From positions 64,001-128,000 of IMG/VR virus record IMGVR_UViG_3300042934_000547: a DNA stretch of 64,000 nt; one strand, 5' to 3'. Position 1 is the stretch's first letter. Every line of letters begins with the position of its first letter. Shown here one piece after another: positions 1-64,000 of the stretch. This DNA comes from a virus. The notes below the pieces were generated by a model that was given only the letters and a program-made list of their open reading frames with translations, was not told the origin of the DNA and ran no database searches. Made by a program: the position numbers and the translations under genes.

Positions 1-1686
1 AAGTTCTTTGATGTCTTCCACATTTAATGGAGTAGCATATATACTGATATCATCTATCAATCCATAAAAAGGAGAATCTTCTCCACCAGTAGTATATCCA
101 ATGGTCATTACACCTCCAAAACTACCAACAACTCTTCCTTGTAAATCTAACGTATAATCCAAAACTCCATTTACATAACCTTTTAGTGTTGTTTTATCAT
201 ATACCATAACTACATTATACCATATATTTGATAATAGTGTAGTTGAACCAGTTCCAAATGTCCACGTTCCATTAGCATAAATACTCCATCGCATTTTAGA
301 TGAAACTATTCTAACAAAATATGATGGATTTGCAGAAAATATATTTTGTGGTTTTGTTATATCATAGGATTTAAACCACGCTGCGAATGTGATACCATCA
401 ACTAAATTTGCTACTGGTGGTGTCTTTATATATTCAGTAAGGTAATTAAAAGAGAGAGCTCCAGAACCTAGTTTTGAATCATTACTCCACTTTGGTATAT
501 GATTAGCTGCTGGAAGACTGTGATTACCATATCCACTTGAATCTGCGATGATATTATCACTTTCATTAAAAATATCTGAACAGAATTGAGATTGTTCTAA
601 TCTAGCTTTTGACACATATATTTTATAACCCGGTTTTACAAATATTCCTACTAAATCATTAGTGCCATCTTGAGATATTCCTTCACATTTACATAAAAAG
701 AATCCATCTCTTAAATATTCAATAGATGTCCACATATCTAATGGAACACCACCGTTTCTACCATTCCAAGCTGGAAAACAAATCTTTTCATCTGGATAAG
801 ATAACAATGTGCTATCATCAACTTTTATAATCGCTTGAAGACTTCTATATCCTCCGGGATATTCAGGTGCTTGGTAAAATAAATATTCACCGGTTCCACT
901 GGCAGCATTGGCTACCCAATGGGAATACATTTGATCTCCATAAATATACTTTCTATCTATATTCTGTCCATGTGTTCCAATCGAACCAGTTCGACCCCAA
1001 TGACTCCATCCGCCCTCGCCAACTACTGTTTCAAAAGTTGGATAAGTAAATTCATTGGGTAACAATTGTACTTTTTCATCAAAAGTGTAGTGAAGTATCT
1101 TAGTTTTATATACTTCTTTAATTTCAGAAAGAGATAAGGCGTGATCATAAAACTTTGCATCATTTATTAAACCTTTAAATATCTTATTTCCAGCATTATG
1201 TTCCCTTCCTATCTCAATCCCAGTGTATTCAGTATGAATTTTTGTCACAGAACGGCTACATTCTTCAATACCATCTATATATAACTTCACTACAGAACCA
1301 TCGTAAGTCATTGCTATATGGTGGAAAACATTATCGTTACATTTCTTAGTTGAAAGTAAACTCGGATACGATACACCATCATACCACCAACAATATATTG
1401 TACCAGCCGGTGTCATTGTTATAATTGGGGAATATCCAAATCCAATTATTCCTACATTATAAGTAAAGGTTTCACCAGTCTTCATCCAGCAACACATAGA
1501 AAATTTACTATTACTTTTCAATAATTTAATTTCATTATTTATATAACTAGTTGTGCCGTTAAAACTATAACATTTTCCTATCTTACCATTATCACTTATA
1601 ACAGCATTATAATTTACGGCATGGTTAGCGTTTCCACTATAATCTAATGTATCCCCATTAAGGGGAAAATGGCATATAATGCTCAT
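1..1686 (-). CDS. LamG-domain tail fibre / host-binding protein (3' end outside window)
   Basis: The frame is open from an ATG at 1686, preceded by AGGGGGAACGTT, to the left edge (562 codons), so the C-terminus is missing. The N-terminus (MSIICHFPLNGDTLDYSGN) is a typical LamG/concanavalin-like start. A first LamG domain ends near residue 180 with AKFYDHALSLSEIKEVY, and a second one begins around residue 390 (ADSSGYGNHS) and ends near the edge with IDDISIYATPLNVEDIKEL. Between them lies a region resembling carbohydrate-binding or fibre linker sequence. It is the most downstream visible gene of the late fibre operon and is paralogous to the LamG protein starting at 7914. Role in receptor or glycan binding is inferred from the domain and the neighbours. 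Confidence 0.8.
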   Translation of the reverse strand, partial: MSIICHFPLNGDTLDYSGNANHAVNYNAVISDNGKIGKCYSFNGTTSYINNEIKLLKSNSKFSMCCWMKTGETFTYNVGIIGFGYSPIITMTPAGTIYCWWYDGVSYPSLLSTKKCNDNVFHHIAMTYDGSVVKLYIDGIEECSRSVTKIHTEYTGIEIGREHNAGNKIFKGLINDAKFYDHALSLSEIKEVYKTKILHYTFDEKVQLLPNEFTYPTFETVVGEGGWSHWGRTGSIGTHGQNIDRKYIYGDQMYSHWVANAASGTGEYLFYQAPEYPGGYRSLQAIIKVDDSTLLSYPDEKICFPAWNGRNGGVPLDMWTSIEYLRDGFFLCKCEGISQDGTNDLVGIFVKPGYKIYVSKARLEQSQFCSDIFNESDNIIADSSGYGNHSLPAANHIPKWSNDSKLGSGALSFNYLTEYIKTPPVANLVDGITFAAWFKSYDITKPQNIFSANPSYFVRIVSSKMRWSIYANGTWTFGTGSTTLLSNIWYNVVMVYDKTTLKGYVNGVLDYTLDLQGRVVGSFGGVMTIGYTTGGEDSPFYGLIDDISIYATPLNVEDIKEL

Positions 1687-1704
1687 AACGTTCCCCCTAT
1701 TTTA

Positions 1705-2892
1705 TTATACAAATTTAAATTTAAGTGCTTTAAGTGTAGGATCATATGCTAAAGTGCAATCTCCTATACGGACATCACCTTGTGAATAAATACCAAGATT
1801 TGGAATTTTGTTTCTTGTTACAATACTGTAGTCATTACTAACTCCGAGCTTAGATACTAGAATTCCTTGTGCACCATTATCTGCGGCATTACCGTAAAAT
1901 CCAACTAGATCTGTATTCATGATACTATTTATCTTTGGTTCAAACAGAGACTTGTTTTTTAAAGTCTGTTCTCCCTCCAATGTAACAGCAATAGCTTTAT
2001 CCAGAACATTCAGATATGTTTGTATAGCGGATAAATCATTACAAAATCTCATAACTCCATTAGCATTAGTTCTGAATGCAATTGCTCCAGAAATTGTACT
2101 TTGATCTTCATAGGTACTTATAAAACATCTAGCTCGTAAATCACCATTACCATCTCTACGAGCTATGGTATTAGTAGTTTCTGTGCTATCGATTTTATAT
2201 GTGCTATCTTTTAATAATCTACCAGAGTTACCATCAAACACAGCAACGGCTCCATCAGTAGAAGAAGCTGGTCCTATAACAGCACCATCAAGATTTGTTT
2301 GTATAGGATTCCAATTAGCAGGAGTATCACTAAGAGTATTATCTTGGACACATATAAGCATATCTCCTGTTTCTACTTTATAACCACCAATAATACCACT
2401 AGAAGTTACTTTATATGTATCACCACAATTTGCAGCAGGTAATGTAGCTCCAGCGGCGATACCACCTTTATATTGCATAGCGTCATTAGCTGCTAATACT
2501 GAATTGATTTCAGCTTTAACGAATGCCGTACTTGCTACTTGATTAGTATTGGTACCAATACTAGCAGTAGGTGCAATTGGCATACCAGTAAATTCGGCAT
2601 CTTTGATAGTAGTTTTAACTGGTGTTATAAATATCATATCTTTACCTAGAATCAAATCACCACCAGTTGGATTAATTCTAAGCTCGTATCCTAAAGTACC
2701 ATTTTTACTATCTATAATACCTTTGTTAACTTCTAATGATGAATCGACGATAATCTTGGTAAATTTTCCGAGAGGTGATATGATTCCCGTATTATCAATG
2801 AGAGTATTATTCACTTTAATACCACCATTAGCAAAAATCATATCACTGATATATAATCGACCATTAATTTCAGTCGTTTGTAATTGAGCCAT
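1705..2892 (-). CDS. Tail fibre protein
   Basis: This 395-residue protein has hallmarks of phage fibre/tip proteins: an N-terminal beta-rich segment, then GTNTNQVASTAFVKAEI near residue 115, a linker seen before trimerising or head-binding domains in many tail fibres. It is followed by GDTYKVTSSG and GYKVETGDMLICV, a repeat-like motif common in fibre shafts. The C-terminal third is a glycine- and aspartate-rich beta structure. No catalytic motif is visible. It is transcribed with the LamG and propeller genes around it, with a good ribosome-binding site (AAAGGAATGATGATAC). Function as a virion fibre is well supported; its receptor is unknown. Confidence 0.75.
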   Translation of the reverse strand: MAQLQTTEINGRLYISDMIFANGGIKVNNTLIDNTGIISPLGKFTKIIVDSSLEVNKGIIDSKNGTLGYELRINPTGGDLILGKDMIFITPVKTTIKDAEFTGMPIAPTASIGTNTNQVASTAFVKAEINSVLAANDAMQYKGGIAAGATLPAANCGDTYKVTSSGIIGGYKVETGDMLICVQDNTLSDTPANWNPIQTNLDGAVIGPASSTDGAVAVFDGNSGRLLKDSTYKIDSTETTNTIARRDGNGDLRARCFISTYEDQSTISGAIAFRTNANGVMRFCNDLSAIQTYLNVLDKAIAVTLEGEQTLKNKSLFEPKINSIMNTDLVGFYGNAADNGAQGILVSKLGVSNDYSIVTRNKIPNLGIYSQGDVRIGDCTLAYDPTLKALKFKFV

Positions 2893-2912
2893 GTATCATC
2901 ATTCCTTTCTAT

Positions 2913-3695
2913 TTATATTTCATTAAATGCAGTTGATTTTAATTTTCCGTAATCAAATAATTTGACATTAGGAACAGTTTCTTCTTCAATCATACAATTG
3001 GTAACAATTCCTTTATTTACATTAAAGTTACCTTCAATTTCTTCAGTAATGTATGATCCATGACTGATATATAATAATGATTCATCATTATTTATTACCA
3101 TCACCTTATTAATTGGTTTAGATGATGTAAGTTTTATCTCTTCCCAATTATTCGTTTGTGGTATAATATCTTCAGTGCTGGTATCTGTATATGAGATACG
3201 TAGTCCATTTTTGTTTAATGGGGAAACACTCTTTATTTTAATAAAAAAAATATATTGCTTATCTGGTTTAAATGATGCTATTAATGTTTCTTGAGATATC
3301 TGGGATGGTAAAAATGACACACACCAAATATCATCAATCTTATCATTTAAATTAATCGATGCTGTATACGAATAACTTAACAGATTGATAGGCTCAATAA
3401 TCTTAGAACAATACAACTTATTTGTATCATCAATCTTAATCCTATTACTATATAAATCTCGTATATCATCATCAGATAAATTAATTGCATACACACGTAT
3501 ATCATCTATCCCAAAAATGGTAGCTTCACCAACTATTGTGATCTCACCATTAATAATAGAAATTTTATTGTAGGAATGATCATCGGTTAGAATTGTATTT
3601 ACTAAAATACTATCGTCACTACGGATAACTACAAATTCCCAATTATTATCATTATTTTTATCAAGCCAATAGCTTATAGTATACGCCTCTATCAT
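2913..3695 (-). CDS. Fibre-associated protein with partial LamG fold
   Basis: The 260-residue product opens without the usual LamG start, but residues 60-85 (GIDDIRVYAINLSDDDIRDLY) match the C-terminal strand and helix of LamG domains in the neighbouring genes. The remainder, about residues 95-230, is a second beta-sandwich-like region with no motif I recognise. It could be a N-terminally truncated LamG paralogue that still functions as a fibre accessory protein, or a separate chaperone-like tip protein. The position between the fibre gene and the propeller gene in one operon supports a virion tail-tip role. Confidence 0.6.
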   Translation of the reverse strand: MIEAYTISYWLDKNNDNNWEFVVIRSDDSILVNTILTDDHSYNKISIINGEITIVGEATIFGIDDIRVYAINLSDDDIRDLYSNRIKIDDTNKLYCSKIIEPINLLSYSYTASINLNDKIDDIWCVSFLPSQISQETLIASFKPDKQYIFFIKIKSVSPLNKNGLRISYTDTSTEDIIPQTNNWEEIKLTSSKPINKVMVINNDESLLYISHGSYITEEIEGNFNVNKGIVTNCMIEEETVPNVKLFDYGKLKSTAFNEI

Positions 3696-3726
3696 AATTA
3701 ATCCTCGCTTTAATCATTATTTCATA

Positions 3727-6114
3727 TCAATTTATTATCCTTACTAATACTTCTTCATCTTTTGCTGCATTAGATTTTACAATACCTATATCATAAATAC
3801 CGATACCAGTTACATCAGGATTTATAAATAAATTCAAGACATATTTGTATACCTTCATAACATAGGAAATATTTGTTCCTGATATTGAATATATTTTAGC
3901 CCAACCTGTAAAATTACCAACTAATATTAAAACATTGTCGTCAATAGAAAGGGCAATGGAGGCAACACTATTATTCAATAGTGTACCTATATTATCTGCA
4001 TATATATCTAATCTATAAGTAAGGGCTGTTCCTGATACTGAATATACCTTAGCCCTACCTGTAAAAGATCCACCTAATATTAGGGTATTACCGTCAGGTG
4101 AGAATGTAGAAGCATAAACGGTAGAATTGAGAGCTGTACCTATATTATCTGCATATATATCTGATATATAAGTAAGGGCTGTTCCTGATACTGAATATAC
4201 CTTAGCCATACCTGTAAACCCTCCACCTAATATTAAGACATTTCCATTAGGAGAGAATGTACAAGATTCGATACCATTATCTAAAATTGTATTATTATTA
4301 TCTGCATATATATCTGATACATAAGTGATAACATTTCCTGATACTGAATATACCTTAGCCCTACCTGTAAAAAACCCGCCTAATACTAATATATTTCCAT
4401 TTGGGGAGAATGTACACCTTCTAACCTCATTATATATAGGAGTGACACCATTATCTGCATATATATCCGATACATAAGTAATAACGTTTCCTGATACTGA
4501 ATATACCTTAGCATAACCTGTAAAAAACCCACTTAATACTAAGACAGCTCCATCGGGGGAAAATACACAACTTCTGACTTCCTTATCTAAAACTGTACTA
4601 TTATTATCTGCATATATATCTGATATATATATAATTTTTGCTCCTGATACTGAATATACCTTAGCTTTACCTCCAAAAAATCCACCTAATATTAGGGTAT
4701 TACCGTCAGGTGAGAATGTAGAAGCATAAACGGTAGAATTGAGAGCTGTACCTATATTATCTGCATATATATCTGATATATAGGTAAGAGTGGTCCCTAA
4801 TACTGAAAATAACTTAGCCCCACCCGTAAAAGCTCCACCCAATATCAAAATAGACTTATCAGGAGAAAGAGTGCAAAAATTAATATTATTATTTAAACCA
4901 GTAGTACCATTATCAGAATATATATCTGATACATAAGTAATGGCTGTTCCTGATACTGAATAGATTTTAGCTTTACTAGCAAAACCCCCACCTATTACTA
5001 GCGTTTTATTATCAGGAGAAAATGCATGAGTTCTAACAACATTATCTAAAATTGTATTATCATTATCTGCATATATATCTGATATATAAGTAAGGGATGT
5101 TCCTGATACTGAATATACCTTAGCCATACCTGTAAAAATCCCACCTAATACTAAGACAGCTCCATTAGGGGAAAATTCACAAGAGTAAACAACATTATCT
5201 AAAATTATATTATTATTATCTGCATATATATCTGATACATAAGTGATAACATTTCCTGATACTGAATATACCTTAGCCCTACCTGTAAAAACCCCACCTA
5301 ATACTAAGATAGCTCCATTAGGGGAAAATGTACAAAAATTAACATTAGAACTTAAACCAGTAGTATCATTATCTGCATATATATCTGATATATAAGTAAG
5401 AGATGTTCCTGATACTGAATATACCTTAGCATAACCCGTAAATCCTCCACCTAATATTAAGGTCTTACTATCAGGAGAAAATGCACAGGATATGCTACTA
5501 CTACTCAAAACGGTATTATCATTATCTGCATATATATCTGATATATAAGTAAGGGATGTTTCCGATACTGAATATACCTTAGCCCTACCTGTAAAAATCC
5601 CACCTAATACTAAGACAGCTCCATTAGGGGAAAATTCAGAGAAGTTAACAGTGTTACTCAAAACTGTACCTATATTATCTGCATATATATCTGATATATA
5701 GGTAAGGGATGTTTCCGATACTGAATATATTTTGGCTTTACCTGTAAAAGTCCCACCTACTATTAAAATTTTACCATCAGGTGAGAATGTGAAGGTCAGA
5801 ATATTACCACCTAATATACTACCTATATTATCTGCATATATATCTGATATATAAGTAAGGGCTGTTCCTGATATTGAATAGATTTTAGCTCTACCTGCAA
5901 AAGATCCACCTAATACTAAACTTTTACCATTAGGGGAGAATACACAAGAATAAGGAACGGTATTAAATGGACTGAGATATGGTTTATCTCTTACTTCGCC
6001 TTTAATAGTATATACTATATCTCCTATTTTTAAGGATTCACCAGCTATATACGTTACATCTCTTCCATCTATCTCTTTCCCACCACTTTGCCCTGTTAAA
6101 ATTGCATTTGCCAT
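3727..6114 (-). CDS. 14-repeat beta-propeller-like tail protein
   Basis: After about 50 N-terminal residues the 795-residue protein consists of 14 near-identical units of 48-51 residues. Each carries FSPNG or FSPDG, LVLGG or LILGG, FTGRAKVYSVSG and, between units, SDIYADN. The pattern resembles WD40/YVTN-type propeller blades, and 14 blades would make two seven-bladed propellers. The last about 60 residues are a different beta domain. The gene sits in the fibre operon, so a receptor- or polysaccharide-binding role is likely but inferred. Blade-encoding DNA is so similar that recombination could change copy number. No enzyme motif is seen. Confidence 0.75.
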   Translation of the reverse strand: MANAILTGQSGGKEIDGRDVTYIAGESLKIGDIVYTIKGEVRDKPYLSPFNTVPYSCVFSPNGKSLVLGGSFAGRAKIYSISGTALTYISDIYADNIGSILGGNILTFTFSPDGKILIVGGTFTGKAKIYSVSETSLTYISDIYADNIGTVLSNTVNFSEFSPNGAVLVLGGIFTGRAKVYSVSETSLTYISDIYADNDNTVLSSSSISCAFSPDSKTLILGGGFTGYAKVYSVSGTSLTYISDIYADNDTTGLSSNVNFCTFSPNGAILVLGGVFTGRAKVYSVSGNVITYVSDIYADNNNIILDNVVYSCEFSPNGAVLVLGGIFTGMAKVYSVSGTSLTYISDIYADNDNTILDNVVRTHAFSPDNKTLVIGGGFASKAKIYSVSGTAITYVSDIYSDNGTTGLNNNINFCTLSPDKSILILGGAFTGGAKLFSVLGTTLTYISDIYADNIGTALNSTVYASTFSPDGNTLILGGFFGGKAKVYSVSGAKIIYISDIYADNNSTVLDKEVRSCVFSPDGAVLVLSGFFTGYAKVYSVSGNVITYVSDIYADNGVTPIYNEVRRCTFSPNGNILVLGGFFTGRAKVYSVSGNVITYVSDIYADNNNTILDNGIESCTFSPNGNVLILGGGFTGMAKVYSVSGTALTYISDIYADNIGTALNSTVYASTFSPDGNTLILGGSFTGRAKVYSVSGTALTYRLDIYADNIGTLLNNSVASIALSIDDNVLILVGNFTGWAKIYSISGTNISYVMKVYKYVLNLFINPDVTGIGIYDIGIVKSNAAKDEEVLVRIIN
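3860..5960 (-). repeat. Tandem repeat array encoding propeller blades
   Basis: Fourteen direct repeats of about 144-153 bp. Two copies are identical over about 100 bp (4070-4170 and 4682-4782, offset 612 bp), far more alike than their neighbours, which suggests recent duplication or gene conversion. Confidence 0.85.
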
Positions 6115-6117
6115 CTA

Positions 6118-6588
6118 TTACGCCCCCTTTATCTGTATATTGATTGCAGTAACTGGTTTTTCTTCAAAACAAGTAACTGTAATTTTGTCTTCAGCAGTTT
6201 CGATTTTAGATATGAGATTCCAAGCCTTTTTCTCTAATAAAGCTGTAGCTAAATCTAAGCTATATATAGGAGATATAACAGGTACATCATCAGCAGTTAT
6301 TCCACCTACAATAATATCCTGTGTATAAGGAGCCACATCATTATTCCAATTGGTTGTTATTGTAGCCGTTTCATGAAATGATAATTTCATAATCTGATCT
6401 CTATGATCGATAAGCGTACTTTCAAGTAAATTGTAATCTTCTGTAGTAAATAGATATTGGGTTAGTTCTTCTTTTAGGGTATCCATTTCCAATATCTGTA
6501 ATTCTGTTTTATTAGGATTTAAATAAAGTTGTTGATACTGTTTATATTTATTTATAGCAATTTCCGTTTGTGGTAAATTATATTTCAT
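6118..6588 (-). CDS. Tail-tip / fibre assembly-type protein
   Basis: This 156-residue protein lies between a LamG fibre gene and the propeller gene, 9 bp from the former. Its C-terminus (KITVTCFEEKPVTAINIQIKG, given here only in part) has the pattern 'W-x-L-I-S-K-I-E-T then T-V-x-C, P-V, I-Q-I-K' that I associate with small baseplate or tail proteins of phages of low-GC Gram-positives. The N-terminal half is predicted helical (residues 1-70). No known enzymatic motif is present. Start chosen at the ATG behind TAGGAGGTTAAT. Confidence 0.55.
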   Translation of the reverse strand: MKYNLPQTEIAINKYKQYQQLYLNPNKTELQILEMDTLKEELTQYLFTTEDYNLLESTLIDHRDQIMKLSFHETATITTNWNNDVAPYTQDIIVGGITADDVPVISPIYSLDLATALLEKKAWNLISKIETAEDKITVTCFEEKPVTAINIQIKGA

Positions 6589-6597
6589 ATTAACCTC

Positions 6598-7914
6598 CTA
6601 TAGTCCAAAGACAGATAATCCTAATGGACGTTCATAATACACATCATCACCAAAAACTTGCTCGATGAATATTCCTGTCTTAATTACATTTCCTGTCTTT
6701 AATTTACATGCTCCAGTACCTATCTTACCGTTTGTTGTTATTTCAGGCGAAGATATGGTTGATAGAACTAAATAATTATTTTTGAATCCACTAGAATCTA
6801 AAATAACTCCATCTCGTCTTCCATTAACAAATGGAGTTGGGTGGTCTTTAATTTCTATTTGTGGTTGGTATGCTATAAAATCTAGAGAATAGAATGCCAA
6901 TCTCGTCATTATACCAAAAGTTAACGAACGAGAACCGTCTCCAACAGCTATTAGACTGACATCTTTGATTTCTCCGGGTAATACATATACTCTTTGACCA
7001 AAATTGTTATCTATTACTACCTCATATTGTCCTATATTTTTTATTTTTATACTATAACAATATGTAACACCAGCTACTGATAATCCAATATCTGCAACTG
7101 TTTTTAATATTATATTGCCACCAGTAGCAACTTGGATTCTTTCGGCATTATTAGTTTTCCATTCTGGTACTGTAATATTTTTCGTAACTGTAACAACTGC
7201 TCCCATAAATGGTTCCCACCCACTTAAAACTTGTTTCTCAGGTGGGATTAGATTTTCTGTTGGTTCTTCATGAGGACTGTCAAATGTATAATGTAACAAT
7301 TTTGTCCTATAAACGTCTTTAATTTCTTTCAAAGATAAAGCATGATCGTAAATTCGTACATCATTTATTTTACCATTAAAATTCTTTACAGAACCCTCAC
7401 TACCAATTGTTAATGGTGCAGTACTAGTAAAATCTACGTTAGAATTAGATATAGTATCAATAACTGGTATAATCTTCATACCATTAATATATACACTATA
7501 TATATCATTATTTCTTGTTATAATTAGGTGTACCCATTTTTCATCGGCATCCATATCAAAAATTAAGTATCTATCGAAACCTTCCTTATCGGTAGAGAAC
7601 ATCCATCGGCTTGAAATGCCACCATATTCAAATAAACTCCACTGTCCGATTCCAGCATATACACCTTTAGCAATTATTGTTTGATTTGGATTATATATTG
7701 ATGTGGATTTTCTGATCCATAAAGAAATAGAGAAATCACCCTGTCCGAAATTTGCGATATCTCCACAATCAATATAATCATCAATACCGTCAAAACTATA
7801 ACATTTTCCTATCTTACCATTGTAATCTATACTAGCACCATGATTAGTAGGATGTATTTTATTTCCACTATAATCTAATATATTTCCATTAAGAGGGTAG
7901 TGACAAACAAGCAT
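6598..7914 (-). CDS. LamG-domain tail fibre protein
   Basis: A complete 438-residue paralogue of the partial protein at the left edge. Residues 1-200 form a LamG domain: start MLVCHYPLNGNILDYSGN, centre YSFDGIDDYIDCGD, end INDVRIYDHALSLKEIKDVY. The middle (about 220-370) is a beta-rich carbohydrate-binding-like region and the end begins another DSSGFKNNY-type LamG repeat that stops early. Part of the late fibre operon. Glycan or receptor binding is inferred from the fold; the order LamG, linker, LamG start is shared with the gene at 1-1686. Confidence 0.8.
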   Translation of the reverse strand: MLVCHYPLNGNILDYSGNKIHPTNHGASIDYNGKIGKCYSFDGIDDYIDCGDIANFGQGDFSISLWIRKSTSIYNPNQTIIAKGVYAGIGQWSLFEYGGISSRWMFSTDKEGFDRYLIFDMDADEKWVHLIITRNNDIYSVYINGMKIIPVIDTISNSNVDFTSTAPLTIGSEGSVKNFNGKINDVRIYDHALSLKEIKDVYRTKLLHYTFDSPHEEPTENLIPPEKQVLSGWEPFMGAVVTVTKNITVPEWKTNNAERIQVATGGNIILKTVADIGLSVAGVTYCYSIKIKNIGQYEVVIDNNFGQRVYVLPGEIKDVSLIAVGDGSRSLTFGIMTRLAFYSLDFIAYQPQIEIKDHPTPFVNGRRDGVILDSSGFKNNYLVLSTISSPEITTNGKIGTGACKLKTGNVIKTGIFIEQVFGDDVYYERPLGLSVFGL

Positions 7915-7929
7915 AATATTATACCTCCA

Positions 7930-8619
7930 TTATTGGAAACTAAAATCTATACAACCATCGATTTCATTGTATTTAATTCTAGCAGATTTTAGTTTTACTT
8001 CTCCAGATTGTGACTCTACGCTTCCTAAAGCAGAAACATCACCACTGTTTTTGACATCTAATAATTTTCTATATGTATCTGGAGCTCCAATACTTGTAGC
8101 CTCAAATGCAAACGATGATTCAACATCATCTACTATAGAAAACTTTTGTTTAAGTTCACCGTTATTTTGATGGATAGCACCAAAATCCCCAGTACCTAAT
8201 GTAATTATTTCACCAAGAGCAGTTGGTTTATAATCGATTTTCATAAATCCAGATGCATTTATTCCAGCTAATGTGTCAGCATCCAACCCACTACCTGCTC
8301 CATCATTACCACTATGCCATAATTTAAATTCAGTTCCATCCTTTTTCTGAATAAAGGCATCACCATCTGTTGCTCTTAAGAATGTATCTTTGGTTATATC
8401 CTCAGTATGTTTAAATAATAAACCATGTCCCATTACATCTGATTTAATTACCTCTATGCCATTAGCACCAATAATACTAGTACCATTTAATGACAGCCCT
8501 ACTTTGCTGAATGCAACACCAGCATTCGGAATTGTAATCATTATACCTTTGCCTGCTTTAATATATTCCTCGGCACGTATATCCCCATATATTATCACAT
8601 CATGTAGTGTATTATACAT
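7930..8619 (-). CDS. Tail fibre protein, first gene of the fibre operon
   Basis: This 229-residue protein has LWHSGNDGAGSGLDADTLAG near residues 100-120, a motif found in shafts of many phage tail fibres. The rest is beta-rich with several Gly/Asn turns, and it ends IDGCIDFSFQ. It follows a class L promoter (8654-8665), whose TA lies 35 nt before the start codon, and the ribosome-binding site AAAGGAGAATAATA. It therefore probably opens a late operon running to the left edge of the window. Confidence 0.75.
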   Translation of the reverse strand: MYNTLHDVIIYGDIRAEEYIKAGKGIMITIPNAGVAFSKVGLSLNGTSIIGANGIEVIKSDVMGHGLLFKHTEDITKDTFLRATDGDAFIQKKDGTEFKLWHSGNDGAGSGLDADTLAGINASGFMKIDYKPTALGEIITLGTGDFGAIHQNNGELKQKFSIVDDVESSFAFEATSIGAPDTYRKLLDVKNSGDVSALGSVESQSGEVKLKSARIKYNEIDGCIDFSFQ

Positions 8620-8653
8620 TATTATTCTCCTTTCTTTGTGAAAGATTTTTAAT

Positions 8654-8665
8654 TATTAAAATGTT
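8654..8665 (-). promoter_or_regulatory. Class L (late-type) promoter of the fibre operon
   Basis: On the minus strand this reads AACA-TTTTAA-TA, followed by ATTAAA and the start codon 35 nt later. It lies directly downstream of the terminator of the large RNA. Confidence 0.6.
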
Positions 8666-8685
8666 CAATAATACCGTCAAATCAC

Positions 8686-8717
8686 AAAAAATAAAGCACT
8701 GACGATTAAGCCAGTGC
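8686..8717 (-). terminator. Terminator of the large structured RNA
   Basis: Minus-strand hairpin of 6 bp (GCACTG with CAGTGC, 10-nt loop) followed by TTTATTTTTT. Confidence 0.85.
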
Positions 8718-9268
8718 CCGGCTTCCAAATTATTTATATAATCCCGAGTATATCTTATAATTTGGATTCCTCTCCTAATGGTAACTCTCTACTCATTAGG
8801 ATAGTTTGTTACACACTGATTTCTCCCACTAAACCAGTGTCTATTAACCTGCTAAGTATAACAATTTATCATACACGTAAAAAGTATAATATTTACTATT
8901 TCGTTATATATGATATCTGATACACCAATGTATACCTAATCGATAATGTGACATTGATATACCAACTATTTATAAAGTTATATCATCTTTCTCCTAAAGT
9001 GATAGATAACTCTGTTCCGGTTTTGTTATACTCATGCAGTCTTATCTCATGTAAGTAAACCATGAAACAAAATTTTCCCCGAATCACAATTTCTAAATGC
9101 GTACCCCATACACATTCAGTAAATTCCCTAGCTTAATTTCACGTCGATTAGATATATTTCTTACGCTTCGACATTTAATTAAACCGTACACGTCCTCCCT
9201 TTTATGTATTTACTTTAGTTTCCCACACTAAAGTATCAGAATGACGATCAATATTACATTTATATCAT
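8686..9268 (-). ncRNA. Large structured non-coding RNA, about 580 nt, own promoter and terminator
   Basis: No gene is visible on the transcribed strand. The unit is bounded by a class E promoter (9271-9296) and an intrinsic terminator (8686-8717). Many perfect or near-perfect helices can be read: 9211-9218 with 9228-9235 (8 bp); 9143-9147 with 9168-9172; 9093-9102 with 9110-9119 (10 bp, two G-U); 8956-8960 with 8980-8984 and 8964-8967 with 8976-8979; 8813-8818 with 8835-8840; 8773-8780 with 8794-8801 (8 bp); 8724-8733 with 8757-8766 (10 bp). Size, ornate structure and phage context resemble the large RNA classes ROOL and GOLLD, but I cannot assign it to either from the sequence alone. The 5' end is estimated from the promoter. 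Confidence 0.8.
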
Positions 9269-9270
9269 CA

Positions 9271-9296
9271 TTCAAATCTATAATATATATTTGAAA
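9271..9296 (-). promoter_or_regulatory. Class E (early-type) promoter of the large RNA
   Basis: The minus strand has TTTCAAATATATATTATA followed by GATTTGAATG. The site also forms an inverted repeat (TTCAAAT and ATTTGAA, 11 nt apart). It stands just behind the terminator of the helicase operon, so it can only serve the large RNA or read on into the fibre operon. Confidence 0.75.
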
Positions 9297-9313
9297 TATT
9301 TCAATTTTACACT

Positions 9314-9343
9314 AAAAAAGAAGAGTAGAAATTAATCTACTCT
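9314..9343 (-). terminator. Terminator of the helicase operon
   Basis: Minus-strand hairpin AGAGTAGA / TCTACTCT (8 bp, loop TTAATT) followed by TCTTTTTT. Confidence 0.85.
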
Positions 9344-9348
9344 CGATA

Positions 9349-9474
9349 TTATTTTTCTTTGTTTATATTAAATATATCCTCATCATTAACGATAAGATTT
9401 ATAACATTCCCGTCAACTCTGGTAACAATTATTTTATCATGACCATCCATATGAATATCCATAGATACACTCAT
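9349..9474 (-). CDS. Small unknown protein, 41 aa
   Basis: This short frame begins at an ATG that shares one base with the stop codon of the helicase gene (TAATG) and ends just before a terminator, the arrangement expected for a translationally coupled last gene. The product begins MSVSMDIHMDGHDKIIV and is acidic (many Asp and Glu); no motif is recognised. Confidence 0.6.
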   Translation of the reverse strand: MSVSMDIHMDGHDKIIVTRVDGNVINLIVNDEDIFNINKEK

Positions 9475-11033
9475 TATTTATTTCTCCTTATTGGTATTAT
9501 TCGCCTATCGATTCCCTTTGGCAACATAGGTAATTCACCAATCAATAAATTATTAGATTTTTTAAGAGCTTCTTGACCTTTAAAATACACATCATCATCA
9601 TTAAGTCTGAATTCAGTACAAGATTTAGCCAATCTTGTGTATATAGGCTTTCTATATCTATAATAATCATTGATTGCTTTAAATCCTAAATCAATTAAAT
9701 CGTAATATTCAGTATCCATTCCTCTAGTACGACCAAAGGATTGTTCTGCTAATATTTTTGATTTAAATGGTTCAGCAATATTATTTACAGATTGTAAGTC
9801 CTTAACGTCACTTGCTGTACCTAAAGACTTTGTTGTAGATAATATAATTCTTTTATCAAGTTGCTCCAATTTTATTCCTTTTGGAGTATATGTAGTGTAA
9901 ATGCCTAGCTGGTCTTCTATTAATGGGAATGTGTTAATCAAGTAGTCGTACACTACCAGTATAGCGGCATTTGTGGCTATATAAAATATGTTCTTCTTAC
10001 CATTATGGAGTGCTTTATATAGTAATATATTTAGCATATTATAAAAAGAAGGTTCTTTTACGATATACATAGAGTAAGCGTTTTTATCAAACCCATATAC
10101 ATTCTTACATCTTGATATAACAGTCGGTGTTGGTCTTGAATTATATATCAAAGCTTTATAATGAGTATGTGGATCATTTTCTTCATCGTAAAGTGATATA
10201 GACGGAACATTCTTAAAATATAACTGAAATATCTTATTTGCTCTATCATCAGACTTACCCGGAGTTGCTGTTACATAAAATGTCTTATATGTATTAGTAT
10301 AGAAATCAATCTTACATACGTTATCAAAGTTAAGATGTGCTTCATCATATACTTTAATACCAATTTTCATATATCGGAATAATTCAGTTATTTTATCCCA
10401 TCCTCTGGTATCTCCATATGATTTAATAGTATCATGTGATGCTATAATATACTTTATATCACTGATATCTTTTCTATGAAATAATCTGTCGATACTACCA
10501 GCACCTTGGATAAAATAAACGCCTTGTGGTCTGGTATCAGTATAATCATAAACGCATTTCTTCCACTGTGTCATCCAGTCATTATAAGACATAATGATTA
10601 TACTTCTAAGCTGTAATTTAGCTATAGAAGTGATTGTACAATATGTCTTACCTTTACCTGTTTTTAAATTGATTGATAACTGCGATTTACGTTGATTATT
10701 AGGATATTTGCCCTCACCACACATGAAATCAATCGTTTCTAGTTGAACGTCATTACGTGGTTTATACCTAACCTTAATCTGGTCTACTTTATCCTTTGGA
10801 TCACCATTATAAACAACGTTAGCATTGGTATTGAATAACCTTTCTAGATAGAGAATATCAATACCCCTTGGAATAATAAGTCGTTTTTCTTTTTCAATAT
10901 ATTCCATACACATCTCGATGTGTTTATGAGTTAACGGGTCCCATAATTTAAAGTTATATTCTAGCTGTTTACAATCGCCAAGATTGTAATCATTAATAAC
11001 AATTTTGGTACTATAAACATCAATTTTAGCCAT
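9474..11033 (-). CDS. SF2 DNA/RNA helicase, UvsW-like
   Basis: The 519-residue protein has the motifs of superfamily 2 helicases in order: motif I TGKGKT (125-130), motif II DEAH (230-233), motif III TATP (255-258) and motif VI QSFGRTRG near residue 425. An N-terminal domain of about 100 residues precedes motif I, as in T4 UvsW and related phage ATPases that unwind branched DNA and R-loops. Substrate is inferred from family. It lies in an operon with a small membrane protein upstream (1 bp gap) and a 41-residue gene downstream. Confidence 0.85.
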   Translation of the reverse strand: MAKIDVYSTKIVINDYNLGDCKQLEYNFKLWDPLTHKHIEMCMEYIEKEKRLIIPRGIDILYLERLFNTNANVVYNGDPKDKVDQIKVRYKPRNDVQLETIDFMCGEGKYPNNQRKSQLSINLKTGKGKTYCTITSIAKLQLRSIIIMSYNDWMTQWKKCVYDYTDTRPQGVYFIQGAGSIDRLFHRKDISDIKYIIASHDTIKSYGDTRGWDKITELFRYMKIGIKVYDEAHLNFDNVCKIDFYTNTYKTFYVTATPGKSDDRANKIFQLYFKNVPSISLYDEENDPHTHYKALIYNSRPTPTVISRCKNVYGFDKNAYSMYIVKEPSFYNMLNILLYKALHNGKKNIFYIATNAAILVVYDYLINTFPLIEDQLGIYTTYTPKGIKLEQLDKRIILSTTKSLGTASDVKDLQSVNNIAEPFKSKILAEQSFGRTRGMDTEYYDLIDLGFKAINDYYRYRKPIYTRLAKSCTEFRLNDDDVYFKGQEALKKSNNLLIGELPMLPKGIDRRIIPIRRNK

Positions 11034-11034
11034 A

Positions 11035-11259
11035 CTATACCTCTTTACGTTTCTTTTTTAATAATTTTTTATAGGTCTCTTTAGTTTCATAGATTACACC
11101 ATATACACATAAACCAATTATATATATAATAACAAGGACTACACTGATTTTTGGATATTTGAAGAATAAAATAATAATAAATATAATCGCAACCATTTTA
11201 ACCAATGCTATCATAAAAGCCTGTACCATCAGCCAATTTATTCTTTTAAATTTTGTCAT
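11035..11259 (-). CDS. Small membrane protein, two transmembrane helices
   Basis: The 74-residue protein has two hydrophobic stretches (about residues 8-30 and 36-57) and a very basic C-terminus (KKLLKKKRKEV). The start was set at the ATG at 11259 because GGAGGAGG lies just upstream of it and inside a longer open frame that begins at 11289. It stands between the CYTH and helicase genes. Its role is unknown; positively charged ends suggest an inner-membrane protein with cytoplasmic tail. Confidence 0.65.
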   Translation of the reverse strand: MTKFKRINWLMVQAFMIALVKMVAIIFIIILFFKYPKISVVLVIIYIIGLCVYGVIYETKETYKKLLKKKRKEV

Positions 11260-11307
11260 AAATATCCTCCTCCAATACTTTAATTTCACTTATGTGATAT
11301 AACCTTT

Positions 11308-12084
11308 CTAGAACCCGAATATCTCCTGTCCCCTTTTAATACTTATATTCGTATTCTTAAATTTTTCCTTGAGCTCATCCAATTCAATATCCATGTTATT
11401 TGGATTATAAATCACGATTGTCGTGTAATCATGTTCCTTAAATTTATCAGTGATTACAAGTCTTTTACTTTTCATATCTAGTTCAAATCCAACACCATTT
11501 TTGGTTATTGCTCTTATTTGAGTCATCATACCATATAAAAATTCTATATTTGTAGAACCAAGATGACCGTATATATAAACCTTTTCACCTAAATGAAGTG
11601 TTTCATGTCTTGTTCTATTCCAATAATTCTTCATTTTGTATTCTTTCTTATCAGTTAATTCTTCAACCAAGAAAGGATATTGGCTCATATCAAAAGCATT
11701 AGCTTCTTCCATAGTATCAAACTCAATCTCAGCATAATACCATTTATTATCAACATGAGCACATATTATTTTATCACCAGAAGGTAATATATATGCACGA
11801 CACGTCTTTTTAATGAATGGAGCCTTAATCAATGATTTAATTCCCTTATAAAAGTCCTCTGAAATCTCGTCTTCTATTTCATCCCTAATTATAGTACCAG
11901 AGGATTTAATAGTCAGTTTGTATGTAAGTTCACCATTAACTGTAAGTTTTTGCTGAATTCTTTCTTCAATATCTCCTGTAAAAAGATATCCTTGCTCCCC
12001 GAAAGATTGACTAATCGGTTCAAACCCAAATTCTTCTAAAAATCCGTTAATTAAAAACTTTCTCTCAATTTCTTTATTTTTCAT
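11308..12084 (-). CDS. CYTH-domain (triphosphate tunnel) enzyme
   Basis: The N-terminus has EIERKF (residues 5-10), the ExExK signature of the CYTH superfamily, and the tunnel strands follow: LTYKLTIKSSG near 55, RDEIEDEI near 67 and YYAEIEFDTMEEA near 117. Family members hydrolyse triphosphates (thiamine triphosphate, tripolyphosphate, RNA 5'-triphosphate) or cyclise ATP. About 90 extra C-terminal residues (170-258) follow the domain and are not recognised. The substrate cannot be decided from sequence. It lies in a cassette of small accessory enzymes, which suggests nucleotide or RNA-end manipulation during infection. Confidence 0.75.
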   Translation of the reverse strand: MKNKEIERKFLINGFLEEFGFEPISQSFGEQGYLFTGDIEERIQQKLTVNGELTYKLTIKSSGTIIRDEIEDEISEDFYKGIKSLIKAPFIKKTCRAYILPSGDKIICAHVDNKWYYAEIEFDTMEEANAFDMSQYPFLVEELTDKKEYKMKNYWNRTRHETLHLGEKVYIYGHLGSTNIEFLYGMMTQIRAITKNGVGFELDMKSKRLVITDKFKEHDYTTIVIYNPNNMDIELDELKEKFKNTNISIKRGQEIFGF

Positions 12085-12306
12085 TTACTCATCCCTCTTC
12101 CTAAATTCAAATTTTATGTCTGCATTATTATTCGCATAATCTATAAATAATCCAATTAATCCACTTATGACATTACCATCAACTGAAACAGTCATACCAT
12201 CAGGTATTCTATCAACTGCTTGTTTAATATATTCAGCCCCAAAGTTTTTTTGCATTGGTATTACAGGTCTTTCCGGAACTTCAAATTGATCATATTTATT
12301 TTTCAT
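12085..12306 (-). CDS. Small unknown protein, 73 aa
   Basis: Begins behind GAGGAGGAAGT and ends with GATGAGTAAATG, so its stop is directly before the CYTH start. The product has a proline-rich N-terminus (VPERPVIPM) and a central helix; no motif is recognised. Coupled translation with the CYTH enzyme suggests related function. Confidence 0.6.
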   Translation of the reverse strand: MKNKYDQFEVPERPVIPMQKNFGAEYIKQAVDRIPDGMTVSVDGNVISGLIGLFIDYANNNADIKFEFRKRDE

Positions 12307-12324
12307 ACTTCCTCCTCGTTATAC

Positions 12325-12351
12325 AAAAAATAAGGTTGTTTAAACAACCTT
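12325..12351 (-). terminator. Terminator overlapping a stop codon
   Basis: A perfect 10-bp palindrome AAGGTTGTTT / AAACAACCTT followed by ATTTTTTG on the minus strand. The stop codon of the upstream gene (12340-12342) is inside the stem. Confidence 0.85.
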
Positions 12352-12963
12352 ACATACTTCGTCATCTCTATCATCTAAATATTTAAATGTGTTGAGTAAC
12401 TCATTATCACTTAATTTAGGTAACATGTTATACATACCCATAACAATACGATATGCATTAGTTTTTTCATATTCTAATTTGGCTTCTAAGTCAAAAACTC
12501 TATCAAAATCTCTACCAAATAAATTATCTCTTATTTCTTCCTCTAGTTCACCAATTGTATCATTAGTAAATACTGCACTGTATAATGATATCAGAAACTC
12601 ACTGAGTAAGTATTCGTTCTTGTTAAACATCAAAAATATCATTTCTAAGAACTTGTTATTTTTAAGTTCATACGATAATAAAATATCCAATTTTTCCAAT
12701 AGGAATGTGGAATCTATCATCTTGATATTATTCTCCTGTGCAATCTTGCGGATTCTAATCTCATCATCCAATATAACGTTTTCTGACTTAAATACCACAA
12801 CTAACTCTGATTTAAGTACATACAAATCGTCTGATATAATTAGATTACCATACACAGTTCTTGTTGCTGAAGGTTTATATCCTAAACTTTTTAATTTTTC
12901 TATAACCTTCTCATATTCTTTTTCACGACCCTTAATATTTCCGATCAAATTTGCTTCTCTCAT
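12340..12963 (-). CDS. Unknown protein, 207 aa
   Basis: The start was set at the ATG at 12963 (MREANLIGNIKG), which follows GGGAGGAAATATATATT. A longer frame opening at 13050 would run through a 13-bp hairpin and is unlikely. Residues 1-100 look like an alpha/beta domain with SDDLYVLKSELVVVFKSENV, which weakly recalls nucleases or restriction-like folds. Residues 100-200 are helical. I do not recognise the family. It forms a one-gene unit between a class E promoter and a terminator. Confidence 0.65.
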   Translation of the reverse strand: MREANLIGNIKGREKEYEKVIEKLKSLGYKPSATRTVYGNLIISDDLYVLKSELVVVFKSENVILDDEIRIRKIAQENNIKMIDSTFLLEKLDILLSYELKNNKFLEMIFLMFNKNEYLLSEFLISLYSAVFTNDTIGELEEEIRDNLFGRDFDRVFDLEAKLEYEKTNAYRIVMGMYNMLPKLSDNELLNTFKYLDDRDDEVCKVV

Positions 12964-13000
12964 AATATATATTTCCTCCCATATGTAATCAATAAAAAAT

Positions 13001-13034
13001 ATAATGACATAACAAACAAATGTTATGTCATTAT
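13001..13034 (-). terminator. 13-bp hairpin with T-run in the leader (possible attenuator)
   Basis: ATAATGACATAAC pairs with GTTATGTCATTAT (9-nt loop). On the minus strand ATTTTTTATT follows, and on the plus strand TCTTTTTT follows. It lies between the promoter at 13102-13125 and the gene starting at 12963, so termination here would switch that gene off. It may instead be a terminator for the upstream genes. Confidence 0.6.
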
Positions 13035-13101
13035 TCTTTTTTGTCACCATCCCTTCTATATATCATTTCAAGAATTCTAATGGTAAACAATATTGGCTTC
13101 A

Positions 13102-13125
13102 CATATATTATATATATTTGAAATA
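13102..13125 (-). promoter_or_regulatory. Class E-like promoter
   Basis: Minus strand ATTTCAAATATATATAATAT then ATGTGAAG; one core base differs from the other class E sites. Confidence 0.5.
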
Positions 13126-13129
13126 CATA

Positions 13130-13630
13130 TTACTTTAAAATGTTATCATCGAAAATCGAATCCACCTTAGGTACGCCACGAATATCTGCTGATAAATTAT
13201 GAAGTCCACAGATAATCATTTGACGAATTCGTCCTCTTATACATTCAAGAATTTTTCCTAAACGATTATCACCAACTCCATTGCATGTACCCCAATAAAT
13301 ATCATTATGAAAATTTTCTTCAATAATATCATCAAGTCCAGTAGATAACAATACTTTTGCAAACCTTTGATTTTGAGTAAACTTAATCAAACAGATTTCA
13401 TACATTATAGAATCTTTAATAGCATCCCAATTTTTTATCTTTTTAACTTTATATCCTAAGCGTTTAGCTTCAACTGGATCTGTAAGTTCAGTGAATTGAA
13501 GTTTATCTTCTTCGTTAGCACACTTCTGAGCTTGATAGGCTGCTTCTGCGTTATGAAAAGTTAAACCCTTATAAGTGATTTCGCACGGGTGCATATTTGA
13601 AAAACATGAATATTTCCCTCTAAATCTCAT
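13130..13630 (-). CDS. NADAR (YbiA-like) family protein
   Basis: The 166-residue protein matches the NADAR family throughout: FRGKYSCFSNMHPCEI (3-18), TFHNAEAAYQAQKC (25-38), KRLGYKVKK (56-64), and YWGTCNGVGDNRLGKILE (112-129). Members act on N-glycosidic bonds of ADP-ribose-linked or riboflavin-pathway compounds; some remove ADP-ribose from guanine in DNA. A phage copy could counter ADP-ribosylation or NAD-based defences; that is inference. Its start overlaps the stop of the metallopeptidase gene, so the two are translated together. Confidence 0.8.
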   Translation of the reverse strand: MRFRGKYSCFSNMHPCEITYKGLTFHNAEAAYQAQKCANEEDKLQFTELTDPVEAKRLGYKVKKIKNWDAIKDSIMYEICLIKFTQNQRFAKVLLSTGLDDIIEENFHNDIYWGTCNGVGDNRLGKILECIRGRIRQMIICGLHNLSADIRGVPKVDSIFDDNILK

Positions 13631-14237
13631 TACCGTTCACATCCTTTATGTTTCTTATTATTGGTGGTTCTCCATTTTGCATCCAAATATATTGACTACC
13701 TGTTCTGGATACGCATGAAAATGTCCTAGTCAAATTGATAATCAGTTCCTGATAATATTTTTTATCCACTGATTTATCAAAAAACTCGGCTTCAAATGTA
13801 GCAGCATCAATTTCAGCTTCTTCATCATTCATATCACAACAATTTATATGTTGCCATACATGTCTTATTTCATGTGCCAAGCCGGTAATAAAGTTATAAA
13901 AGAATAATGGAGACCACACAGAATATTTTCTATCATATCGCTCCAAAAATCCTGATATATTTACATTTATATCATATATTATATCATAATGCATAAAGTG
14001 ATCAAACTCGTTATACTGAATTATTGAGCTTATACATTTCCAATTCCACATTGGTGTTCCATTATTTAATATCGTATCACTATATAAATGATCTTTGATA
14101 TTAGTGATAGATATCAACCCATAACAATCTAATCCAAGACGTTCCATAATCTTTGGATAGAATATATAAATTAGTCGTTGACACATTTCTTTGTGATAGT
14201 ATTTATCATCTGGTGTATTCCATTTATATCTAAGCAT
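13620..14237 (-). CDS. Putative zinc metallopeptidase (HExxH)
   Basis: Residues 122-126 read HEIRH followed by VWQH, and 16 residues further comes EAEIDAATFEAEF, giving a zinc site of HExxH plus a downstream acidic ligand as in gluzincins. About 110 N-terminal residues with tyrosine-rich sequence precede it. There is no signal peptide, so it should act in the cytoplasm. The target is unknown. The gene overlaps both neighbours (SLOG-like upstream, NADAR downstream), which marks a coupled cassette. Confidence 0.6.
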   Translation of the reverse strand: MLRYKWNTPDDKYYHKEMCQRLIYIFYPKIMERLGLDCYGLISITNIKDHLYSDTILNNGTPMWNWKCISSIIQYNEFDHFMHYDIIYDINVNISGFLERYDRKYSVWSPLFFYNFITGLAHEIRHVWQHINCCDMNDEEAEIDAATFEAEFFDKSVDKKYYQELIINLTRTFSCVSRTGSQYIWMQNGEPPIIRNIKDVNGNEI

Positions 14238-14766
14238 ACGTCAATCTCTCCTCGGTCCATTTACCTAAATTCTTCATCAACTGATTTAAATCAGTATAAC
14301 AGCCTATATCAAATATAAGTATACCATAGGCTTTAGCTATTCTAAGTGCTTGACCTGTACCACCTTGACCTTTACCGTCTTTTGTATAACAAATAACAAA
14401 ATTTGATGGTCTATCTAAGTTCATACCTAATACCTGATGGACATTTCTAGCATGAAGTTTTCTAGCTCCTTGGGTTAATTTATTCCATGCTGGGTGATAC
14501 TTCTTAGCAATATCAAATGCTTCCTTTTTAGATACAATCAATTTTGATTGGGATTCATTAAATCCTTTCCATGGTAAATATATTTCTTTTTCACCATTAC
14601 CAGCATCACAGCCAAATTCAAAATTTAAATCAGAACCATCAGCACCACCCGACCGTAATACACAACCTTTCATAGCTAAGTCCGTGGCAATATATCTAAC
14701 TATTTCTTTATAAACATCAGGGATTTCCCTTGAACCAATCCCAGTGTAATAAATTTTATCATTCAT
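14230..14766 (-). CDS. SLOG / DprA-like Rossmann-fold protein
   Basis: The 178-residue product begins MNDKIYYTGIGSREIPDVY and continues LRSGGADGSDLNFEFG (about 37-52), the nucleotide-binding signature of SLOG/TIGR00725/DprA-like domains. A later GGTGQALRIAKAYG (about 135-148) completes the fold. These domains bind nucleotides or nucleotide-derived signals. No DNA-binding winged helix as in true DprA is present. The start at 14766 was chosen because it overlaps the previous stop (GATGAATGA) behind GGAAGTG; a longer frame exists. Confidence 0.7.
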   Translation of the reverse strand: MNDKIYYTGIGSREIPDVYKEIVRYIATDLAMKGCVLRSGGADGSDLNFEFGCDAGNGEKEIYLPWKGFNESQSKLIVSKKEAFDIAKKYHPAWNKLTQGARKLHARNVHQVLGMNLDRPSNFVICYTKDGKGQGGTGQALRIAKAYGILIFDIGCYTDLNQLMKNLGKWTEERLTYA

Positions 14767-15037
14767 CAGATTCACTTCCTTCAATTGTAAATCTAGTTAT
14801 GGTTTCAATTGGGAAATGAATTGTTTCTCCACCCGGAAGACGTGATAATTCATGCTTCAAAGATTTAGTCTCTATTCCGGAATTTTCTTTATTGCGATTT
14901 GCATGATATAATAACATTTGGTCAGTGCTACTATAATATGCTTTATTTTCACCACTCTTAATTATAACATTCGCACCACCTGTTAAATTTATTGATGCAA
15001 GTCTAGTATAATATTTGTCGATTAATTTTCCTTTCAT
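14759..15037 (-). CDS. Small unknown protein, 92 aa
   Basis: The start was set at ATG 15037 (MKGKLIDKYYTRL) behind TTGAGGTAGATAAT, since a longer frame to 15073 would overlap the upstream gene. The product is beta-rich with LPGGETIHFPIETITRFTIEG at the C-terminus, a pattern reminiscent of small substrate-binding or Sm-like folds, but no family is recognised. It is coupled to the SLOG-like gene by overlapping stop and start. Confidence 0.6.
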   Translation of the reverse strand: MKGKLIDKYYTRLASINLTGGANVIIKSGENKAYYSSTDQMLLYHANRNKENSGIETKSLKHELSRLPGGETIHFPIETITRFTIEGSESDE

Positions 15038-15042
15038 ATTAT

Positions 15043-15444
15043 CTACCTCAATTCTTGGACATCTAGTCCACAATTATTTAATTCATCTCTTACAATGAAT
15101 CTATGACAATATTCCTTTTCAAATTGATATGTTTCTGGTGATTCATGACATAGTAACACTACATCCTTATCTTTTGCTAAATCGCATAGTTTTTTACATA
15201 ACGCTGATTTATTTATATGATTAAGTCTTTGAGATTTATATTGATTTCTATATTCCTCCCAAGCCTTACTATCCTTATTAGACTTTTTCCATTCATTAAT
15301 TATACTCCAATAAGGAAATAATTCTCGAATGAATATATCTGGAGTAAACCAGTCTGGCTTACCAGATGATATTTGGATAAATACATATCTATCCTTGTCT
15401 AAATTCTTCACTTTATTATAATAACTAGTATAAATTTTACCCAT
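15043..15444 (-). CDS. DUF488-like protein
   Basis: The 133-residue protein has the C-terminal DUF488 pattern KDVVLLCHES followed by YCHRFIVRDEL (about 98-125), with Cys and His-Arg residues typical of that family, and a N-terminal YTSYY plus PDWFTPDIF. DUF488 function is unknown. The start at 15444 was chosen behind GAGGAGAAAGATA. It overlaps the upstream gene by 8 bp, and that gene looks like a diverged paralogue. Confidence 0.6.
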   Translation of the reverse strand: MGKIYTSYYNKVKNLDKDRYVFIQISSGKPDWFTPDIFIRELFPYWSIINEWKKSNKDSKAWEEYRNQYKSQRLNHINKSALCKKLCDLAKDKDVVLLCHESPETYQFEKEYCHRFIVRDELNNCGLDVQELR

Positions 15445-15916
15445 TATCTTTCTCCTCGTATTGAGTAAATTTTGAAAAATCAAATGTTGCTCTTAATGAA
15501 CGTTCTTCTATCAAGAATCCACGGGAATAACATCTCATTTTTTGAGCCTCATCTAACTTATAACGATATACAATTATATCTTGTTTTTCTGAGAGTTTAC
15601 TTAACTTATTCATCAAATGTTCTTTATTAATAAAGTATTCAGGTAACCTTTCCTCTTCAACGGTTATCTCATTCCATAAACGATTTTCGCCACATATTAA
15701 TTCCCAATCTGGAAATAAATCAGATATATTTCTTATCTGACGTACATTAGTAGTTTCATTTATATAATAGAATTTACCTTTTGGTAATCTTTTCTCATAA
15801 TCTCGAAACGTTCTAAACACTTCTGAAATCATATTTACTTTGTCTAGTGGCGATAGTATATCTAATATATACTGTAATTCTCCATTTAATAATATTTGTG
15901 ATTCTCTTTCATTCAT
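15437..15916 (-). CDS. Diverged DUF488-like paralogue
   Basis: This 159-residue protein aligns with the downstream DUF488-like protein over its second half: PDWELI versus PYWSII, then INKEHLMNKLSKLSEKQDIIVYR versus a matching INKSALCKKLCDLAKDKDVVLLC stretch (shown in part), then RGFLIEERS versus RFIVRDELN. The catalytic-looking CHR of DUF488 is replaced by CYSRG. A tandem duplication with loss of the family signature in this copy is the simplest reading. Confidence 0.5.
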   Translation of the reverse strand: MNERESQILLNGELQYILDILSPLDKVNMISEVFRTFRDYEKRLPKGKFYYINETTNVRQIRNISDLFPDWELICGENRLWNEITVEEERLPEYFINKEHLMNKLSKLSEKQDIIVYRYKLDEAQKMRCYSRGFLIEERSLRATFDFSKFTQYEEKDNG

Positions 15917-15934
15917 TCTATTATCCCCCTATAA

Positions 15935-16123
15935 CTAACTTATCAATCTAATATTGGTTGTGAATGGTAACTGATCTTCTCTTACAGTAATAATACTACC
16001 ATCTTGTCTTCTAATTGAAACTAGTGCTTTAGGTAGATATATCGGTTTTGGTATCCATCCACCTTGACATACTGTTATAATCATCGTTTCGTAATATTTT
16101 ACTTCAGTATATTTACCGTTCAT
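15935..16123 (-). CDS. Small unknown protein, 62 aa
   Basis: Follows the 67-residue gene by 2 bp behind GGAGATGAAATAGAG. Beta-rich (ALVSIRRQDGSIITVREDQLPF), possibly a small SH3-like or OB-like barrel. No family is recognised. Confidence 0.55.
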   Translation of the reverse strand: MNGKYTEVKYYETMIITVCQGGWIPKPIYLPKALVSIRRQDGSIITVREDQLPFTTNIRLIS

Positions 16124-16125
16124 CT

Positions 16126-16329
16126 CTATTTCATCTCCATTACGTCTTTATAAATCTTATTTAATGAAGCTTCTCTACGAGTTTTTGGTCTTAGAGTATA
16201 TTCTGACATAAATCCAAGCATGTCATCTCCATCTACTGTTACTATTTTTCCATTAGCATGGATGATTACTTTCTCACTCAAATCATCATTATATTGTATT
16301 CTGCAATTTTTTCCTTCGAATGTTTGCAT
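16126..16329 (-). CDS. Small unknown protein, 67 aa
   Basis: First gene of the accessory cassette, behind ATGGAGGTAATGAA and just downstream of the beta-prime terminator. Beta strands (CRIQYNDDLSEKVIIHANGKIVTV) then a helical, basic C-terminus. Similar in size and layout to the next gene. No clear promoter stands before it, so it may depend on read-through. Confidence 0.55.
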   Translation of the reverse strand: MQTFEGKNCRIQYNDDLSEKVIIHANGKIVTVDGDDMLGFMSEYTLRPKTRREASLNKIYKDVMEMK

Positions 16330-16349
16330 TTCATTACCTCCATATAAAA

Positions 16350-16382
16350 TAAATAAAAAACTGGGAAGAATTTAATCTTCCC
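16350..16382 (-). terminator. Terminator of the beta-prime gene
   Basis: Minus-strand hairpin GGGAAGA / TCTTCCC (loop TTAAAT-type) followed by AGTTTTTTATTTATTTT. The stem includes the last codons of the gene. Confidence 0.85.
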
Positions 16383-18369
16383 AAGCCTGTTTCGTTTTGC
16401 CGTTTATGACTTGTATTTCTTCCTTTAGATACACCTGTGGTTGTTCCATAAAGAATGTATCCATAAAGGAAGATTTACTCTTTCTAAATGTCAGTGGATT
16501 ATATAATTGTGGTTTTAATGTTCCCGCTGACATTGCTACAAATATATTCGGGTTATTATTGAGTGAAGTCGATAAAGTTATTAATTTGTATGGTTCATCT
16601 TTGAATTCCCATTCAGGTTTTAATAATTCATCCTCTATACTTCTAATCTGATTCGCTAATATCATCTCCATGTGGATGTTATCAAGTGATATACCACCTT
16701 TAAATGAAGTTTCCAAGAAGTCAGCTATTATACTTGATAAAGTATGTTTTGTAGTAACCTCATTCAAATCTATGATATGTTTTAAATCATTGAGTGTCTT
16801 AGATAAATCATCATTTTTAATCTTAATCAAAACTAATCCTCTACCAATTAACTCTTCACAATTGATAACAATTGCTCTATTAACTGGATATGCATTAAGT
16901 CTGATTATTGTATTAAGTTCATTAGTAATATACAATCTATCTAACTCTGCTGTCATTATTGCTAACTTTTCTCCATTTGGAAATAGTATAAAGAACCTAT
17001 CTATAGATTCATTATAAGTTGCATTATCGAACTCATTTTCTAATGATATTGATTCAGGTTCTATAACAAATTTACATCCAGTAAAATCAATCTTTGGATT
17101 AAGAAATACTATATTACCATCCATAGCTATTAAATGAGCTGAACTAGCATCCCAAACTATTTCTTGTGCTATTGTGTCAAGTACGTGTTTAGCACCGATA
17201 AGTTTTTGTGTAAGTCCTGATGATAATGCTTTAACCGCAAATGAACCTGCGTTTATGAGTTTATTTGTTATAGCTAACTTACCATAACATCTATGACAAA
17301 CCTTATTATCTTTTGCTGCACTAGAACATGTCATAGGGCTTCTAAGATATATTGTTTGACCAATTAAATGAAGATCTTTTTTGTAATCTATATCAATACA
17401 ATATTCCATTCCCTTTGGATTAAATCGATAATATCGCATCTTGAATGCTGATAATACTTCCTCATTACTTATATGCACTGGAATAAAATTCTCACTATCA
17501 CATACATAATTAGGATCTTCATGTAATATTAAATCTGAATTATTGAGTGCTAATCTTCTAGCAAAGTCCCCAGCATCTCCAACGTTCTTTGATTTGATTA
17601 TATCAGCCAAACGACCACCTGTATAATCAACGAAGTTGTATGCTATTGTCGATAATCCACCATTGATGTATGAATTGTCTACTGTTATCGGTAAAACCCC
17701 ACCTTTACCATCTGGTGATGTTCCTATATTAACTGCATATGGTCTATATTGTTTCGGATTGATTATCTCACCTGTTTTGAATACAGAAGATAATCCATGC
17801 CAAGGATTTTCCTTTATCTTATTGATTAATTTATTTGTAATTTCTTGTCCTCTACGCTTTATTTCTGGTATTGGATATTGAGCAAGTTTTGTATGGAAAT
17901 AATCGTAAACTTCTGGGTCAGATTCCATTAACGCTATATCATCAGTTAATGATATCGTATTAGATAAATAGAACCCAAAGAATCTTATGAATTTAAAGCA
18001 GTCTAATAAGTCAGCACAAATGATATTCATCTGTGTATTATCAATTTGCTCACGGAATCTTATAACCACATGCTTATCTATATAATTCTTCAATTCTTTC
18101 TTTGTTAAATTTTCTGGAAAGAATAGCTCTGTTTTTAGTATCGGGTATCTTAAAGTGATTAACGGATACCACATGATTATATTAATGATATAATCAAACA
18201 ATGTCAAACGTACACTTTCTCCATCAGCAAATTCGACTTCAATGAAAGTATTCTGAGCATAGTCTTTTTCAATATGATCTTTTAAATAATCTAATACGTA
18301 ATTATAATCGTTTTGCCAATTTTCTGGTGTAAAATCTTTCGTTTTAATTACTGTCATCTTATTATTCAT
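16372..18369 (-). CDS. DNA-dependent RNA polymerase beta-prime subunit, C-terminal part
   Basis: The 665-residue protein corresponds to the C-terminal half of RpoC. Residues 218-290 follow the trigger-loop region of RpoC: SPDGKGGVLPITVDNSYINGG then GGRLADIIKSKNVGDAGDFARR and LILHEDPNYVC (each shown in part). A zinc-site set C290, C348, C358, C361 follows, and RCYGKLAITNKLINAG matches the RpoC CYGRDLA region. The NADFDGD catalytic part is absent, so the N-terminal part must be encoded elsewhere. Split beta-prime genes are known in phiKZ- and AR9-like phages. It is a single-gene unit under a class E promoter, consistent with an early-made non-virion polymerase. Confidence 0.9.
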   Translation of the reverse strand: MNNKMTVIKTKDFTPENWQNDYNYVLDYLKDHIEKDYAQNTFIEVEFADGESVRLTLFDYIINIIMWYPLITLRYPILKTELFFPENLTKKELKNYIDKHVVIRFREQIDNTQMNIICADLLDCFKFIRFFGFYLSNTISLTDDIALMESDPEVYDYFHTKLAQYPIPEIKRRGQEITNKLINKIKENPWHGLSSVFKTGEIINPKQYRPYAVNIGTSPDGKGGVLPITVDNSYINGGLSTIAYNFVDYTGGRLADIIKSKNVGDAGDFARRLALNNSDLILHEDPNYVCDSENFIPVHISNEEVLSAFKMRYYRFNPKGMEYCIDIDYKKDLHLIGQTIYLRSPMTCSSAAKDNKVCHRCYGKLAITNKLINAGSFAVKALSSGLTQKLIGAKHVLDTIAQEIVWDASSAHLIAMDGNIVFLNPKIDFTGCKFVIEPESISLENEFDNATYNESIDRFFILFPNGEKLAIMTAELDRLYITNELNTIIRLNAYPVNRAIVINCEELIGRGLVLIKIKNDDLSKTLNDLKHIIDLNEVTTKHTLSSIIADFLETSFKGGISLDNIHMEMILANQIRSIEDELLKPEWEFKDEPYKLITLSTSLNNNPNIFVAMSAGTLKPQLYNPLTFRKSKSSFMDTFFMEQPQVYLKEEIQVINGKTKQAWED

Positions 18370-18398
18370 TCTTGTCTATCTCCCTTTTTCAGTTTAAC

Positions 18399-18423
18399 TC
18401 CTATACTTATGTCGCATATAGGA
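18399..18423 (-). promoter_or_regulatory. Leader hairpin of the beta-prime mRNA
   Basis: TCCTATA (18399-18405) pairs with TATAGGA (18417-18423). One of a family of leader helices described in the findings. Confidence 0.5.
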
Positions 18424-18432
18424 TAAATATTT

Positions 18433-18454
18433 ACAATTCTATAATATATACTTA
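18433..18454 (-). promoter_or_regulatory. Class E promoter of the beta-prime gene
   Basis: Minus strand TAAGTATATATTATAG followed by AATTGTAAA; about 65 nt upstream of the start codon. Confidence 0.7.
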
Positions 18455-18496
18455 AAAAAGAAAATAGAATTAGGAGTACAAATTAATGTACTCCTA
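18455..18496 (-). terminator. Terminator of the 165-aa gene
   Basis: TAGGAGTAC / GTACTCCTA (9 bp, loop ATTAATTT-type), then a T-rich tract including CTTTTTT. Confidence 0.75.
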
Positions 18497-18511
18497 CCTG
18501 CAAAGTCTTTG

Positions 18512-19009
18512 TTAATCATTAGGTTTTTTATGGTATTTACTTGCAAATCCTCTATTACGATATTTTGTAATAGCATCTGATTTAGCCTGTTGCTTATCAG
18601 TGAATGTAGGAGTTTTTGCAAATTGTTTCTGAGCTTTAATTGCGATTCTCTGTGCTTGGTTAAGTAATGATGTATTTTTTCTAATCTTAGCTTCAAGGGC
18701 TCTTTCCTTTTCTCTAAGAAGGTCAAGTTTCATAACATCTCTATTGCCTAATTTTCTTCCAAGTATCAATGCCGCATTTCCAGTTCTTCTAGTTAAATCA
18801 TCCTGTTTATTGAATTTAACCAAAGTCTTTCTTCTGAATTTAGCAGCCTCTTCTAAAGCTTGTATGTCAGCCTGTTCTAGCATAAAATCCAATTCCTCTT
18901 GGCTCTCAGCTAAAAACATTGCCTCTTCAGCAAACATCTCCGCCATCACGTCTTCATCATCTTCATTCAATATATCTTCAGATAATTGTTCTTTACTGAA
19001 ATTAATCAT
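18512..19009 (-). CDS. Unknown acidic/basic protein, 165 aa
   Basis: Residues 1-55 are strongly acidic and helical (EDILNEDDEDVMAEMFAEEA), while residues 56-165 are basic and helical and end in RNRGFASKYHKKPND. A sharp charge split like this is seen in scaffold-like and nucleic-acid-binding phage proteins, but no family is recognised. It is transcribed divergently from the DNA polymerase C-half. Confidence 0.65.
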   Translation of the reverse strand: MINFSKEQLSEDILNEDDEDVMAEMFAEEAMFLAESQEELDFMLEQADIQALEEAAKFRRKTLVKFNKQDDLTRRTGNAALILGRKLGNRDVMKLDLLREKERALEAKIRKNTSLLNQAQRIAIKAQKQFAKTPTFTDKQQAKSDAITKYRNRGFASKYHKKPND

Positions 19010-19090
19010 AGTATTAAGTCCTCCTTAATTTTTAATATAAGTATTATTAATATGTACGATTTATAATTAAAATATCGACTCCAAACATCA

Positions 19091-19116
19091 TTTTAGCTAT
19101 ATATTATATCAGTGAG
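19091..19116 (+). promoter_or_regulatory. Class E promoter of the DNA polymerase C-half
   Basis: Plus strand TTTTAGCTATATATTATATC then AGTGAG. It is the only plus-strand member of the class, which confirms the motif orientation. Confidence 0.7.
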
Positions 19117-19137
19117 AATAATAAAGGAGATATTAAT

Positions 19138-21282
19138 ATGAATAAAAACCTAGAAAAAAATGTAAAATTATTAGCGGCAAAGTATAAAGAGTTTGTTGCA
19201 CCAATGCTACAATATTCATTTCCAAATATTGATATGAAAGAAATCTATGATGCTGTGGATTATTCAATCGTAAAGAGAGTAAAGAATGCTCCAGCAAAAT
19301 TAGTTAATAATTATAAGAATAAAACCATCAATACTACACTTTTAGATGTAGCTGATTATATACTTAGTAAAGAACCAATTATCACAGGATACGGAGTTAT
19401 GTTTAATAAGCATGATTCAGGTATTCCAAACCCAATCATGGATATGGTTACCGTATTCTTAAATAACAGAGATGTTGATAAAAAGAAGATGTTTCAATAT
19501 CCAAAAGGTAGTGAGTTATATAATAAATACAATCTTCTTCAATTACTTGATAAACTTGATGCTAACGGTATTTATGGTGTACTTGGTGCTCCATCAAGTA
19601 TATATTTCAATGTGTTTATCGCTGGTAGTATTACTATGGAAGGTCGTAATATTATATCAACATCACTCATTTTCTTTGAGTCATTCCTAGCAAATAATAT
19701 TTATTTCAAGAATCTAAATGAATTAATCGGTTATATTAGAAATATCGTATGCGAAAAAGGTGATAGACAATTTAATGACATGATATATATCAATCATACA
19801 CCATCAGTAGCAGACGTATTTGATCATATAATTCAGAAATCTGGATTTGGATATATACCTAATACCGAAGACTTAGATATCATATGGGATATATTATGTG
19901 AATTAGAACAGGAAGATTTAACAAGATTGTTCTATAAAAATAATTTATTCGCTTTTATGAGTAATGATATGCCTATGGGTATGGTATCAGATATGTTACA
20001 TTCTCTTGACATACCATTCTTAACCCCTAATACAGTTCCTTCATGTATAGAAGAAAAACTCCATACATTTAAAAATGTATTAGGTGAGTACGTTGTGTAT
20101 AATCATCCTTATATTGATAAACTTGAACTAAATAGACATGGTCCTAAGATAGCGACGATTGTATCTGATACAGATAGTTGTATAGTAAACTTAGACCCTT
20201 GGTATCAATTCATCTTAGAGAAAACTAAAGATGTTCCTATAATGGTTAGAGGAATGGCTGTATCACCAATACTTAGGATTAAGAAAAATGATTTTGGTGA
20301 ATATGTATATCCAGACCCTATCCATCGTCCAGAGGAAATATTCAAATATGATGATGAGAGAGATGTAATATACACTGAAAAGATGTATAGCAAACTTATA
20401 GCTCCATTATCACAAGACCCACTTAGATATAGTATAATTAATATAATTGCATATTGTTTGGAGCATTATGTAAATGATGTATTAATGGAAATGACAAAAC
20501 ATTCTAATTCATTTAGTGAAGACAGAAAGTGTTTAATTAAAATGAAGAATGAATTTCTATTCAAACGTTTAATAGCAGCGTTAGTAGCTAAATCATATGC
20601 TTCTAAACTAGAACTTCAAGAAGGTAAAAGAGTTCCAGTAGAAGAATCATTAGAAATTAAAGGTTTACGTTTAAAGAAATCTACTTTAGCTGCTGAACCA
20701 AAAAGGGTGATGCAAAAACTATTGGTAGAGGAAATACTTTCATCACCGGAAATCAAACCAATAAATATCATCAACCAATTGATGATACTAGAAAAACAAA
20801 TAATAGCATCTATCAAAGCAGGTGAGAATAAATATCTAACTCCATCAGTTATAAAGAATATTAGTAATTATCCAGACCCGATGTCACTCGGACAGGTTAA
20901 GGCTGCTTATGTATGGAATTGTTTATCAGATTCAAATAAGTTTGATTTTGAAACTAGAAATTCTATGTATTTAGTAAAAACAATTCTAAATGCTAAATCT
21001 ATAGAAAAAATCAAAGATAAATATCCAGAAGAATATATGAGACTAAAAGAAATATTTGCAGGGAATGTAGATTTTGGTAATAGTAAAGGATATAAAGTAA
21101 AAGAAATCAATTCAATTGCCGTACCAAAAGATGTTAGTGTACCAGATTGGATATTTGAATTCGTGGACTTCGAGGAAATCGTAAGTAGTAATATTAAAGC
21201 ATTCACACCATTACTTGATGCTATTGGTATACAATCATTTGAACGTAAGGATGTGTATTACTCAAATATTATAAGTATATAA
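19138..21282 (+). CDS. Family-B DNA polymerase, C-terminal half (motifs B and C)
   Basis: The 714-residue protein contains polymerase motif B (LDKLDANGIYGVLGAPSS, 137-154) and motif C (SDTDSCI, 343-349; catalytic Asp pair in DTD). A KKRY-like thumb-side segment, LEIKGLRLKKS, lies near 530. About 180 residues lie between motifs B and C, more than usual. The exonuclease domain and motif A are missing; they are found in the gene ending at 33559 on the other strand. Each half keeps a natural start, and no intein splice motifs (terminal HN, Cys/Ser junction) are seen, so the two chains probably assemble as a complex. The next gene encodes an RNA ligase. Confidence 0.9.
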   Translation: MNKNLEKNVKLLAAKYKEFVAPMLQYSFPNIDMKEIYDAVDYSIVKRVKNAPAKLVNNYKNKTINTTLLDVADYILSKEPIITGYGVMFNKHDSGIPNPIMDMVTVFLNNRDVDKKKMFQYPKGSELYNKYNLLQLLDKLDANGIYGVLGAPSSIYFNVFIAGSITMEGRNIISTSLIFFESFLANNIYFKNLNELIGYIRNIVCEKGDRQFNDMIYINHTPSVADVFDHIIQKSGFGYIPNTEDLDIIWDILCELEQEDLTRLFYKNNLFAFMSNDMPMGMVSDMLHSLDIPFLTPNTVPSCIEEKLHTFKNVLGEYVVYNHPYIDKLELNRHGPKIATIVSDTDSCIVNLDPWYQFILEKTKDVPIMVRGMAVSPILRIKKNDFGEYVYPDPIHRPEEIFKYDDERDVIYTEKMYSKLIAPLSQDPLRYSIINIIAYCLEHYVNDVLMEMTKHSNSFSEDRKCLIKMKNEFLFKRLIAALVAKSYASKLELQEGKRVPVEESLEIKGLRLKKSTLAAEPKRVMQKLLVEEILSSPEIKPINIINQLMILEKQIIASIKAGENKYLTPSVIKNISNYPDPMSLGQVKAAYVWNCLSDSNKFDFETRNSMYLVKTILNAKSIEKIKDKYPEEYMRLKEIFAGNVDFGNSKGYKVKEINSIAVPKDVSVPDWIFEFVDFEEIVSSNIKAFTPLLDAIGIQSFERKDVYYSNIISI

Positions 21283-21300
21283 ATGAAAGGATGATTTATA

Positions 21301-22395
21301 ATGAAATTAAAATTAGTGGAATATATTAAAAATAATCAAAATTGGGAAAGGGATCTTCAATTAGATCCTTTTTATTTAACTATTACTAAAATGAAAAAAT
21401 TTACTTTATTTTATTATAATCAAATTAAATCAGAGTTTAATAATGATATAGTAAGAGAATGTAGAGGTTTAATATTAGATAACGAATTTAATCCTGTATG
21501 TGTACCTTTCTTTAAATTTGGTAATTATGGAGAGTCTTATAATGAACCTTTAGATTGGACTTCTACAAAAATTCAAGAAAAGATTGATGGTAGTATAATT
21601 AAAGTATGGAATTATAATAATACATGGAATATCTCGACTTCAAAAACAATATGTGCGGCAAATGCTATATTATTAAAAAATAATGATAACAAATTTCCGT
21701 ATAAATCATTTGAAGATTTATTTATGAAAGCCATAGAAATATATAATTTAAACTTTGATACACTAAATACAAATTATACATATATATTTGAATTATGCTC
21801 ACCATATAATAGAGTTGTTGTTCCTCATAATGAAATAAAATTGTTTCATATAGGAACAAGAGACAATAAATCTTTACAAGAACTGAATATTGATATAGGA
21901 ATTCCTAAACCAAAAGAATTTGAATTTAAAAATATTGATGAGATTATTAATAGTACCAATTCTTTAGATTTTAATCATGAAGGTTATGTTGTAGTAGATA
22001 AATATTTTCATAGAGCTAAAATTAAATCAAAACTTTATGTATCTATACATCATTTGATAACTAATAAAGATGATCCAAATTTAGAAAGACTAATAAATGT
22101 AGTTAGACAGGGAGAATTGAGTGAGGTTAGTATCTATTTTCCAGAACTAAATAAACAGTTAGTTTCACTTCAAGAACGAATTAATTATATTAAAGTATCA
22201 ATGAATACATCAATACATGATGCTAAACAGACTGTATTTTTAAATCGAAAAGATTTTGCAGAATATGCAAATAAGACAGTGTATCCGCCATTGATGTTTG
22301 CATGGTATGATAACAAAATACAAACTGCTAATGAATTTATTGATAATTTATCAGCATATAAATTAGCAAAACTATTAGAAGTATGCAATCATTAA
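21301..22395 (+). CDS. RNA ligase, T4 Rnl1-like
   Basis: The adenylation motif KIDGS is at residues 94-98 (Lys94 the likely AMP-accepting residue), preceded by RECRGLILD (52-60), which is typical of T4 RNA ligase 1-type enzymes. Motif IV-like HEGYVVVD near 223 and a motif V candidate AKIKSKLYV near 237 complete the nucleotidyltransferase core. The length of 364 matches the family. Rnl1 with polynucleotide kinase repairs cleaved tRNA in T4; no kinase gene is seen in this window. It shares the operon of the polymerase C-half. Confidence 0.9.
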   Translation: MKLKLVEYIKNNQNWERDLQLDPFYLTITKMKKFTLFYYNQIKSEFNNDIVRECRGLILDNEFNPVCVPFFKFGNYGESYNEPLDWTSTKIQEKIDGSIIKVWNYNNTWNISTSKTICAANAILLKNNDNKFPYKSFEDLFMKAIEIYNLNFDTLNTNYTYIFELCSPYNRVVVPHNEIKLFHIGTRDNKSLQELNIDIGIPKPKEFEFKNIDEIINSTNSLDFNHEGYVVVDKYFHRAKIKSKLYVSIHHLITNKDDPNLERLINVVRQGELSEVSIYFPELNKQLVSLQERINYIKVSMNTSIHDAKQTVFLNRKDFAEYANKTVYPPLMFAWYDNKIQTANEFIDNLSAYKLAKLLEVCNH

Positions 22396-22445
22396 GCTAG
22401 ATTTCTATAAACCACAAATTAAATGACATACTAGGAGGAATGCAA

Positions 22446-22625
22446 ATGAGTATAATTATTAACGGAATAGATACACAAAAAGCGTATTATGAACAGATAA
22501 CATGTCAGCGAGATGATATCTGCTTAAATTATCCAACGGAGTGCATTTCATGTAAATTTTCAAATAAAAATGCAACATCGACTCTCGATTTATTTAACCC
22601 AAAGAAAATCCCAAAAATTAAATAA
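22446..22625 (+). CDS. Small cysteine-rich protein, 59 aa
   Basis: Four cysteines are arranged C-x5-C-x6-C-x2-C (residues 20-36), a likely zinc-binding knuckle. The start was placed at 22446 because the first ATG at 22440 overlaps the Shine-Dalgarno AGGAGGA. It ends the polymerase-ligase operon just before a terminator. No specific function is assigned. Confidence 0.65.
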   Translation: MSIIINGIDTQKAYYEQITCQRDDICLNYPTECISCKFSNKNATSTLDLFNPKKIPKIK

Positions 22626-22653
22626 TAACTAGATTGATGAATAATATGAACGG

Positions 22654-22688
22654 AAAGAGTAGCTTAATTGCTACTCTTTTATTTTTTG
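22654..22688 (+). terminator. Terminator of the polymerase C-half / RNA ligase operon
   Basis: AAAGAGTAGC / GCTACTCTTT (10 bp, loop TTAATT) followed by TATTTTTTG. Confidence 0.9.
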
Positions 22689-22707
22689 TCTCATTCCTCT
22701 TATTTTC

Positions 22708-22719
22708 AACATACTGGTA
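22708..22719 (+). promoter_or_regulatory. Class L promoter of terminase
   Basis: AACA-TACTGG-TA followed by ATAATACC; TA lies 29 nt before the start codon. Confidence 0.65.
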
Positions 22720-22747
22720 ATAATACCTAAAAAGGAGGTATAATAAT

Positions 22748-24946
22748 ATGCTCATTCCTGCTAATGGATTTGGGGATCAAATACCAATTTCCACCCAAGG
22801 TCCAGTGCCTATTAAAAACAGTGGTCCCACTATCTATTATCAATTAAATACAAAGAATCAATCGTTTCTTGATATGCATTATTATCTGAGAGATATCGGT
22901 GTACAGAATAACCTGTTTATGCTCGCATTGTTAGACCCAGATTTGAAGGATGTAGATCCTCATGATAAAAATCTAAGTCCAATAATGAAAACAAAAGTAT
23001 TTAATGAAGTTCAACGAAATTTCTGGTATTTTGCTAGAGAAGTAGTTAGAATCCCTATGGAGGGTGCTACTACTGCTGATATGCCTAGATATGAACTTCA
23101 TAGAGGTAACTTAGCACTCAACTATTGTTTTTTACTAAATTTGAATATATTCCTAGAATTACCTCGTCAGAACTTTAAGACCATGTCTGCCGAAGTTTGG
23201 TATTTATGGGTATTTAACTTTGCCACTTCTAAATCTAAAATGGGATTCTTCCATAAAGACCATAGCGGTTCAAAGCAGAACTTAAAAGAGTTAAAAGAAT
23301 TAAGAGAAGCATTACCAGATTATCTTAAAATGGATAAGATTTTTTCAACAGACCAGAAAGGACCATTAAAGAAGAAATCTACAGTAGAAACATTAGAGCA
23401 CTTAGTTAATGGAAACGGTATCGTAACATTTGCATCTGCTAGAACTAAAGCAGCAGCTATGACAGCAGCCAGAGGTATGCACGTTCCTATGTTATGGTAT
23501 GATGAGTTTGCGTTTATTTCACATATAAAAATTATTTATGATACAGCCGTTCCTGCTATATCAAAAGCTTCTGAGAATGCTAGACGATTTGGTAAACCAT
23601 ACGGTACACTGGTTACTACAACACCGGGTTTGTTAACAACTGACGAAGGAATCTTCGCATATGCTGCTAAAGAAAATGCTACTAAATTTAATGAACGTAT
23701 GTATGATATGCCTCTTAATGAATTATATACATTCTTAAGAAAGAATAACCGTTCATCATTCATGTATATTAAATTTAACTATAAAGAACTCGGTAGAGGC
23801 GAAGCTTATATTTCACATATGGCTAGAGAATATGGTGGTAGCTGGACAGCATTCAGACGAGAAATTCTCCTTGAGTGGACTGAAGTATCTGATAAATCTC
23901 CATTTGAACCTGCTGAACTTGACTTAGTTAAGAGATTGGTAAAACAGCCTATATATAAGATACCTTTAATGAAAGGACAATTTGAATTAGAAGTATTCGA
24001 AAAATTAGATAATAGTGCAAAATATCCTCCAATAATGGGTGTCGACGTTTCCGGAGGTATCAAACGTGACTCATCTACTATAACTATCATAAATTCTGAA
24101 ACCACTAGGGTTGCTGCGGTATTTAATAGTAACTTTATTTCTCAGGGTGATTTAGCTAGAGTTATATACGAAATAGTCAAGGTCTGGTTACCTAATGCAT
24201 TAATCGTAGTAGAAGAGAATGGTGGATTCGGTCGAGCTGTAATAGCCGAATTAATGAAGACTGAGCTACGTAAAAATCTTTACAAGGAGCTTAGGGAAAG
24301 AGTTACTGAAGAAAGATTTAGTGGTATGGGTAAGTCTACCAAAACAAAATCATTCCAATATGTGTATGGTATTACAAGTAATAAACAGTTAAGAGAAGAA
24401 ATGATGGAACTTCTTAGAGAAAGAATGGAATTACATAAAGACAAATTCGTTTCTCAGATTATATATGATGAATTAGCTGGACTTGAAGTATCTGCTAGAG
24501 GGAAAGTTGACCATAGTAGTAACACACATGATGACCAGATAATTAGTATGCTTCTTGCATTATATGTGTGGTATTATGGACAAGATTTACGTAGTCGATA
24601 TGGTATCAATAAGAAAACATTGCAGACAGACCAAAATGTAGAAATAATTAATGAAGATATCGGTTCACCTCAAGCTAATATAACTGAAGAACTTAATACA
24701 GAACCAGATGAAAAGATAAGCAATCTTCAACAAGTTTTGAATACAATGTATGATAAACGTTTGACTGAAGAACAATTCTTCCAAAAAATGCGTAATGATG
24801 ACCATAAAGCATGGGTTGATTATATTAATTCTCCTTATGGTAAATTTGATGCAACTTATGGAACGAATGGTGTTATATTAGTCAATTCAGAAGATTTGCA
24901 AAACGGTCGTATTCCTCAATCGGTATTTACCGATTTTTATAACTAA
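22748..24946 (+). CDS. Terminase large subunit
   Basis: The 732-residue protein has an ATPase domain with a phage-type Walker A (LELPRQNFKT, 136-145), Walker B (MLWYDEFAFI, about 250-259) and coupling motif TTTPG near 290. The RNase H-like nuclease domain opens with MGVDVSGG near 430, followed by VVEENGG near 485 and a late acidic HDDQ near 595. It powers packaging and cuts concatemers. About 80 residues precede the ATPase and about 110 follow the nuclease. It starts the plus-strand late block of head and tail genes. Confidence 0.9.
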   Translation: MLIPANGFGDQIPISTQGPVPIKNSGPTIYYQLNTKNQSFLDMHYYLRDIGVQNNLFMLALLDPDLKDVDPHDKNLSPIMKTKVFNEVQRNFWYFAREVVRIPMEGATTADMPRYELHRGNLALNYCFLLNLNIFLELPRQNFKTMSAEVWYLWVFNFATSKSKMGFFHKDHSGSKQNLKELKELREALPDYLKMDKIFSTDQKGPLKKKSTVETLEHLVNGNGIVTFASARTKAAAMTAARGMHVPMLWYDEFAFISHIKIIYDTAVPAISKASENARRFGKPYGTLVTTTPGLLTTDEGIFAYAAKENATKFNERMYDMPLNELYTFLRKNNRSSFMYIKFNYKELGRGEAYISHMAREYGGSWTAFRREILLEWTEVSDKSPFEPAELDLVKRLVKQPIYKIPLMKGQFELEVFEKLDNSAKYPPIMGVDVSGGIKRDSSTITIINSETTRVAAVFNSNFISQGDLARVIYEIVKVWLPNALIVVEENGGFGRAVIAELMKTELRKNLYKELRERVTEERFSGMGKSTKTKSFQYVYGITSNKQLREEMMELLRERMELHKDKFVSQIIYDELAGLEVSARGKVDHSSNTHDDQIISMLLALYVWYYGQDLRSRYGINKKTLQTDQNVEIINEDIGSPQANITEELNTEPDEKISNLQQVLNTMYDKRLTEEQFFQKMRNDDHKAWVDYINSPYGKFDATYGTNGVILVNSEDLQNGRIPQSVFTDFYN

Positions 24947-24959
24947 TTACAATGGTATT

Positions 24960-24971
24960 TACTATATATTA
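24960..24971 (+). promoter_or_regulatory. Possible class L promoter
   Basis: TACT-ATATAT-TA, a two-mismatch variant, with TA 29 nt before the next start codon. Confidence 0.35.
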
Positions 24972-24999
24972 AAAATTGCGTTAGTTAAAGGAGAATAAT

Positions 25000-25791
25000 A
25001 TGATCCCAAGTAATCATTTAAATAACAATGATTTCGAAGCTGCTAATAAATATCTAGCAACAAATGTGATGCAACATTTTTCGCCTGAGTTTATAACTTC
25101 TATCATTGACGAAAAGTTTGCAACTAGAGATAAACTTGATTATGGTTTTAGTAATAATGCCATTGAACTTTTGGAGGCGAATTATATTTCTGTATTACAG
25201 CAAACAAATAGTGCTGAATTAGCAGAAAACAGGATTCAAACTTATAAGAATATCATCAATAAGATCGCTGATTATAATAAGATTAATATCAATCAGATTT
25301 TATTAAATGATCCGGATACAGATTTGTATGCTATAGCCAAGTTACTATACGAACTATTAGTGCTTGGCTATAGAGATTATCTATTAATATTCATGACTAA
25401 TTTCATCATGAATGAAATAAATAATCTATATAACATAGCTGAATTGTCAGAGTGTAAAAAGAATAAGGATGTAACAACTGTTAGTCTTAAAAAACAATAT
25501 AGCGGTAAGAAACTTCCATATATTGTCGCTAATCTTGATAAGATTATCCAGTGTATACCATATAATTACACACTGACATTATCATCAATAATCAGCTATA
25601 TCATGCCAGAACGTGGTGACGTTTTAAATACACTCAATGAGTTAATCGATAATGATAATAATTTCTTTGTTAATAATTACGTTAACTCAATGCTTTATGG
25701 GAACTTTAAGGTTGATATTCTGGTAGGTTTGAAACTAGAGTTAAATAACAAAATCAATTTAATTGAGAATAATACAATAAAGGAGAACTAA
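25000..25791 (+). CDS. Unknown protein in the late structural block, 263 aa
   Basis: Mostly helical, with low-complexity Asn/Ile segments. It lies between terminase and a 390-residue unknown gene, with tail sheath and tube further downstream, so a head-completion, neck or other virion role is plausible. No family motif is recognised and there are no membrane segments. The next start codon lies 5 bp after its stop, which suggests coupling. Confidence 0.65.
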   Translation: MIPSNHLNNNDFEAANKYLATNVMQHFSPEFITSIIDEKFATRDKLDYGFSNNAIELLEANYISVLQQTNSAELAENRIQTYKNIINKIADYNKININQILLNDPDTDLYAIAKLLYELLVLGYRDYLLIFMTNFIMNEINNLYNIAELSECKKNKDVTTVSLKKQYSGKKLPYIVANLDKIIQCIPYNYTLTLSSIISYIMPERGDVLNTLNELIDNDNNFFVNNYVNSMLYGNFKVDILVGLKLELNNKINLIENNTIKEN

Positions 25792-25796
25792 TAACA

Positions 25797-26969
25797 ATGG
25801 AAGAAAAAGAAAAGGTATCTAAAAAGTCAGTGACAACTATGAAAGACATAGAGGATGCTGTAACTGATACAGTTAAAAGTTATGATGGGGATATGAAAAT
25901 AATTCACTTTGATGGTGATGACAAAGTAGCAGTATTAATCCCAAGCGATAACACAAGTGACACTGTTTCATTACCATACATTCCAAATCCAGCTGACAAA
26001 AAAGCAACAATATTACCATTTATACCACAGCCAGAAAGTGAATTGGAGGAATTGTCCATTCAAGCAAGTGACGAACCTGAATTAACTGAAGAGAATAGTC
26101 ACTTTACGAAACTTCAGGAGAAATTCGGTCTTAATGATAATGAATTATTACAATTGATGGAATTTACCATCGACTTAAAAGATCATGATATAACTGATAA
26201 ATATTACCAGAGATTACCTCAGGGATTAAAATCAAAGATTGATATCATTTGTATGAAGGCTAGTCACGATGTTGGTGCTAAAGTTTCCAATAAGAACATG
26301 ATGGAAATCAAAAATAAGATAGCTAAAGAGTTAATCGATGATTTAAAGGAAATGATGTTCCATGATAAAGCTTTTGATGAATATGAAGCTGAATACAAAG
26401 AACTTATGCAGGAAATAGAAAATGAACCAGACGTATTTGAAAAATACATGCAGGCATCTTCTAATAAATTCAAGGATACTATTCTTAAAACTGCTGAAAA
26501 ATATAAGGAATCTGACCCAGCTAAATATGAAAGAATCATGAAATTATCAGATATATATCAAGAGGGATTCAATCTTAAATATCTGGTTGAAGCTTATGAA
26601 TCTTCTAATAAAATAAGAAGACAATCGCAGCGTAATATAAACAATATGAAGAAAATGACGGATACATTTAACTTCCTATTTAAACGTGAAGGTGCTATTG
26701 GTCCGGGTAAAAACATTGTTAGGATATACAAAGCGATGTCAAGTAATAATACATTACCATTTACTCAATATCAGAAGGATAGATTCTTCTCAGTTTTATA
26801 TGAAACAGTTAAAGGATATGATATGACAAACTTCACTGAATATTCTAAATTATTCTTCACGCTTGAGAATATCGAGGCTGTTTCTATATCTAATATGAGT
26901 AAAACTAGCAACGTAAATCTAGCGAGATTCATGGATAACATGAGGATAGTTATAGATTATATTATGTAG
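25797..26969 (+). CDS. Unknown protein in the late structural block, 390 aa
   Basis: Residues 1-100 are acidic and disordered-looking with proline patches (IPNPADKK, FIPQPESELEE). Residues 100-390 are helical with lysine/glutamate-rich coiled-coil character (KTAEKYKESDPAKYERIMK). This resembles phage neck, scaffold or internal virion proteins in general layout only; I do not recognise the family. It ends the transcript that began at terminase or at the gene before it. Confidence 0.65.
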   Translation: MEEKEKVSKKSVTTMKDIEDAVTDTVKSYDGDMKIIHFDGDDKVAVLIPSDNTSDTVSLPYIPNPADKKATILPFIPQPESELEELSIQASDEPELTEENSHFTKLQEKFGLNDNELLQLMEFTIDLKDHDITDKYYQRLPQGLKSKIDIICMKASHDVGAKVSNKNMMEIKNKIAKELIDDLKEMMFHDKAFDEYEAEYKELMQEIENEPDVFEKYMQASSNKFKDTILKTAEKYKESDPAKYERIMKLSDIYQEGFNLKYLVEAYESSNKIRRQSQRNINNMKKMTDTFNFLFKREGAIGPGKNIVRIYKAMSSNNTLPFTQYQKDRFFSVLYETVKGYDMTNFTEYSKLFFTLENIEAVSISNMSKTSNVNLARFMDNMRIVIDYIM

Positions 26970-26977
26970 AATTATTT

Positions 26978-27010
26978 CGGGTAGATTTATTTCTACCCGG
27001 GTTATTTTTT
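26978..27010 (+). terminator. Terminator
   Basis: CGGGTAGA / TCTACCCG (8 bp, loop TTTATT) then GGTTATTTTTTG. Confidence 0.8.
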
Positions 27011-27048
27011 GTTCAATTTACATAGTAATAATGGAGGAGGTAATGGAA

Positions 27049-27855
27049 ATGAATATGTATGATAAAATTGCAAAATATATAAAATTCGAAAATAATAGGC
27101 TCATATTCACTGGAGATGAAATGGTTGCATACATTCCAAGTTTCTTCTTTGACGGTTCTACAGAATATGCGTTATTTGAGGGTGAATATATAAAACTACT
27201 TGGAATATTTAATTATTCAATATTTGATAAGGGTAAATCTGTTACCGGTTTAGGAACATTTAAAGTTCCGACTGTAATGCTTACCAAACCTTCAAAAATC
27301 GAAAAGGAGGAATTAACGTTATTATCTACATCTAAAAAACAAATGTATCATCTACTTAAATACTATAAAGGTGATATGATTATTGTAGATACAAGAATTC
27401 CACAAGACATTGGTAACGTAGAAATGTTCTTTAAATTATTTACATCAGGTAATTTACCTAATACAATACCATATGATGATATACAGAATCTATTCTTAGA
27501 TAATGCTAAAGCTAATGGGTTTAGCTATCCAATATCAAATCATATACTTGGTATTATTATCAGGGAATTATCCAAATCTCAATCAGATTTACAGAAACCA
27601 TATGCTCTTACTAAATTCAATGACACAAAGACTAATTATCAACCTATCAATATTAAAGATAATCCAAGGTATATTTCACCATTTACAGCATTCACAAGTG
27701 AAGATTTTAATGCTAGTATTCCACTAGCAATCATGAATGATAAACCGATTGATGCTCCACTCGAGAAGCTATTAATCGAATCTCTATATGCTGGAGACTA
27801 TCAAACGATGGTAAACACATTAATAGAGTCTCTTCTCATAGAAACATATATATAA
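27049..27855 (+). CDS. Unknown protein upstream of the tail sheath, 268 aa
   Basis: The start at 27049 (MNMYDKIAKYIKF) was chosen because GGAGGAGG at 27033-27040 gives 8-nt spacing; earlier ATGs are too close. The product is an alpha/beta protein with no recognised motif. Its place directly before sheath and tube suggests a tail terminator, neck or sheath-associated role, by analogy with T4-type gene order only. A weak class L match (27019-27030) precedes it. Confidence 0.6.
   Translation: MNMYDKIAKYIKFENNRLIFTGDEMVAYIPSFFFDGSTEYALFEGEYIKLLGIFNYSIFDKGKSVTGLGTFKVPTVMLTKPSKIEKEELTLLSTSKKQMYHLLKYYKGDMIIVDTRIPQDIGNVEMFFKLFTSGNLPNTIPYDDIQNLFLDNAKANGFSYPISNHILGIIIRELSKSQSDLQKPYALTKFNDTKTNYQPINIKDNPRYISPFTAFTSEDFNASIPLAIMNDKPIDAPLEKLLIESLYAGDYQTMVNTLIESLLIETYI
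27843..27854 (+). promoter_or_regulatory. Class L promoter of the tail sheath
   Basis: AACA-TATATA-TA lies at the end of the preceding gene, with TA 26 nt before the sheath start codon. This would allow extra expression of the most abundant tail protein. Confidence 0.5.
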
Positions 27856-27879
27856 ATTAATTTAAGGAGGTAATCTCAA

Positions 27880-29649
27880 ATGGCTACTATTAACGTTAAA
27901 GGATATCCAGCTCTAACTCAATATGTAACTGATGAAAGTGCTATCCAAGAAAGCATAAATATGCTCGAAGGTGGTCCGATTATATTAGCTGCATGTGCAA
28001 CTGATAGAGGTCGTGAAGATATGTACTTGTGTAACGATGTTAATCAATTTATAGCTGAGCATGGACCAATAAACTTTAAAAAATACGGTCAAGTTCAAAA
28101 ACAAATAGAAAAAAATTTAGCTGCCGGAGGAAGGGTTTTATTTAAGAGAATCGTAGCACCAGCTGCTACTTTAGCTAATATAGTCGTAGTTGCTACAGTT
28201 ACTAACGACGAAATTGGAGATAAAGTCACAATTAAATATACTATTGAAACTATTCCAAATGCTAAAACAATCGCTGATGTGGAAACTGGCATAACAGCAT
28301 TATCAGTAACTGTAGATGGTGCACCTAAATCTTATCCGATTTTTGCTATTGCAGAAGTTGGCAGAGGTGCGTCTGTTAAGAGAATCAAAATCAAACCGGA
28401 TTATGATGGAAGTGAAGCGTTAGCATACATGCAATACGCAATGGAAATCGAAACTGAATTGGCAACAAAGATTGTTAAATTTGGTTTAGATCCTGACAGA
28501 TTCGATGTAATAAATAGAGGTATAAGATCTAGAGGTAATGCATCTGGTATTATAAAAGTTGCTAATACTGATAGATATCTTAAAGGATTTTTACAAGATA
28601 CTGCTGCTGAAATGAAAGTTACTGACATCAATATTTATGATTTACTTTGCGGTAAAGATAAAGAAGGTGAAGTAGATGAGCACATAGCATTAGATGCTAC
28701 ATCAATTTCATTATCACCTGAGTTTGGTCTAGCAATGGCTAGTGGTAATGCAGGTGAGTTTGAAGGTGATGTATATGTACCAGAAGTTGCAGCTTTTGAA
28801 ACAGGCTTAACAGCTTTCTATACAGGTACTACTACTCCAGAAATCTGGAATACTACTAAGTATAAAATTGCTCTTGTATTCGGTGCTAATTTCTCTAAAC
28901 CAGTTAACCAAGCAATTGTTGATTTGGTTAAATGGAGAGAAGATGCAACTTTCATCAAAGACTTTGGATTAAATTTAAGGACATTAGAAGAAATCGATGC
29001 AGCTGTTAAAGCTGATGGTGTTGATACTCCATATGTTGTAAATTATCCTATATCATATGATATAATTGATCCAAATTCAGGAGTTCAGGAAACAGTTACA
29101 GCTAACTATGATTTAGCTAGTGGACTTGTAAGAAGATTAATCAATGGACCTCATGTACCATTTGCTGGTGCTAGAAATGGGGCTGTATTGGAGTCAGCAA
29201 TCGAAGGAACATTAAACTTCGAACCAATTGATACTCCACACATTCAACAAAAGAAAGCTATGAAGAAATTAAGAGCAAACTATGCTTCTTTCATAGATGG
29301 CATTCTTACTGTAGAAACATTGTGGACTAGTCAAAAGGCTTATACTCAGTTATCATTCTCAAATAACGTATTTGAGTTACAAGATATCATGAGAGATACT
29401 GTTAAAGTTGCTCTAACTAACAGATATTCATTTACTAATCCATCTGATCTTGATAATTACAAGAAAGATATTAATGATAATATCATCAGTAAGCATACGG
29501 GCAGATTGAAGAAGCTTGAGTTTAAATACGCTTCTGATACTATTCTTGAAAATCAGAAAGTATACTATGGTGTGTACACAATCATACCATGGAATTTCAA
29601 TCAGGAAGAAGCATTTGAATATCTCATCAAAAATGATGAGGCAAATTAG
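27880..29649 (+). CDS. Contractile tail sheath protein
   Basis: The 589-residue protein has the layout of myovirus sheath proteins: an N-terminal domain with GGPIILAACATDRG near 30, a variable middle, then C-terminal conserved stretches MKKLRANYASFIDG near 467 and DTVKVALTNRYSF near 507. The final strand YGVYTIIPWNF is the kind used for linking subunits. It shows that the phage has a contractile tail. The tube gene follows, 17 bp away. Confidence 0.85.
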   Translation: MATINVKGYPALTQYVTDESAIQESINMLEGGPIILAACATDRGREDMYLCNDVNQFIAEHGPINFKKYGQVQKQIEKNLAAGGRVLFKRIVAPAATLANIVVVATVTNDEIGDKVTIKYTIETIPNAKTIADVETGITALSVTVDGAPKSYPIFAIAEVGRGASVKRIKIKPDYDGSEALAYMQYAMEIETELATKIVKFGLDPDRFDVINRGIRSRGNASGIIKVANTDRYLKGFLQDTAAEMKVTDINIYDLLCGKDKEGEVDEHIALDATSISLSPEFGLAMASGNAGEFEGDVYVPEVAAFETGLTAFYTGTTTPEIWNTTKYKIALVFGANFSKPVNQAIVDLVKWREDATFIKDFGLNLRTLEEIDAAVKADGVDTPYVVNYPISYDIIDPNSGVQETVTANYDLASGLVRRLINGPHVPFAGARNGAVLESAIEGTLNFEPIDTPHIQQKKAMKKLRANYASFIDGILTVETLWTSQKAYTQLSFSNNVFELQDIMRDTVKVALTNRYSFTNPSDLDNYKKDINDNIISKHTGRLKKLEFKYASDTILENQKVYYGVYTIIPWNFNQEEAFEYLIKNDEAN

Positions 29650-29666
29650 GAAGGAGATGAGTGATT

Positions 29667-30506
29667 ATGGCGAGAATAGAAGGCGAAGGCTTATTTAGAG
29701 GTCAGGTCGGTACATTAGACTTAACCCAACATTCAGGTTTTGCATATAACCAATTGGACTTCGGTCAACCGGCTCAATTCAACGTTGATCTTAGTGGTTA
29801 TCCATTCCTTCACGTATTGAAGATTCCTACATTTTTACAAAAGTTGAAAAAGGATGATTCATACGCAAACCTTATAAATAATGCTATATGGGTTTTAGAA
29901 AACAAGTTTAAAGGTCTTGATGGTATCGACGATATCACAACTGACACATATACTATAGATAACGGTTTTGAACAAGTTAACTTAATTGGTAAGACAATTA
30001 GACCTACTGCTTCAACAATCACTATGGAATATGATGAAATGACCGGCGGACTTTTAACTAAATTCACTGAACTTTATTTAGAAGGCTTACAGGGAACAAG
30101 AAACCATTACGTTCACTATTATAATAAAGATTCAGACAATGTTGCTCCTACAATAGATGTATCAGATGAAATATTTGAATTCTTATATTATTTAACAGAT
30201 GCAACTGGTATTAATATTAAGAAAGCATTTATTATAGGATTAGGTCAATTCACTAAAGTTCCTTATTCTACAATGTATAACGACAAACGTGGCGATAGAG
30301 ACAAGAAAACAATATCACTTGATTTAAATGGTGTTCCATTTACAGATGTTGATATCACAGCTCTGGCTCAAAGACACGTTCAAGTTATCAATAAGTTGAG
30401 GAATGATGGTGGAAAATCTGCATACAGTGTTCCATCTAATATTAATCTTAATAAAGGTTATATAATTGATGGTGGTGGAATAAAGAACACGTATCCGGGA
30501 CAGTAA
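29667..30506 (+). CDS. Tail tube protein
   Basis: A 279-residue protein directly downstream of the sheath, the standard place of the tube gene. It has the conserved flavour of tube proteins (LHVLKIPTFLQKL, ITMEYDEMTGG). The start was set at ATG 29667 (MARIEGEG), 10 nt after AAGGAG; a GTG six bases earlier is the alternative. Function is inferred mainly from position and size. Confidence 0.7.
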   Translation: MARIEGEGLFRGQVGTLDLTQHSGFAYNQLDFGQPAQFNVDLSGYPFLHVLKIPTFLQKLKKDDSYANLINNAIWVLENKFKGLDGIDDITTDTYTIDNGFEQVNLIGKTIRPTASTITMEYDEMTGGLLTKFTELYLEGLQGTRNHYVHYYNKDSDNVAPTIDVSDEIFEFLYYLTDATGINIKKAFIIGLGQFTKVPYSTMYNDKRGDRDKKTISLDLNGVPFTDVDITALAQRHVQVINKLRNDGGKSAYSVPSNINLNKGYIIDGGGIKNTYPGQ

Positions 30507-30527
30507 TGAAAAATTGATAAAATAATC

Positions 30528-30562
30528 CCCTCTAGGACTCAAATCCTAGAGGGAATTTTTAT
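30528..30562. terminator. Bidirectional terminator between tube and portal
   Basis: A 10-bp stem CCCTCTAGGA / TCCTAGAGGG with T-rich tracts on both strands separates converging genes. Confidence 0.9.
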
Positions 30563-32670
30563 TGTTCTTCTCCTACTTTTTTAGATGTTTTATATTCCAT
30601 TGCAGCAAGTTCTTTTGCTTTAGTAGAATAATCCCATCCTATTGTGTTTGGCATTAAGTGCTTAAACATGAATCGCTTATAAGCGGCAATTTCTTTAGGA
30701 TCATCTGCCTCATTATATTCAACGACAGCCATCGTATCAATCATCTGCTGTGTACTCTGGAAAGCGTCAAGCATAATCTGTAATGTCAAATATGCAGGTG
30801 ACGATATCTTAACAGATAATCTAACATAATCTTCTGGATGATACGTTTTGTATATTTTATTAATCCATTTTTCATACTGCTTAGCAAACTTACTTTGTAA
30901 TGAAGTAACCCATCTAAAGAATTTAATGTTTGTCATACCTAATCTTCTAGAAAACTCTACTTGCTGTCTAATGGAAACCATCTCTGGTGGTACACCAGTA
31001 GGCATAAGGGCTAAGTTTTCTAATATATCAAGTAAATCTGACTTAATGTCTATATTCTGACCAGAAACGATTTCCATTTCAATAGGTCTTTGTCCACCCG
31101 GATTAACAGGTATAACCATATCATTGAATCTACCCGGAATGTTAATAACGTTATCAATGTTATTAAATTCTCTCATTCCAAAATTACCACGTTTGATTTG
31201 ATTGATAACATTAATCATTGTTTCTGATACGTTATTTTCGACTTCATTCATCACGTAATAAGCACGTTTATCAAAGCCCCTAGTGAGAACCCCTATAACA
31301 CTTGCTATATATAATGATGTATATAACTTACCCGGAACTATGGATTTTTCTAATAGTGATATACCTCTATTAGTCACAGTATCTTTCTTAAAGAAAAAAT
31401 GTTGGACGTTTTGTGGCTTTATGTATGTGATTTTTAAACTATTTATCCCTGTTGTAGCAGATAATGATGTATTATTATCAGCATTAAATTTGAGTAACAG
31501 GTATAACTCCTTAGCTAAATTTTTATTGTTATTGATAAATTTAACATCTATCTCCTTTGTTAATTTATCAGCCATTTTTCTAAAGATTAAATTCTTATTC
31601 TGTTCATTGGTTCTTTGAATGTTATCGTTTAACTGTTTATTTGTGTTAGTTCTATTTAGAATGGATGTAAATCCATTGAAGGTATCTTCAATAAATGGGT
31701 CATTCTTTGGTTCAATATAAATAACTCCATTAAATATATCATTTTCTAAATATAATGGAATTGTACGATAACGTTCAAGACGTTTTACATAACAACCAGT
31801 TACATTCAATTTACTTTCTGTATCACCTAAAGCTAAACCTGTGCTAGTATCAATTAATGCATCCTCATCCAATAGTTGTTGTTTTAGATTTCCATAATCA
31901 GCAGCTTCATTTATAACTAAATCACCGAACTCATCAAATGTTGATGATTCCATTAGTTTTACTATAGGACTAGATATAACATCGCCGTATCCCTCACAAA
32001 ATTCTACATCTAAAGTATACTCTTCTTTCAAATTCTTTACACTAGGAGCATCTGGTAATTCAGATTTTTTAATTTCGATTTTACGAGTAGTGGATGTATT
32101 ACGTAAGAACTGTCCCATATCCTTATAATCAAATTTAGCCAGAAAATCTTCACCATATGTTATCATATTATGTAAAGTTGTTTCTGCCATTTCCTCTGTA
32201 TTATGGATGTCTTCGATTATATTTATCTTTTTATTATCATCATCGTCATCCATATTTTCAGGAGTAATTGTTATCGCTGTCTGAGTTTCATTGTCAACTG
32301 ATAATATATTATTTTTAATCGTATCAACTGCATCAGCTAATGCTGGCATATAGTGTAGTATAGTATCTACTTCTCTATCTGCCTCTTTTATAAACTTATT
32401 AGCATTATATATAGAAATCAATTGAGCCATATCATCAGAATCGAAGATTTTCTCAAAACTATCCTTATTCATTGGTCCGACATCTTTGTTTATCTGGTCG
32501 AACAAGGATGATATATCAACGTCACCATCATTTCTTCTGGAATTAGATATAGTTCTATTTATTTCTTGGGACATTTTTAAATGTAGAACCTCTAATTCTT
32601 TCTTATGTGAATCGTTTTGTTTATAGGTATTTCTATATATACTGCCTAAAATATCATTATTTTTAGCCAT
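30559..32670 (-). CDS. Portal vertex protein
   Basis: The 703-residue protein resembles portal proteins of large myoviruses. Residues 30-150 hold an acidic N-terminal wing with a DDDDD run. The core contains NPGGQRPIEMEIVSG near 550, and LMPTGVPPEMV followed by SRRLGMTNIKFFRWV near 595-620 marks the stem and crown boundary seen in T4 gp20-like portals. It forms the dodecameric DNA gate of the capsid. It is encoded opposite to terminase but has its own class L promoter 24 nt from the start. Confidence 0.8.
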   Translation of the reverse strand: MAKNNDILGSIYRNTYKQNDSHKKELEVLHLKMSQEINRTISNSRRNDGDVDISSLFDQINKDVGPMNKDSFEKIFDSDDMAQLISIYNANKFIKEADREVDTILHYMPALADAVDTIKNNILSVDNETQTAITITPENMDDDDDNKKINIIEDIHNTEEMAETTLHNMITYGEDFLAKFDYKDMGQFLRNTSTTRKIEIKKSELPDAPSVKNLKEEYTLDVEFCEGYGDVISSPIVKLMESSTFDEFGDLVINEAADYGNLKQQLLDEDALIDTSTGLALGDTESKLNVTGCYVKRLERYRTIPLYLENDIFNGVIYIEPKNDPFIEDTFNGFTSILNRTNTNKQLNDNIQRTNEQNKNLIFRKMADKLTKEIDVKFINNNKNLAKELYLLLKFNADNNTSLSATTGINSLKITYIKPQNVQHFFFKKDTVTNRGISLLEKSIVPGKLYTSLYIASVIGVLTRGFDKRAYYVMNEVENNVSETMINVINQIKRGNFGMREFNNIDNVINIPGRFNDMVIPVNPGGQRPIEMEIVSGQNIDIKSDLLDILENLALMPTGVPPEMVSIRQQVEFSRRLGMTNIKFFRWVTSLQSKFAKQYEKWINKIYKTYHPEDYVRLSVKISSPAYLTLQIMLDAFQSTQQMIDTMAVVEYNEADDPKEIAAYKRFMFKHLMPNTIGWDYSTKAKELAAMEYKTSKKVGEEQ

Positions 32671-32693
32671 TATAATAACCTCCGTTATTTATT

Positions 32694-32705
32694 TACAATA
32701 ATGTT
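32694..32705 (-). promoter_or_regulatory. Class L promoter of the portal gene
   Basis: AACA-TTATTG-TA followed by AATAAATAAC; TA lies 24 nt before the portal start. Confidence 0.65.
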
Positions 32706-32710
32706 GAGGC

Positions 32711-32798
32711 AGAGGAAATTAATCCTCTACCGTTTTAGCTGTTATTCATATGAATCGTGTTATCATTCATTTCACATACGACCCGGTACCCATAACCC
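32711..32798 (-). other. Intergenic segment with a small hairpin
   Basis: AGAGGA / TCCTCT with a TTAATT-type loop (32711-32727) looks like the stem of the phage terminators, but no T-run follows. The rest holds an ATTCATATGAAT palindrome and a GGTACC-centred inverted repeat. Confidence 0.35.
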
Positions 32799-33023
32799 CT
32801 ATACTATAGTAATCAATGGACATTTTTCTGATTTTTCACCATAACATACATAAACATGCAGAAGGTCACATGAGCCTAAATTATTATCTCCAGTTGGTGA
32901 AGCAAATAAACAGCTACCACATTTTTCAGGTATTTTTGTAACAACAACTTTCATTCCTTCTGATTTACTTTCGATATTGGATTTAATCACTTTCTCTTCT
33001 TTTCTTTTTAAAAATTTCATCAT
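32799..33023 (-). CDS. Small cysteine-rich protein, 74 aa
   Basis: After a basic start (MMKFLKRKEEK) the second half contains CGSC, then three further single Cys residues ending SEKCPL, a likely zinc site. Similar small Cys-rich proteins are frequent in phages of low-GC Gram-positives. The start at 33023 overlaps the preceding stop as ATGA, which argues for coupled translation with the 180-residue gene. Confidence 0.6.
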   Translation of the reverse strand: MMKFLKRKEEKVIKSNIESKSEGMKVVVTKIPEKCGSCLFASPTGDNNLGSCDLLHVYVCYGEKSEKCPLITIV

Positions 33024-33562
33024 TTCTTTAAACACCTCATCATCCTATGAATTTGAATTTTTTCTTTAACCTTATTTATCACAATTTCAATTATCATAGA
33101 AGCCTCAGTATCTATATAAATATTGATACAGGCGTCATCACCCTTGTTGAGTTTCTTAAATAAAAACTTACTAAGGAATATTCTATATGGACCAATTTTG
33201 GATAAGGTCTCTGTATATACATTGGGGTCCATTATCCTCTGAATATACTCTTGGTCATTAAACGTATACACTGAATTTAGTGTATTCTTAGTTTCGTTTA
33301 TTCTGAAACTTCTAACTAATAAATGTCGGTATTCCTCTGGAGGTTGAGTCATATTATCAACGTTTATATTATCACCAAATTCTCCAATTATATTTGGTAA
33401 TATATATCCCTCAACTCCAAAATCTTTATTAAGATTTATTACGTCTAGATATCCTCCACTTCCATAAGGAGAAATAATCATATCATTCTTGATGTATATA
33501 AAAGTATTATCTTTTACCAAATTAATTACTTTACTTAAATATTTATCTTGAAATGTTGTCAT
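33020..33562 (-). CDS. Unknown protein, 180 aa
   Basis: Its start overlaps the end of the polymerase N-half gene (ATGA), so the two are translated together and may work together. The protein is alpha/beta with no recognised motif; the C-terminus is basic (KVKEKIQIHRMMRCLKK). It could be a polymerase accessory factor, an inference from coupling only. Confidence 0.65.
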   Translation of the reverse strand: MTTFQDKYLSKVINLVKDNTFIYIKNDMIISPYGSGGYLDVINLNKDFGVEGYILPNIIGEFGDNINVDNMTQPPEEYRHLLVRSFRINETKNTLNSVYTFNDQEYIQRIMDPNVYTETLSKIGPYRIFLSKFLFKKLNKGDDACINIYIDTEASMIIEIVINKVKEKIQIHRMMRCLKK

Positions 33563-35523
33563 TGGTCATTTCTCCTTAAAAATCTTTGTATAGGTTTATT
33601 TATAACTCTTAAAATAGGAGTTTTGTATCTTGATATAGGTAAATTCTTACTATTTCTACGAATAAAATTTAAGTCAATATTATACTTTAATAAGAAATAT
33701 TCTTTAATATCACCAAGTAGTTCTTTATAAGATGGGAAATGTAACCATCTATGAGCAAATTCTAACCAATTACCACTTCTCATATCATCTATAAAATAAC
33801 CACCATTATTATAATCGTGACTACCAAATCTATTTTGTCCTACAAAGATATGGTCGTCATCTATTATTAATCTTGATATCATTGTCATTGGTGACATATT
33901 ATTTTCCCTCAATGCATTTGGGTACTCTGACTTGATATCGAAGTCGTCACTATTATTATACACTGTCGTTGGTTGACCTAATATCTTCATTCCACATGGT
34001 TTTAATAATTTTGGATTGGCTACTAATGCACCCGGATAACCATCGTCATCTTTCTTCATAAGGTGGTTTATATTATTACCAAGGACTTGGTTATTATTCT
34101 TTGAGAACTCCATTTCTCCCCTGTTCTGAGAATAAACAGTTTGTCTATACGATTTCTCTAGTCTAGTAGCATTCATATATGACTTAGCGAAGAGTGTTTC
34201 TATATCACCAGTTTTATTTTCTACACATATCTGTGCAACTGTATCCATGATATTGTATAGGATATATACCTCAAAATCCTTATATGGTAATTCCAATAAA
34301 TCATGTGTGATGTGACTATAATCTAATTTATGAATATCACATGTGATATTAGCTATAACGTCAAGTTTATAACTATCCAACTGTGCTTGTCCTGCACGTT
34401 TGGAAGCGAACTGAATCATTTGGTCAATCCAAACCATTTTAGTTGATATCGTAGCATAATCTCCACGTTTATGAAAATCAGAATGGAGAGTATCCTCAAA
34501 ATACCAACAAACTTTTTTTGAGAATTCCGGGTCACAGATAATAACTGCTGGGTCTAATCCCTTCTTTTTAAGACGCTCAATTATAAATTGTATATCGAAT
34601 GCTATATTCCACGCCATCAATACATCTGGACTAATTGTATTAGCTATATAAAAGAAATCTTTAAGTAAATCTATTTCGTTATCATAAAACAACAAGTTGT
34701 ATTTAAAATCCGTTAATCCAAATTTCTTATAGAATTTCTGTCCCTTTACACCTTGTTTTATGATAAAATCTTTTATGTAGTCGCTAATACCGTCATTACC
34801 CAATGATGCCATTTTATTCTCAAATTCTCGACAATTTTTAGAATATATTTCATTAAGCATCTGTCCGGGTAATTTTCTTAATGGAACGTTACTATAATCC
34901 TTGTCTGGATACACGGTATCAACAGGGTGATTCGGGTTCCTTAAGATTAACGTGAATACGTTCTTAGTGCTATCTGACACCAACGTGATTACAGATACTG
35001 GAGAATTACCTTCTCTATCAATATCCCCAACATACTTTATAGCATCAGTTTCTATGTCGAAATATGCTCTATCTGCTGTAGTATTTGAAGATGGATAAGT
35101 TTCTTGAAATCTAATCCTATAGTGGTCATGTATATCTCTATCAGTACCAAACAGTCTTTTATCAGCATTAATATTTTTAAGAGCTTTATAATTAGCAGTT
35201 CTCATACATTCATTATAGAATTTCATTTCATCACAAATCTTACACAATTCATATGTGAGATTTTTATATGGTACAATATATTCATCTACCTTATCTCTCT
35301 CAATAGATAACATATTATATTCTGGATATATACCCTCTTTACACATATAAAATCTATAATCTGGATTTTTGATTTCTTCTATGTGTTTCTTTCCTGTCTT
35401 ATTATCTCTATATATTATATCTAATTGGTCATAATCAATACCATTCTTTTTATCCATTCTATGATAAATTGTATTTATTAGCATTAAATCTGAACCCGGT
35501 TCGTAATTTCCCACACGTACCAT
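33559..35523 (-). CDS. Family-B DNA polymerase, N-terminal half (exonuclease and motif A)
   Basis: The 654-residue protein contains all three 3'-5' exonuclease motifs: Exo I YFDIET (Asp156, Glu158), Exo II AWNIAFDIQF (Asn306, Asp310) and Exo III YNIMD (423-427). Polymerase motif A follows as FDIKSEYPNAL (528-538), with the first catalytic Asp. It then ends about 115 residues later, before motifs B and C, which are in the gene at 19138-21282. The start at 35523 (MVRVGNYEPG) follows TTGGAGGTACATAAA. It has a class L promoter, while the C-half has a class E promoter. Confidence 0.9.
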   Translation of the reverse strand: MVRVGNYEPGSDLMLINTIYHRMDKKNGIDYDQLDIIYRDNKTGKKHIEEIKNPDYRFYMCKEGIYPEYNMLSIERDKVDEYIVPYKNLTYELCKICDEMKFYNECMRTANYKALKNINADKRLFGTDRDIHDHYRIRFQETYPSSNTTADRAYFDIETDAIKYVGDIDREGNSPVSVITLVSDSTKNVFTLILRNPNHPVDTVYPDKDYSNVPLRKLPGQMLNEIYSKNCREFENKMASLGNDGISDYIKDFIIKQGVKGQKFYKKFGLTDFKYNLLFYDNEIDLLKDFFYIANTISPDVLMAWNIAFDIQFIIERLKKKGLDPAVIICDPEFSKKVCWYFEDTLHSDFHKRGDYATISTKMVWIDQMIQFASKRAGQAQLDSYKLDVIANITCDIHKLDYSHITHDLLELPYKDFEVYILYNIMDTVAQICVENKTGDIETLFAKSYMNATRLEKSYRQTVYSQNRGEMEFSKNNNQVLGNNINHLMKKDDDGYPGALVANPKLLKPCGMKILGQPTTVYNNSDDFDIKSEYPNALRENNMSPMTMISRLIIDDDHIFVGQNRFGSHDYNNGGYFIDDMRSGNWLEFAHRWLHFPSYKELLGDIKEYFLLKYNIDLNFIRRNSKNLPISRYKTPILRVINKPIQRFLRRNDQ

Positions 35524-35551
35524 TTTATGTACCTCCAAGCAATGAGTCGAT

Positions 35552-35563
35552 TATATAGATGTT
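35552..35563 (-). promoter_or_regulatory. Class L promoter of the polymerase N-half
   Basis: AACA-TCTATA-TA, with TA 29 nt before the start codon; back to back with a plus-strand class L site. Confidence 0.55.
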
Positions 35564-35591
35564 GAAATCAGGTTAAATAATTATGTAGTGC

Positions 35592-35603
35592 AACTATATG
35601 GTA
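35592..35603 (+). promoter_or_regulatory. Class L promoter of the 308-aa gene
   Basis: AACT-ATATGG-TA followed by AATAATAC; TA is 27 nt before the start codon. Confidence 0.5.
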
Positions 35604-35629
35604 AATAATACTATTTAAAGGAGCTAATT

Positions 35630-36556
35630 ATGAATTTTCCTATAGCAAGAAGTAACGATACAAAGAAAGAAAGTATAGACGTTCCAACAAAAAATCCATT
35701 AAATTTTAGTATGAAAAATATTAACTTTAATAAGATTGAAACTGTACCAGAAGGCGTTGTCGTACCAGCCACTAAAGCCGACGCTGAAAAACAGGCAGAA
35801 AGAAAAAAACTTAAAGCTGAGAAACAAGAAAAAAAGGCTGTGAATGAGTTTAAAGAAAGTTATAGAGATAACGAAAACTTGTTAAAAGAAGTTATCTTAG
35901 AAACTGACTTATTCACAAGAGACTTAAAAGACCAGATGGACTTAGTAAAAAATAGTAAGACTCTTAAAAATAAGCATATGATTTATGGCGAATTGCAGGC
36001 TAATATTACTAGTCTTATTGGGACTAAATTAAGTGCTGTTAAGGAACTTAATAGTATCATTCATAATAGTCAAAATATGGGACTTAAGAAGGCTAAAGAC
36101 AATGCTGAATTAACAAACAGCAATAATGAAGATAAATTGATTATGGACTTATATAGAGCTATGATGGAAGGTAAAGGTGGTATGACTAACAATGCATCTA
36201 TCGTAATGCCAACCTATGACCAGATAAATGCAATTCCGGCAGCTTTTGTTGGTTTACCAACAAATAACTCTATGGATGATGGTTACAATAATTATATAAA
36301 TAACAGATCAGCAGCTCAATTGGGAATGATAATGGACTCAAATCCTAATATACAAACTGTAGTTAGATATAATCCAAATAACGGATTAAAGAAATTCGAT
36401 GTTGTTGATATATCTACCGGACAATCATTACCTAAGTTCGAGCGTCCAGATGCTATGTTCTTAGATGATACAATCATAGATAGCAACACATGGACAGCAA
36501 AAAATAATAATATGAATATGATTTACGATGTAATGGTTGACTATAACTTATTCTAA
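35630..36556 (+). CDS. Unknown protein with central coiled coil, 308 aa
   Basis: Residues 40-80 are extremely rich in Lys, Glu and Ala (AERKKLKAEKQEKKAVNEF), a probable coiled coil, followed by helical and then loop-rich sequence. No motif is recognised. It is a single-gene unit on the plus strand between a class L promoter and a bidirectional terminator, which fits a late, possibly virion or scaffold-like protein. Confidence 0.65.
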   Translation: MNFPIARSNDTKKESIDVPTKNPLNFSMKNINFNKIETVPEGVVVPATKADAEKQAERKKLKAEKQEKKAVNEFKESYRDNENLLKEVILETDLFTRDLKDQMDLVKNSKTLKNKHMIYGELQANITSLIGTKLSAVKELNSIIHNSQNMGLKKAKDNAELTNSNNEDKLIMDLYRAMMEGKGGMTNNASIVMPTYDQINAIPAAFVGLPTNNSMDDGYNNYINNRSAAQLGMIMDSNPNIQTVVRYNPNNGLKKFDVVDISTGQSLPKFERPDAMFLDDTIIDSNTWTAKNNNMNMIYDVMVDYNLF

Positions 36557-36557
36557 G

Positions 36558-36600
36558 AAAAAAAAATGAGTGTAGCGTCAAGCTACACTTATATTTTTTA
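36558..36600. terminator. Bidirectional terminator
   Basis: AGTGTAGC / GCTACACT with TTTATATTTTTT-type tract on the plus strand and a long T-run on the minus strand; the stop codon of the minus-strand gene lies in the loop. Confidence 0.9.
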
Positions 36601-37051
36601 TTCTTTCTTTTAATTGGTATCGACTTCTAAATGAACCAGATTTATTATACATTAATTCAAGAGCTTTCTTGGCTATTGCCCTTGATGTTGCTGCCATAGC
36701 AAATTGATCAGCTTGAAATTCAAATGATATATCATAATTCTCCATCTTCGATAAATGATCAAAAACTAAATGCCCTTGTTCATGAGCAAGCACAAACTTT
36801 CTAATATCATCATCAAATTTATCAAACCTATCATCAATCACTATCACAGGACAATCACCAAAGATGGTCTGGTTATTCTTTAGCATCGAATATTTAAATT
36901 TATATTGGATTATTGCTAATGGGTCTTTATAAATAGGAATATTATTAAATTCCCCAATTCTAATACTACCACCTTGTTTACCTTGAGTTTTGAAGCCAAC
37001 TTTATATCCATACATGAATTCAGATATACTATTTAATAATATTTTTAACAT
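36578..37051 (-). CDS. Zinc peptidase, ImmA/IrrE- or M48-like
   Basis: The 157-residue protein has LAHEQGHLVFDH (His90, Glu91, His94) and EFQADQFA at 111-118, giving the HExxH...E/D pattern of ImmA/IrrE-type and related minigluzincin peptidases. ImmA cleaves phage repressors; a phage copy might process a host or phage regulator, but no target is visible here. It is expressed from a class E promoter with a long structured leader, so probably early. Confidence 0.65.
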   Translation of the reverse strand: MLKILLNSISEFMYGYKVGFKTQGKQGGSIRIGEFNNIPIYKDPLAIIQYKFKYSMLKNNQTIFGDCPVIVIDDRFDKFDDDIRKFVLAHEQGHLVFDHLSKMENYDISFEFQADQFAMAATSRAIAKKALELMYNKSGSFRSRYQLKERIKNISVA

Positions 37052-37066
37052 AGGTTTCTCCCCACT

Positions 37067-37125
37067 TTATTACGTCTCACTAATATAACCTAATACATTA
37101 GATTGACAAATAGAATTTGTAATAA
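37067..37125 (-). promoter_or_regulatory. Structured leader of the peptidase mRNA
   Basis: TTATTAC (37119-37125 as transcribed) pairs with GTAATAA (37067-37073) a few bases before the ribosome-binding site GGGGAG; two small hairpins lie inside. Confidence 0.5.
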
Positions 37126-37145
37126 GATTTCATTTTTTTTTCTAT

Positions 37146-37170
37146 TCATATTTATAATATATATTTGAAA
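37146..37170 (-). promoter_or_regulatory. Class E promoter of the peptidase gene
   Basis: Minus strand TTTCAAATATATATTATAAA then TATGAATAG. Confidence 0.75.
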
Positions 37171-37184
37171 AAAATAAATTTTGC

Positions 37185-37214
37185 ATAAAAAGAAGGTTAG
37201 GATTAACCTAACCT
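37185..37214 (-). terminator. Terminator of the HTH-protein operon
   Basis: AGGTTAGG / CCTAACCT (loop TTAAT) then TCTTTTTATG; it overlaps the stop codon of the 46-residue gene. Confidence 0.85.
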
Positions 37215-37348
37215 CTTTTTTTGTCCGCCATAACTTTTTTTATATCTGTAAATCCAACTCTAGATATATCTTTTTGTTGTTCGATAATCTTTTTTGGATC
37301 GTTTATTTGAATATTGATTATCTGTGTTTCTTTATTAACTTTAGTCAT
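37208..37348 (-). CDS. Small unknown protein, 46 aa
   Basis: Opens 10 bp after the HTH gene behind GAGGTGACAATT and closes inside the terminator. The product (MTKVNKETQIINIQINDPKK at the start) is basic and Lys-rich at the end. Position and ribosome-binding site support a real gene; function unknown. Confidence 0.6.
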   Translation of the reverse strand: MTKVNKETQIINIQINDPKKIIEQQKDISRVGFTDIKKVMADKKRG

Positions 37349-37358
37349 AATTGTCACC

Positions 37359-38477
37359 TCATTTTCCTATGTCTAAGTTTTGCCATTTGGTTATTTGTTC
37401 CCTCGGAACATTAAACAATTTCGATAGTTCAGTTTGGGAAATATTACATTCCGTTGATACTTTAATACTTTTAGCTAATTCATCTAATTTTATGTCTATA
37501 TACTTTTCAATTTCTAATTTATGCCTCAACATGAAGTCACCTAGCTCCAAAGGTGTGTCATTAATAAATTTAACACCAAATTGTTCTAATGCTACGAAAA
37601 TTTGAAATTCTGAAATCTTAATATATTTAGATAGAATCGATAGTTTATAACCCTCATTAATATATTTATCTAATATAAAATTAAGTTCAGGTTTTGCTAT
37701 TTCAATTCTATTAAATAATTTAAGAATTGAACTTATTCCTTCATAACACTTTTCAAAATCATCACTAGATGCTGTCACACGTTTATATATCTCTCTATTA
37801 TCAAGATTCTTATATAATCCATATCTAAACATTTTTTGTTGTTTAATTAGATTTATATCAGCTAGACGAACTATTCTTTCCATCGTTGTATTAGATATCG
37901 TACATTCTTTACATATGCAATTAGGTGGATAACATACAAGTCGTAATTTAATTACATTAAACAATTTACTTGGTTCCATTTCAAATCGTTCACGACAACT
38001 TCCATTATGAACCTTCGTTAATAGTAACTTATATTTATCTATTAAAGTTAATTCAGGATTACCAAGACATTTATCAACAGCTTGATTATAGGTGATACCT
38101 GCGTCTTCCATAATCTTTATTACTAATTTGTATAGATTTTCCTCAATATTATACCTATTTGGAAGTATATCATTCTTTTGAAATAAATATCTAAATGCTG
38201 ATAATTTTATTTTGTACTTTTTTGCAATTTCTTCAATGCTTTTATTTGGGCAATGATAGTATTCTTTTATTGCTTCTAGAAGATTACTGATGTCTTTATT
38301 ATCCATCTTCTCGATTGTAGTTTTTGCACGGGATGGTTTAATATTATTATCCCGTAATACTCTATAAATATAAGATTCGGATACCTTATATTTATTTCTG
38401 ATATAACTTAGTGGTTTATTCTCCCGATAATCTCTCACAATGAATTCATCATTATAATTACTCATACATGCAGCCAT
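37359..38477 (-). CDS. Protein with several helix-turn-helix motifs
   Basis: Three segments look like HTH units: PLSYIRNKYKVSESYIYRVL (residues about 22-41), KSIEEIAKKYKIKLSAFRYL (about 78-97) and ISQTELSKLFNVPREQITKW (about 347-366). A cysteine cluster CYPPNCICKEC lies near 185-195. The pattern suggests a DNA-binding regulator or a resolvase/transposon-like HTH array, but no catalytic domain is visible. A role in phage transcription or promoter choice is possible and unproven. Confidence 0.6.
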   Translation of the reverse strand: MAACMSNYNDEFIVRDYRENKPLSYIRNKYKVSESYIYRVLRDNNIKPSRAKTTIEKMDNKDISNLLEAIKEYYHCPNKSIEEIAKKYKIKLSAFRYLFQKNDILPNRYNIEENLYKLVIKIMEDAGITYNQAVDKCLGNPELTLIDKYKLLLTKVHNGSCRERFEMEPSKLFNVIKLRLVCYPPNCICKECTISNTTMERIVRLADINLIKQQKMFRYGLYKNLDNREIYKRVTASSDDFEKCYEGISSILKLFNRIEIAKPELNFILDKYINEGYKLSILSKYIKISEFQIFVALEQFGVKFINDTPLELGDFMLRHKLEIEKYIDIKLDELAKSIKVSTECNISQTELSKLFNVPREQITKWQNLDIGK

Positions 38478-38489
38478 AATAATTTCTCC

Positions 38490-41105
38490 TTATAGATCAA
38501 AATAACTCCAAATGACATTCCCCTGTAGTCTATCCCCTTTATGTGATAGTTCAATAATAGCTCCGTCATCAGTGTTATACTCAGTATTATGAGATATTAC
38601 AAAAAGCTGTTCTACTCCAAGAATATCCATTTCTCTGTTTATTACTTCAATAAGGTTACGTCTATTATAACTATCTAACTCTGCATCTACTTCATCCATT
38701 CCAATGATATTATATTTAGATGATGAATGGTGCATTAACGCAAATGACATCGTTGAGCCAATAATAGCTCTTTGACCCGATGACATATGTGAGACATCAT
38801 CTATTAATAACCCAGAGCCTATACATGGTATTTTGAATTCATTTTCATTAACAATGCATTTTTGTAATGAATATTCCCCATCTAGTACATACTGAAGTAA
38901 TTCGTTACACATGGATATAACCTTATGCATATATAATTCTATGAATGCAACCTGAATACCATCCTTAGAGGGATTACTGTATTTCTTAAATGTCTCTAAT
39001 TTTGAATACTTAGCCATGAATTCTGAGTACTGTAATTCATACTCAGCCTTTGACTGTAAAGCATGATTTATTTTGTATATATTATTATCTAAAGTAGTCA
39101 GCATATTACGCAAATTATTGTTTGTATTCAGAATATGATTGATTTGAGCATCATAATCTGATATCTGTAGGAATTCAGTTTCCATCAATTTGCGTTTATT
39201 TGATAACTCCTCGATGTCTCTATTGTTGTTGTTAATTATAGTCAAACTGTCTAGAGCCTGCGTATTAAATGAGATATCAAAATTTAATTTTTGTTCCTTA
39301 TTTTTATTAAATTTCAATTCATCTGTTCTTTGATTGAATAATATAGTTTGATTTCTAATATCAGTTTCTAAATCAGTAATCATCTGTTCATTATAGCTCA
39401 TAGATTGCATTTTGGATACATAATCATCATAAGCTATCTTCTTTGAATTGAATTCATCTATCAATGATGAAATATCAATTACACGCTGGATTGCATCTGT
39501 ATAAGTGATATGATTACGCATATATCCTATAGCATCATAGATTGTTTCAATACATTTTAATCCAAATGCTGGTAAATCACGACTATTCATATACATAGCT
39601 CTAAATATGTCGTGTAACATCTGTTGAGCTTTCATATAGGTATATGATTGCTCCCTTTGTTGTTCTATATTAAAATACTGGGACTCCAATTGTTTATAAA
39701 TACCAATATATCTCTGTATTTCATTAGTTGGTAAATTAACCTTAGAGAGTTTCAATATAAATGGACACGATAGCTTACAATCTTTTGGCTTCTCATTTAA
39801 TAATTCTAATTTAGCTTCCAATTCCTCTAATGAATATGGAATATTAGCTTTATCATTTTCATATTGGGATATCAATTTATCTATGCTAAAATCCTTCTCA
39901 GGATTGTTAAATAATTCTTCCATGAGGTTTACTGAAAATGATGAATTGAATACATCTATCCTATTATCAATATCTAAGAATATATTATATAACCCGATTA
40001 ATTTATCTGTATCCATACGACTATTATAATCATAGCCGACAGATTCGAATATTGATATTGTATCATTTATCCATTCAGTCAATTTGTCCATGTTATTTCT
40101 CATATCAACTAAACTCTCATCAGAGTTTAACATCTTTTGACTGTTCAAACTGTTTAACATTTCTTGTTTACTATCTATAATACTTTTAATTCGGATTGTT
40201 TCCTGTGTAAGTTCATTTAATAATGATTGAGTTTGTGTTAACTCTATAGTCATTATGCCAATATTTTCAGCGATAGAACCTACATTTACATTCTTTAATC
40301 CACTTATTGATTTAAGTTTTTCATCATTAATATTATTCAAGAATAATATCTTATTAGCGATTTCTTGATATTTTTGTTTCGTTTCATAAGCATTAAGACT
40401 ATCTATCTTTGATTTTATCTCTCCGAGTGTGATAGCATTGGTTTCAATCTTTTTATTGATATCATCCTTCTCTAACATATAACGTTTTAAATCAGCTTCT
40501 AATAACTCTGGATTCCCAAGATGTTGTAATTTTAATGATATTTGATTTAGCATTGAATTATAATTTGAGCTACGCTTTACGAATGTTTTCTGCATAGTGT
40601 TATAATCAGCAACTTCATCTATTATAAAGGATACGTATCGTTTTCTTTCACTAGGGGTTTTAACTACCATACCTTTGTCTTCACATGATAATCTACATAA
40701 GGCTTCAAAATTACTATCGAGGTTAAACTCTAATGCCACTAATTCTTTATACGATGTCACATTACCATTTGCATTCAGTTCTACACCATTTTTTACAAAA
40801 TATGCTTTAGTGTTATCTCTGTCACCATTCCCTCTTACGAGGTATAGAATACGAATGTTGTATACATCATTTCCATCAATTATTCGCAACTGTTTTTCAC
40901 CATCGCATTTTTCAATGAAATTATTCTTATCATCTAATAACGGCGATAAAGCATTCAATAACGTTGATTTACCAGAACCATTATCTCCACGTATAAATAT
41001 CATTCGTTTCCCATGTCTATCTATATTATCAATCTTTACTTCTCTAAGTCCCATACCATTATAAAATGGAATAAAATTCTTCATATAAAAATCAGTAATT
41101 CTCAT
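38490..41105 (-). CDS. Rad50/SbcC-like recombination nuclease ATPase subunit (T4 gp46-like)
   Basis: The 871-residue protein has a Walker A GDNGSGKST (40-48), long coiled coils either side of a zinc hook DCKLSCPF near residue 445, an ABC signature HMSSGQRA near 775 and Walker B IIGMDEVDAELDS near 805. This is the complete SMC-like layout of Rad50/SbcC/gp46. It works with a Mre11/gp47-like nuclease, not seen in this window, in end processing and recombination. A class L-like site lies upstream. Confidence 0.9.
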   Translation of the reverse strand: MRITDFYMKNFIPFYNGMGLREVKIDNIDRHGKRMIFIRGDNGSGKSTLLNALSPLLDDKNNFIEKCDGEKQLRIIDGNDVYNIRILYLVRGNGDRDNTKAYFVKNGVELNANGNVTSYKELVALEFNLDSNFEALCRLSCEDKGMVVKTPSERKRYVSFIIDEVADYNTMQKTFVKRSSNYNSMLNQISLKLQHLGNPELLEADLKRYMLEKDDINKKIETNAITLGEIKSKIDSLNAYETKQKYQEIANKILFLNNINDEKLKSISGLKNVNVGSIAENIGIMTIELTQTQSLLNELTQETIRIKSIIDSKQEMLNSLNSQKMLNSDESLVDMRNNMDKLTEWINDTISIFESVGYDYNSRMDTDKLIGLYNIFLDIDNRIDVFNSSFSVNLMEELFNNPEKDFSIDKLISQYENDKANIPYSLEELEAKLELLNEKPKDCKLSCPFILKLSKVNLPTNEIQRYIGIYKQLESQYFNIEQQREQSYTYMKAQQMLHDIFRAMYMNSRDLPAFGLKCIETIYDAIGYMRNHITYTDAIQRVIDISSLIDEFNSKKIAYDDYVSKMQSMSYNEQMITDLETDIRNQTILFNQRTDELKFNKNKEQKLNFDISFNTQALDSLTIINNNNRDIEELSNKRKLMETEFLQISDYDAQINHILNTNNNLRNMLTTLDNNIYKINHALQSKAEYELQYSEFMAKYSKLETFKKYSNPSKDGIQVAFIELYMHKVISMCNELLQYVLDGEYSLQKCIVNENEFKIPCIGSGLLIDDVSHMSSGQRAIIGSTMSFALMHHSSSKYNIIGMDEVDAELDSYNRRNLIEVINREMDILGVEQLFVISHNTEYNTDDGAIIELSHKGDRLQGNVIWSYFDL

Positions 41106-41121
41106 AATAATCCTCCACCTC

Positions 41122-41133
41122 TACTGTAATGTC
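41122..41133 (-). promoter_or_regulatory. Possible class L promoter
   Basis: GACA-TTACAG-TA, with TA 17 nt before the Rad50-like start; the shortest spacing in the set. Confidence 0.35.
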
Positions 41134-41145
41134 GCCATAAGATTG

Positions 41146-41184
41146 AAAAAATAAAAAGATAGAGATGGGGTTAATCCCATCTCT
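41146..41184 (-). terminator. Terminator
   Basis: AGAGATGGG / CCCATCTCT (loop ATTAAC-type), then TATCTTTTTATTTTTTC. Confidence 0.85.
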
Positions 41185-41430
41185 TTATTCTATAATCTCA
41201 ACATCCTGATATTTCATCTTACTTGGATAACCAGATGCTACCACAATAGAATCTTGATTAATGAAATCTAAATCGTAACGTTTTTCAGTAAAATTTCTAG
41301 TCTTACCTTTATGCACAACCCAACCAGCTTTATAAATACGACCCATGCTCTTTTCTAGTGTACTACGGCTATTGAATTGGGTTGCTGAATATATGAAATA
41401 CGTTAACTTTTCTTCCTGATTATTCATCAT
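41185..41430 (-). CDS. Small unknown protein, 81 aa
   Basis: Single-gene unit between two terminators, start at ATG 41430 behind ACGGGAGTGTTA. The protein is basic in the middle (RIYKAGWVVHKGKTRNFTEKR) and acidic at the end; no motif recognised. Confidence 0.6.
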   Translation of the reverse strand: MMNNQEEKLTYFIYSATQFNSRSTLEKSMGRIYKAGWVVHKGKTRNFTEKRYDLDFINQDSIVVASGYPSKMKYQDVEIIE

Positions 41431-41458
41431 TAACACTCCCGTTTATAATTGTATAGTA

Positions 41459-41486
41459 GAAAAAATAAAGGAGAATTATCTCCTTT
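41459..41486 (-). terminator. Terminator of the beta N-part operon
   Basis: AAAGGAGA / TCTCCTTT with a 4-nt loop, then ATTTTTTC. Confidence 0.85.
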
Positions 41487-41658
41487 ATTTCTGTTCAATA
41501 TTAGATTCCTTTGATAGTTCTTCATTAGTTCTATTTAATGCTGATTCCTTAACAAACTGAGTGATTTTTGATATATGATAATTACTACCTACGCCACCAC
41601 ATCCAACTATCAATATTTTTCTGTTGTGCGATTTATCTATATCATTATTCTGACTCAT
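41485..41658 (-). CDS. Small protein with a ThiF/E1-like nucleotide-binding stub, 57 aa
   Basis: The start at 41658 (MSQNNDIDKSHNRK) lies inside the end of the beta N-part gene; a longer frame to 41718 has no ribosome-binding site. Residues 14-25 (KILIVGCGGVGSN) match the first beta strand and glycine loop of ThiF/MoeB/E1-type enzymes, but the rest of such a domain (over 200 residues) is missing. It may be a relic or a short peptide with chance similarity. Confidence 0.5.
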   Translation of the reverse strand: MSQNNDIDKSHNRKILIVGCGGVGSNYHISKITQFVKESALNRTNEELSKESNIEQK

Positions 41659-43408
41659 GTGTCTCTTCCATATATTCAGGTCTCTTAATCGGTTTACCAT
41701 ATGATGGAATCTCAACATTTTTGTACATACGAGTTACTGGTATCAGAGTTCGTTCAACTCCATAGTGCTCATCGAGTAGATGGTTCCATTCATCATAGAA
41801 TAATGAATCCAACCTGACTCCCACTTTAGTGTCATCCCTAAACGGATTTGGTTCGGTTTTTATTGAATCGAAATATTTGGATAATAAATCTTCCATATTT
41901 TCAAACCAAAAGTTTGGTTCTTTATATGAAGCAAACCTACTCAAATCTATCATTGGAGTTAATGTACCTTGAATACCCGGAGTTTGATTATTAGTATTAG
42001 CCAAACCCAGTACACCCAAATGTGATGCCTTAAGTTGTTTGTATTTATCTGGTATCTTAGAACCCTTAGTAGAGCTATCAAGTCCTCCCGGTCCTTTAAA
42101 TGAATACTTAGCACCTAAGAATGTATCATGGTCATTTGAAATATTTTTATAGTTAATAATCGAACAGGTCTTTATTTCTCCTAATAGGAAGTCTGGTCGT
42201 ATATTAATATATTTCTTAATGTCATACATCGTTATAGCATTCTTCATGTCAGCAATCTTTCTTACATTTGTTGATAGCTTAACACCATACATCTGTGCTA
42301 TATACTCTTCGCATCTAAGTTTCTTAGTCGCTAAATCTAAGTTATCCTTAATCATCAGCTCACTGAATTCATATACAAGCCATCTAAGAATACAGTATAT
42401 ATTCTTTTTATACTCATATGGTAAATTACAAGCATCATAGATAGTTTTATCATACATACCCTCTAAAGACTCCAATACTTTCAAACCTTTTTCGAAAGTA
42501 TATTTTTGTGAGAAGTCTTTACCTAAGTTATCAACCCAGTTTTCTATTTTGAATAAATCATTATATTTAATTCCAGATTTAATTATACTGGCAATAAACG
42601 ATTGTAATTGTGGGTTATTGATAAATAGGTATATTGGTACTATGACATAATATCCCTTTGCCTTAAATGAATAAAAGTTTACTTTATCCGCATGAGGTTC
42701 ATCCGATAACACGAATGTTCCCTCTAGTCCTAAAAACTTAAGGGTATTTTGATACCCTATCTTAGCAAGAATGTAATTAAATGGATAAGCATCTTTACTA
42801 AATATATTCGATGTGAATAATGTAGTTTCAATTTGTTCTCCATTTGAATTAAGTTTACATTTTGTTCTGGTCATTATGAGTTTCATGAACGTACACTTGA
42901 GAATAACCACATCGTCTTTATCTTTCTTTGACATATTGTATGTGGTGTTCTCTATTATTTGAAATGAAGGAGCATAATATTTTCCCTTAATTCTGAAATA
43001 ATATTTACTCACAAATGTAGGTATGATAACATACGATGTATGTCGATCTCTCTCATCATTCCATTTATCATTACCAACACCGTATGTGTAATTAAGTGCT
43101 AATAATATCATATCTGTTGATTGTATATCATTATAATTGTAGATGTTGGTAAACATCTTTCGTTTAGCTTCATTTTTGATAAGCTTATCTTCATAATTAA
43201 ACAATATACGATTTATGGTATCCAAATTATCAATGATAGAAAAACTATCCAAATGTAAATAAAATGAACATTGTCTCTCGCATGATTTCACTAGGTTAAT
43301 AATATATCTTATGATATTATACTCACTCTTATTGAATATCGTATCATTGAATACATCACAATTTTGTAATGTATACTCTTTCATCATCTCAAATTGATTA
43401 ATTGTCAT
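41645..43408 (-). CDS. RNA polymerase beta subunit, N-terminal part
   Basis: The 587-residue protein corresponds to the first half of RpoB. FVSKYYFRIKGKYY near 125 matches the early RpoB lobe strand. Residues about 435-490 match fork-loop/region D sequence: FKGPGGLDSSTKG, LKASHLGVLGLANTNNQTPG and GTLTPMIDLSRFA correspond to GPGGL...HPSHYGRICPIETPEGPN of RpoB. The start at 43408 follows AAGGAGTTGTTAGAA. The C-terminal part of beta is encoded at 49634-51829. It is cotranscribed with two unknown genes. Confidence 0.85.
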   Translation of the reverse strand: MTINQFEMMKEYTLQNCDVFNDTIFNKSEYNIIRYIINLVKSCERQCSFYLHLDSFSIIDNLDTINRILFNYEDKLIKNEAKRKMFTNIYNYNDIQSTDMILLALNYTYGVGNDKWNDERDRHTSYVIIPTFVSKYYFRIKGKYYAPSFQIIENTTYNMSKKDKDDVVILKCTFMKLIMTRTKCKLNSNGEQIETTLFTSNIFSKDAYPFNYILAKIGYQNTLKFLGLEGTFVLSDEPHADKVNFYSFKAKGYYVIVPIYLFINNPQLQSFIASIIKSGIKYNDLFKIENWVDNLGKDFSQKYTFEKGLKVLESLEGMYDKTIYDACNLPYEYKKNIYCILRWLVYEFSELMIKDNLDLATKKLRCEEYIAQMYGVKLSTNVRKIADMKNAITMYDIKKYINIRPDFLLGEIKTCSIINYKNISNDHDTFLGAKYSFKGPGGLDSSTKGSKIPDKYKQLKASHLGVLGLANTNNQTPGIQGTLTPMIDLSRFASYKEPNFWFENMEDLLSKYFDSIKTEPNPFRDDTKVGVRLDSLFYDEWNHLLDEHYGVERTLIPVTRMYKNVEIPSYGKPIKRPEYMEETHESE

Positions 43409-43421
43409 TTCTAACAACTCC

Positions 43422-44036
43422 TTATACTATGCGTCTACTAATTGATACACCATTACCCATCGGATTGGCAATATCGCCTTCTTTATCTGATAGTGTTATC
43501 TCTACTTGCAAATCAAACACATCACACCATGTTATTAAACGTTTAAGCGTAACATCGTCATCTTGTACGATAGAACGTTTATGATTGTTATATTTACCTT
43601 CCTCAAATCTATCCTGATAGCTGTCAAGAACAATTTGCTTTCTGTTTAGTGCTTCCCTGAATAGAGCCATAGTTGCGGTCGTATTCTGATTTATTTCACC
43701 AGCAAATACGTCACCAGAATCATTAGCTATTCTTATTTTTTGTTCTTCTGCAATTACATTTGTATTTTGTATAAAGTCTCTAATTGCGTAATCACTAAAG
43801 TTTACCACATTTTTCTTATGATATATCTCTTCGTCTTTTTTACTCGGTAAAATAGGTCTAAATACTGGTCCAGAACGATATATACCCGGTTGTTTACTAT
43901 CAGGTGAAACAATGGGTAGAATTAAGTCTCCATATTCTATACATATAGGTCTAGATGTATATTTATCAACTTCAGTAATATCAACAACATCAAATACTTG
44001 ACCGACATCGTTGATATTTAATATTGCCTTCTTCAT
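43422..44036 (-). CDS. Unknown protein upstream of the beta N-part, 204 aa
   Basis: Alpha/beta protein with no recognised motif; the middle (AIRDFIQNTNVIAEEQKIRI) is helical. Its stop is 14 bp before the beta N-part start and no promoter intervenes, so it belongs to the same transcript. A role as RNA polymerase accessory factor is possible only from this context. Confidence 0.65.
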   Translation of the reverse strand: MKKAILNINDVGQVFDVVDITEVDKYTSRPICIEYGDLILPIVSPDSKQPGIYRSGPVFRPILPSKKDEEIYHKKNVVNFSDYAIRDFIQNTNVIAEEQKIRIANDSGDVFAGEINQNTTATMALFREALNRKQIVLDSYQDRFEEGKYNNHKRSIVQDDDVTLKRLITWCDVFDLQVEITLSDKEGDIANPMGNGVSISRRIV

Positions 44037-44049
44037 CTTGTTTCCTCCT

Positions 44050-44092
44050 AAAAAATAATATAATAGGATATAGCCATAACAGCTATATCCTA
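44050..44092 (-). terminator. Terminator
   Basis: An 11-bp stem TAGGATATAGC / GCTATATCCTA followed by TTATATTATTTTTT. The next gene starts only 14 bp further and lacks a clear promoter, so partial read-through is likely. Confidence 0.8.
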
Positions 44093-44100
44093 GTAATTAT

Positions 44101-44703
44101 TTATTTTTCATTCGCTTTGTCATCTTTAAGCAGTCTTTTGATATCTGCATCAACTTCAAATGCGAATACCTTTTCATCATTTTCTATTGCTACTCTAGCA
44201 GTAAAGAATCCTGCTAACTCTAATGCTGCTGTGTCTTTCTTATCAGCATTCTTGTCCAACCATTTGTAAATTGTTTTGATTAATGTAATTGTAAGTGATC
44301 TAACAGCTGCAACTCCGTCGAATGAGAAATTACCAACTGTGTTTGCATTCATGCACATAACTTCTGTGAATAGGTCATCTCTATGGCTGATTACTAAATC
44401 GCCATCGTCGATATCCTTTTCATCTGTCAAGAACTCAACATTGATGTTATCGCTTACTTCATTTTCATCAAAGAATATTCTAGCTCCAAGTAAGAACTGT
44501 TCTTTGATGTTATCAAATCTTAATACTACCGGCTGCTTCTTATTTTTCTTATTTTGTAGGAATGATACTATTGATACGAATAATGTCTTTGCCATGTCCT
44601 CGCATAAATTGATATCATTCTCAATTCCTTGATATCCAGAAGCCATTAAAGCTGCTAGGTAATCTTGTGACATTGAACTTTCATTAAATTTTGTTACAAC
44701 CAT
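44101..44703 (-). CDS. Unknown protein, 200 aa
   Basis: Soluble alpha/beta protein with acidic surface; no recognised motif. It is behind a class E promoter with a short leader and strong site TAGGAGGAAACAACAAA, suggesting high early expression. Residues 110-125 (GDLVISHRDDLFTEVM) could be a small binding loop, but nothing specific is claimed. Confidence 0.65.
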   Translation of the reverse strand: MVVTKFNESSMSQDYLAALMASGYQGIENDINLCEDMAKTLFVSIVSFLQNKKNKKQPVVLRFDNIKEQFLLGARIFFDENEVSDNINVEFLTDEKDIDDGDLVISHRDDLFTEVMCMNANTVGNFSFDGVAAVRSLTITLIKTIYKWLDKNADKKDTAALELAGFFTARVAIENDEKVFAFEVDADIKRLLKDDKANEK

Positions 44704-44756
44704 TTTGTTGTTTCCTCCTAAAATTTTAATATTTTGTAAGTATATTTATTTCATGA

Positions 44757-44784
44757 TTCATAAGTATAATATATACTTATAATC
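44757..44784 (-). promoter_or_regulatory. Class E promoter
   Basis: Minus strand ATAAGTATATATTATACTTA then TGAAT; the core is an 8-bp inverted repeat (ATAAGTAT and ATACTTAT). Confidence 0.7.
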
Positions 44785-44821
44785 ATTTTTAATTCTATAT
44801 GGATGTCCTATTGATATTAAT

Positions 44822-44857
44822 AAAAAATAAATATAGGGATGATTAACTCATCCCTAT
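44822..44857 (-). terminator. Terminator of the 519-aa gene
   Basis: ATAGGGATGA / TCATCCCTAT (10 bp, loop GTTAA) then TTTATTTTTTA. Confidence 0.9.
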
Positions 44858-44861
44858 GTAT

Positions 44862-46421
44862 TTATGCACTTACATACTGCACTAATTTAACTATAGCATT
44901 GTGATTATATTGCCAATCACGGTCACCTTTTCGTTCTCTGAAGTTGAGTTCTACTATATCATTAATCAACTTATTAGAATCGGAACACGCTTTGTATATC
45001 TTTCGCAACACAACAAACAATTTGTTATTCTTGTTATCGATAATATTATCAAGTGCATTTCCGGTATAGAATTTAACATCACGTAACCTTAGTATACACT
45101 CACTTTCTTCTGGTGTTAATGTAACATAACCAAATATTTCTTTAACTTGTGAACGTAACAATTGGTGTTGTGATTTACCATTTGTAACAACCACTGGTTC
45201 AGGTTCTTTTGTTTCTTTCTCTTGAGTTGGCTGTTCTGTTTTTGGATCACTGGTTAATGTTTTTATATACAACTTCATTTCTCTTTCGAGATTGCCAACT
45301 ATAATGCTGTAAAGCTGTTTGAACTCATCATTGCTGATTGAAGTTTTCAACTCCTTTACCTCAACAAAGAATGCCTGAATAGTTTCTATTGTCTCATCAT
45401 CAGACATGTCAGAGTCGTATACATTACTCAAGAATGCTTTTACTATTGGAATAAGTGTAGTCACCAATTCAAAAACATTTTCAAATTCCGAATGATTATA
45501 GATTACACCCTCTTTAATCTTACCGTTAGCATATCCTTGTATTTGATTAAGGATAGTTTTATAAGTTCCGGAGAATTTATTCTTTGACATGCTGTTTGAA
45601 AGTTTAGTGAATGTTGATCTGATATAATCAATCAATTCATTTTGAACCATCTGTGTATCATCTAAGTCAATCTGTGAAATCTGTTCTATTGCAGATTTTA
45701 TAGGATTTAGAATTTCTTCGGTTTCCACTTCCGTTAAAGCAAGCGACTCGATATACTTAATTATCATCGGTAACCCTTTGTTTATAAAATCACTGTATTG
45801 AGCTCTAAATGAATTTTGATCACCTTCTGGAATCAGTAATGCTCGTTTACCATTCTCAATGACTTCTACATCATCTTCTGATAATACTTCCACATCGTCA
45901 GATGACTCAGACTCTTCTGTTTTGTAATCCGACATGCTATTGAAGACTCTTGTGACATCTTCTTTAATTAACACCTCTGGTAATTTACTACTATATTTGT
46001 CTTTCATAACGCCAATCAGTTCATTAAGAGATGACGTGAATTCGTTTTCATCTCTCAAAATTTCTAATGCGTCATCATTGTTTGCATATGACGATACAGC
46101 CTTCTCGATATCTTTACCCATTAACCATCGAGCTGAATCAATCTTTGCATCTGTTGTTAAATAATGTCCCTTAACACAGAATTCAAATAAGAACATGTCA
46201 ACACTACGTCCAGTGCGTTTTATAATATCAATACACTGTAACAATACTACGTATTGTTTTTGTCCATATTGGTCAATCCAATTTACATCATCACCAGTAA
46301 ATCCTCTTCTAGTCAAGAATTCTTTAATCTGAACAACACTTTCCTTTGTAAATTTCAGATTCTTTTCCAGCATTATACCTAATCCTCTAATACTTCTATA
46401 ACCTTTTTTATTTTCGCTCAT
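44862..46421 (-). CDS. Unknown protein, 519 aa
   Basis: Helical protein with an acidic central linker (ESESSDDVEVLSEDDVEV near 175) and a proline/glutamate-rich segment (TEQPTQEKETKEPEPVV near 405) that divide it into three domains. No motif recognised. It is a single-gene unit under a class E promoter with a large structured leader. Size is close to that of promoter-specificity subunits of AR9-like RNA polymerases, but I see no sequence support for that. Confidence 0.65.
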   Translation of the reverse strand: MSENKKGYRSIRGLGIMLEKNLKFTKESVVQIKEFLTRRGFTGDDVNWIDQYGQKQYVVLLQCIDIIKRTGRSVDMFLFEFCVKGHYLTTDAKIDSARWLMGKDIEKAVSSYANNDDALEILRDENEFTSSLNELIGVMKDKYSSKLPEVLIKEDVTRVFNSMSDYKTEESESSDDVEVLSEDDVEVIENGKRALLIPEGDQNSFRAQYSDFINKGLPMIIKYIESLALTEVETEEILNPIKSAIEQISQIDLDDTQMVQNELIDYIRSTFTKLSNSMSKNKFSGTYKTILNQIQGYANGKIKEGVIYNHSEFENVFELVTTLIPIVKAFLSNVYDSDMSDDETIETIQAFFVEVKELKTSISNDEFKQLYSIIVGNLEREMKLYIKTLTSDPKTEQPTQEKETKEPEPVVVTNGKSQHQLLRSQVKEIFGYVTLTPEESECILRLRDVKFYTGNALDNIIDNKNNKLFVVLRKIYKACSDSNKLINDIVELNFRERKGDRDWQYNHNAIVKLVQYVSA

Positions 46422-46430
46422 TTTTTCCTC

Positions 46431-46502
46431 CTATGAGAATCCTGCTTCTTATACGAAGAATAGCTATGCAGGTTGATGCATCCAACTAAGGATGCATCAT
46501 AG
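46431..46502 (-). promoter_or_regulatory. Structured leader of the 519-aa gene
   Basis: CTATGA (46497-46502 as transcribed) pairs with TCATAG (46431-46436), touching the GAGG ribosome-binding site. Inside lies a 9-bp hairpin GATGCATCC / GGATGCATC and a CTTC / GAAG hairpin. Confidence 0.55.
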
Positions 46503-46521
46503 ATTTTTTATATTTTTTGCT

Positions 46522-46548
46522 ATTCATAATTATAATATATACTTGAAA
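46522..46548 (-). promoter_or_regulatory. Class E promoter
   Basis: Minus strand TTTCAAGTATATATTATAAT then TATGAATAG. Confidence 0.75.
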
Positions 46549-46558
46549 TCATCAATTT

Positions 46559-49021
46559 TTACAGTATCTCAAATAACCTCTTTGTTTTGATGCCATACTT
46601 CTTGGCATCCTGTTCCTTACTGGATGGCTTACCATCGTTAGTACCAACAACTAACAAACTAGTTGATTTAGTTACATTGCTGTCTTCTTCATATGTATCG
46701 CCAAGTTTGTTCATAACAATTTTCTTCATACTTGATGATACGTTTGTGAATACAACTTTCTTCTTACTACTATCTGCTGCACCTTTAGTGAATACTACTT
46801 TTAATATCATTAAAGTATCTCTTATCATTTCGGAGTTCTCTTTAAAGAAATTAATAATATTCATTGCGGTTTTAGGACCTATACCTGATATGCTATTCAT
46901 TTCCTCAAGTAATTCAGCAACAGGTCTATCTAATATTTCCCTAGGTGTAAGTTTCATGAATACTGGTCTCAAAGTCTTATTACTAGCTCCATCAATTCCT
47001 AGACTTCCGAACAACATGTAATCGTTATGAGTTTCATTTTTGAATATTTTGATTTGTTCAAGAATCATGTTAGATGTCTTCTCTTGATATCCGGCATCTA
47101 TCAGTTTCTGTTTAGTTAACAATATTAATTCTTTTATTGATTTAATCTTTAATTTTTCTGCTGTAGCATCTGCCATATTCTCAAATCCCAATTTTGCCAT
47201 CATATTAGAGATTCGTTTTACTATACGTCCTTCGCAAGCTACGTTAGTGCAATATAACATCTTACCACTATCACCAATTACTAACGGTAAATGGCAGGAT
47301 GGGCATTCTATAGGTAAACTCATTACCGGTGTTTCATTATTGAATGCTGATAGTTGCTCATTGCGTCCTAGTACTGCTGGCATAACATAGTTTGTGTATT
47401 CTATGTCAATAATGTCTCCTTCTCGTAATCCTAATTCTTGTATCTTAGCTAAACTGGCACCACTTGCTTGGTCATATTTATGACCATAGAAGTATGTTTC
47501 ACTAAATTTAATCATAGGAGTAATTTGACCGTTTTTACCAACTGTCAAGTCATACCCTAAGAATTTAGCTTGTTTAACTATATTAGGAAATTTTAATGCT
47601 ACTGAAAACTCATTGGTATTATTTATTCTACCAAGTTGAGCTTCAAGTTTTTTATCATTAAATGAGATAACTAGACCATCATATAAAAATTCTGTTTGAT
47701 CCATTCCATCGAATGTTTCTTGATATATGATTTCTAGTTTCTGGAGTACATCTTCTAAATTACCTCTTAAAGATACTGGTAACTTAGAGCCAATAACACC
47801 AAAGTTTTCATCAATCCATTCAATTTCTTTAAGTCTTGTCTCAAAGATGTCTAGGTCAGTACGAATTGGTGCTAGAGTTATAAATTCTCTTAATTGAGGT
47901 CCAGTGATACTAGTCACTATAGAAGTAATCGCTGTCCTACAATTTGCATACTCTTTACCAGTTCTAATTCTATACCTTAATAAATTTTCTCTATTCATTA
48001 AGATTTCGAATTGCATTCCATATTTCATGGTATCCGGTAATAGTGATGTTCCAGTTTTTCTAAATGGTAAGAACTTGATTAGATTTGATATATCATTAGT
48101 TACCCCTAACTCTTTATCTCCTCTAGTACGTGCCTCAATTGGTGATGTGCCAACCATTCTAGCTTCTGTAGCTACACCATCATATTTGTATTCAACAATC
48201 AAATCTATATCATCTGGATTGACTAGTCCGGTTGATATATGTTTTCTTAACCATGTATCAACTCCTTGTTCATCGCCAACTCCTCTGATAACCTTAACCT
48301 TTGTTAAAGTTCCACTCAAATCATCATTAAGTGCTGTAGCTTTTTCTAATGAATTTACTGGAAGAAATTCATCTTTTCTAGATGCTAGATTCTGTTGTTT
48401 AGAACGACTTATAGGTTCTGGCATCTCTTTTCTGAATACCGGACCATAATTCTTTGGTAATTTTGGTATATCCATTTGTTGAGGTATAAACAAATCATTT
48501 ATATTTGCTTTATTTGTTATCTGATTATATTTATCTCTCAGTGTTTGATATGTCCAATCGTCTATCAAACTACCAGCAGCATCATAGGTAAATGCATCAT
48601 TTAATACCTTAATTGTATCACCTAACAATGTTACAATTTCATCTGGCACTTTCATAATAGATGTGAATTTAGCTAATATTTCAATGCCTAGTTTTTTCAT
48701 AAATTGATGCTTATATACATCGATACGTTCTCTTTGATTTTTAATACCTGATTTAACTTCCAATAACAGACTGTAGATATGGTATAAGTCATCTAAGTCT
48801 TGCGGAACCTTAACTGGTGGTGAATTAAAATATTCGTTAGTGAAATTATTATCAATAAGGAAATCACTCACTAACACAAATGCACTGTATGCATCTCTAT
48901 AAAAATCTTCAACCAAAATATTTCCAGCTAATCTTGGATTTAAAAATGTTTCTCTATCTTGTGGCATTAATGGCTGATCGTTAATCAGTTTTCGTATAAT
49001 AACAATACGTTCAAAATTCAT
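46559..49021 (-). CDS. ligA: NAD-dependent DNA ligase with N-terminal extension
   Basis: The 820-residue protein shows the LigA order: domain Ia-like IDDWTYQTLRDKY (153-165), the adenylation motif EYKYDGVA (Lys279), an OB-fold region, a four-cysteine zinc finger (CPSC...C...C, about 585-610), HhH repeats with ISGIGPKTAMNI near 725 and a C-terminal BRCT domain from about 755. About 130 N-terminal residues before domain Ia have no counterpart in the usual 670-residue LigA. The start at 49021 follows AAAGGAGAATATATT. It seals nicks in phage replication. Confidence 0.9.
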   Translation of the reverse strand: MNFERIVIIRKLINDQPLMPQDRETFLNPRLAGNILVEDFYRDAYSAFVLVSDFLIDNNFTNEYFNSPPVKVPQDLDDLYHIYSLLLEVKSGIKNQRERIDVYKHQFMKKLGIEILAKFTSIMKVPDEIVTLLGDTIKVLNDAFTYDAAGSLIDDWTYQTLRDKYNQITNKANINDLFIPQQMDIPKLPKNYGPVFRKEMPEPISRSKQQNLASRKDEFLPVNSLEKATALNDDLSGTLTKVKVIRGVGDEQGVDTWLRKHISTGLVNPDDIDLIVEYKYDGVATEARMVGTSPIEARTRGDKELGVTNDISNLIKFLPFRKTGTSLLPDTMKYGMQFEILMNRENLLRYRIRTGKEYANCRTAITSIVTSITGPQLREFITLAPIRTDLDIFETRLKEIEWIDENFGVIGSKLPVSLRGNLEDVLQKLEIIYQETFDGMDQTEFLYDGLVISFNDKKLEAQLGRINNTNEFSVALKFPNIVKQAKFLGYDLTVGKNGQITPMIKFSETYFYGHKYDQASGASLAKIQELGLREGDIIDIEYTNYVMPAVLGRNEQLSAFNNETPVMSLPIECPSCHLPLVIGDSGKMLYCTNVACEGRIVKRISNMMAKLGFENMADATAEKLKIKSIKELILLTKQKLIDAGYQEKTSNMILEQIKIFKNETHNDYMLFGSLGIDGASNKTLRPVFMKLTPREILDRPVAELLEEMNSISGIGPKTAMNIINFFKENSEMIRDTLMILKVVFTKGAADSSKKKVVFTNVSSSMKKIVMNKLGDTYEEDSNVTKSTSLLVVGTNDGKPSSKEQDAKKYGIKTKRLFEIL

Positions 49022-49039
49022 AATATATTCTCCTTTCAT

Positions 49040-49096
49040 GTCATAGTATTATAAAACTATTATGAATTCTATAATACAAATAGAATTGTATATGAC
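49040..49096 (-). promoter_or_regulatory. Structured leader of the ligase mRNA
   Basis: GTCATA (49091-49096 as transcribed) pairs with TATGAC (49040-49045) five bases before AGGAG; an inner AATTCTA / TAGAATT hairpin is enclosed. Confidence 0.5.
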
Positions 49097-49118
49097 TTTT
49101 TAAATTATTTTTATTCTA

Positions 49119-49141
49119 TTCAAATCTATAATATATACTTA
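49119..49141 (-). promoter_or_regulatory. Class E promoter of the ligase gene
   Basis: Minus strand TAAGTATATATTATAGA then TTTGAATAG. Confidence 0.75.
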
Positions 49142-49158
49142 TAATTTCTTATTATTAC

Positions 49159-49189
49159 AAAAAAAAGAAAGTTAGATTTACTCTAACTT
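49159..49189 (-). terminator. Terminator
   Basis: AAGTTAGA / TCTAACTT followed by TCTTTTTTTG; overlaps the end of the 129-residue gene. Confidence 0.85.
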
Positions 49190-49572
49190 ACTTTGAATAT
49201 TCTGTTGAATTTTAACCCCATAGCAGGCACAGAATAGACTATGCAGGCATTTTCATTATTACTGCACATATTAATTATAGTATCGATGGATTTGCGACGG
49301 GCTTCAGTCATATACTGTAATTCGCTCTTATACAGGCATATTACTACCTTTTCACCATTATCAATATCTTTAATGATATTTTCTACATCTTCTTTAAGAT
49401 TTTTACTTTGATATGATATAATATGAGCAATTGCGTAATATTTGTTTCTGTTGATATTTTCTTCTTCACCATTCTTTTCGCTAAACACTTGTATTTGGTC
49501 ATGTAATGATTTATGTATATTTACACCCCAGTACATAAATTGTGTATTCTTATCTCTTAATAATAATTGCAT
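49183..49572 (-). CDS. Unknown protein, 129 aa
   Basis: Alpha/beta protein; residues 70-90 (NGEKVVICLYKSELQYM) look like a beta strand and helix of a Rossmann-type or nuclease fold, without catalytic signature. It follows the beta C-part gene and its terminator, behind GGAGGGGACAAATC, and may be made by read-through. Confidence 0.6.
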   Translation of the reverse strand: MQLLLRDKNTQFMYWGVNIHKSLHDQIQVFSEKNGEEENINRNKYYAIAHIISYQSKNLKEDVENIIKDIDNGEKVVICLYKSELQYMTEARRKSIDTIINMCSNNENACIVYSVPAMGLKFNRIFKVS

Positions 49573-49592
49573 GATTTGTCCCCTCCAAAATA

Positions 49593-49623
49593 AAATGATG
49601 GGGTATGAAATTATTCATACCCC
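49593..49623 (-). terminator. Terminator of the beta C-part gene
   Basis: GGGGTATGAA / TTCATACCCC (10 bp) then ATCATTTTATTTTG. Confidence 0.8.
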
Positions 49624-49633
49624 GAATAAATAG

Positions 49634-51829
49634 TTATTTGTCTTTTACTAATCTAATTTCATAATTATTATGTCTAGCAATTGGGTTTTGTGGTGTCCTA
49701 TTTATAGGAGAAAAATTGAATTCTCTATAAACAGGTGTTCCTATTCCATAATATCCATTAGGTCGAGTTATACTTCGTCTATGTATCGGACAAGGTAATG
49801 TACGTTTTAGTTTCTTTTCAAATATTAGTTTTAATCCCATACTCTTAAAGAATACATTAAGAATTTCAATAACACGACTTCTAGCATCATCTGGAACATC
49901 AATGGATATATTATATGGGTCACCATTTAATAATGCCGAACATGCTCGTCTTGCTATTGGAGCTGTAGAATACGTCATCAAATTCAGAGCTGTTAATACT
50001 GAACCTAGGTGTTCGTATTCAGCACTCTCCATCTCACCGAATTGTATTGGTGTGCTGGCATATGGTAGTTTGTGACCTTTCTTATTAATTTTAGCGGCAG
50101 CTGGTAATCCTTTAATGTTGGTTGTGGATAATGTTGTAGAACTAAATTTATGCTCAGCGATTTGCTTTAACCTGTATATATACATATATCCCGGATAAAA
50201 CTTTCTCAATGATTGCACATATCTAATTTTCCCATCTGAACCCTCAATAGGCACCATTAAATAATCACCCAAATCTCTCGGACTCATCCCAAGTTCTCTA
50301 ATAAGAGCCGCAAAAAGATCTAATGTCATAATATTTGTTGGATTAGATACTTTATATAAGCCAACATCGATAAGTGAATCTAAGAATGATTTCTTAATTT
50401 GATTCGATGATTTATACAATTTCTTCTTAATAAACATCGCATAATCTTCATCCACATATCTCATATAAATATAAATCTTTTTCAATGTTTCCTCAATATT
50501 ACCATTAATCTTGTAATCTTTGATAATTATATCAGATACATTATTAAGTTCGGTTTCAAATAATTGACCCGGATTCTTTCTACCAACAACGCCGCCTAGG
50601 TCTAATACCATATCAACTGGGCGTCCTTTATACATTGGCATCTTTTCTTTTGGATATATCTCAGATACAATTCCTTTACCACCGAATCTATTGGTTAGCT
50701 TATCTCCAACGCTTAATATAGATTTATCTATTACAGTAAATTTAAGAACAGTATTAGAAAATGGTTTTCCATTGTTTAGCCATTCTTTTCCATCCATAAC
50801 GTCCTTATGAATCTTATAAAACCTCTTTAAATCTGTACTACAATCATTATGTGGATCTTCAATAAGGGGTTTTAAATAACCAACAACCTTTCTTGAATAT
50901 TCCATACTATCTAGATAGTACTGATATAATTGAGAATAATATTGATTCTCAGCAAGTAATGTTGGGTTATTACAGTATATAGATACATCTATAACTATAC
51001 CTTTGGTATAATAAGTTGTATCCGATGGCAGCATTTGTGATAATCTGGAATAAGCATGAGTATATAAAATCTCATCCTTGTTTTCTCTTCTAGTTACCAT
51101 AATAATGCCTTCTACTTCCTCACCAATATTCGGGAATGCTTTATACTCAGTATCATTTCCAAATAAATTAAGTGGAATGTCATTATCGTTAAGGGTAACA
51201 TCGAACATATCAAACACTGGTGAAGCTAATTTAGTTTCAGCTATATCTTGATTTATAAGTATAGCATCTTCTGATGTTTCTAATGGTGACATAAATGCAA
51301 CCAATAAGTTAGTTCCATCTAGTCTGTTATTGAAGTTATCGTAATTTGTGCTTTTCTTGATTACGGTTTCTTTTGGAATAGTTTGACCTATCTTTAATGA
51401 ATCGAGATAGTCATTATTCCATAAAAATCCATACGTCTCAGTATTATATTGACAACTATCTCTAGTTATAATATCATACATTTTATTTTCTTCATTATAT
51501 ACAACGAGTACATAATCAACATACTTACTCGCTGAAACATGATCATATTTCATGATTTTATGAAGAATTCTGAGACTGGTCGGAGTCTTTATAAATGAGG
51601 ATGTATATTCACCTCCCATAATATCAAACCCCGTAGATAACATTGCTATTTCAGGTTCCATTAGACTGATTTTTTGATCAAATTGTGCATCAAACATCAT
51701 CTTTCTATTAGCTGAATTAACAAAGGTAAATGGCTGATTTAACTCACTTGAGAGTATCTCAGCCATATTTTTTATTGATTTCGAAGTCTGGTTAATTTCG
51801 TTAATAATCCCTAAATTGTCTGTTGACAT
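49634..51829 (-). CDS. RNA polymerase beta subunit, C-terminal part
   Basis: The 731-residue protein is the second half of RpoB. LVAFMSPLETSEDAILIN (176-193) matches the RpoB MPWEGYNFEDAILIS region. GDKLTNRFGGKGIVSEI (375-391), PVDMVLDLGGVVGRKNPGQL (404-423) match the invariant GDK...HGNKG and catalytic-face loops. Near 575, YMYIYRLKQIAEHKFSS followed by QFGEMESAEYEHLGS matches the RpoB C-terminal clamp. Single-gene unit under a class E promoter, like beta-prime C-part. Confidence 0.9.
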   Translation of the reverse strand: MSTDNLGIINEINQTSKSIKNMAEILSSELNQPFTFVNSANRKMMFDAQFDQKISLMEPEIAMLSTGFDIMGGEYTSSFIKTPTSLRILHKIMKYDHVSASKYVDYVLVVYNEENKMYDIITRDSCQYNTETYGFLWNNDYLDSLKIGQTIPKETVIKKSTNYDNFNNRLDGTNLLVAFMSPLETSEDAILINQDIAETKLASPVFDMFDVTLNDNDIPLNLFGNDTEYKAFPNIGEEVEGIIMVTRRENKDEILYTHAYSRLSQMLPSDTTYYTKGIVIDVSIYCNNPTLLAENQYYSQLYQYYLDSMEYSRKVVGYLKPLIEDPHNDCSTDLKRFYKIHKDVMDGKEWLNNGKPFSNTVLKFTVIDKSILSVGDKLTNRFGGKGIVSEIYPKEKMPMYKGRPVDMVLDLGGVVGRKNPGQLFETELNNVSDIIIKDYKINGNIEETLKKIYIYMRYVDEDYAMFIKKKLYKSSNQIKKSFLDSLIDVGLYKVSNPTNIMTLDLFAALIRELGMSPRDLGDYLMVPIEGSDGKIRYVQSLRKFYPGYMYIYRLKQIAEHKFSSTTLSTTNIKGLPAAAKINKKGHKLPYASTPIQFGEMESAEYEHLGSVLTALNLMTYSTAPIARRACSALLNGDPYNISIDVPDDARSRVIEILNVFFKSMGLKLIFEKKLKRTLPCPIHRRSITRPNGYYGIGTPVYREFNFSPINRTPQNPIARHNNYEIRLVKDK

Positions 51830-51853
51830 CTTGTTATCTCCTTTGTTTTATCT

Positions 51854-51876
51854 TTCACTAATATAATATATATTTA
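51854..51876 (-). promoter_or_regulatory. Class E promoter of the beta C-part gene
   Basis: Minus strand AAATATATATTATATTA then GTGAAAG, directly after the recombinase stop codon and about 25 nt before the gene's start. Confidence 0.65.
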
Positions 51877-51877
51877 T

Positions 51878-53110
51878 TTATCCTATTAAGCTTAGTAAAG
51901 ACATTGTGTCGCTAACTGGTGGTGAAGCTATTTCTAAACTTTCATTCTCTTTTATGTATGGTCTCAATATAGTTAAAGCTTCCTCAATAGCAATCCTTTG
52001 TAATACAGGATCAGTTCGGAATTTATTCTTAAAGTCTTTTTGGGAAAATGTGACTTCTTTACGGTCTCCTATATAGAAACTCCTACCACCACCATTAAGA
52101 ACCTTATTCTTTTTAAATAAGGTAAGTAATGACATCTCATAATCAAATCCAATTTCTTGATTAAATAGCAATGGAACCGATTTACCTGATTTATTAGTCC
52201 TCGTTTTGACAATCTCAAAGTCGGCTACGTTACCATCTATATCATAGTTGCCTTCACCTTTCGATTCTCCTTCAACCAATTTACCACCGTCATTAATCCT
52301 GAACATATTTGATGCTGAATAATTAGCAGTTCTACCACCCGGTAATGTCTCACCCGGTTTTAAATAAGGTAATGAGGCTTTTTTAGGAGTTGCTGATATA
52401 TCCTCAAGTATATGATTAATTAGTATTAGTATTATATTAGCTTTCTTACATACCGGAATCACTCTCTTAAATATACCTGTATTAGTTTTAGCCGCTGATG
52501 TAGCTGCATAACCACCTGTTAAATCATCTTCGCTTGCGAAATTCTCAGGTAACAAATAGGCTAGACTATCAAGTATATAAACTGTAGGTACATACTTAAT
52601 TATAGGATTACCCATTCTATCAAAATGACCAGTATCATATTGAAATTTATCTGGATTGGATATTTTTAAATTTGCTATAGTTTTTAAACGAGTAAAAAAG
52701 TTTTCTGCTGTTATACCTTCATTTCGTCCTCGATAACAACTGTCAAATGTATCCATATCAAATTTAAGTAATTCAATCTTTCTCTCAGTAAGCATACCGA
52801 CTTCAACTAAATCCTCTAATATTAATCCACCTTTATCTATAAATGGTCTAATAATATTGCCAGCAATCTGTGTTGCTAGAGTTGATTTACCGCATCCACT
52901 TCGACCTATAATAATATTAGTAGAGCCATCTGCTATACCTAAAATATTATAATTGTACAATTCTCCATTTGGTTTAAGACCAGTAGCTTGTCTTCCATTT
53001 CTGAAGTCAATTGCTAAAAATCCTGTGGGATATCCAATATCACTACTAAGATATAATGGATCTCCTATCTTCTTCAATTCCTTCTTATATGATTCACTTA
53101 AATCATGCAT
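51878..53110 (-). CDS. RecA/UvsX-like recombinase
   Basis: The 410-residue protein has Walker A GRSGCGKST (69-77), Walker B VYILDSLAYL (about 173-182) and LILINHI near 230, the RecA core layout. A disordered DNA-binding-type loop with GGYAATSAAKT lies between. It would coat single-stranded DNA and drive recombination-dependent replication with the Rad50-like and helicase proteins of this phage. It has an unusual leader with a strong terminator-like hairpin. Confidence 0.8.
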   Translation of the reverse strand: MHDLSESYKKELKKIGDPLYLSSDIGYPTGFLAIDFRNGRQATGLKPNGELYNYNILGIADGSTNIIIGRSGCGKSTLATQIAGNIIRPFIDKGGLILEDLVEVGMLTERKIELLKFDMDTFDSCYRGRNEGITAENFFTRLKTIANLKISNPDKFQYDTGHFDRMGNPIIKYVPTVYILDSLAYLLPENFASEDDLTGGYAATSAAKTNTGIFKRVIPVCKKANIILILINHILEDISATPKKASLPYLKPGETLPGGRTANYSASNMFRINDGGKLVEGESKGEGNYDIDGNVADFEIVKTRTNKSGKSVPLLFNQEIGFDYEMSLLTLFKKNKVLNGGGRSFYIGDRKEVTFSQKDFKNKFRTDPVLQRIAIEEALTILRPYIKENESLEIASPPVSDTMSLLSLIG

Positions 53111-53160
53111 AATAACACCCTCCTGATAATCTTATCTCACTATAATGTTCCGCTATACAT

Positions 53161-53208
53161 AAAAAAGAAAAAAAAAGAAGTCGAAGGGGGACTTACGGCT
53201 TCTTTTTT
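53161..53208 (-). terminator. Terminator/attenuator upstream of the recombinase gene
   Basis: AAAAAAGAAG pairs with CTTCTTTTTT (10 bp, with CG/CG inside), followed by a long T-rich tract. It sits about 50 nt before the recombinase start codon. Confidence 0.8.
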
Positions 53209-53299
53209 ATAAATATAATTTATGGGGTAAATTAGAAGTAAGGGGTGGAATTAGTCAATCATCCTGTATGATGATTGATTTATATTACCACTTCTAATT
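53161..53299 (-). ncRNA. Short structured RNA or attenuated leader, about 135 nt
   Basis: Between the class E promoter (53298-53323) and the terminator lies AATTAGAAGT / ACTTCTAATT (53230-53239 with 53290-53299, 10 bp) enclosing TCAATCATC / GATGATTGA (53255-53263 with 53270-53278, 9 bp), with C-rich unpaired strands. No open frame is present. It is either an independent small RNA or a riboregulator of the downstream recombinase gene. Confidence 0.65.
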
Positions 53300-53323
53300 C
53301 ATATTTATAATATATATTTGAAA
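53298..53323 (-). promoter_or_regulatory. Class E promoter of the short RNA / recombinase
   Basis: Minus strand TTTCAAATATATATTATAAA then TATGAATTAG. Confidence 0.75.
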
Positions 53324-53334
53324 ATCTTTTTAAA

Positions 53335-53367
53335 GGGACAAAAAAGAAAGAGAAATTAATCTCTTTC
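53335..53367 (-). terminator. Terminator of the tubulin operon
   Basis: GAAAGAGA / TCTCTTTC (8 bp, loop TTAATT) then TTTTTTGTCCC. Confidence 0.85.
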
Positions 53368-53369
53368 TA

Positions 53370-54308
53370 TTAAAATAACTGTACTCCATAGTCATAAAAT
53401 ACTTTCACCTTTATATTTATAAGTCTATCGAATCCACTTGGTGCAACTGACAGTGTTTGTTGCATTCTATTATCAATTAGATACTTATAATAACTCACAA
53501 AGATTTTTTCAATTTGCTGTGTGGTTAAATTAAATGTCATCATCTCAAGTATCATCATATAAATCTCTTTATCTAAAACAGCACCCATAGTCATCATACC
53601 AATAAATACTGGTTTAAAGGTATTGAATATAATTGATACTATATCTTTGCAATACTGTTTGAGATTATTGACTTTTATATAATTTAATATAGCTTGTGCT
53701 AAAGCAATGTCAGAATAGCTCCTTTGTAATTTTATCAGTCCTATAGCATCATCTTCTGATATCCCTAGCCAAGTGAAATTAGCTATATCCGATTTAGTGA
53801 TAGTTTCTGACATAATATCCGAAGCTATGTTATTGAACTTGAATTGAGCCGAATTGATTAATTCACTTATCTTTGTCTGGATGCTAAATTCGAAGTTAGG
53901 AAAGTTAAATCTGATATATTCAGCGATATCTTTATCATTGATGATATTATAAGCCATATCAGAATTCAATGCTTTCTCATAACAGTTATTGAACATTTGA
54001 ATCTTTTCATCTCCTGTCATTACATCCATATTATTGATTAAATAATTTAACGCTTCATTCGGTCTCAATGCATATGATAAATCTAAATTATTAATAGGCT
54101 GAGGTATAATTTTATTACATACCTCAGATATATATGCTTCGCTTTTATCATCCAACATCTTAAACTTTGAATATTGATGTGGAGTTTGTCCATTTCCATA
54201 TCTTTTTACTTTTGGTGAAAAAGCTCCATGTGGATCGAATGGAGCTAAAATCTTTCTTACTTGGTCTTTTGATGCTCTTCTTGGTTTTGTCCCTTTTTGT
54301 TGTCCCAT
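53370..54308 (-). CDS. Unknown protein cotranscribed with the tubulin, 312 aa
   Basis: Basic N-terminus (MGQQKGTKPRRASKDQVRK), then an all-helical body; residues 230-255 are hydrophobic (FIGMMTMGAVLDKEIYMMIL) but not a clear membrane span. No motif recognised. It follows the tubulin gene by 12 bp in one operon, so it could be its partner, for example a DNA- or capsid-binding adaptor. That is inference. Confidence 0.65.
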   Translation of the reverse strand: MGQQKGTKPRRASKDQVRKILAPFDPHGAFSPKVKRYGNGQTPHQYSKFKMLDDKSEAYISEVCNKIIPQPINNLDLSYALRPNEALNYLINNMDVMTGDEKIQMFNNCYEKALNSDMAYNIINDKDIAEYIRFNFPNFEFSIQTKISELINSAQFKFNNIASDIMSETITKSDIANFTWLGISEDDAIGLIKLQRSYSDIALAQAILNYIKVNNLKQYCKDIVSIIFNTFKPVFIGMMTMGAVLDKEIYMMILEMMTFNLTTQQIEKIFVSYYKYLIDNRMQQTLSVAPSGFDRLINIKVKVFYDYGVQLF

Positions 54309-54320
54309 TGGTACTTCTCC

Positions 54321-55430
54321 TTATTTTAAATTAGCGAAAAAGTCACCGTCTGTGTCTTTGCCTTTCTCACTATTGTGCATACCTCCCATATCAAATGAAT
54401 CATCATCTGTTTCAAGCATATTTATTTCGCTAAAGAATGTATCCTTTGCTTTATTTATTTTTTCCATCTTGGCAAGATACTCTTCATGGGTATCCTTAAT
54501 ACTCTTAAATGGTAACTTCATTCCGGAAAACATCATACAAACATAGTCGCAGTCTCCAACATTCTGAACATGACTAAATACTTCATATGGTTCTCCTATT
54601 TTTTGTCTAACAACGGTATTCTTGTAGTCTATACAATCTTTAATCTTTTCAGATGTAAGATTATATATGATACTTAATCTTGGTATATCAAAGTTGTCAG
54701 ACGGTATTGATTTGCTGCTGTCAATCATATCAGCAATAGCATCGTCAAAATCATTTCTATTGTTGATACTTTTTAATATCTTCTTTTCTATATTTTGATA
54801 GCCCGGTGTATTAACTGATTTATACAAGTCAAATTCATCAATATTTGTATCACCGCTGATGATACCAATACCTAAAATGATTGCAACTCTATTCACAATA
54901 TTTAAGTTACAGTCTTCCTCGGCTTTAAGTATATTATTACTTCTATCCAAGAATTTCTCGTTACATATTATCTGAATAGTATAGTTATCCTGCAAATGTT
55001 TGAAGAATTCTACATAGTTCTTTTGACCTCTTGGATCTAATCCAAATCCTTTAACAGCAATGATTGTTACATTAACATTCATCTGGTCTCTAAAGAATTT
55101 AGCTATTACCGGTGTTGCTCCTGAACCTGTACCACCTTCAGTTGATGTCAATAAAATGACTCCATCATACGTACCTGTGTTGTATACCTCACGTAAATCT
55201 AATGTTTTTTGTTTCATTGCATCTATAACTATATTTCTTGCTCTCGATGGTTCTTTACCTGCACCACCTATACCTGAACCTATTTTGATAGATAAATCTT
55301 CAAATCCAGCCGGAATATCTTCCATAGTTGTATTAATTAACGCAAAATCAGTTCTATCTAAATCCAAATCATTTAGAACCCTTATTGCCATTTTGTTTCC
55401 TGCTGCACCTATCCCAATTATTTTCTTCAT
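54321..55430 (-). CDS. Phage tubulin/FtsZ-like GTPase
   Basis: The 369-residue protein has the tubulin signature GGTGSGATP (99-107), an N-terminal nucleotide-binding strand MKKIIGIGAAGNK (1-13), GSGIGGAGKEPSRA (51-64) and a later NIVNRVAIILG segment with the T7/H8-like catalytic region. The C-terminal tail (acidic, FDMGGMHNSEKGKDTDGDFF) is typical of FtsZ/TubZ. In phiKZ-like phages such proteins (PhuZ) form filaments that centre the replication compartment; in others they segregate DNA. Which applies here is not shown. Confidence 0.85.
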   Translation of the reverse strand: MKKIIGIGAAGNKMAIRVLNDLDLDRTDFALINTTMEDIPAGFEDLSIKIGSGIGGAGKEPSRARNIVIDAMKQKTLDLREVYNTGTYDGVILLTSTEGGTGSGATPVIAKFFRDQMNVNVTIIAVKGFGLDPRGQKNYVEFFKHLQDNYTIQIICNEKFLDRSNNILKAEEDCNLNIVNRVAIILGIGIISGDTNIDEFDLYKSVNTPGYQNIEKKILKSINNRNDFDDAIADMIDSSKSIPSDNFDIPRLSIIYNLTSEKIKDCIDYKNTVVRQKIGEPYEVFSHVQNVGDCDYVCMMFSGMKLPFKSIKDTHEEYLAKMEKINKAKDTFFSEINMLETDDDSFDMGGMHNSEKGKDTDGDFFANLK

Positions 55431-55456
55431 CTTGTTTATCTCCTTTATTTTATTAT

Positions 55457-55481
55457 TTCATATCTATAATATATATTTATA
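55457..55481 (-). promoter_or_regulatory. Class E promoter of the tubulin operon
   Basis: Minus strand TATAAATATATATTATAGA then TATGAAATAA, with a short leader to AAAGGAGATAAACAAG. Confidence 0.75.
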
Positions 55482-55973
55482 TTATTTTATGTTTCGCAAA
55501 AATACCTTTCTAAAGAATCTTTTTATACTATAACCAATACTATCTCTGGTCAATCTATATTGTTTTGATTCAATAGATTTTATTAGTTTTTCAGGGTATT
55601 TATTACCATTTTTAAATGCATGAGCAAACAATTCCATTTGTTCTTGCCTACTTAAAAACGCCCAACCTCCATTCTCATTAACGGTTGTTACTACAAGATT
55701 ATAAATCCCATGATCATGTAATGCCTCTTTATTTGTAAAGATTTTTTCAAAAAATTCATTTATCTTATTTATAAACTTATTTTTGGTTAATGTATGTAAT
55801 TTCAATTCAACCAATTCTATTAACTCTAAGCGGGATTTATTTCCATTCTTAAATGCATATGCAAATAAAATTAATTCTCCTTTACAACTTAAATCCATCC
55901 AACCATTATGGCTGTTAACGGTTTTTACCACAAGATTATAAACGTCATTTGGATTTAACCTTTTAGGACTCAT
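55482..55973 (-). CDS. Unknown protein made of two repeats, 163 aa
   Basis: Residues 10-67 and 92-149 are copies of one unit: VYNLVVKTVN, NGWMDLS, LFAYAFKNGNK versus IYNLVVTTVN, GGWAFLS, LFAHAFKNGNK, so an internal duplication is plain. The C-terminus is basic (SIKRFFRKVFLRNIK). Start overlaps the transglycosylase stop as ATGA. Function not recognised. Confidence 0.7.
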   Translation of the reverse strand: MSPKRLNPNDVYNLVVKTVNSHNGWMDLSCKGELILFAYAFKNGNKSRLELIELVELKLHTLTKNKFINKINEFFEKIFTNKEALHDHGIYNLVVTTVNENGGWAFLSRQEQMELFAHAFKNGNKYPEKLIKSIESKQYRLTRDSIGYSIKRFFRKVFLRNIK

Positions 55974-56932
55974 GATCTATTAGACCTATATTCTCTAGTT
56001 AGTTTATCGATATTGGTATTTCCATATTGAATTAGAGTATTATTTACTCTTTCATGGTATGTACGTCCAATATCATTTCCTGAATATAAAGTTAAAGCCA
56101 TATCTACATCACCATTATTACTTTTCAGTAAATAATCTATATATGCAATAATCATTTCAATATTCAATTCACCATCGAATGCCATATTGTGGTTATATCC
56201 AGAACGACCAAGCATTTTAGTGTACAACATATTACCTGTTGAACCTAAGATTTGACCATATCCACGAGCTGTTGAACGAGAGTTTGTCGCATCTCTATCA
56301 AACCCTGACTCTAACTTCATCATTGCTAATGGTAAATGTGGATTTATACCTTTTTCACTTGACCATTCAACTAACTTTTTTAATTCTTTATATGTAAGAT
56401 CAGTACGCTTAGTTGATGTCTTCATCAATGCGTATTCATATTCGTCAAACAAATATTCACGTTGTTGGAACTCTGCTAATAAAGTAGCAGATTGTTCATT
56501 AACAACGGATAGCTCCTCATTGAGAGCTATCACCGTATTTAATTCATTGCTTGTTTCTTGAATAGTTTCATCCTGCTGCTGCATAATACTAGCTGATTTG
56601 TCAACAACTTTATTCAGCGTTTCAATCTCATTATTCATAAAATAAATGATTGTGCTTAGTAAAATTATTAGCATTACACCTAATGTAGTTACAGCTCCAA
56701 GAACAAACTGTTTCACTAGAAGTTTCTTAACTCCCTCTGTGGTGTAAGTCTTGTTATATCTAGCATCAATGTATACAGATTTTTCCTGCACCTTTGGAAG
56801 AGCAGCCTCTGATTTATTATTTACCTTAGATACATCCATTGTAGCTTCCATTTCATTTGTCTCCTTTTTACTATGTATTTGCTTTCCTATTTCCCTGTTG
56901 AATTTTAAATCATCATTTGTCATACTACTCAT
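55970..56932 (-). CDS. Membrane-anchored lytic transglycosylase (SLT family)
   Basis: The 320-residue protein has a cytoplasmic N-terminus, one membrane segment (about 77-99), a coiled coil (100-160) and a C-terminal SLT domain: MMKLESGFDRDATN with catalytic Glu208, then ARGYGQILGSTGNMLY (about 222-237) and ALTLYSGN near 285. It should cleave peptidoglycan from the membrane side. This could be lysis, or a cell-wall role during assembly. Expressed from a class E promoter, which is earlier than expected for a lysis gene. Confidence 0.8.
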   Translation of the reverse strand: MSSMTNDDLKFNREIGKQIHSKKETNEMEATMDVSKVNNKSEAALPKVQEKSVYIDARYNKTYTTEGVKKLLVKQFVLGAVTTLGVMLIILLSTIIYFMNNEIETLNKVVDKSASIMQQQDETIQETSNELNTVIALNEELSVVNEQSATLLAEFQQREYLFDEYEYALMKTSTKRTDLTYKELKKLVEWSSEKGINPHLPLAMMKLESGFDRDATNSRSTARGYGQILGSTGNMLYTKMLGRSGYNHNMAFDGELNIEMIIAYIDYLLKSNNGDVDMALTLYSGNDIGRTYHERVNNTLIQYGNTNIDKLTREYRSNRS

Positions 56933-56962
56933 ATTGATGACCTCCTCTAAAGTTTTATAGTA

Positions 56963-56988
56963 TTCAAATATATAATATATACTTGAAA
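56963..56988 (-). promoter_or_regulatory. Class E promoter of the transglycosylase operon
   Basis: Minus strand TTTCAAGTATATATTATATA then TTTGAATAC; short leader. Confidence 0.75.
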
Positions 56989-57020
56989 ATAAAAATAAGG
57001 GAGGTATTCAAACCTCCCTT
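56989..57020 (-). terminator. Terminator
   Basis: AAGGGAGGT / ACCTCCCTT (9 bp, loop TTGAAT) then ATTTTTATTTTC. Confidence 0.9.
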
Positions 57021-57038
57021 AAACGTTCTACAAGAAAC

Positions 57039-57872
57039 TTATTTATCCTTGGCTTGTGTTGCGTTCTTTATTGTTTCTTTCTCTTCATCATCCTTTGCAG
57101 GATTAAAACCAAGCCCTAAGTCCCCATCTTCATTTAGTGTACCGTACGCAATCTCTTTTTCGTCCATCAATATCATCTCCCTATTTTCTTTTTTATCATA
57201 ATCCAAATAAAAATAATTTATATTCTTTACATAAAACACGTTTGAAATATTACTTGGAGTTACCCAATATGAGGCTTTTATATTTGGATTTTTTAGTTTC
57301 AATAATGTTTGTAGATTATCTTCTGGTATGACAATTCTCATAAAATTGTCCTCTATAGATAAAATTCTACCAAATAAATCATTAAGCGGTATTCCTTTAT
57401 AATGTATGTCATTTACACATTTATTTAAGATATATGCTACTTTTTCTGGTATCATTTTTTCTTTCCAGAAATTTAATGCTTTATTTTTTGATTCTGGTAT
57501 GACATACTTACAATTATTGATATAATTTGTAGAATTATATGGTAAATGTACTAAGATGTCATTGTCAAAGGACTGTATCAACTGATAATACAATAATGAT
57601 ACTACATGATGGTCAGTGTATGCGAATATTGGTTTAAGCCTGTCACCATATTGTACTCTATCACTACTATTATTCAATATACATGAAACATGTCCTAATT
57701 CGGGATGGAAATCTACTACCGTTCCAACGTATTCCATTTCTCCATCTAATATACGAATTATATCTTTGTTTATTTTTAGATTATTAAATTTACATCTATC
57801 ATGTAATAATATCTCTTCTTCAGTTATTTTATTTTCAAAATCAAATAATATTGGAATTATAACCTCTGGCAT
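57039..57872 (-). CDS. Unknown protein, 277 aa
   Basis: Follows the possible second beta fragment by 63 bp without a visible terminator, so likely cotranscribed. Beta-rich N-terminal two thirds and an acidic C-terminal tail (KDDEEKETIKNATQAKDK). No motif recognised. If the upstream gene belongs to a virion RNA polymerase, this may be a partner, but that rests on position only. Confidence 0.6.
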   Translation of the reverse strand: MPEVIIPILFDFENKITEEEILLHDRCKFNNLKINKDIIRILDGEMEYVGTVVDFHPELGHVSCILNNSSDRVQYGDRLKPIFAYTDHHVVSLLYYQLIQSFDNDILVHLPYNSTNYINNCKYVIPESKNKALNFWKEKMIPEKVAYILNKCVNDIHYKGIPLNDLFGRILSIEDNFMRIVIPEDNLQTLLKLKNPNIKASYWVTPSNISNVFYVKNINYFYLDYDKKENREMILMDEKEIAYGTLNEDGDLGLGFNPAKDDEEKETIKNATQAKDK

Positions 57873-57935
57873 TTTATTATTTCCTCTTATCTTTATTATA
57901 TTCTCTTATATAATAGTAATAACAATTATGAAAAA

Positions 57936-58652
57936 TTATTTATTCTCTTGCTCTAGTGTGTATGGTAGTATATAATCATCAGCTTTAAGGTTTGATTTAA
58001 GCCCAGCCCCTACCAAATAAGCATCTATGATACCAGTAGCTAACGACTCAGATTTTCTCATATTAAGTTCAGCTTGTGTTACTCTACCTGTAGTCCCGAT
58101 GATATTATACATATCATTTTTACTATCCATATTATCTGCCCTTGGATAACCGAATTCTCTATATGTATACTCAAGTCCGTTAACTATTAATGATTCATTT
58201 TCTCTATCGGTCATTTTACCATTTTTATCTTCACCTAATAATAATCCAGTATTCATATCTCTACTAGCGATATCTGTAGACATAGCATTTTTCTTTGATG
58301 TCATTTGAGATTCACGTTTCATATGTAGATATATAACAGCACAATTCTTAGAGGTTAAAACTTTACCTTCTTCCTGATATACTGCTGGATCATAGATTTT
58401 TTCTATATATGGAACCTTGATGAATTTGAGTGCATCAAGAATATCCTCCATCATTATATTTGTTTTATATAATGACAAATATAATACTATTGGATATGGC
58501 TTTTGTGCCCATTTATAGAATTCATCATCACTGAGTGATGCAAAGAATTTTTTATATTTTTCAGTATTCATTCCTGATTTATCGTAAATATCTAATGCAG
58601 AATAAATATGTTTTTCAACCTTAGCCCTAGTAGCTTTGGATACTTTAGCCAT
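57936..58652 (-). CDS. Possible second RNA polymerase beta C-terminal fragment, 238 aa
   Basis: Residues about 110-200 follow the end of RpoB: AVIYLHMKRESQM matches GYIYMLKLHHLV, NAMSTD matches HARST, and ADNMDSKNDMYNIIG matches SDDVNGRTKMYKNIV. The neighbouring beta C-part (49634-51829) already has its own copy of this region, so this would be a piece of a different beta subunit. It has a class L promoter, in contrast to the class E promoters of the other RNA polymerase genes, as expected if it belongs to a late-made virion polymerase. Similarity is weak and needs a profile search. Confidence 0.5.
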   Translation of the reverse strand: MAKVSKATRAKVEKHIYSALDIYDKSGMNTEKYKKFFASLSDDEFYKWAQKPYPIVLYLSLYKTNIMMEDILDALKFIKVPYIEKIYDPAVYQEEGKVLTSKNCAVIYLHMKRESQMTSKKNAMSTDIASRDMNTGLLLGEDKNGKMTDRENESLIVNGLEYTYREFGYPRADNMDSKNDMYNIIGTTGRVTQAELNMRKSESLATGIIDAYLVGAGLKSNLKADDYILPYTLEQENK

Positions 58653-58676
58653 CTTGTTGTACCTCCTAACATTTAT

Positions 58677-58688
58677 TATTATTATGTC
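58677..58688 (-). promoter_or_regulatory. Class L promoter
   Basis: GACA-TAATAA-TA followed by ATAAATG; TA is 25 nt before the start codon. Confidence 0.5.
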
Positions 58689-58698
58689 AAAATAAGAA

Positions 58699-58726
58699 AA
58701 AATAAAGGAAGGTATTAACCCTCCTT
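58699..58726 (-). terminator. Terminator
   Basis: AAGGAGGG / ACCTTCCTT-type stem (one mismatch, loop TTAAT) then TATTTTTTC; overlaps the stop codon of the upstream gene. Confidence 0.8.
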
Positions 58727-59165
58727 AAAATCCAAAATTTATAACTAATCCCTCTTCTATTTCAAATTTTCCAGTAACGTAACCTATAATATTTCGATTT
58801 GCTGATATCTTAACCCTAAGTTCTTTTTCGGCTTTAGATATATACCCATATTTAGGATTCTTGCCAGATACTGCGATAAACAATGAATCAGAAATTAAAT
58901 TAATCAAATCATTAACTGGTTCCGATAAACGAAATATAAGAACATATCCATCTACATCACTTGGTGATTCAATTCCTCTAGGTGATATATCTTCCCGAAT
59001 CAATTTAACATATTTAGTTAATATGACAAATAATTCTTCATCAGATTTTTTTGATAATTTAGATTTGAGTTTTTTATTTATGCTATCTATTTTTTCTGCT
59101 TTAATATCAGATTCTGCCTTTAGATTAATATCAAATTCTATCTTTAATTCTTCTAAGCATTTCAT
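58725..59165 (-). CDS. Unknown protein, paralogue of the next upstream gene, 146 aa
   Basis: Start at 59165 (MKCLEELKIEF) behind GGGAGAATGATATGAA; a longer frame overlaps the upstream gene. It shares with the upstream protein MKC(L/I)EEL, KLIRED, LFI..G, KAE and G(Y/W)(V/L)TG.(F/Y)EI. The family is not recognised. Confidence 0.65.
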   Translation of the reverse strand: MKCLEELKIEFDINLKAESDIKAEKIDSINKKLKSKLSKKSDEELFVILTKYVKLIREDISPRGIESPSDVDGYVLIFRLSEPVNDLINLISDSLFIAVSGKNPKYGYISKAEKELRVKISANRNIIGYVTGKFEIEEGLVINFGF

Positions 59166-59184
59166 ATCATTCTCCCACAATGTA

Positions 59185-59610
59185 TTATCCGAATACCACA
59201 CGTAATCTCATGGCTATTTCATAAACTCCAGTGAGCCACCCAAATGAATCTTTCTCTCCGGGATATATACGCACATTGTAATCTTCTTCAGCCTTAAATT
59301 TATTGGCATAATTAACTCCACCACCTGATGTTATGAATAAACGGTCACACAAACTGGTTATGAATGTATCGAGTAAATCAGGTATGTTCCATATCCACTT
59401 ACTCTTATTATCTTCATCATAATAATGTTTCTTAAAGGCATTACCAGCTTCAAAATCCTCACGAATCAATTTGGTATATTTTTCTAACAATTCAAATTGT
59501 TGTGATTCCTCGTTAACTTCTTCCAATTTCCCATATAACCATTCTTTTTGGGAATCTTCGTCTCCCTCTGGGATTTCAAACTCTTTTATTAGTTCCTCTA
59601 TACATTTCAT
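59185..59610 (-). CDS. Unknown protein, tandem paralogue, 141 aa
   Basis: The upstream copy of a tandem pair with the gene at 58725-59165. Start behind GGAGGGGCATAAGC. It is more acidic at residues 10-35 (EIPEGDEDSQKEWLYGKLEE) than its paralogue. No function recognised; duplication suggests either dosage or a heteromer. Confidence 0.65.
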   Translation of the reverse strand: MKCIEELIKEFEIPEGDEDSQKEWLYGKLEEVNEESQQFELLEKYTKLIREDFEAGNAFKKHYYDEDNKSKWIWNIPDLLDTFITSLCDRLFITSGGGVNYANKFKAEEDYNVRIYPGEKDSFGWLTGVYEIAMRLRVVFG

Positions 59611-59623
59611 GCTTATGCCCCTC

Positions 59624-59893
59624 CTATCTTATATTAGTAATAGAATTCGTTTGGATTCCATTTAACATCATCAATTTTGTTGATATCATTTTAAATTTCT
59701 CATTACTGTCTTGACAAGAATCTAAGAATTCTCCATCAGCTTCTCTACAATATGAGTTATATCTGTTACGTGTTTGTTGAATCATTTGATTTTGTTCATC
59801 ACATATTCTAGCTTTCTGTGATTCATATTCTTGTTGTACTAAATGCCTTTCTATCTCGACTTTCGGTACTGGTGCTGAATATATTTTTTGCAT
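59624..59893 (-). CDS. Small coiled-coil protein, 89 aa
   Basis: Residues 18-50 are a glutamine-rich helix (EYESQKARICDEQNQMIQQ), with three cysteines. First gene of a class E unit with the paralogue pair. No motif recognised. Confidence 0.6.
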   Translation of the reverse strand: MQKIYSAPVPKVEIERHLVQQEYESQKARICDEQNQMIQQTRNRYNSYCREADGEFLDSCQDSNEKFKMISTKLMMLNGIQTNSITNIR

Positions 59894-59907
59894 AAGGATT
59901 CCTCCTA

Positions 59908-59968
59908 CCTATCACGTTTCACCATGTAATCTAATACATAAGTTCCGCAAATAAGAATATGTAATAGG
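59908..59968 (-). promoter_or_regulatory. Structured leader of the 89-aa gene
   Basis: CCTATTAC (59961-59968 as transcribed) pairs with GTGATAGG (59908-59915), 8 bp with one G-U, one base before TAGGAGG. Confidence 0.6.
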
Positions 59969-59991
59969 ATTTTTTATTATTTTTATTCTCA

Positions 59992-60017
59992 TTCATAGTT
60001 ATAATATATACTTGAAA
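59992..60017 (-). promoter_or_regulatory. Class E promoter
   Basis: Minus strand TTTCAAGTATATATTATAAC then TATGAATGAG. Confidence 0.75.
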
Positions 60018-60029
60018 TGAGTAAGTTTT

Positions 60030-60073
60030 ACACTTTTTAGAAAGAGAAAGGGAGTACGATTTAGATCGTACTC
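60030..60073 (-). terminator. Terminator of the 393-aa gene
   Basis: GAGTACGAT / ATCGTACTC (9 bp) followed by CCCTTTCTCTTTCT; the T-tract is interrupted. Confidence 0.65.
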
Positions 60074-61255
60074 TTAATAAACATTCTTAGCATTATTCTG
60101 TATAAATAAAGTAAAATACTTTAATGTAGCCTTTATATATTCATTTCTTGTACCTTCTCTACTGGTTTGCCTAAACTTAGCCGAGTTCGTTTCTATTAAA
60201 GATATGAGTATCTCTTTAATTCTTATAACAGCATCGTTCTTTGTATTAGACTTAGTAGCTAAAGTATATGATAAGAAATTCAATGATGTACAATCCGGTG
60301 TTTTACTATTAGCATAGTAATCCACTACTATGAGAGTCACAAGTTCCTTAATCAATCCATTATTGGATCTATTACTGATAATCCCACTCATTATATTTTT
60401 AAATTCATTAGTCTTAATTTTTTCTCCAGAACAGGTCAATATCAAGTTGTAATCCATCCCTATTGAATTTAAACTATTGATTGTTTTTTCAATTAATCTT
60501 CCGGCAGCTTTAGTATTACTATCAGATATGTGATAAGAATCAACTTCAAAACTATCACCATCATACGTCATATAAAGCTCATTATCATAAGCATCATAGA
60601 ATAATTTAGCTATATTAACAACAAATCCTCCGATACGGGTACGCATCTGTTGTAGGATATATACAATATCATCATCTTGAAAATCCTTGAGCATCTTCTC
60701 ATAGGTAGTAAAACACACTAATCCTCTAGATTTAAGTACACCTATAACCGTACCTTCAGTTTTTAAATCATATTTTTCAGTGAGCATTTTATTAACTACA
60801 TAATCCATAACGTGTCTATTCTTATTAGGTTCGATTTTGAATGAATTGTAATGGATAGATGGATACATTCTACAAGCTAAGAATATGATGGATAACTCAT
60901 AAAGTTTATCATCTTTCTTTTTAAATTTAAAGAATCTAATGATACACATCATTATTAATGACGTTGAATCTGTTATACTCGCTGTTTCCCAATCTTTGTT
61001 CGCATAATAGGTTTCTTTTATTAAACCTGCAATGAATTCATCAGTCAATTCAACTATTGACAATAATTCATCTATTTCTCTACGGGTAAATGGTATTCTA
61101 TCACACGGAGCACTGTCGTATAATGATTCCCTTCGTTCTTGAATATATCTCGATATAAGTTTCTTATATTTATCTATCGTTGAACTAGAAGAAAACTTTT
61201 TCTCTATTAATGGATATAATTTGGTTATAAATACTTTGGATGTATCAACACTCAT
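60074..61255 (-). CDS. Unknown protein, 393 aa
   Basis: Mostly helical protein with conserved-looking serine-rich loops; no recognised motif. It has its own class L promoter and terminator, so it is probably a late protein. The stop lies in the terminator stem. Confidence 0.65.
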   Translation of the reverse strand: MSVDTSKVFITKLYPLIEKKFSSSSTIDKYKKLISRYIQERRESLYDSAPCDRIPFTRREIDELLSIVELTDEFIAGLIKETYYANKDWETASITDSTSLIMMCIIRFFKFKKKDDKLYELSIIFLACRMYPSIHYNSFKIEPNKNRHVMDYVVNKMLTEKYDLKTEGTVIGVLKSRGLVCFTTYEKMLKDFQDDDIVYILQQMRTRIGGFVVNIAKLFYDAYDNELYMTYDGDSFEVDSYHISDSNTKAAGRLIEKTINSLNSIGMDYNLILTCSGEKIKTNEFKNIMSGIISNRSNNGLIKELVTLIVVDYYANSKTPDCTSLNFLSYTLATKSNTKNDAVIRIKEILISLIETNSAKFRQTSREGTRNEYIKATLKYFTLFIQNNAKNVY

Positions 61256-61283
61256 TTTATAAATATACCTCCTTCAGTGTAAT

Positions 61284-61295
61284 TATAATTATGTC
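61284..61295 (-). promoter_or_regulatory. Class L promoter of the 393-aa gene
   Basis: GACA-TAATTA-TA then ATTACAC; TA is 29 nt before the start codon. Confidence 0.5.
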
Positions 61296-61299
61296 AAAG

Positions 61300-61380
61300 T
61301 TATTCATCATATTTAGACTGGATATAGTGAATCAGCACTCCAAAAACTGAATAAACGATAGTTATCAAAATCATGTCCAT
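61300..61380 (-). CDS. Possible small membrane peptide, 26 aa
   Basis: ATG (or a GTG one codon earlier) behind AAGGAAGTG opens a frame for one hydrophobic helix (MDMILITIVYSVFGVLI) and a short charged tail. Such peptides are common in phages, but the frame is short. Confidence 0.4.
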   Translation of the reverse strand: MDMILITIVYSVFGVLIHYIQSKYDE

Positions 61381-61429
61381 CACATTCAACACTTCCTTAT
61401 TTTGTTATTTATCCAATGGTTGTATAAAT

Positions 61430-61464
61430 TAAGAAAAAATAAAATAGAGCTATACAGCTCTATT
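61430..61464 (-). terminator. Terminator
   Basis: AATAGAGCT / AGCTCTATT (9 bp) then TTATTTTTTC. Confidence 0.9.
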
Positions 61465-61650
61465 CATTTTCCTTTCTTTTTCCACTTCCTCTATGTATAT
61501 CAATTCTTCTTCTTGGTTCATTCTATCACGTTCTGTTTCTATTTCAACGAATTCTTTATATTCATCAATACCATCTCTAACTAATTCAATCATTCCTTTT
61601 ACAAAGAAATATGCTGCTATAATGATTGAAATAACAAAAAGTATTTTCAT
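61450..61650 (-). CDS. Small membrane protein, 66 aa
   Basis: N-terminal membrane helix (residues 2-20) and an extended acidic, Glu-rich helical tail. It ends in the terminator stem. Directly follows the 104-residue gene. Could be a small membrane effector; function unknown. Confidence 0.65.
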   Translation of the reverse strand: MKILFVISIIIAAYFFVKGMIELVRDGIDEYKEFVEIETERDRMNQEEELIYIEEVEKERKMNRAV

Positions 61651-61965
61651 TTATATTCCCTCCTCTTCACAATTAAAAACAAAGTTCACTGAATGAGATT
61701 TAATCAATCCACGGTGTTTACACACTAAATGCACTACGGGTGCATTTATATCTTCTGATGTAATCTCTATCTCATAAAACACCATTGCATATAATCTAAA
61801 CATTGCATCCCCATTTGAACGTTCATGGTCTACAACTAACTTAAGTGCTTCATACAATTCATCGTGTTCATTTTTCATAGCTTTTGTTTGTCTGTACCTT
61901 GAATGAACTCTTAAAAACTTATCCATCTTTTTGCATATTTTGTCTTTTTCTGTAAATATTGTCAT
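61651..61965 (-). CDS. Unknown protein, 104 aa
   Basis: Basic N-terminal helix (KKMDKFLRVHSRYRQTK) and a beta-rich end with two cysteines and VHLVCKHRG. First gene of a class E unit. No motif recognised. Confidence 0.6.
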   Translation of the reverse strand: MTIFTEKDKICKKMDKFLRVHSRYRQTKAMKNEHDELYEALKLVVDHERSNGDAMFRLYAMVFYEIEITSEDINAPVVHLVCKHRGLIKSHSVNFVFNCEEEGI

Positions 61966-62031
61966 TTGTAAATCCTCCGTGCCATCTAATGAATGAGATT
62001 GTGATGGACTTTAGATTATTTTATTTTCTCA

Positions 62032-62057
62032 TTCATATCTATAATATACATTTGAAA
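62032..62057 (-). promoter_or_regulatory. Class E promoter
   Basis: Minus strand TTTCAAATGTATATTATAGA then TATGAATGAG. Confidence 0.75.
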
Positions 62058-62070
62058 ATCTTAACTTTTA

Positions 62071-62105
62071 CAGTAAAAAATAATGAGTGAATTTTTCACT
62101 CATTA
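62071..62105 (-). terminator. Terminator
   Basis: TAATGAGTGA / TCACTCATTA (10 bp) followed by TTTTTTACTG. Confidence 0.9.
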
Positions 62106-62111
62106 TTACCT

Positions 62112-62714
62112 TCATTTTGAATTCATTGCCACCCTACTTTTAGCATCAGAGATCATTTCTTTATCAATTGGTATGTATTCGATTTGCTTAATATTCTTAT
62201 TTCTTTCAAAAATAATAATTGGTTGTTCTACCCAATCGGCATCATTGTCATCGATAGTCCCATCATAACCACGTTCTTTAAGTTCTGTAAAATATATACT
62301 TCTATTATAATCAGATGTAACTAAAGATGATATAAAAGATATATATGACTCATTACTTATCTTTTTAGTAGACCTATTCTCCCATTCTCTAAGAAATTTA
62401 TCTGAATCATTTCTATACTTTAATACCGAAATATCTTTAGCTACTTTATTAACATCTGCTTTTTCAACAGAACTGATAAATGCTTCGACACGCTCTTTAT
62501 GATTTGGTATTTTTATATCGTGTATAACCTTCAGTATAACTTTATATCCTCTGTTACCCCATTCGATTAAATATTTATCATTATCTAATGCAAGTTGTGA
62601 AACATACACGTGACGTTCGTTATTTACTTCGTTCTTATTTAAAGTAAGGCGTTGTAACAATGTTCCCTTTTTTAGTATTAGTGAATCGTTATTGAATTTA
62701 ATATTGTAGATCAT
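62112..62714 (-). CDS. Unknown protein with faint ADP-ribosyltransferase-like C-terminus, 200 aa
   Basis: Start at 62714 (MIYNIKFNNDS) because GAGG at 62723-62726 gives proper spacing; earlier starts are too close. The C-terminus has ELKERGYDGTIDDNDAD followed by EQPIIIFERNKNI (about 155-185), a pattern I associate with the final strands of some ART-type toxins and phage proteins. The R-S-E catalytic set is not evident, so this is only a hint. Class L promoter upstream. Confidence 0.55.
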   Translation of the reverse strand: MIYNIKFNNDSLILKKGTLLQRLTLNKNEVNNERHVYVSQLALDNDKYLIEWGNRGYKVILKVIHDIKIPNHKERVEAFISSVEKADVNKVAKDISVLKYRNDSDKFLREWENRSTKKISNESYISFISSLVTSDYNRSIYFTELKERGYDGTIDDNDADWVEQPIIIFERNKNIKQIEYIPIDKEMISDAKSRVAMNSK

Positions 62715-62736
62715 ATTCATCACCTCATTTTTATAT

Positions 62737-62748
62737 TAAACTACAGTT
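62737..62748 (-). promoter_or_regulatory. Possible class L promoter
   Basis: AACT-GTAGTT-TA then ATATAA; TA is 23 nt before the chosen start codon. Confidence 0.45.
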
Positions 62749-62750
62749 GA

Positions 62751-62779
62751 AAAAAATAAAGAGAGAATATTCTCTCTTT
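62751..62779 (-). terminator. Terminator
   Basis: Perfect palindrome AAAGAGAGAAT / ATTCTCTCTTT (62758-62779) then ATTTTTTTC. Confidence 0.9.
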
Positions 62780-63176
62780 ACCATGATGGGCATATACCTT
62801 TACATCCAATGGTTGTATTACCATCATATGTATATACTGCATCAGCTACACAGTACAATTTATCTGAATAACCAAATAAATGTGCATAAGCTTTAGCATA
62901 CATTGCTGATACAATATAGATATCGTATCCTTCAGGAAGTGGATCACAATTTACCACTTCTTTATCGAATACTGGGATACCACCTTGTTCAGTAACTCCA
63001 TTAAAAGTAGTGTTAATGGTAGCATTTAATTTTCCATCAGATGGTAGGCAGGCTACTACTTTGGGCTTTAAATCACGTACAATCATTTTCCTTCTAACGC
63101 CATCATATACTGCATTTTCTATAACAACTACTTTATGTGGCACTCCCACATAAATTTTACCTGTTATTTTGTTCAT
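62778..63176 (-). CDS. Unknown protein, 132 aa
   Basis: Alpha/beta protein with a conserved-looking EGYDIYIVSAMYAKAYAHL (about 82-100) and cysteines at the end (GCKGICPSW). No family recognised. Single-gene unit under a class E promoter with a structured leader. Confidence 0.6.
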   Translation of the reverse strand: MNKITGKIYVGVPHKVVVIENAVYDGVRRKMIVRDLKPKVVACLPSDGKLNATINTTFNGVTEQGGIPVFDKEVVNCDPLPEGYDIYIVSAMYAKAYAHLFGYSDKLYCVADAVYTYDGNTTIGCKGICPSW

Positions 63177-63190
63177 ATATAATCACCTCA

Positions 63191-63226
63191 CCTATTTGTA
63201 TTCTATACAAACGGATTTTAAATAGG
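63191..63226 (-). promoter_or_regulatory. Structured leader of the 132-aa gene
   Basis: CCTATTT (63220-63226 as transcribed) pairs with AAATAGG (63191-63197), whose end runs into the ribosome-binding site GGTGAGGTG; an inner TTTGTAT / ATACAAA hairpin competes. Confidence 0.5.
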
Positions 63227-63245
63227 ATTTCGAATTATTTATCCG

Positions 63246-63271
63246 TTCATAGTTATAATATATATTTATAA
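63246..63271 (-). promoter_or_regulatory. Class E promoter
   Basis: Minus strand TATAAATATATATTATAAC then TATGAACGG. Confidence 0.75.
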
Positions 63272-63282
63272 TTCCTAATTTT

Positions 63283-63319
63283 TACAAAGAAAAACTGGGT
63301 TAGGAATTAACCTAACCCA
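63283..63319 (-). terminator. Terminator of the topoisomerase subunit gene
   Basis: TGGGTTAGG / CCTAACCCA (9 bp, loop TTAATT) then GTTTTTCTTTG; it overlaps the last codons. Confidence 0.9.
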
Positions 63320-64000
63320 TTATTGTGCAATCAAGTAATATAACACCCTTAGATGGAATCAATTTTGTTCCTTTAGAAATACTACTACCAATTTTTATAG
63401 TATCTATAGGTACGCCAATCTCACACTCAGTCGTTTTATAACCAAATGTCTGACACGGATTTTTATAGGCTAATACTTTGAATATTTCATCACCATCGCC
63501 TAACTTAATAAAATTAGCACCAACATTCGCTCTCTTACCATGTTTGATTGATTCAATGTCCAGTCTATTAACGTAACCTTTTCTAGTCACAATCAATACA
63601 CCTTGAGTATCTGCATCCTTAGATATACTTACTCCTTGCATACCAGTACTATTACCCATAGAACGAACACCTTTTGAATGACGTCTTTGTAATGGTATTT
63701 CAGTAGCATTCATAGCCAATCCTTTTTCCCTATCATATATAAATATGATGTCAGAATCTTTAATGAAATCTACATCAACCAGATAGTCATCATTCTCTAG
63801 ATTAATGGCATACATTCCAGCCTTGGAAACATTCATGAAGTCTTTTACATTAACCTTCTTAATATTACCATTATAGGTAAGAAGTAATATATAATTCTTA
63901 CGAACTTTCTTAGCCAGCTCATTTATTACTGAGTCTGTTGTAACATACATAACTTCCGATGTTAAATTCTTAGATATAAATCTTAAATCAACGCCAGTAG
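63312..64000 (-). CDS. DNA gyrase / topoisomerase IV subunit A, C-terminal domain (5' part outside window)
   Basis: The frame stays open through the right edge, so the visible 229 codons are the C-terminus of a longer protein. It shows GyrA-type propeller repeats: YILLLTYNGNIKKVNV, VLIVTRKGYVNRLDI, and GANFIKLGDGDEIFKVLAY, each a 'GxxKR' type blade. GyrA/ParC wrap or bind DNA through this domain. The breakage-reunion domain should lie beyond the edge. A phage type II topoisomerase is known in T4-like and other large phages. Confidence 0.8.
   Translation of the reverse strand, partial: TGVDLRFISKNLTSEVMYVTTDSVINELAKKVRKNYILLLTYNGNIKKVNVKDFMNVSKAGMYAINLENDDYLVDVDFIKDSDIIFIYDREKGLAMNATEIPLQRRHSKGVRSMGNSTGMQGVSISKDADTQGVLIVTRKGYVNRLDIESIKHGKRANVGANFIKLGDGDEIFKVLAYKNPCQTFGYKTTECEIGVPIDTIKIGSSISKGTKLIPSKGVILLDCTIMG

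What the first reader, a model, noticed from the sequence alone, without database searches (positions are those of the whole stretch)
8686..9296. Stand-alone large structured RNA of about 580 nt with its own phage promoter and terminator
This is the only stretch over 300 bases without a gene. It is bounded by a class E promoter and an intrinsic terminator, and is packed with long perfect helices (8-10 bp) but has no coding frame with a ribosome-binding site. Being under the early-type promoter while the downstream fibre operon has its own late-type promoter means the RNA is made as a separate early transcript. Size and complexity recall the ROOL/GOLLD group of phage-associated ornate RNAs, whose function is still unclear. 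It could be a member, or a new class.
Basis: partly seen in the sequence, partly recalled or inferred. Interest (0 to 1): 0.88.

Follow-up and report, generated by a model that had tools for sequence, protein, structure and literature searches.

The report
Orphan early structured RNA in jumbo phage
A giant bacterial virus carries a stand-alone gene of about 585 bases that appears to make a folded RNA instead of a protein, switched on by the virus's own injected RNA polymerase at the start of infection; it matches no known RNA family and its job is unknown.

Summary
The window lies in a 232-kb AR9/PBS1-like jumbo phage. The longest protein-free stretch found in it (729 nt) holds a complete transcription unit: a letter-perfect AR9-type early (virion-polymerase) promoter, AAATATATATTAT-6N-G, predicted start 9273(-); a sequence folding into about ten hairpins and a four-way junction; and an intrinsic terminator at 8719-8694. 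An upstream terminator and a separate late promoter (start 8654) for the fibre gene wall it off. No sense frame exceeds chance. The fold beats shuffles (z about -6 to -10; -8.3 without the terminator in one run; control windows -4.2 to +1.0). G-U pairing favours the minus strand beyond shuffles (z -4.0 and -4.7), which points to selection on this RNA and not on DNA palindromes. An RNA-seq-detected phage K long RNA shows the same signature. It does not match ROOL, GOLLD or OLE models or anything else in Rfam 15, and no sequence or structural relative was found in about 50 related phage records, so covariation could not be tested. A second candidate RNA with a late-type promoter lies elsewhere in the genome. 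Best reading: a new orphan early phage ncRNA; its trans-acting takeover role is inference only.

The parts
8688..9273 (-). predicted RNA gene, about 585 nt (3' end approximate, 8686-8690)
   Evidence: early promoter start to terminator; fold z -9.4; G-U strand asymmetry
9280..9292 (-). early promoter AAATATATATTAT, 6 nt (AGATTT) before the start G at 9273
   Evidence: identical to the AR9 vRNAP consensus; same motif precedes dozens of genes in this genome
8694..8719 (-). intrinsic terminator stem-loop, followed by T-rich tail 8693-8684
   Evidence: stem pair probability 0.96
9239..9273 (-). 5' hairpin beginning at the predicted +1 nucleotide (13 bp)
9211..9235 (-). hairpin, 9 bp, loop GUGGGAA region
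   Evidence: p 0.97
9130..9185 (-). two-part hairpin, 9 + 7 bp
   Evidence: p 0.97-0.98
9086..9127 (-). long hairpin, 18 bp
   Evidence: p 0.93
9040..9072 (-). hairpin, 12 bp with G-U pairs
   Evidence: p 0.96
8849..9039 (-). four-way junction domain closed by a 16-bp helix, three arms
   Evidence: closing helix p 0.97; covariance model R1
8810..8843 (-). hairpin, 12 bp, loop AGUGGGAG region
   Evidence: p 0.96
8773..8801 (-). hairpin, 12 bp
   Evidence: p 0.95
8720..8770 (-). hairpin with 10-bp and 5-bp stems
   Evidence: p 0.97 and 0.93
9321..9344 (-). terminator closing the upstream operon (after the 41-aa ORF 9349-9474)
8654..8665 (-). late promoter AACA-TTTTAA-TA (start 8654) of the fibre gene 7930-8619
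   Evidence: matches the AR9 late consensus AACA-(6N)-TA/G; the only such motif in 8501-9500 on either strand

Best explanation
This is a stand-alone gene for a structured noncoding RNA of about 585 nt. Shown by sequence: its own virion-RNA-polymerase (early) promoter, its own terminator, insulation from both neighbours, no coding frame, and a fold beyond chance with a strand-specific G-U signature. Inferred: the injected polymerase makes it within minutes of infection and not from a late promoter; the 5' hairpin starting at +1 and the 3' terminator stem protect it from exonucleases, so it accumulates as a stable RNA. Inferred and weak: it acts in trans during takeover, most likely as a scaffold or decoy that binds a host or phage protein or RNP. 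My confidence is about 0.87 that it is a real structured RNA gene and about 0.3 for the takeover scaffold/decoy role; the figure given is for the first part with the early timing.
For: Perfect early promoter and terminator. Among perfect early promoters in the genome nearly all lie within about 100 nt of a gene; here the next gene is 654 nt away. z of the fold without terminator -8.3, controls -4.2 to +1.0. G-U gain on the sense strand -54.7 kcal/mol against -37.2 in shuffles, antisense -4.1 against -13.3, asymmetry z -4.0 and -4.7; six control windows -2.0 to +1.3. In helices defined without G-U, internal mismatches were 5 G-U and 0 A-C. An RNA-seq-detected phage K long RNA region gives z -6.3 and asymmetry -3.0. 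Longest ORF not beyond chance; no translated similarity beyond the shared promoter motif.
Against: No transcript data. No relative found, so no covariation. Several other intergenic stretches of this and related AT-rich phages also fold with z below -5, so a low z alone is not special here. The G-U asymmetry measure is my own, with few controls and 24-60 shuffles. No ncRNA at the same place in relatives.
Confidence: 0.78

Rival explanations
1. A long regulatory leader: the RNA is the 5' part of an early fibre-operon transcript, and the terminator is an attenuator that can be read through.
For: Same strand as the fibre gene, 69-75 nt upstream of it; phiKZ has structured 5'-UTR-derived RNAs (PMC8545117).
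Against: The terminator is strong, the fibre gene has its own consensus late promoter downstream of it, no alternative antiterminator pairing was seen in the fold (not specifically searched), and fibre proteins are normally needed late.
Confidence: 0.08
2. One or more small-protein genes or minigenes hidden in a structured mRNA (for example the 32-codon GTG frame 9191-9093, the 22-codon ATG frame from 9115, or the AUG-AUA-UAA minigene at 8986, which recalls the lambda bar minigene).
For: Seven purine-rich-site plus start combinations against 2.0 in shuffles.
Against: Longest ORF below the shuffle mean; no translated similarity in relatives; ribosome-site spacings poor; energy-based count of ribosome-binding-like sites not beyond shuffles (4 against 2.7; 89 of 300 reach it).
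Confidence: 0.06
3. A DNA element (origin, cruciform or recombination site) or decayed DNA rich in inverted repeats, without an RNA function.
For: Inverted repeats are common in intergenic DNA of these phages; the fold without G-U pairs is nearly as strong on either strand (-98.0 and -94.3).
Against: Strand-specific G-U compensation, a perfect early promoter and terminator in the same orientation.
Confidence: 0.07
4. A very diverged ROOL/GOLLD-type RNA-only cage.
For: Size (ROOL model 574 positions), phage location, stand-alone transcription.
Against: No covariance-model match; no tRNA genes; few cytosines, so the GGGA-rich loops have no CCC/CUCC partner within the RNA for kissing loops.
Confidence: 0.04

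Closest known systems
Staphylococcus phage K long noncoding RNAs (PMC9241854)
   Same: Long intergenic RNA of a phage of a Gram-positive host; one, with the highest read count, is made from its own early promoter; the region tested shows the same fold and G-U signature.
   Different: Next to tRNA genes; different phage family (Herelleviridae) that relies on host polymerase (own knowledge); no sequence similarity.
ROOL RNA (Rfam RF03087)
   Same: Phage/prophage RNA of about 575 nt, function unknown.
   Different: No model match; usually near tRNA islands, here none; predicted fold simpler, no pseudoknot shown.
GOLLD RNA (Rfam RF02032)
   Same: Large phage RNA.
   Different: No model match; GOLLD often exceeds 800 nt, lies near tRNAs and rises at lysis (PMC12286853), whereas this is under an early promoter.
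phiR1-37 misc_4 (PMC4848604)
   Same: Intergenic ncRNA of about 300 nt seen by RNA-seq in a related two-polymerase jumbo phage.
   Different: No sequence similarity; no sense-strand G-U asymmetry (z +0.7); different genomic place.
phiKZ ncRNAs found by Grad-seq (PMC8545117)
   Same: ncRNAs of a jumbo phage with its own polymerases.
   Different: About 100 and 180 nt, derived from UTRs, not a stand-alone unit.

Membership tests
ROOL (RF03087) | match to the ROOL covariance model | tested here: not met
   no match at E<=10 in the genome and none at the locus; the 14 control genomes gave no hit either, so there is no positive control for the search
ROOL (RF03087) | usually near phage tRNA genes | tested here: not met
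   no tRNA in window or rest of genome
ROOL (RF03087) | homo-octameric or similar RNA-only cage by kissing loops and A-minor contacts | not testable with these tools
   needs biophysics
GOLLD (RF02032) | match to the GOLLD covariance model (conserved 3' domain) | tested here: not met
   no match at E<=10
OLE (RF01071) | match to the OLE covariance model | tested here: not met
   no match; no control genome rang
AR9-type early (vRNAP) transcription unit | AAATATATATTAT-(6N)-G promoter | tested here: met
   13/13 plus G at the start
AR9-type early (vRNAP) transcription unit | transcript present early, independent of protein synthesis | not testable with these tools
   no infection RNA-seq for this phage
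stand-alone phage structured ncRNA | own promoter and terminator, no ORF, fold beyond chance | tested here: met
stand-alone phage structured ncRNA | base pairs supported by covariation in relatives | tested here: inconclusive
   no relative found by BLAST, nhmmer, exact patterns or a covariance model in about 50 records

The most novel reading that the evidence does not exclude
The founding member of a new class of virion-polymerase-made structured RNAs in AR9/phiKZ-like jumbo phages, which the phage deploys as its first non-protein effector at host takeover; a second RNA gene with a late-type promoter at G000:218002 would make a temporally split pair.
Probability: 0.25. Interest if true: 0.85.

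Novelty: new variant of a known kind. Interest (0 to 1): 0.6.

Why it matters
Phage RNAs of this size are few and none has a known function. This one has clean, predicted ends, so it can be made and tested directly. It would show that an injected virion RNA polymerase devotes a whole promoter to a noncoding RNA, making a structured RNA one of the first products of a jumbo-phage infection.

Tried and rejected
Rfam scans of the locus and genome: nothing credible. ROOL, GOLLD, OLE models: nothing; RF01998 was tried by mistake for GOLLD and is a group II intron family. Sequence relatives: own relatives in IMG/VR, phages, plasmids, five exact-pattern scans of IMG/VR, four from this RNA and one from the second RNA: only short chance matches; one 18-base pattern gave three contigs with no extension. 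Single-sequence covariance model of the junction domain over 50 records: only itself. GTDB scan brought three distant relatives of the helicase, none closer. Hidden protein: rejected. Ribosome or anti-Shine-Dalgarno sponge: a raw motif count looked enriched (10 against 3.1) but the energy-based count did not, so dropped. Diversity-generating template repeat: no copy of the body elsewhere in the genome. Same-position RNA behind the helicase in relatives: absent. One other early-promoter leader over 300 nt proved to be a real gene (L009 17383).

Full report
Where it is. The window is bases 64001-128000 of a 231,975-base virus record. It encodes split RNA polymerase subunits, a terminase and DNA polymerase parts typical of phiKZ-like jumbo phages. 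The helicase next to the finding is 34% identical to that of Bacillus phage AR9 and at most about 50% to relatives in IMG/VR. So this is an AR9/PBS1-like phage with no close relative at hand; records very near it may have been left out of the collections.

The unit. AR9 early transcripts start at AAATATATATTAT-(6N)-G and late ones at AACA-(6N)-TA/G (PMC5312081). At 9292-9280 on the minus strand the early motif is perfect, followed by AGATTT and the start G at 9273. The same motif, with A or G at position three, stands before dozens of genes here, nearly always within about 100 nt of the start codon; from 9273 the next gene is 654 nt away. One other early promoter with a long apparent leader (L009 17383, 372 nt) in fact precedes a plausible protein gene. 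The RNA ends at a 10-bp terminator, 8719-8694. The upstream operon ends in its own terminator (9344-9321), and the fibre gene has a consensus late promoter starting at 8654, the only late motif in the kilobase. The interval is the longest protein-free stretch found in the record (729 nt).

Not a protein. The longest sense frame is 34 codons; shuffles average 38. Six-frame fragments show no similarity to relatives other than through the promoter motif.

Structure. The MFE of the predicted transcript is -170 kcal/mol against -118 in dinucleotide shuffles (z -9.4); without the terminator z is -8.3, against -4.2 to +1.0 for 39 windows of the same phage. With fewer shuffles the same core gave -6.0, so the exact z is soft. 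The fold is a row of hairpins plus a four-way junction (9039-8849) closed by a 16-bp helix, most with pair probability above 0.9. The first hairpin begins at the predicted +1 base.

Which strand. Other intergenic stretches in these AT-rich phages also fold well, so I asked whether the pairing is that of RNA on the transcribed strand. G-U pairs stabilise the minus-strand RNA by 54.7 kcal/mol (shuffles 37.2) but the plus strand by only 4.1 (shuffles 13.3); the asymmetry has z -4.0 and -4.7. In helices defined without G-U, internal mismatches are five G-U and no A-C. DNA-level palindromes would not do this. Six control windows gave -2.0 to +1.3; a region of the RNA-seq-detected long RNA of phage K gave -3.0 and phiR1-37 misc_4 +0.7. 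The measure is ad hoc and rests on few controls, but it is the only evidence of selection on the RNA available without relatives.

Relatives. None found: BLAST and nhmmer on fetched loci, whole records of 50 related phages, phage and plasmid collections, exact patterns in IMG/VR, and a single-sequence covariance model of the junction over 50 records. Behind the helicase in nine relatives lie ordinary genes. Covariation is therefore untested, neither supporting nor refuting.

Known families. No credible Rfam match at the locus or in the genome; ROOL, GOLLD and OLE were tried by name, though no control genome rang for ROOL and OLE. ROOL and GOLLD usually lie near tRNA islands (PMC12286853); this genome has no tRNA gene. 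So it is not filed under them. In mode of expression the nearest analogue is the phage K long RNA with its own early promoter (PMC9241854; the paper's text and table exchange the two names lnc001 and lnc002).

Function. Shown: promoter class, ends, structure. Inferred: early accumulation of a stable RNA. A role as a scaffold or decoy in takeover is a guess from timing. A ribosome-sponge idea was tested and dropped.

A second candidate. At G000:218002-about 218470 (+) (L017:10002-10470) a late-type promoter leads into a 579-nt protein-free gap with fold z -5.2 and G-U asymmetry -3.1, also without Rfam match or relatives. If both are real, the phage carries one early and one late structured RNA gene.

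Noticed in passing
L017:10002-10470 (G000:218002-218470, +): Second candidate structured ncRNA gene with a late-type promoter (AACAATATAATA) in a 579-nt protein-free gap; z -5.2, G-U asymmetry z -3.1; no Rfam match.
   Followed up: partly
L009:12203-12661: Protein-free gap with strong fold on both strands (z -7.6 and -5.4) but no clear promoter and no strand asymmetry.
   Followed up: partly
window 53131-53300 (-): Perfect early promoter (start 53300) with an unusual structured leader of about 190 nt before the recombinase-like gene 51878-53110.
   Followed up: partly
window 3727-6114 (-): 795-aa protein in the fibre operon made of about 15 near-identical repeats (YISDIYADN...FSPDG...LILGG), beta-propeller-like.
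   Followed up: no
window 12940-12980 (-): A letter-perfect early promoter 13-mer overlaps a gene's ribosome site and start codon (GGAGGAAATATATATTATGAGAGAAGC) but lacks the start G; probably a chance look-alike.
   Followed up: partly
L163, L164, L165: AR9-like helicases lie on long contigs binned into MAGs of Tenericutes, Izemoplasmatales and Herbinix, hinting at hosts of this phage group or at binning errors.
   Followed up: no
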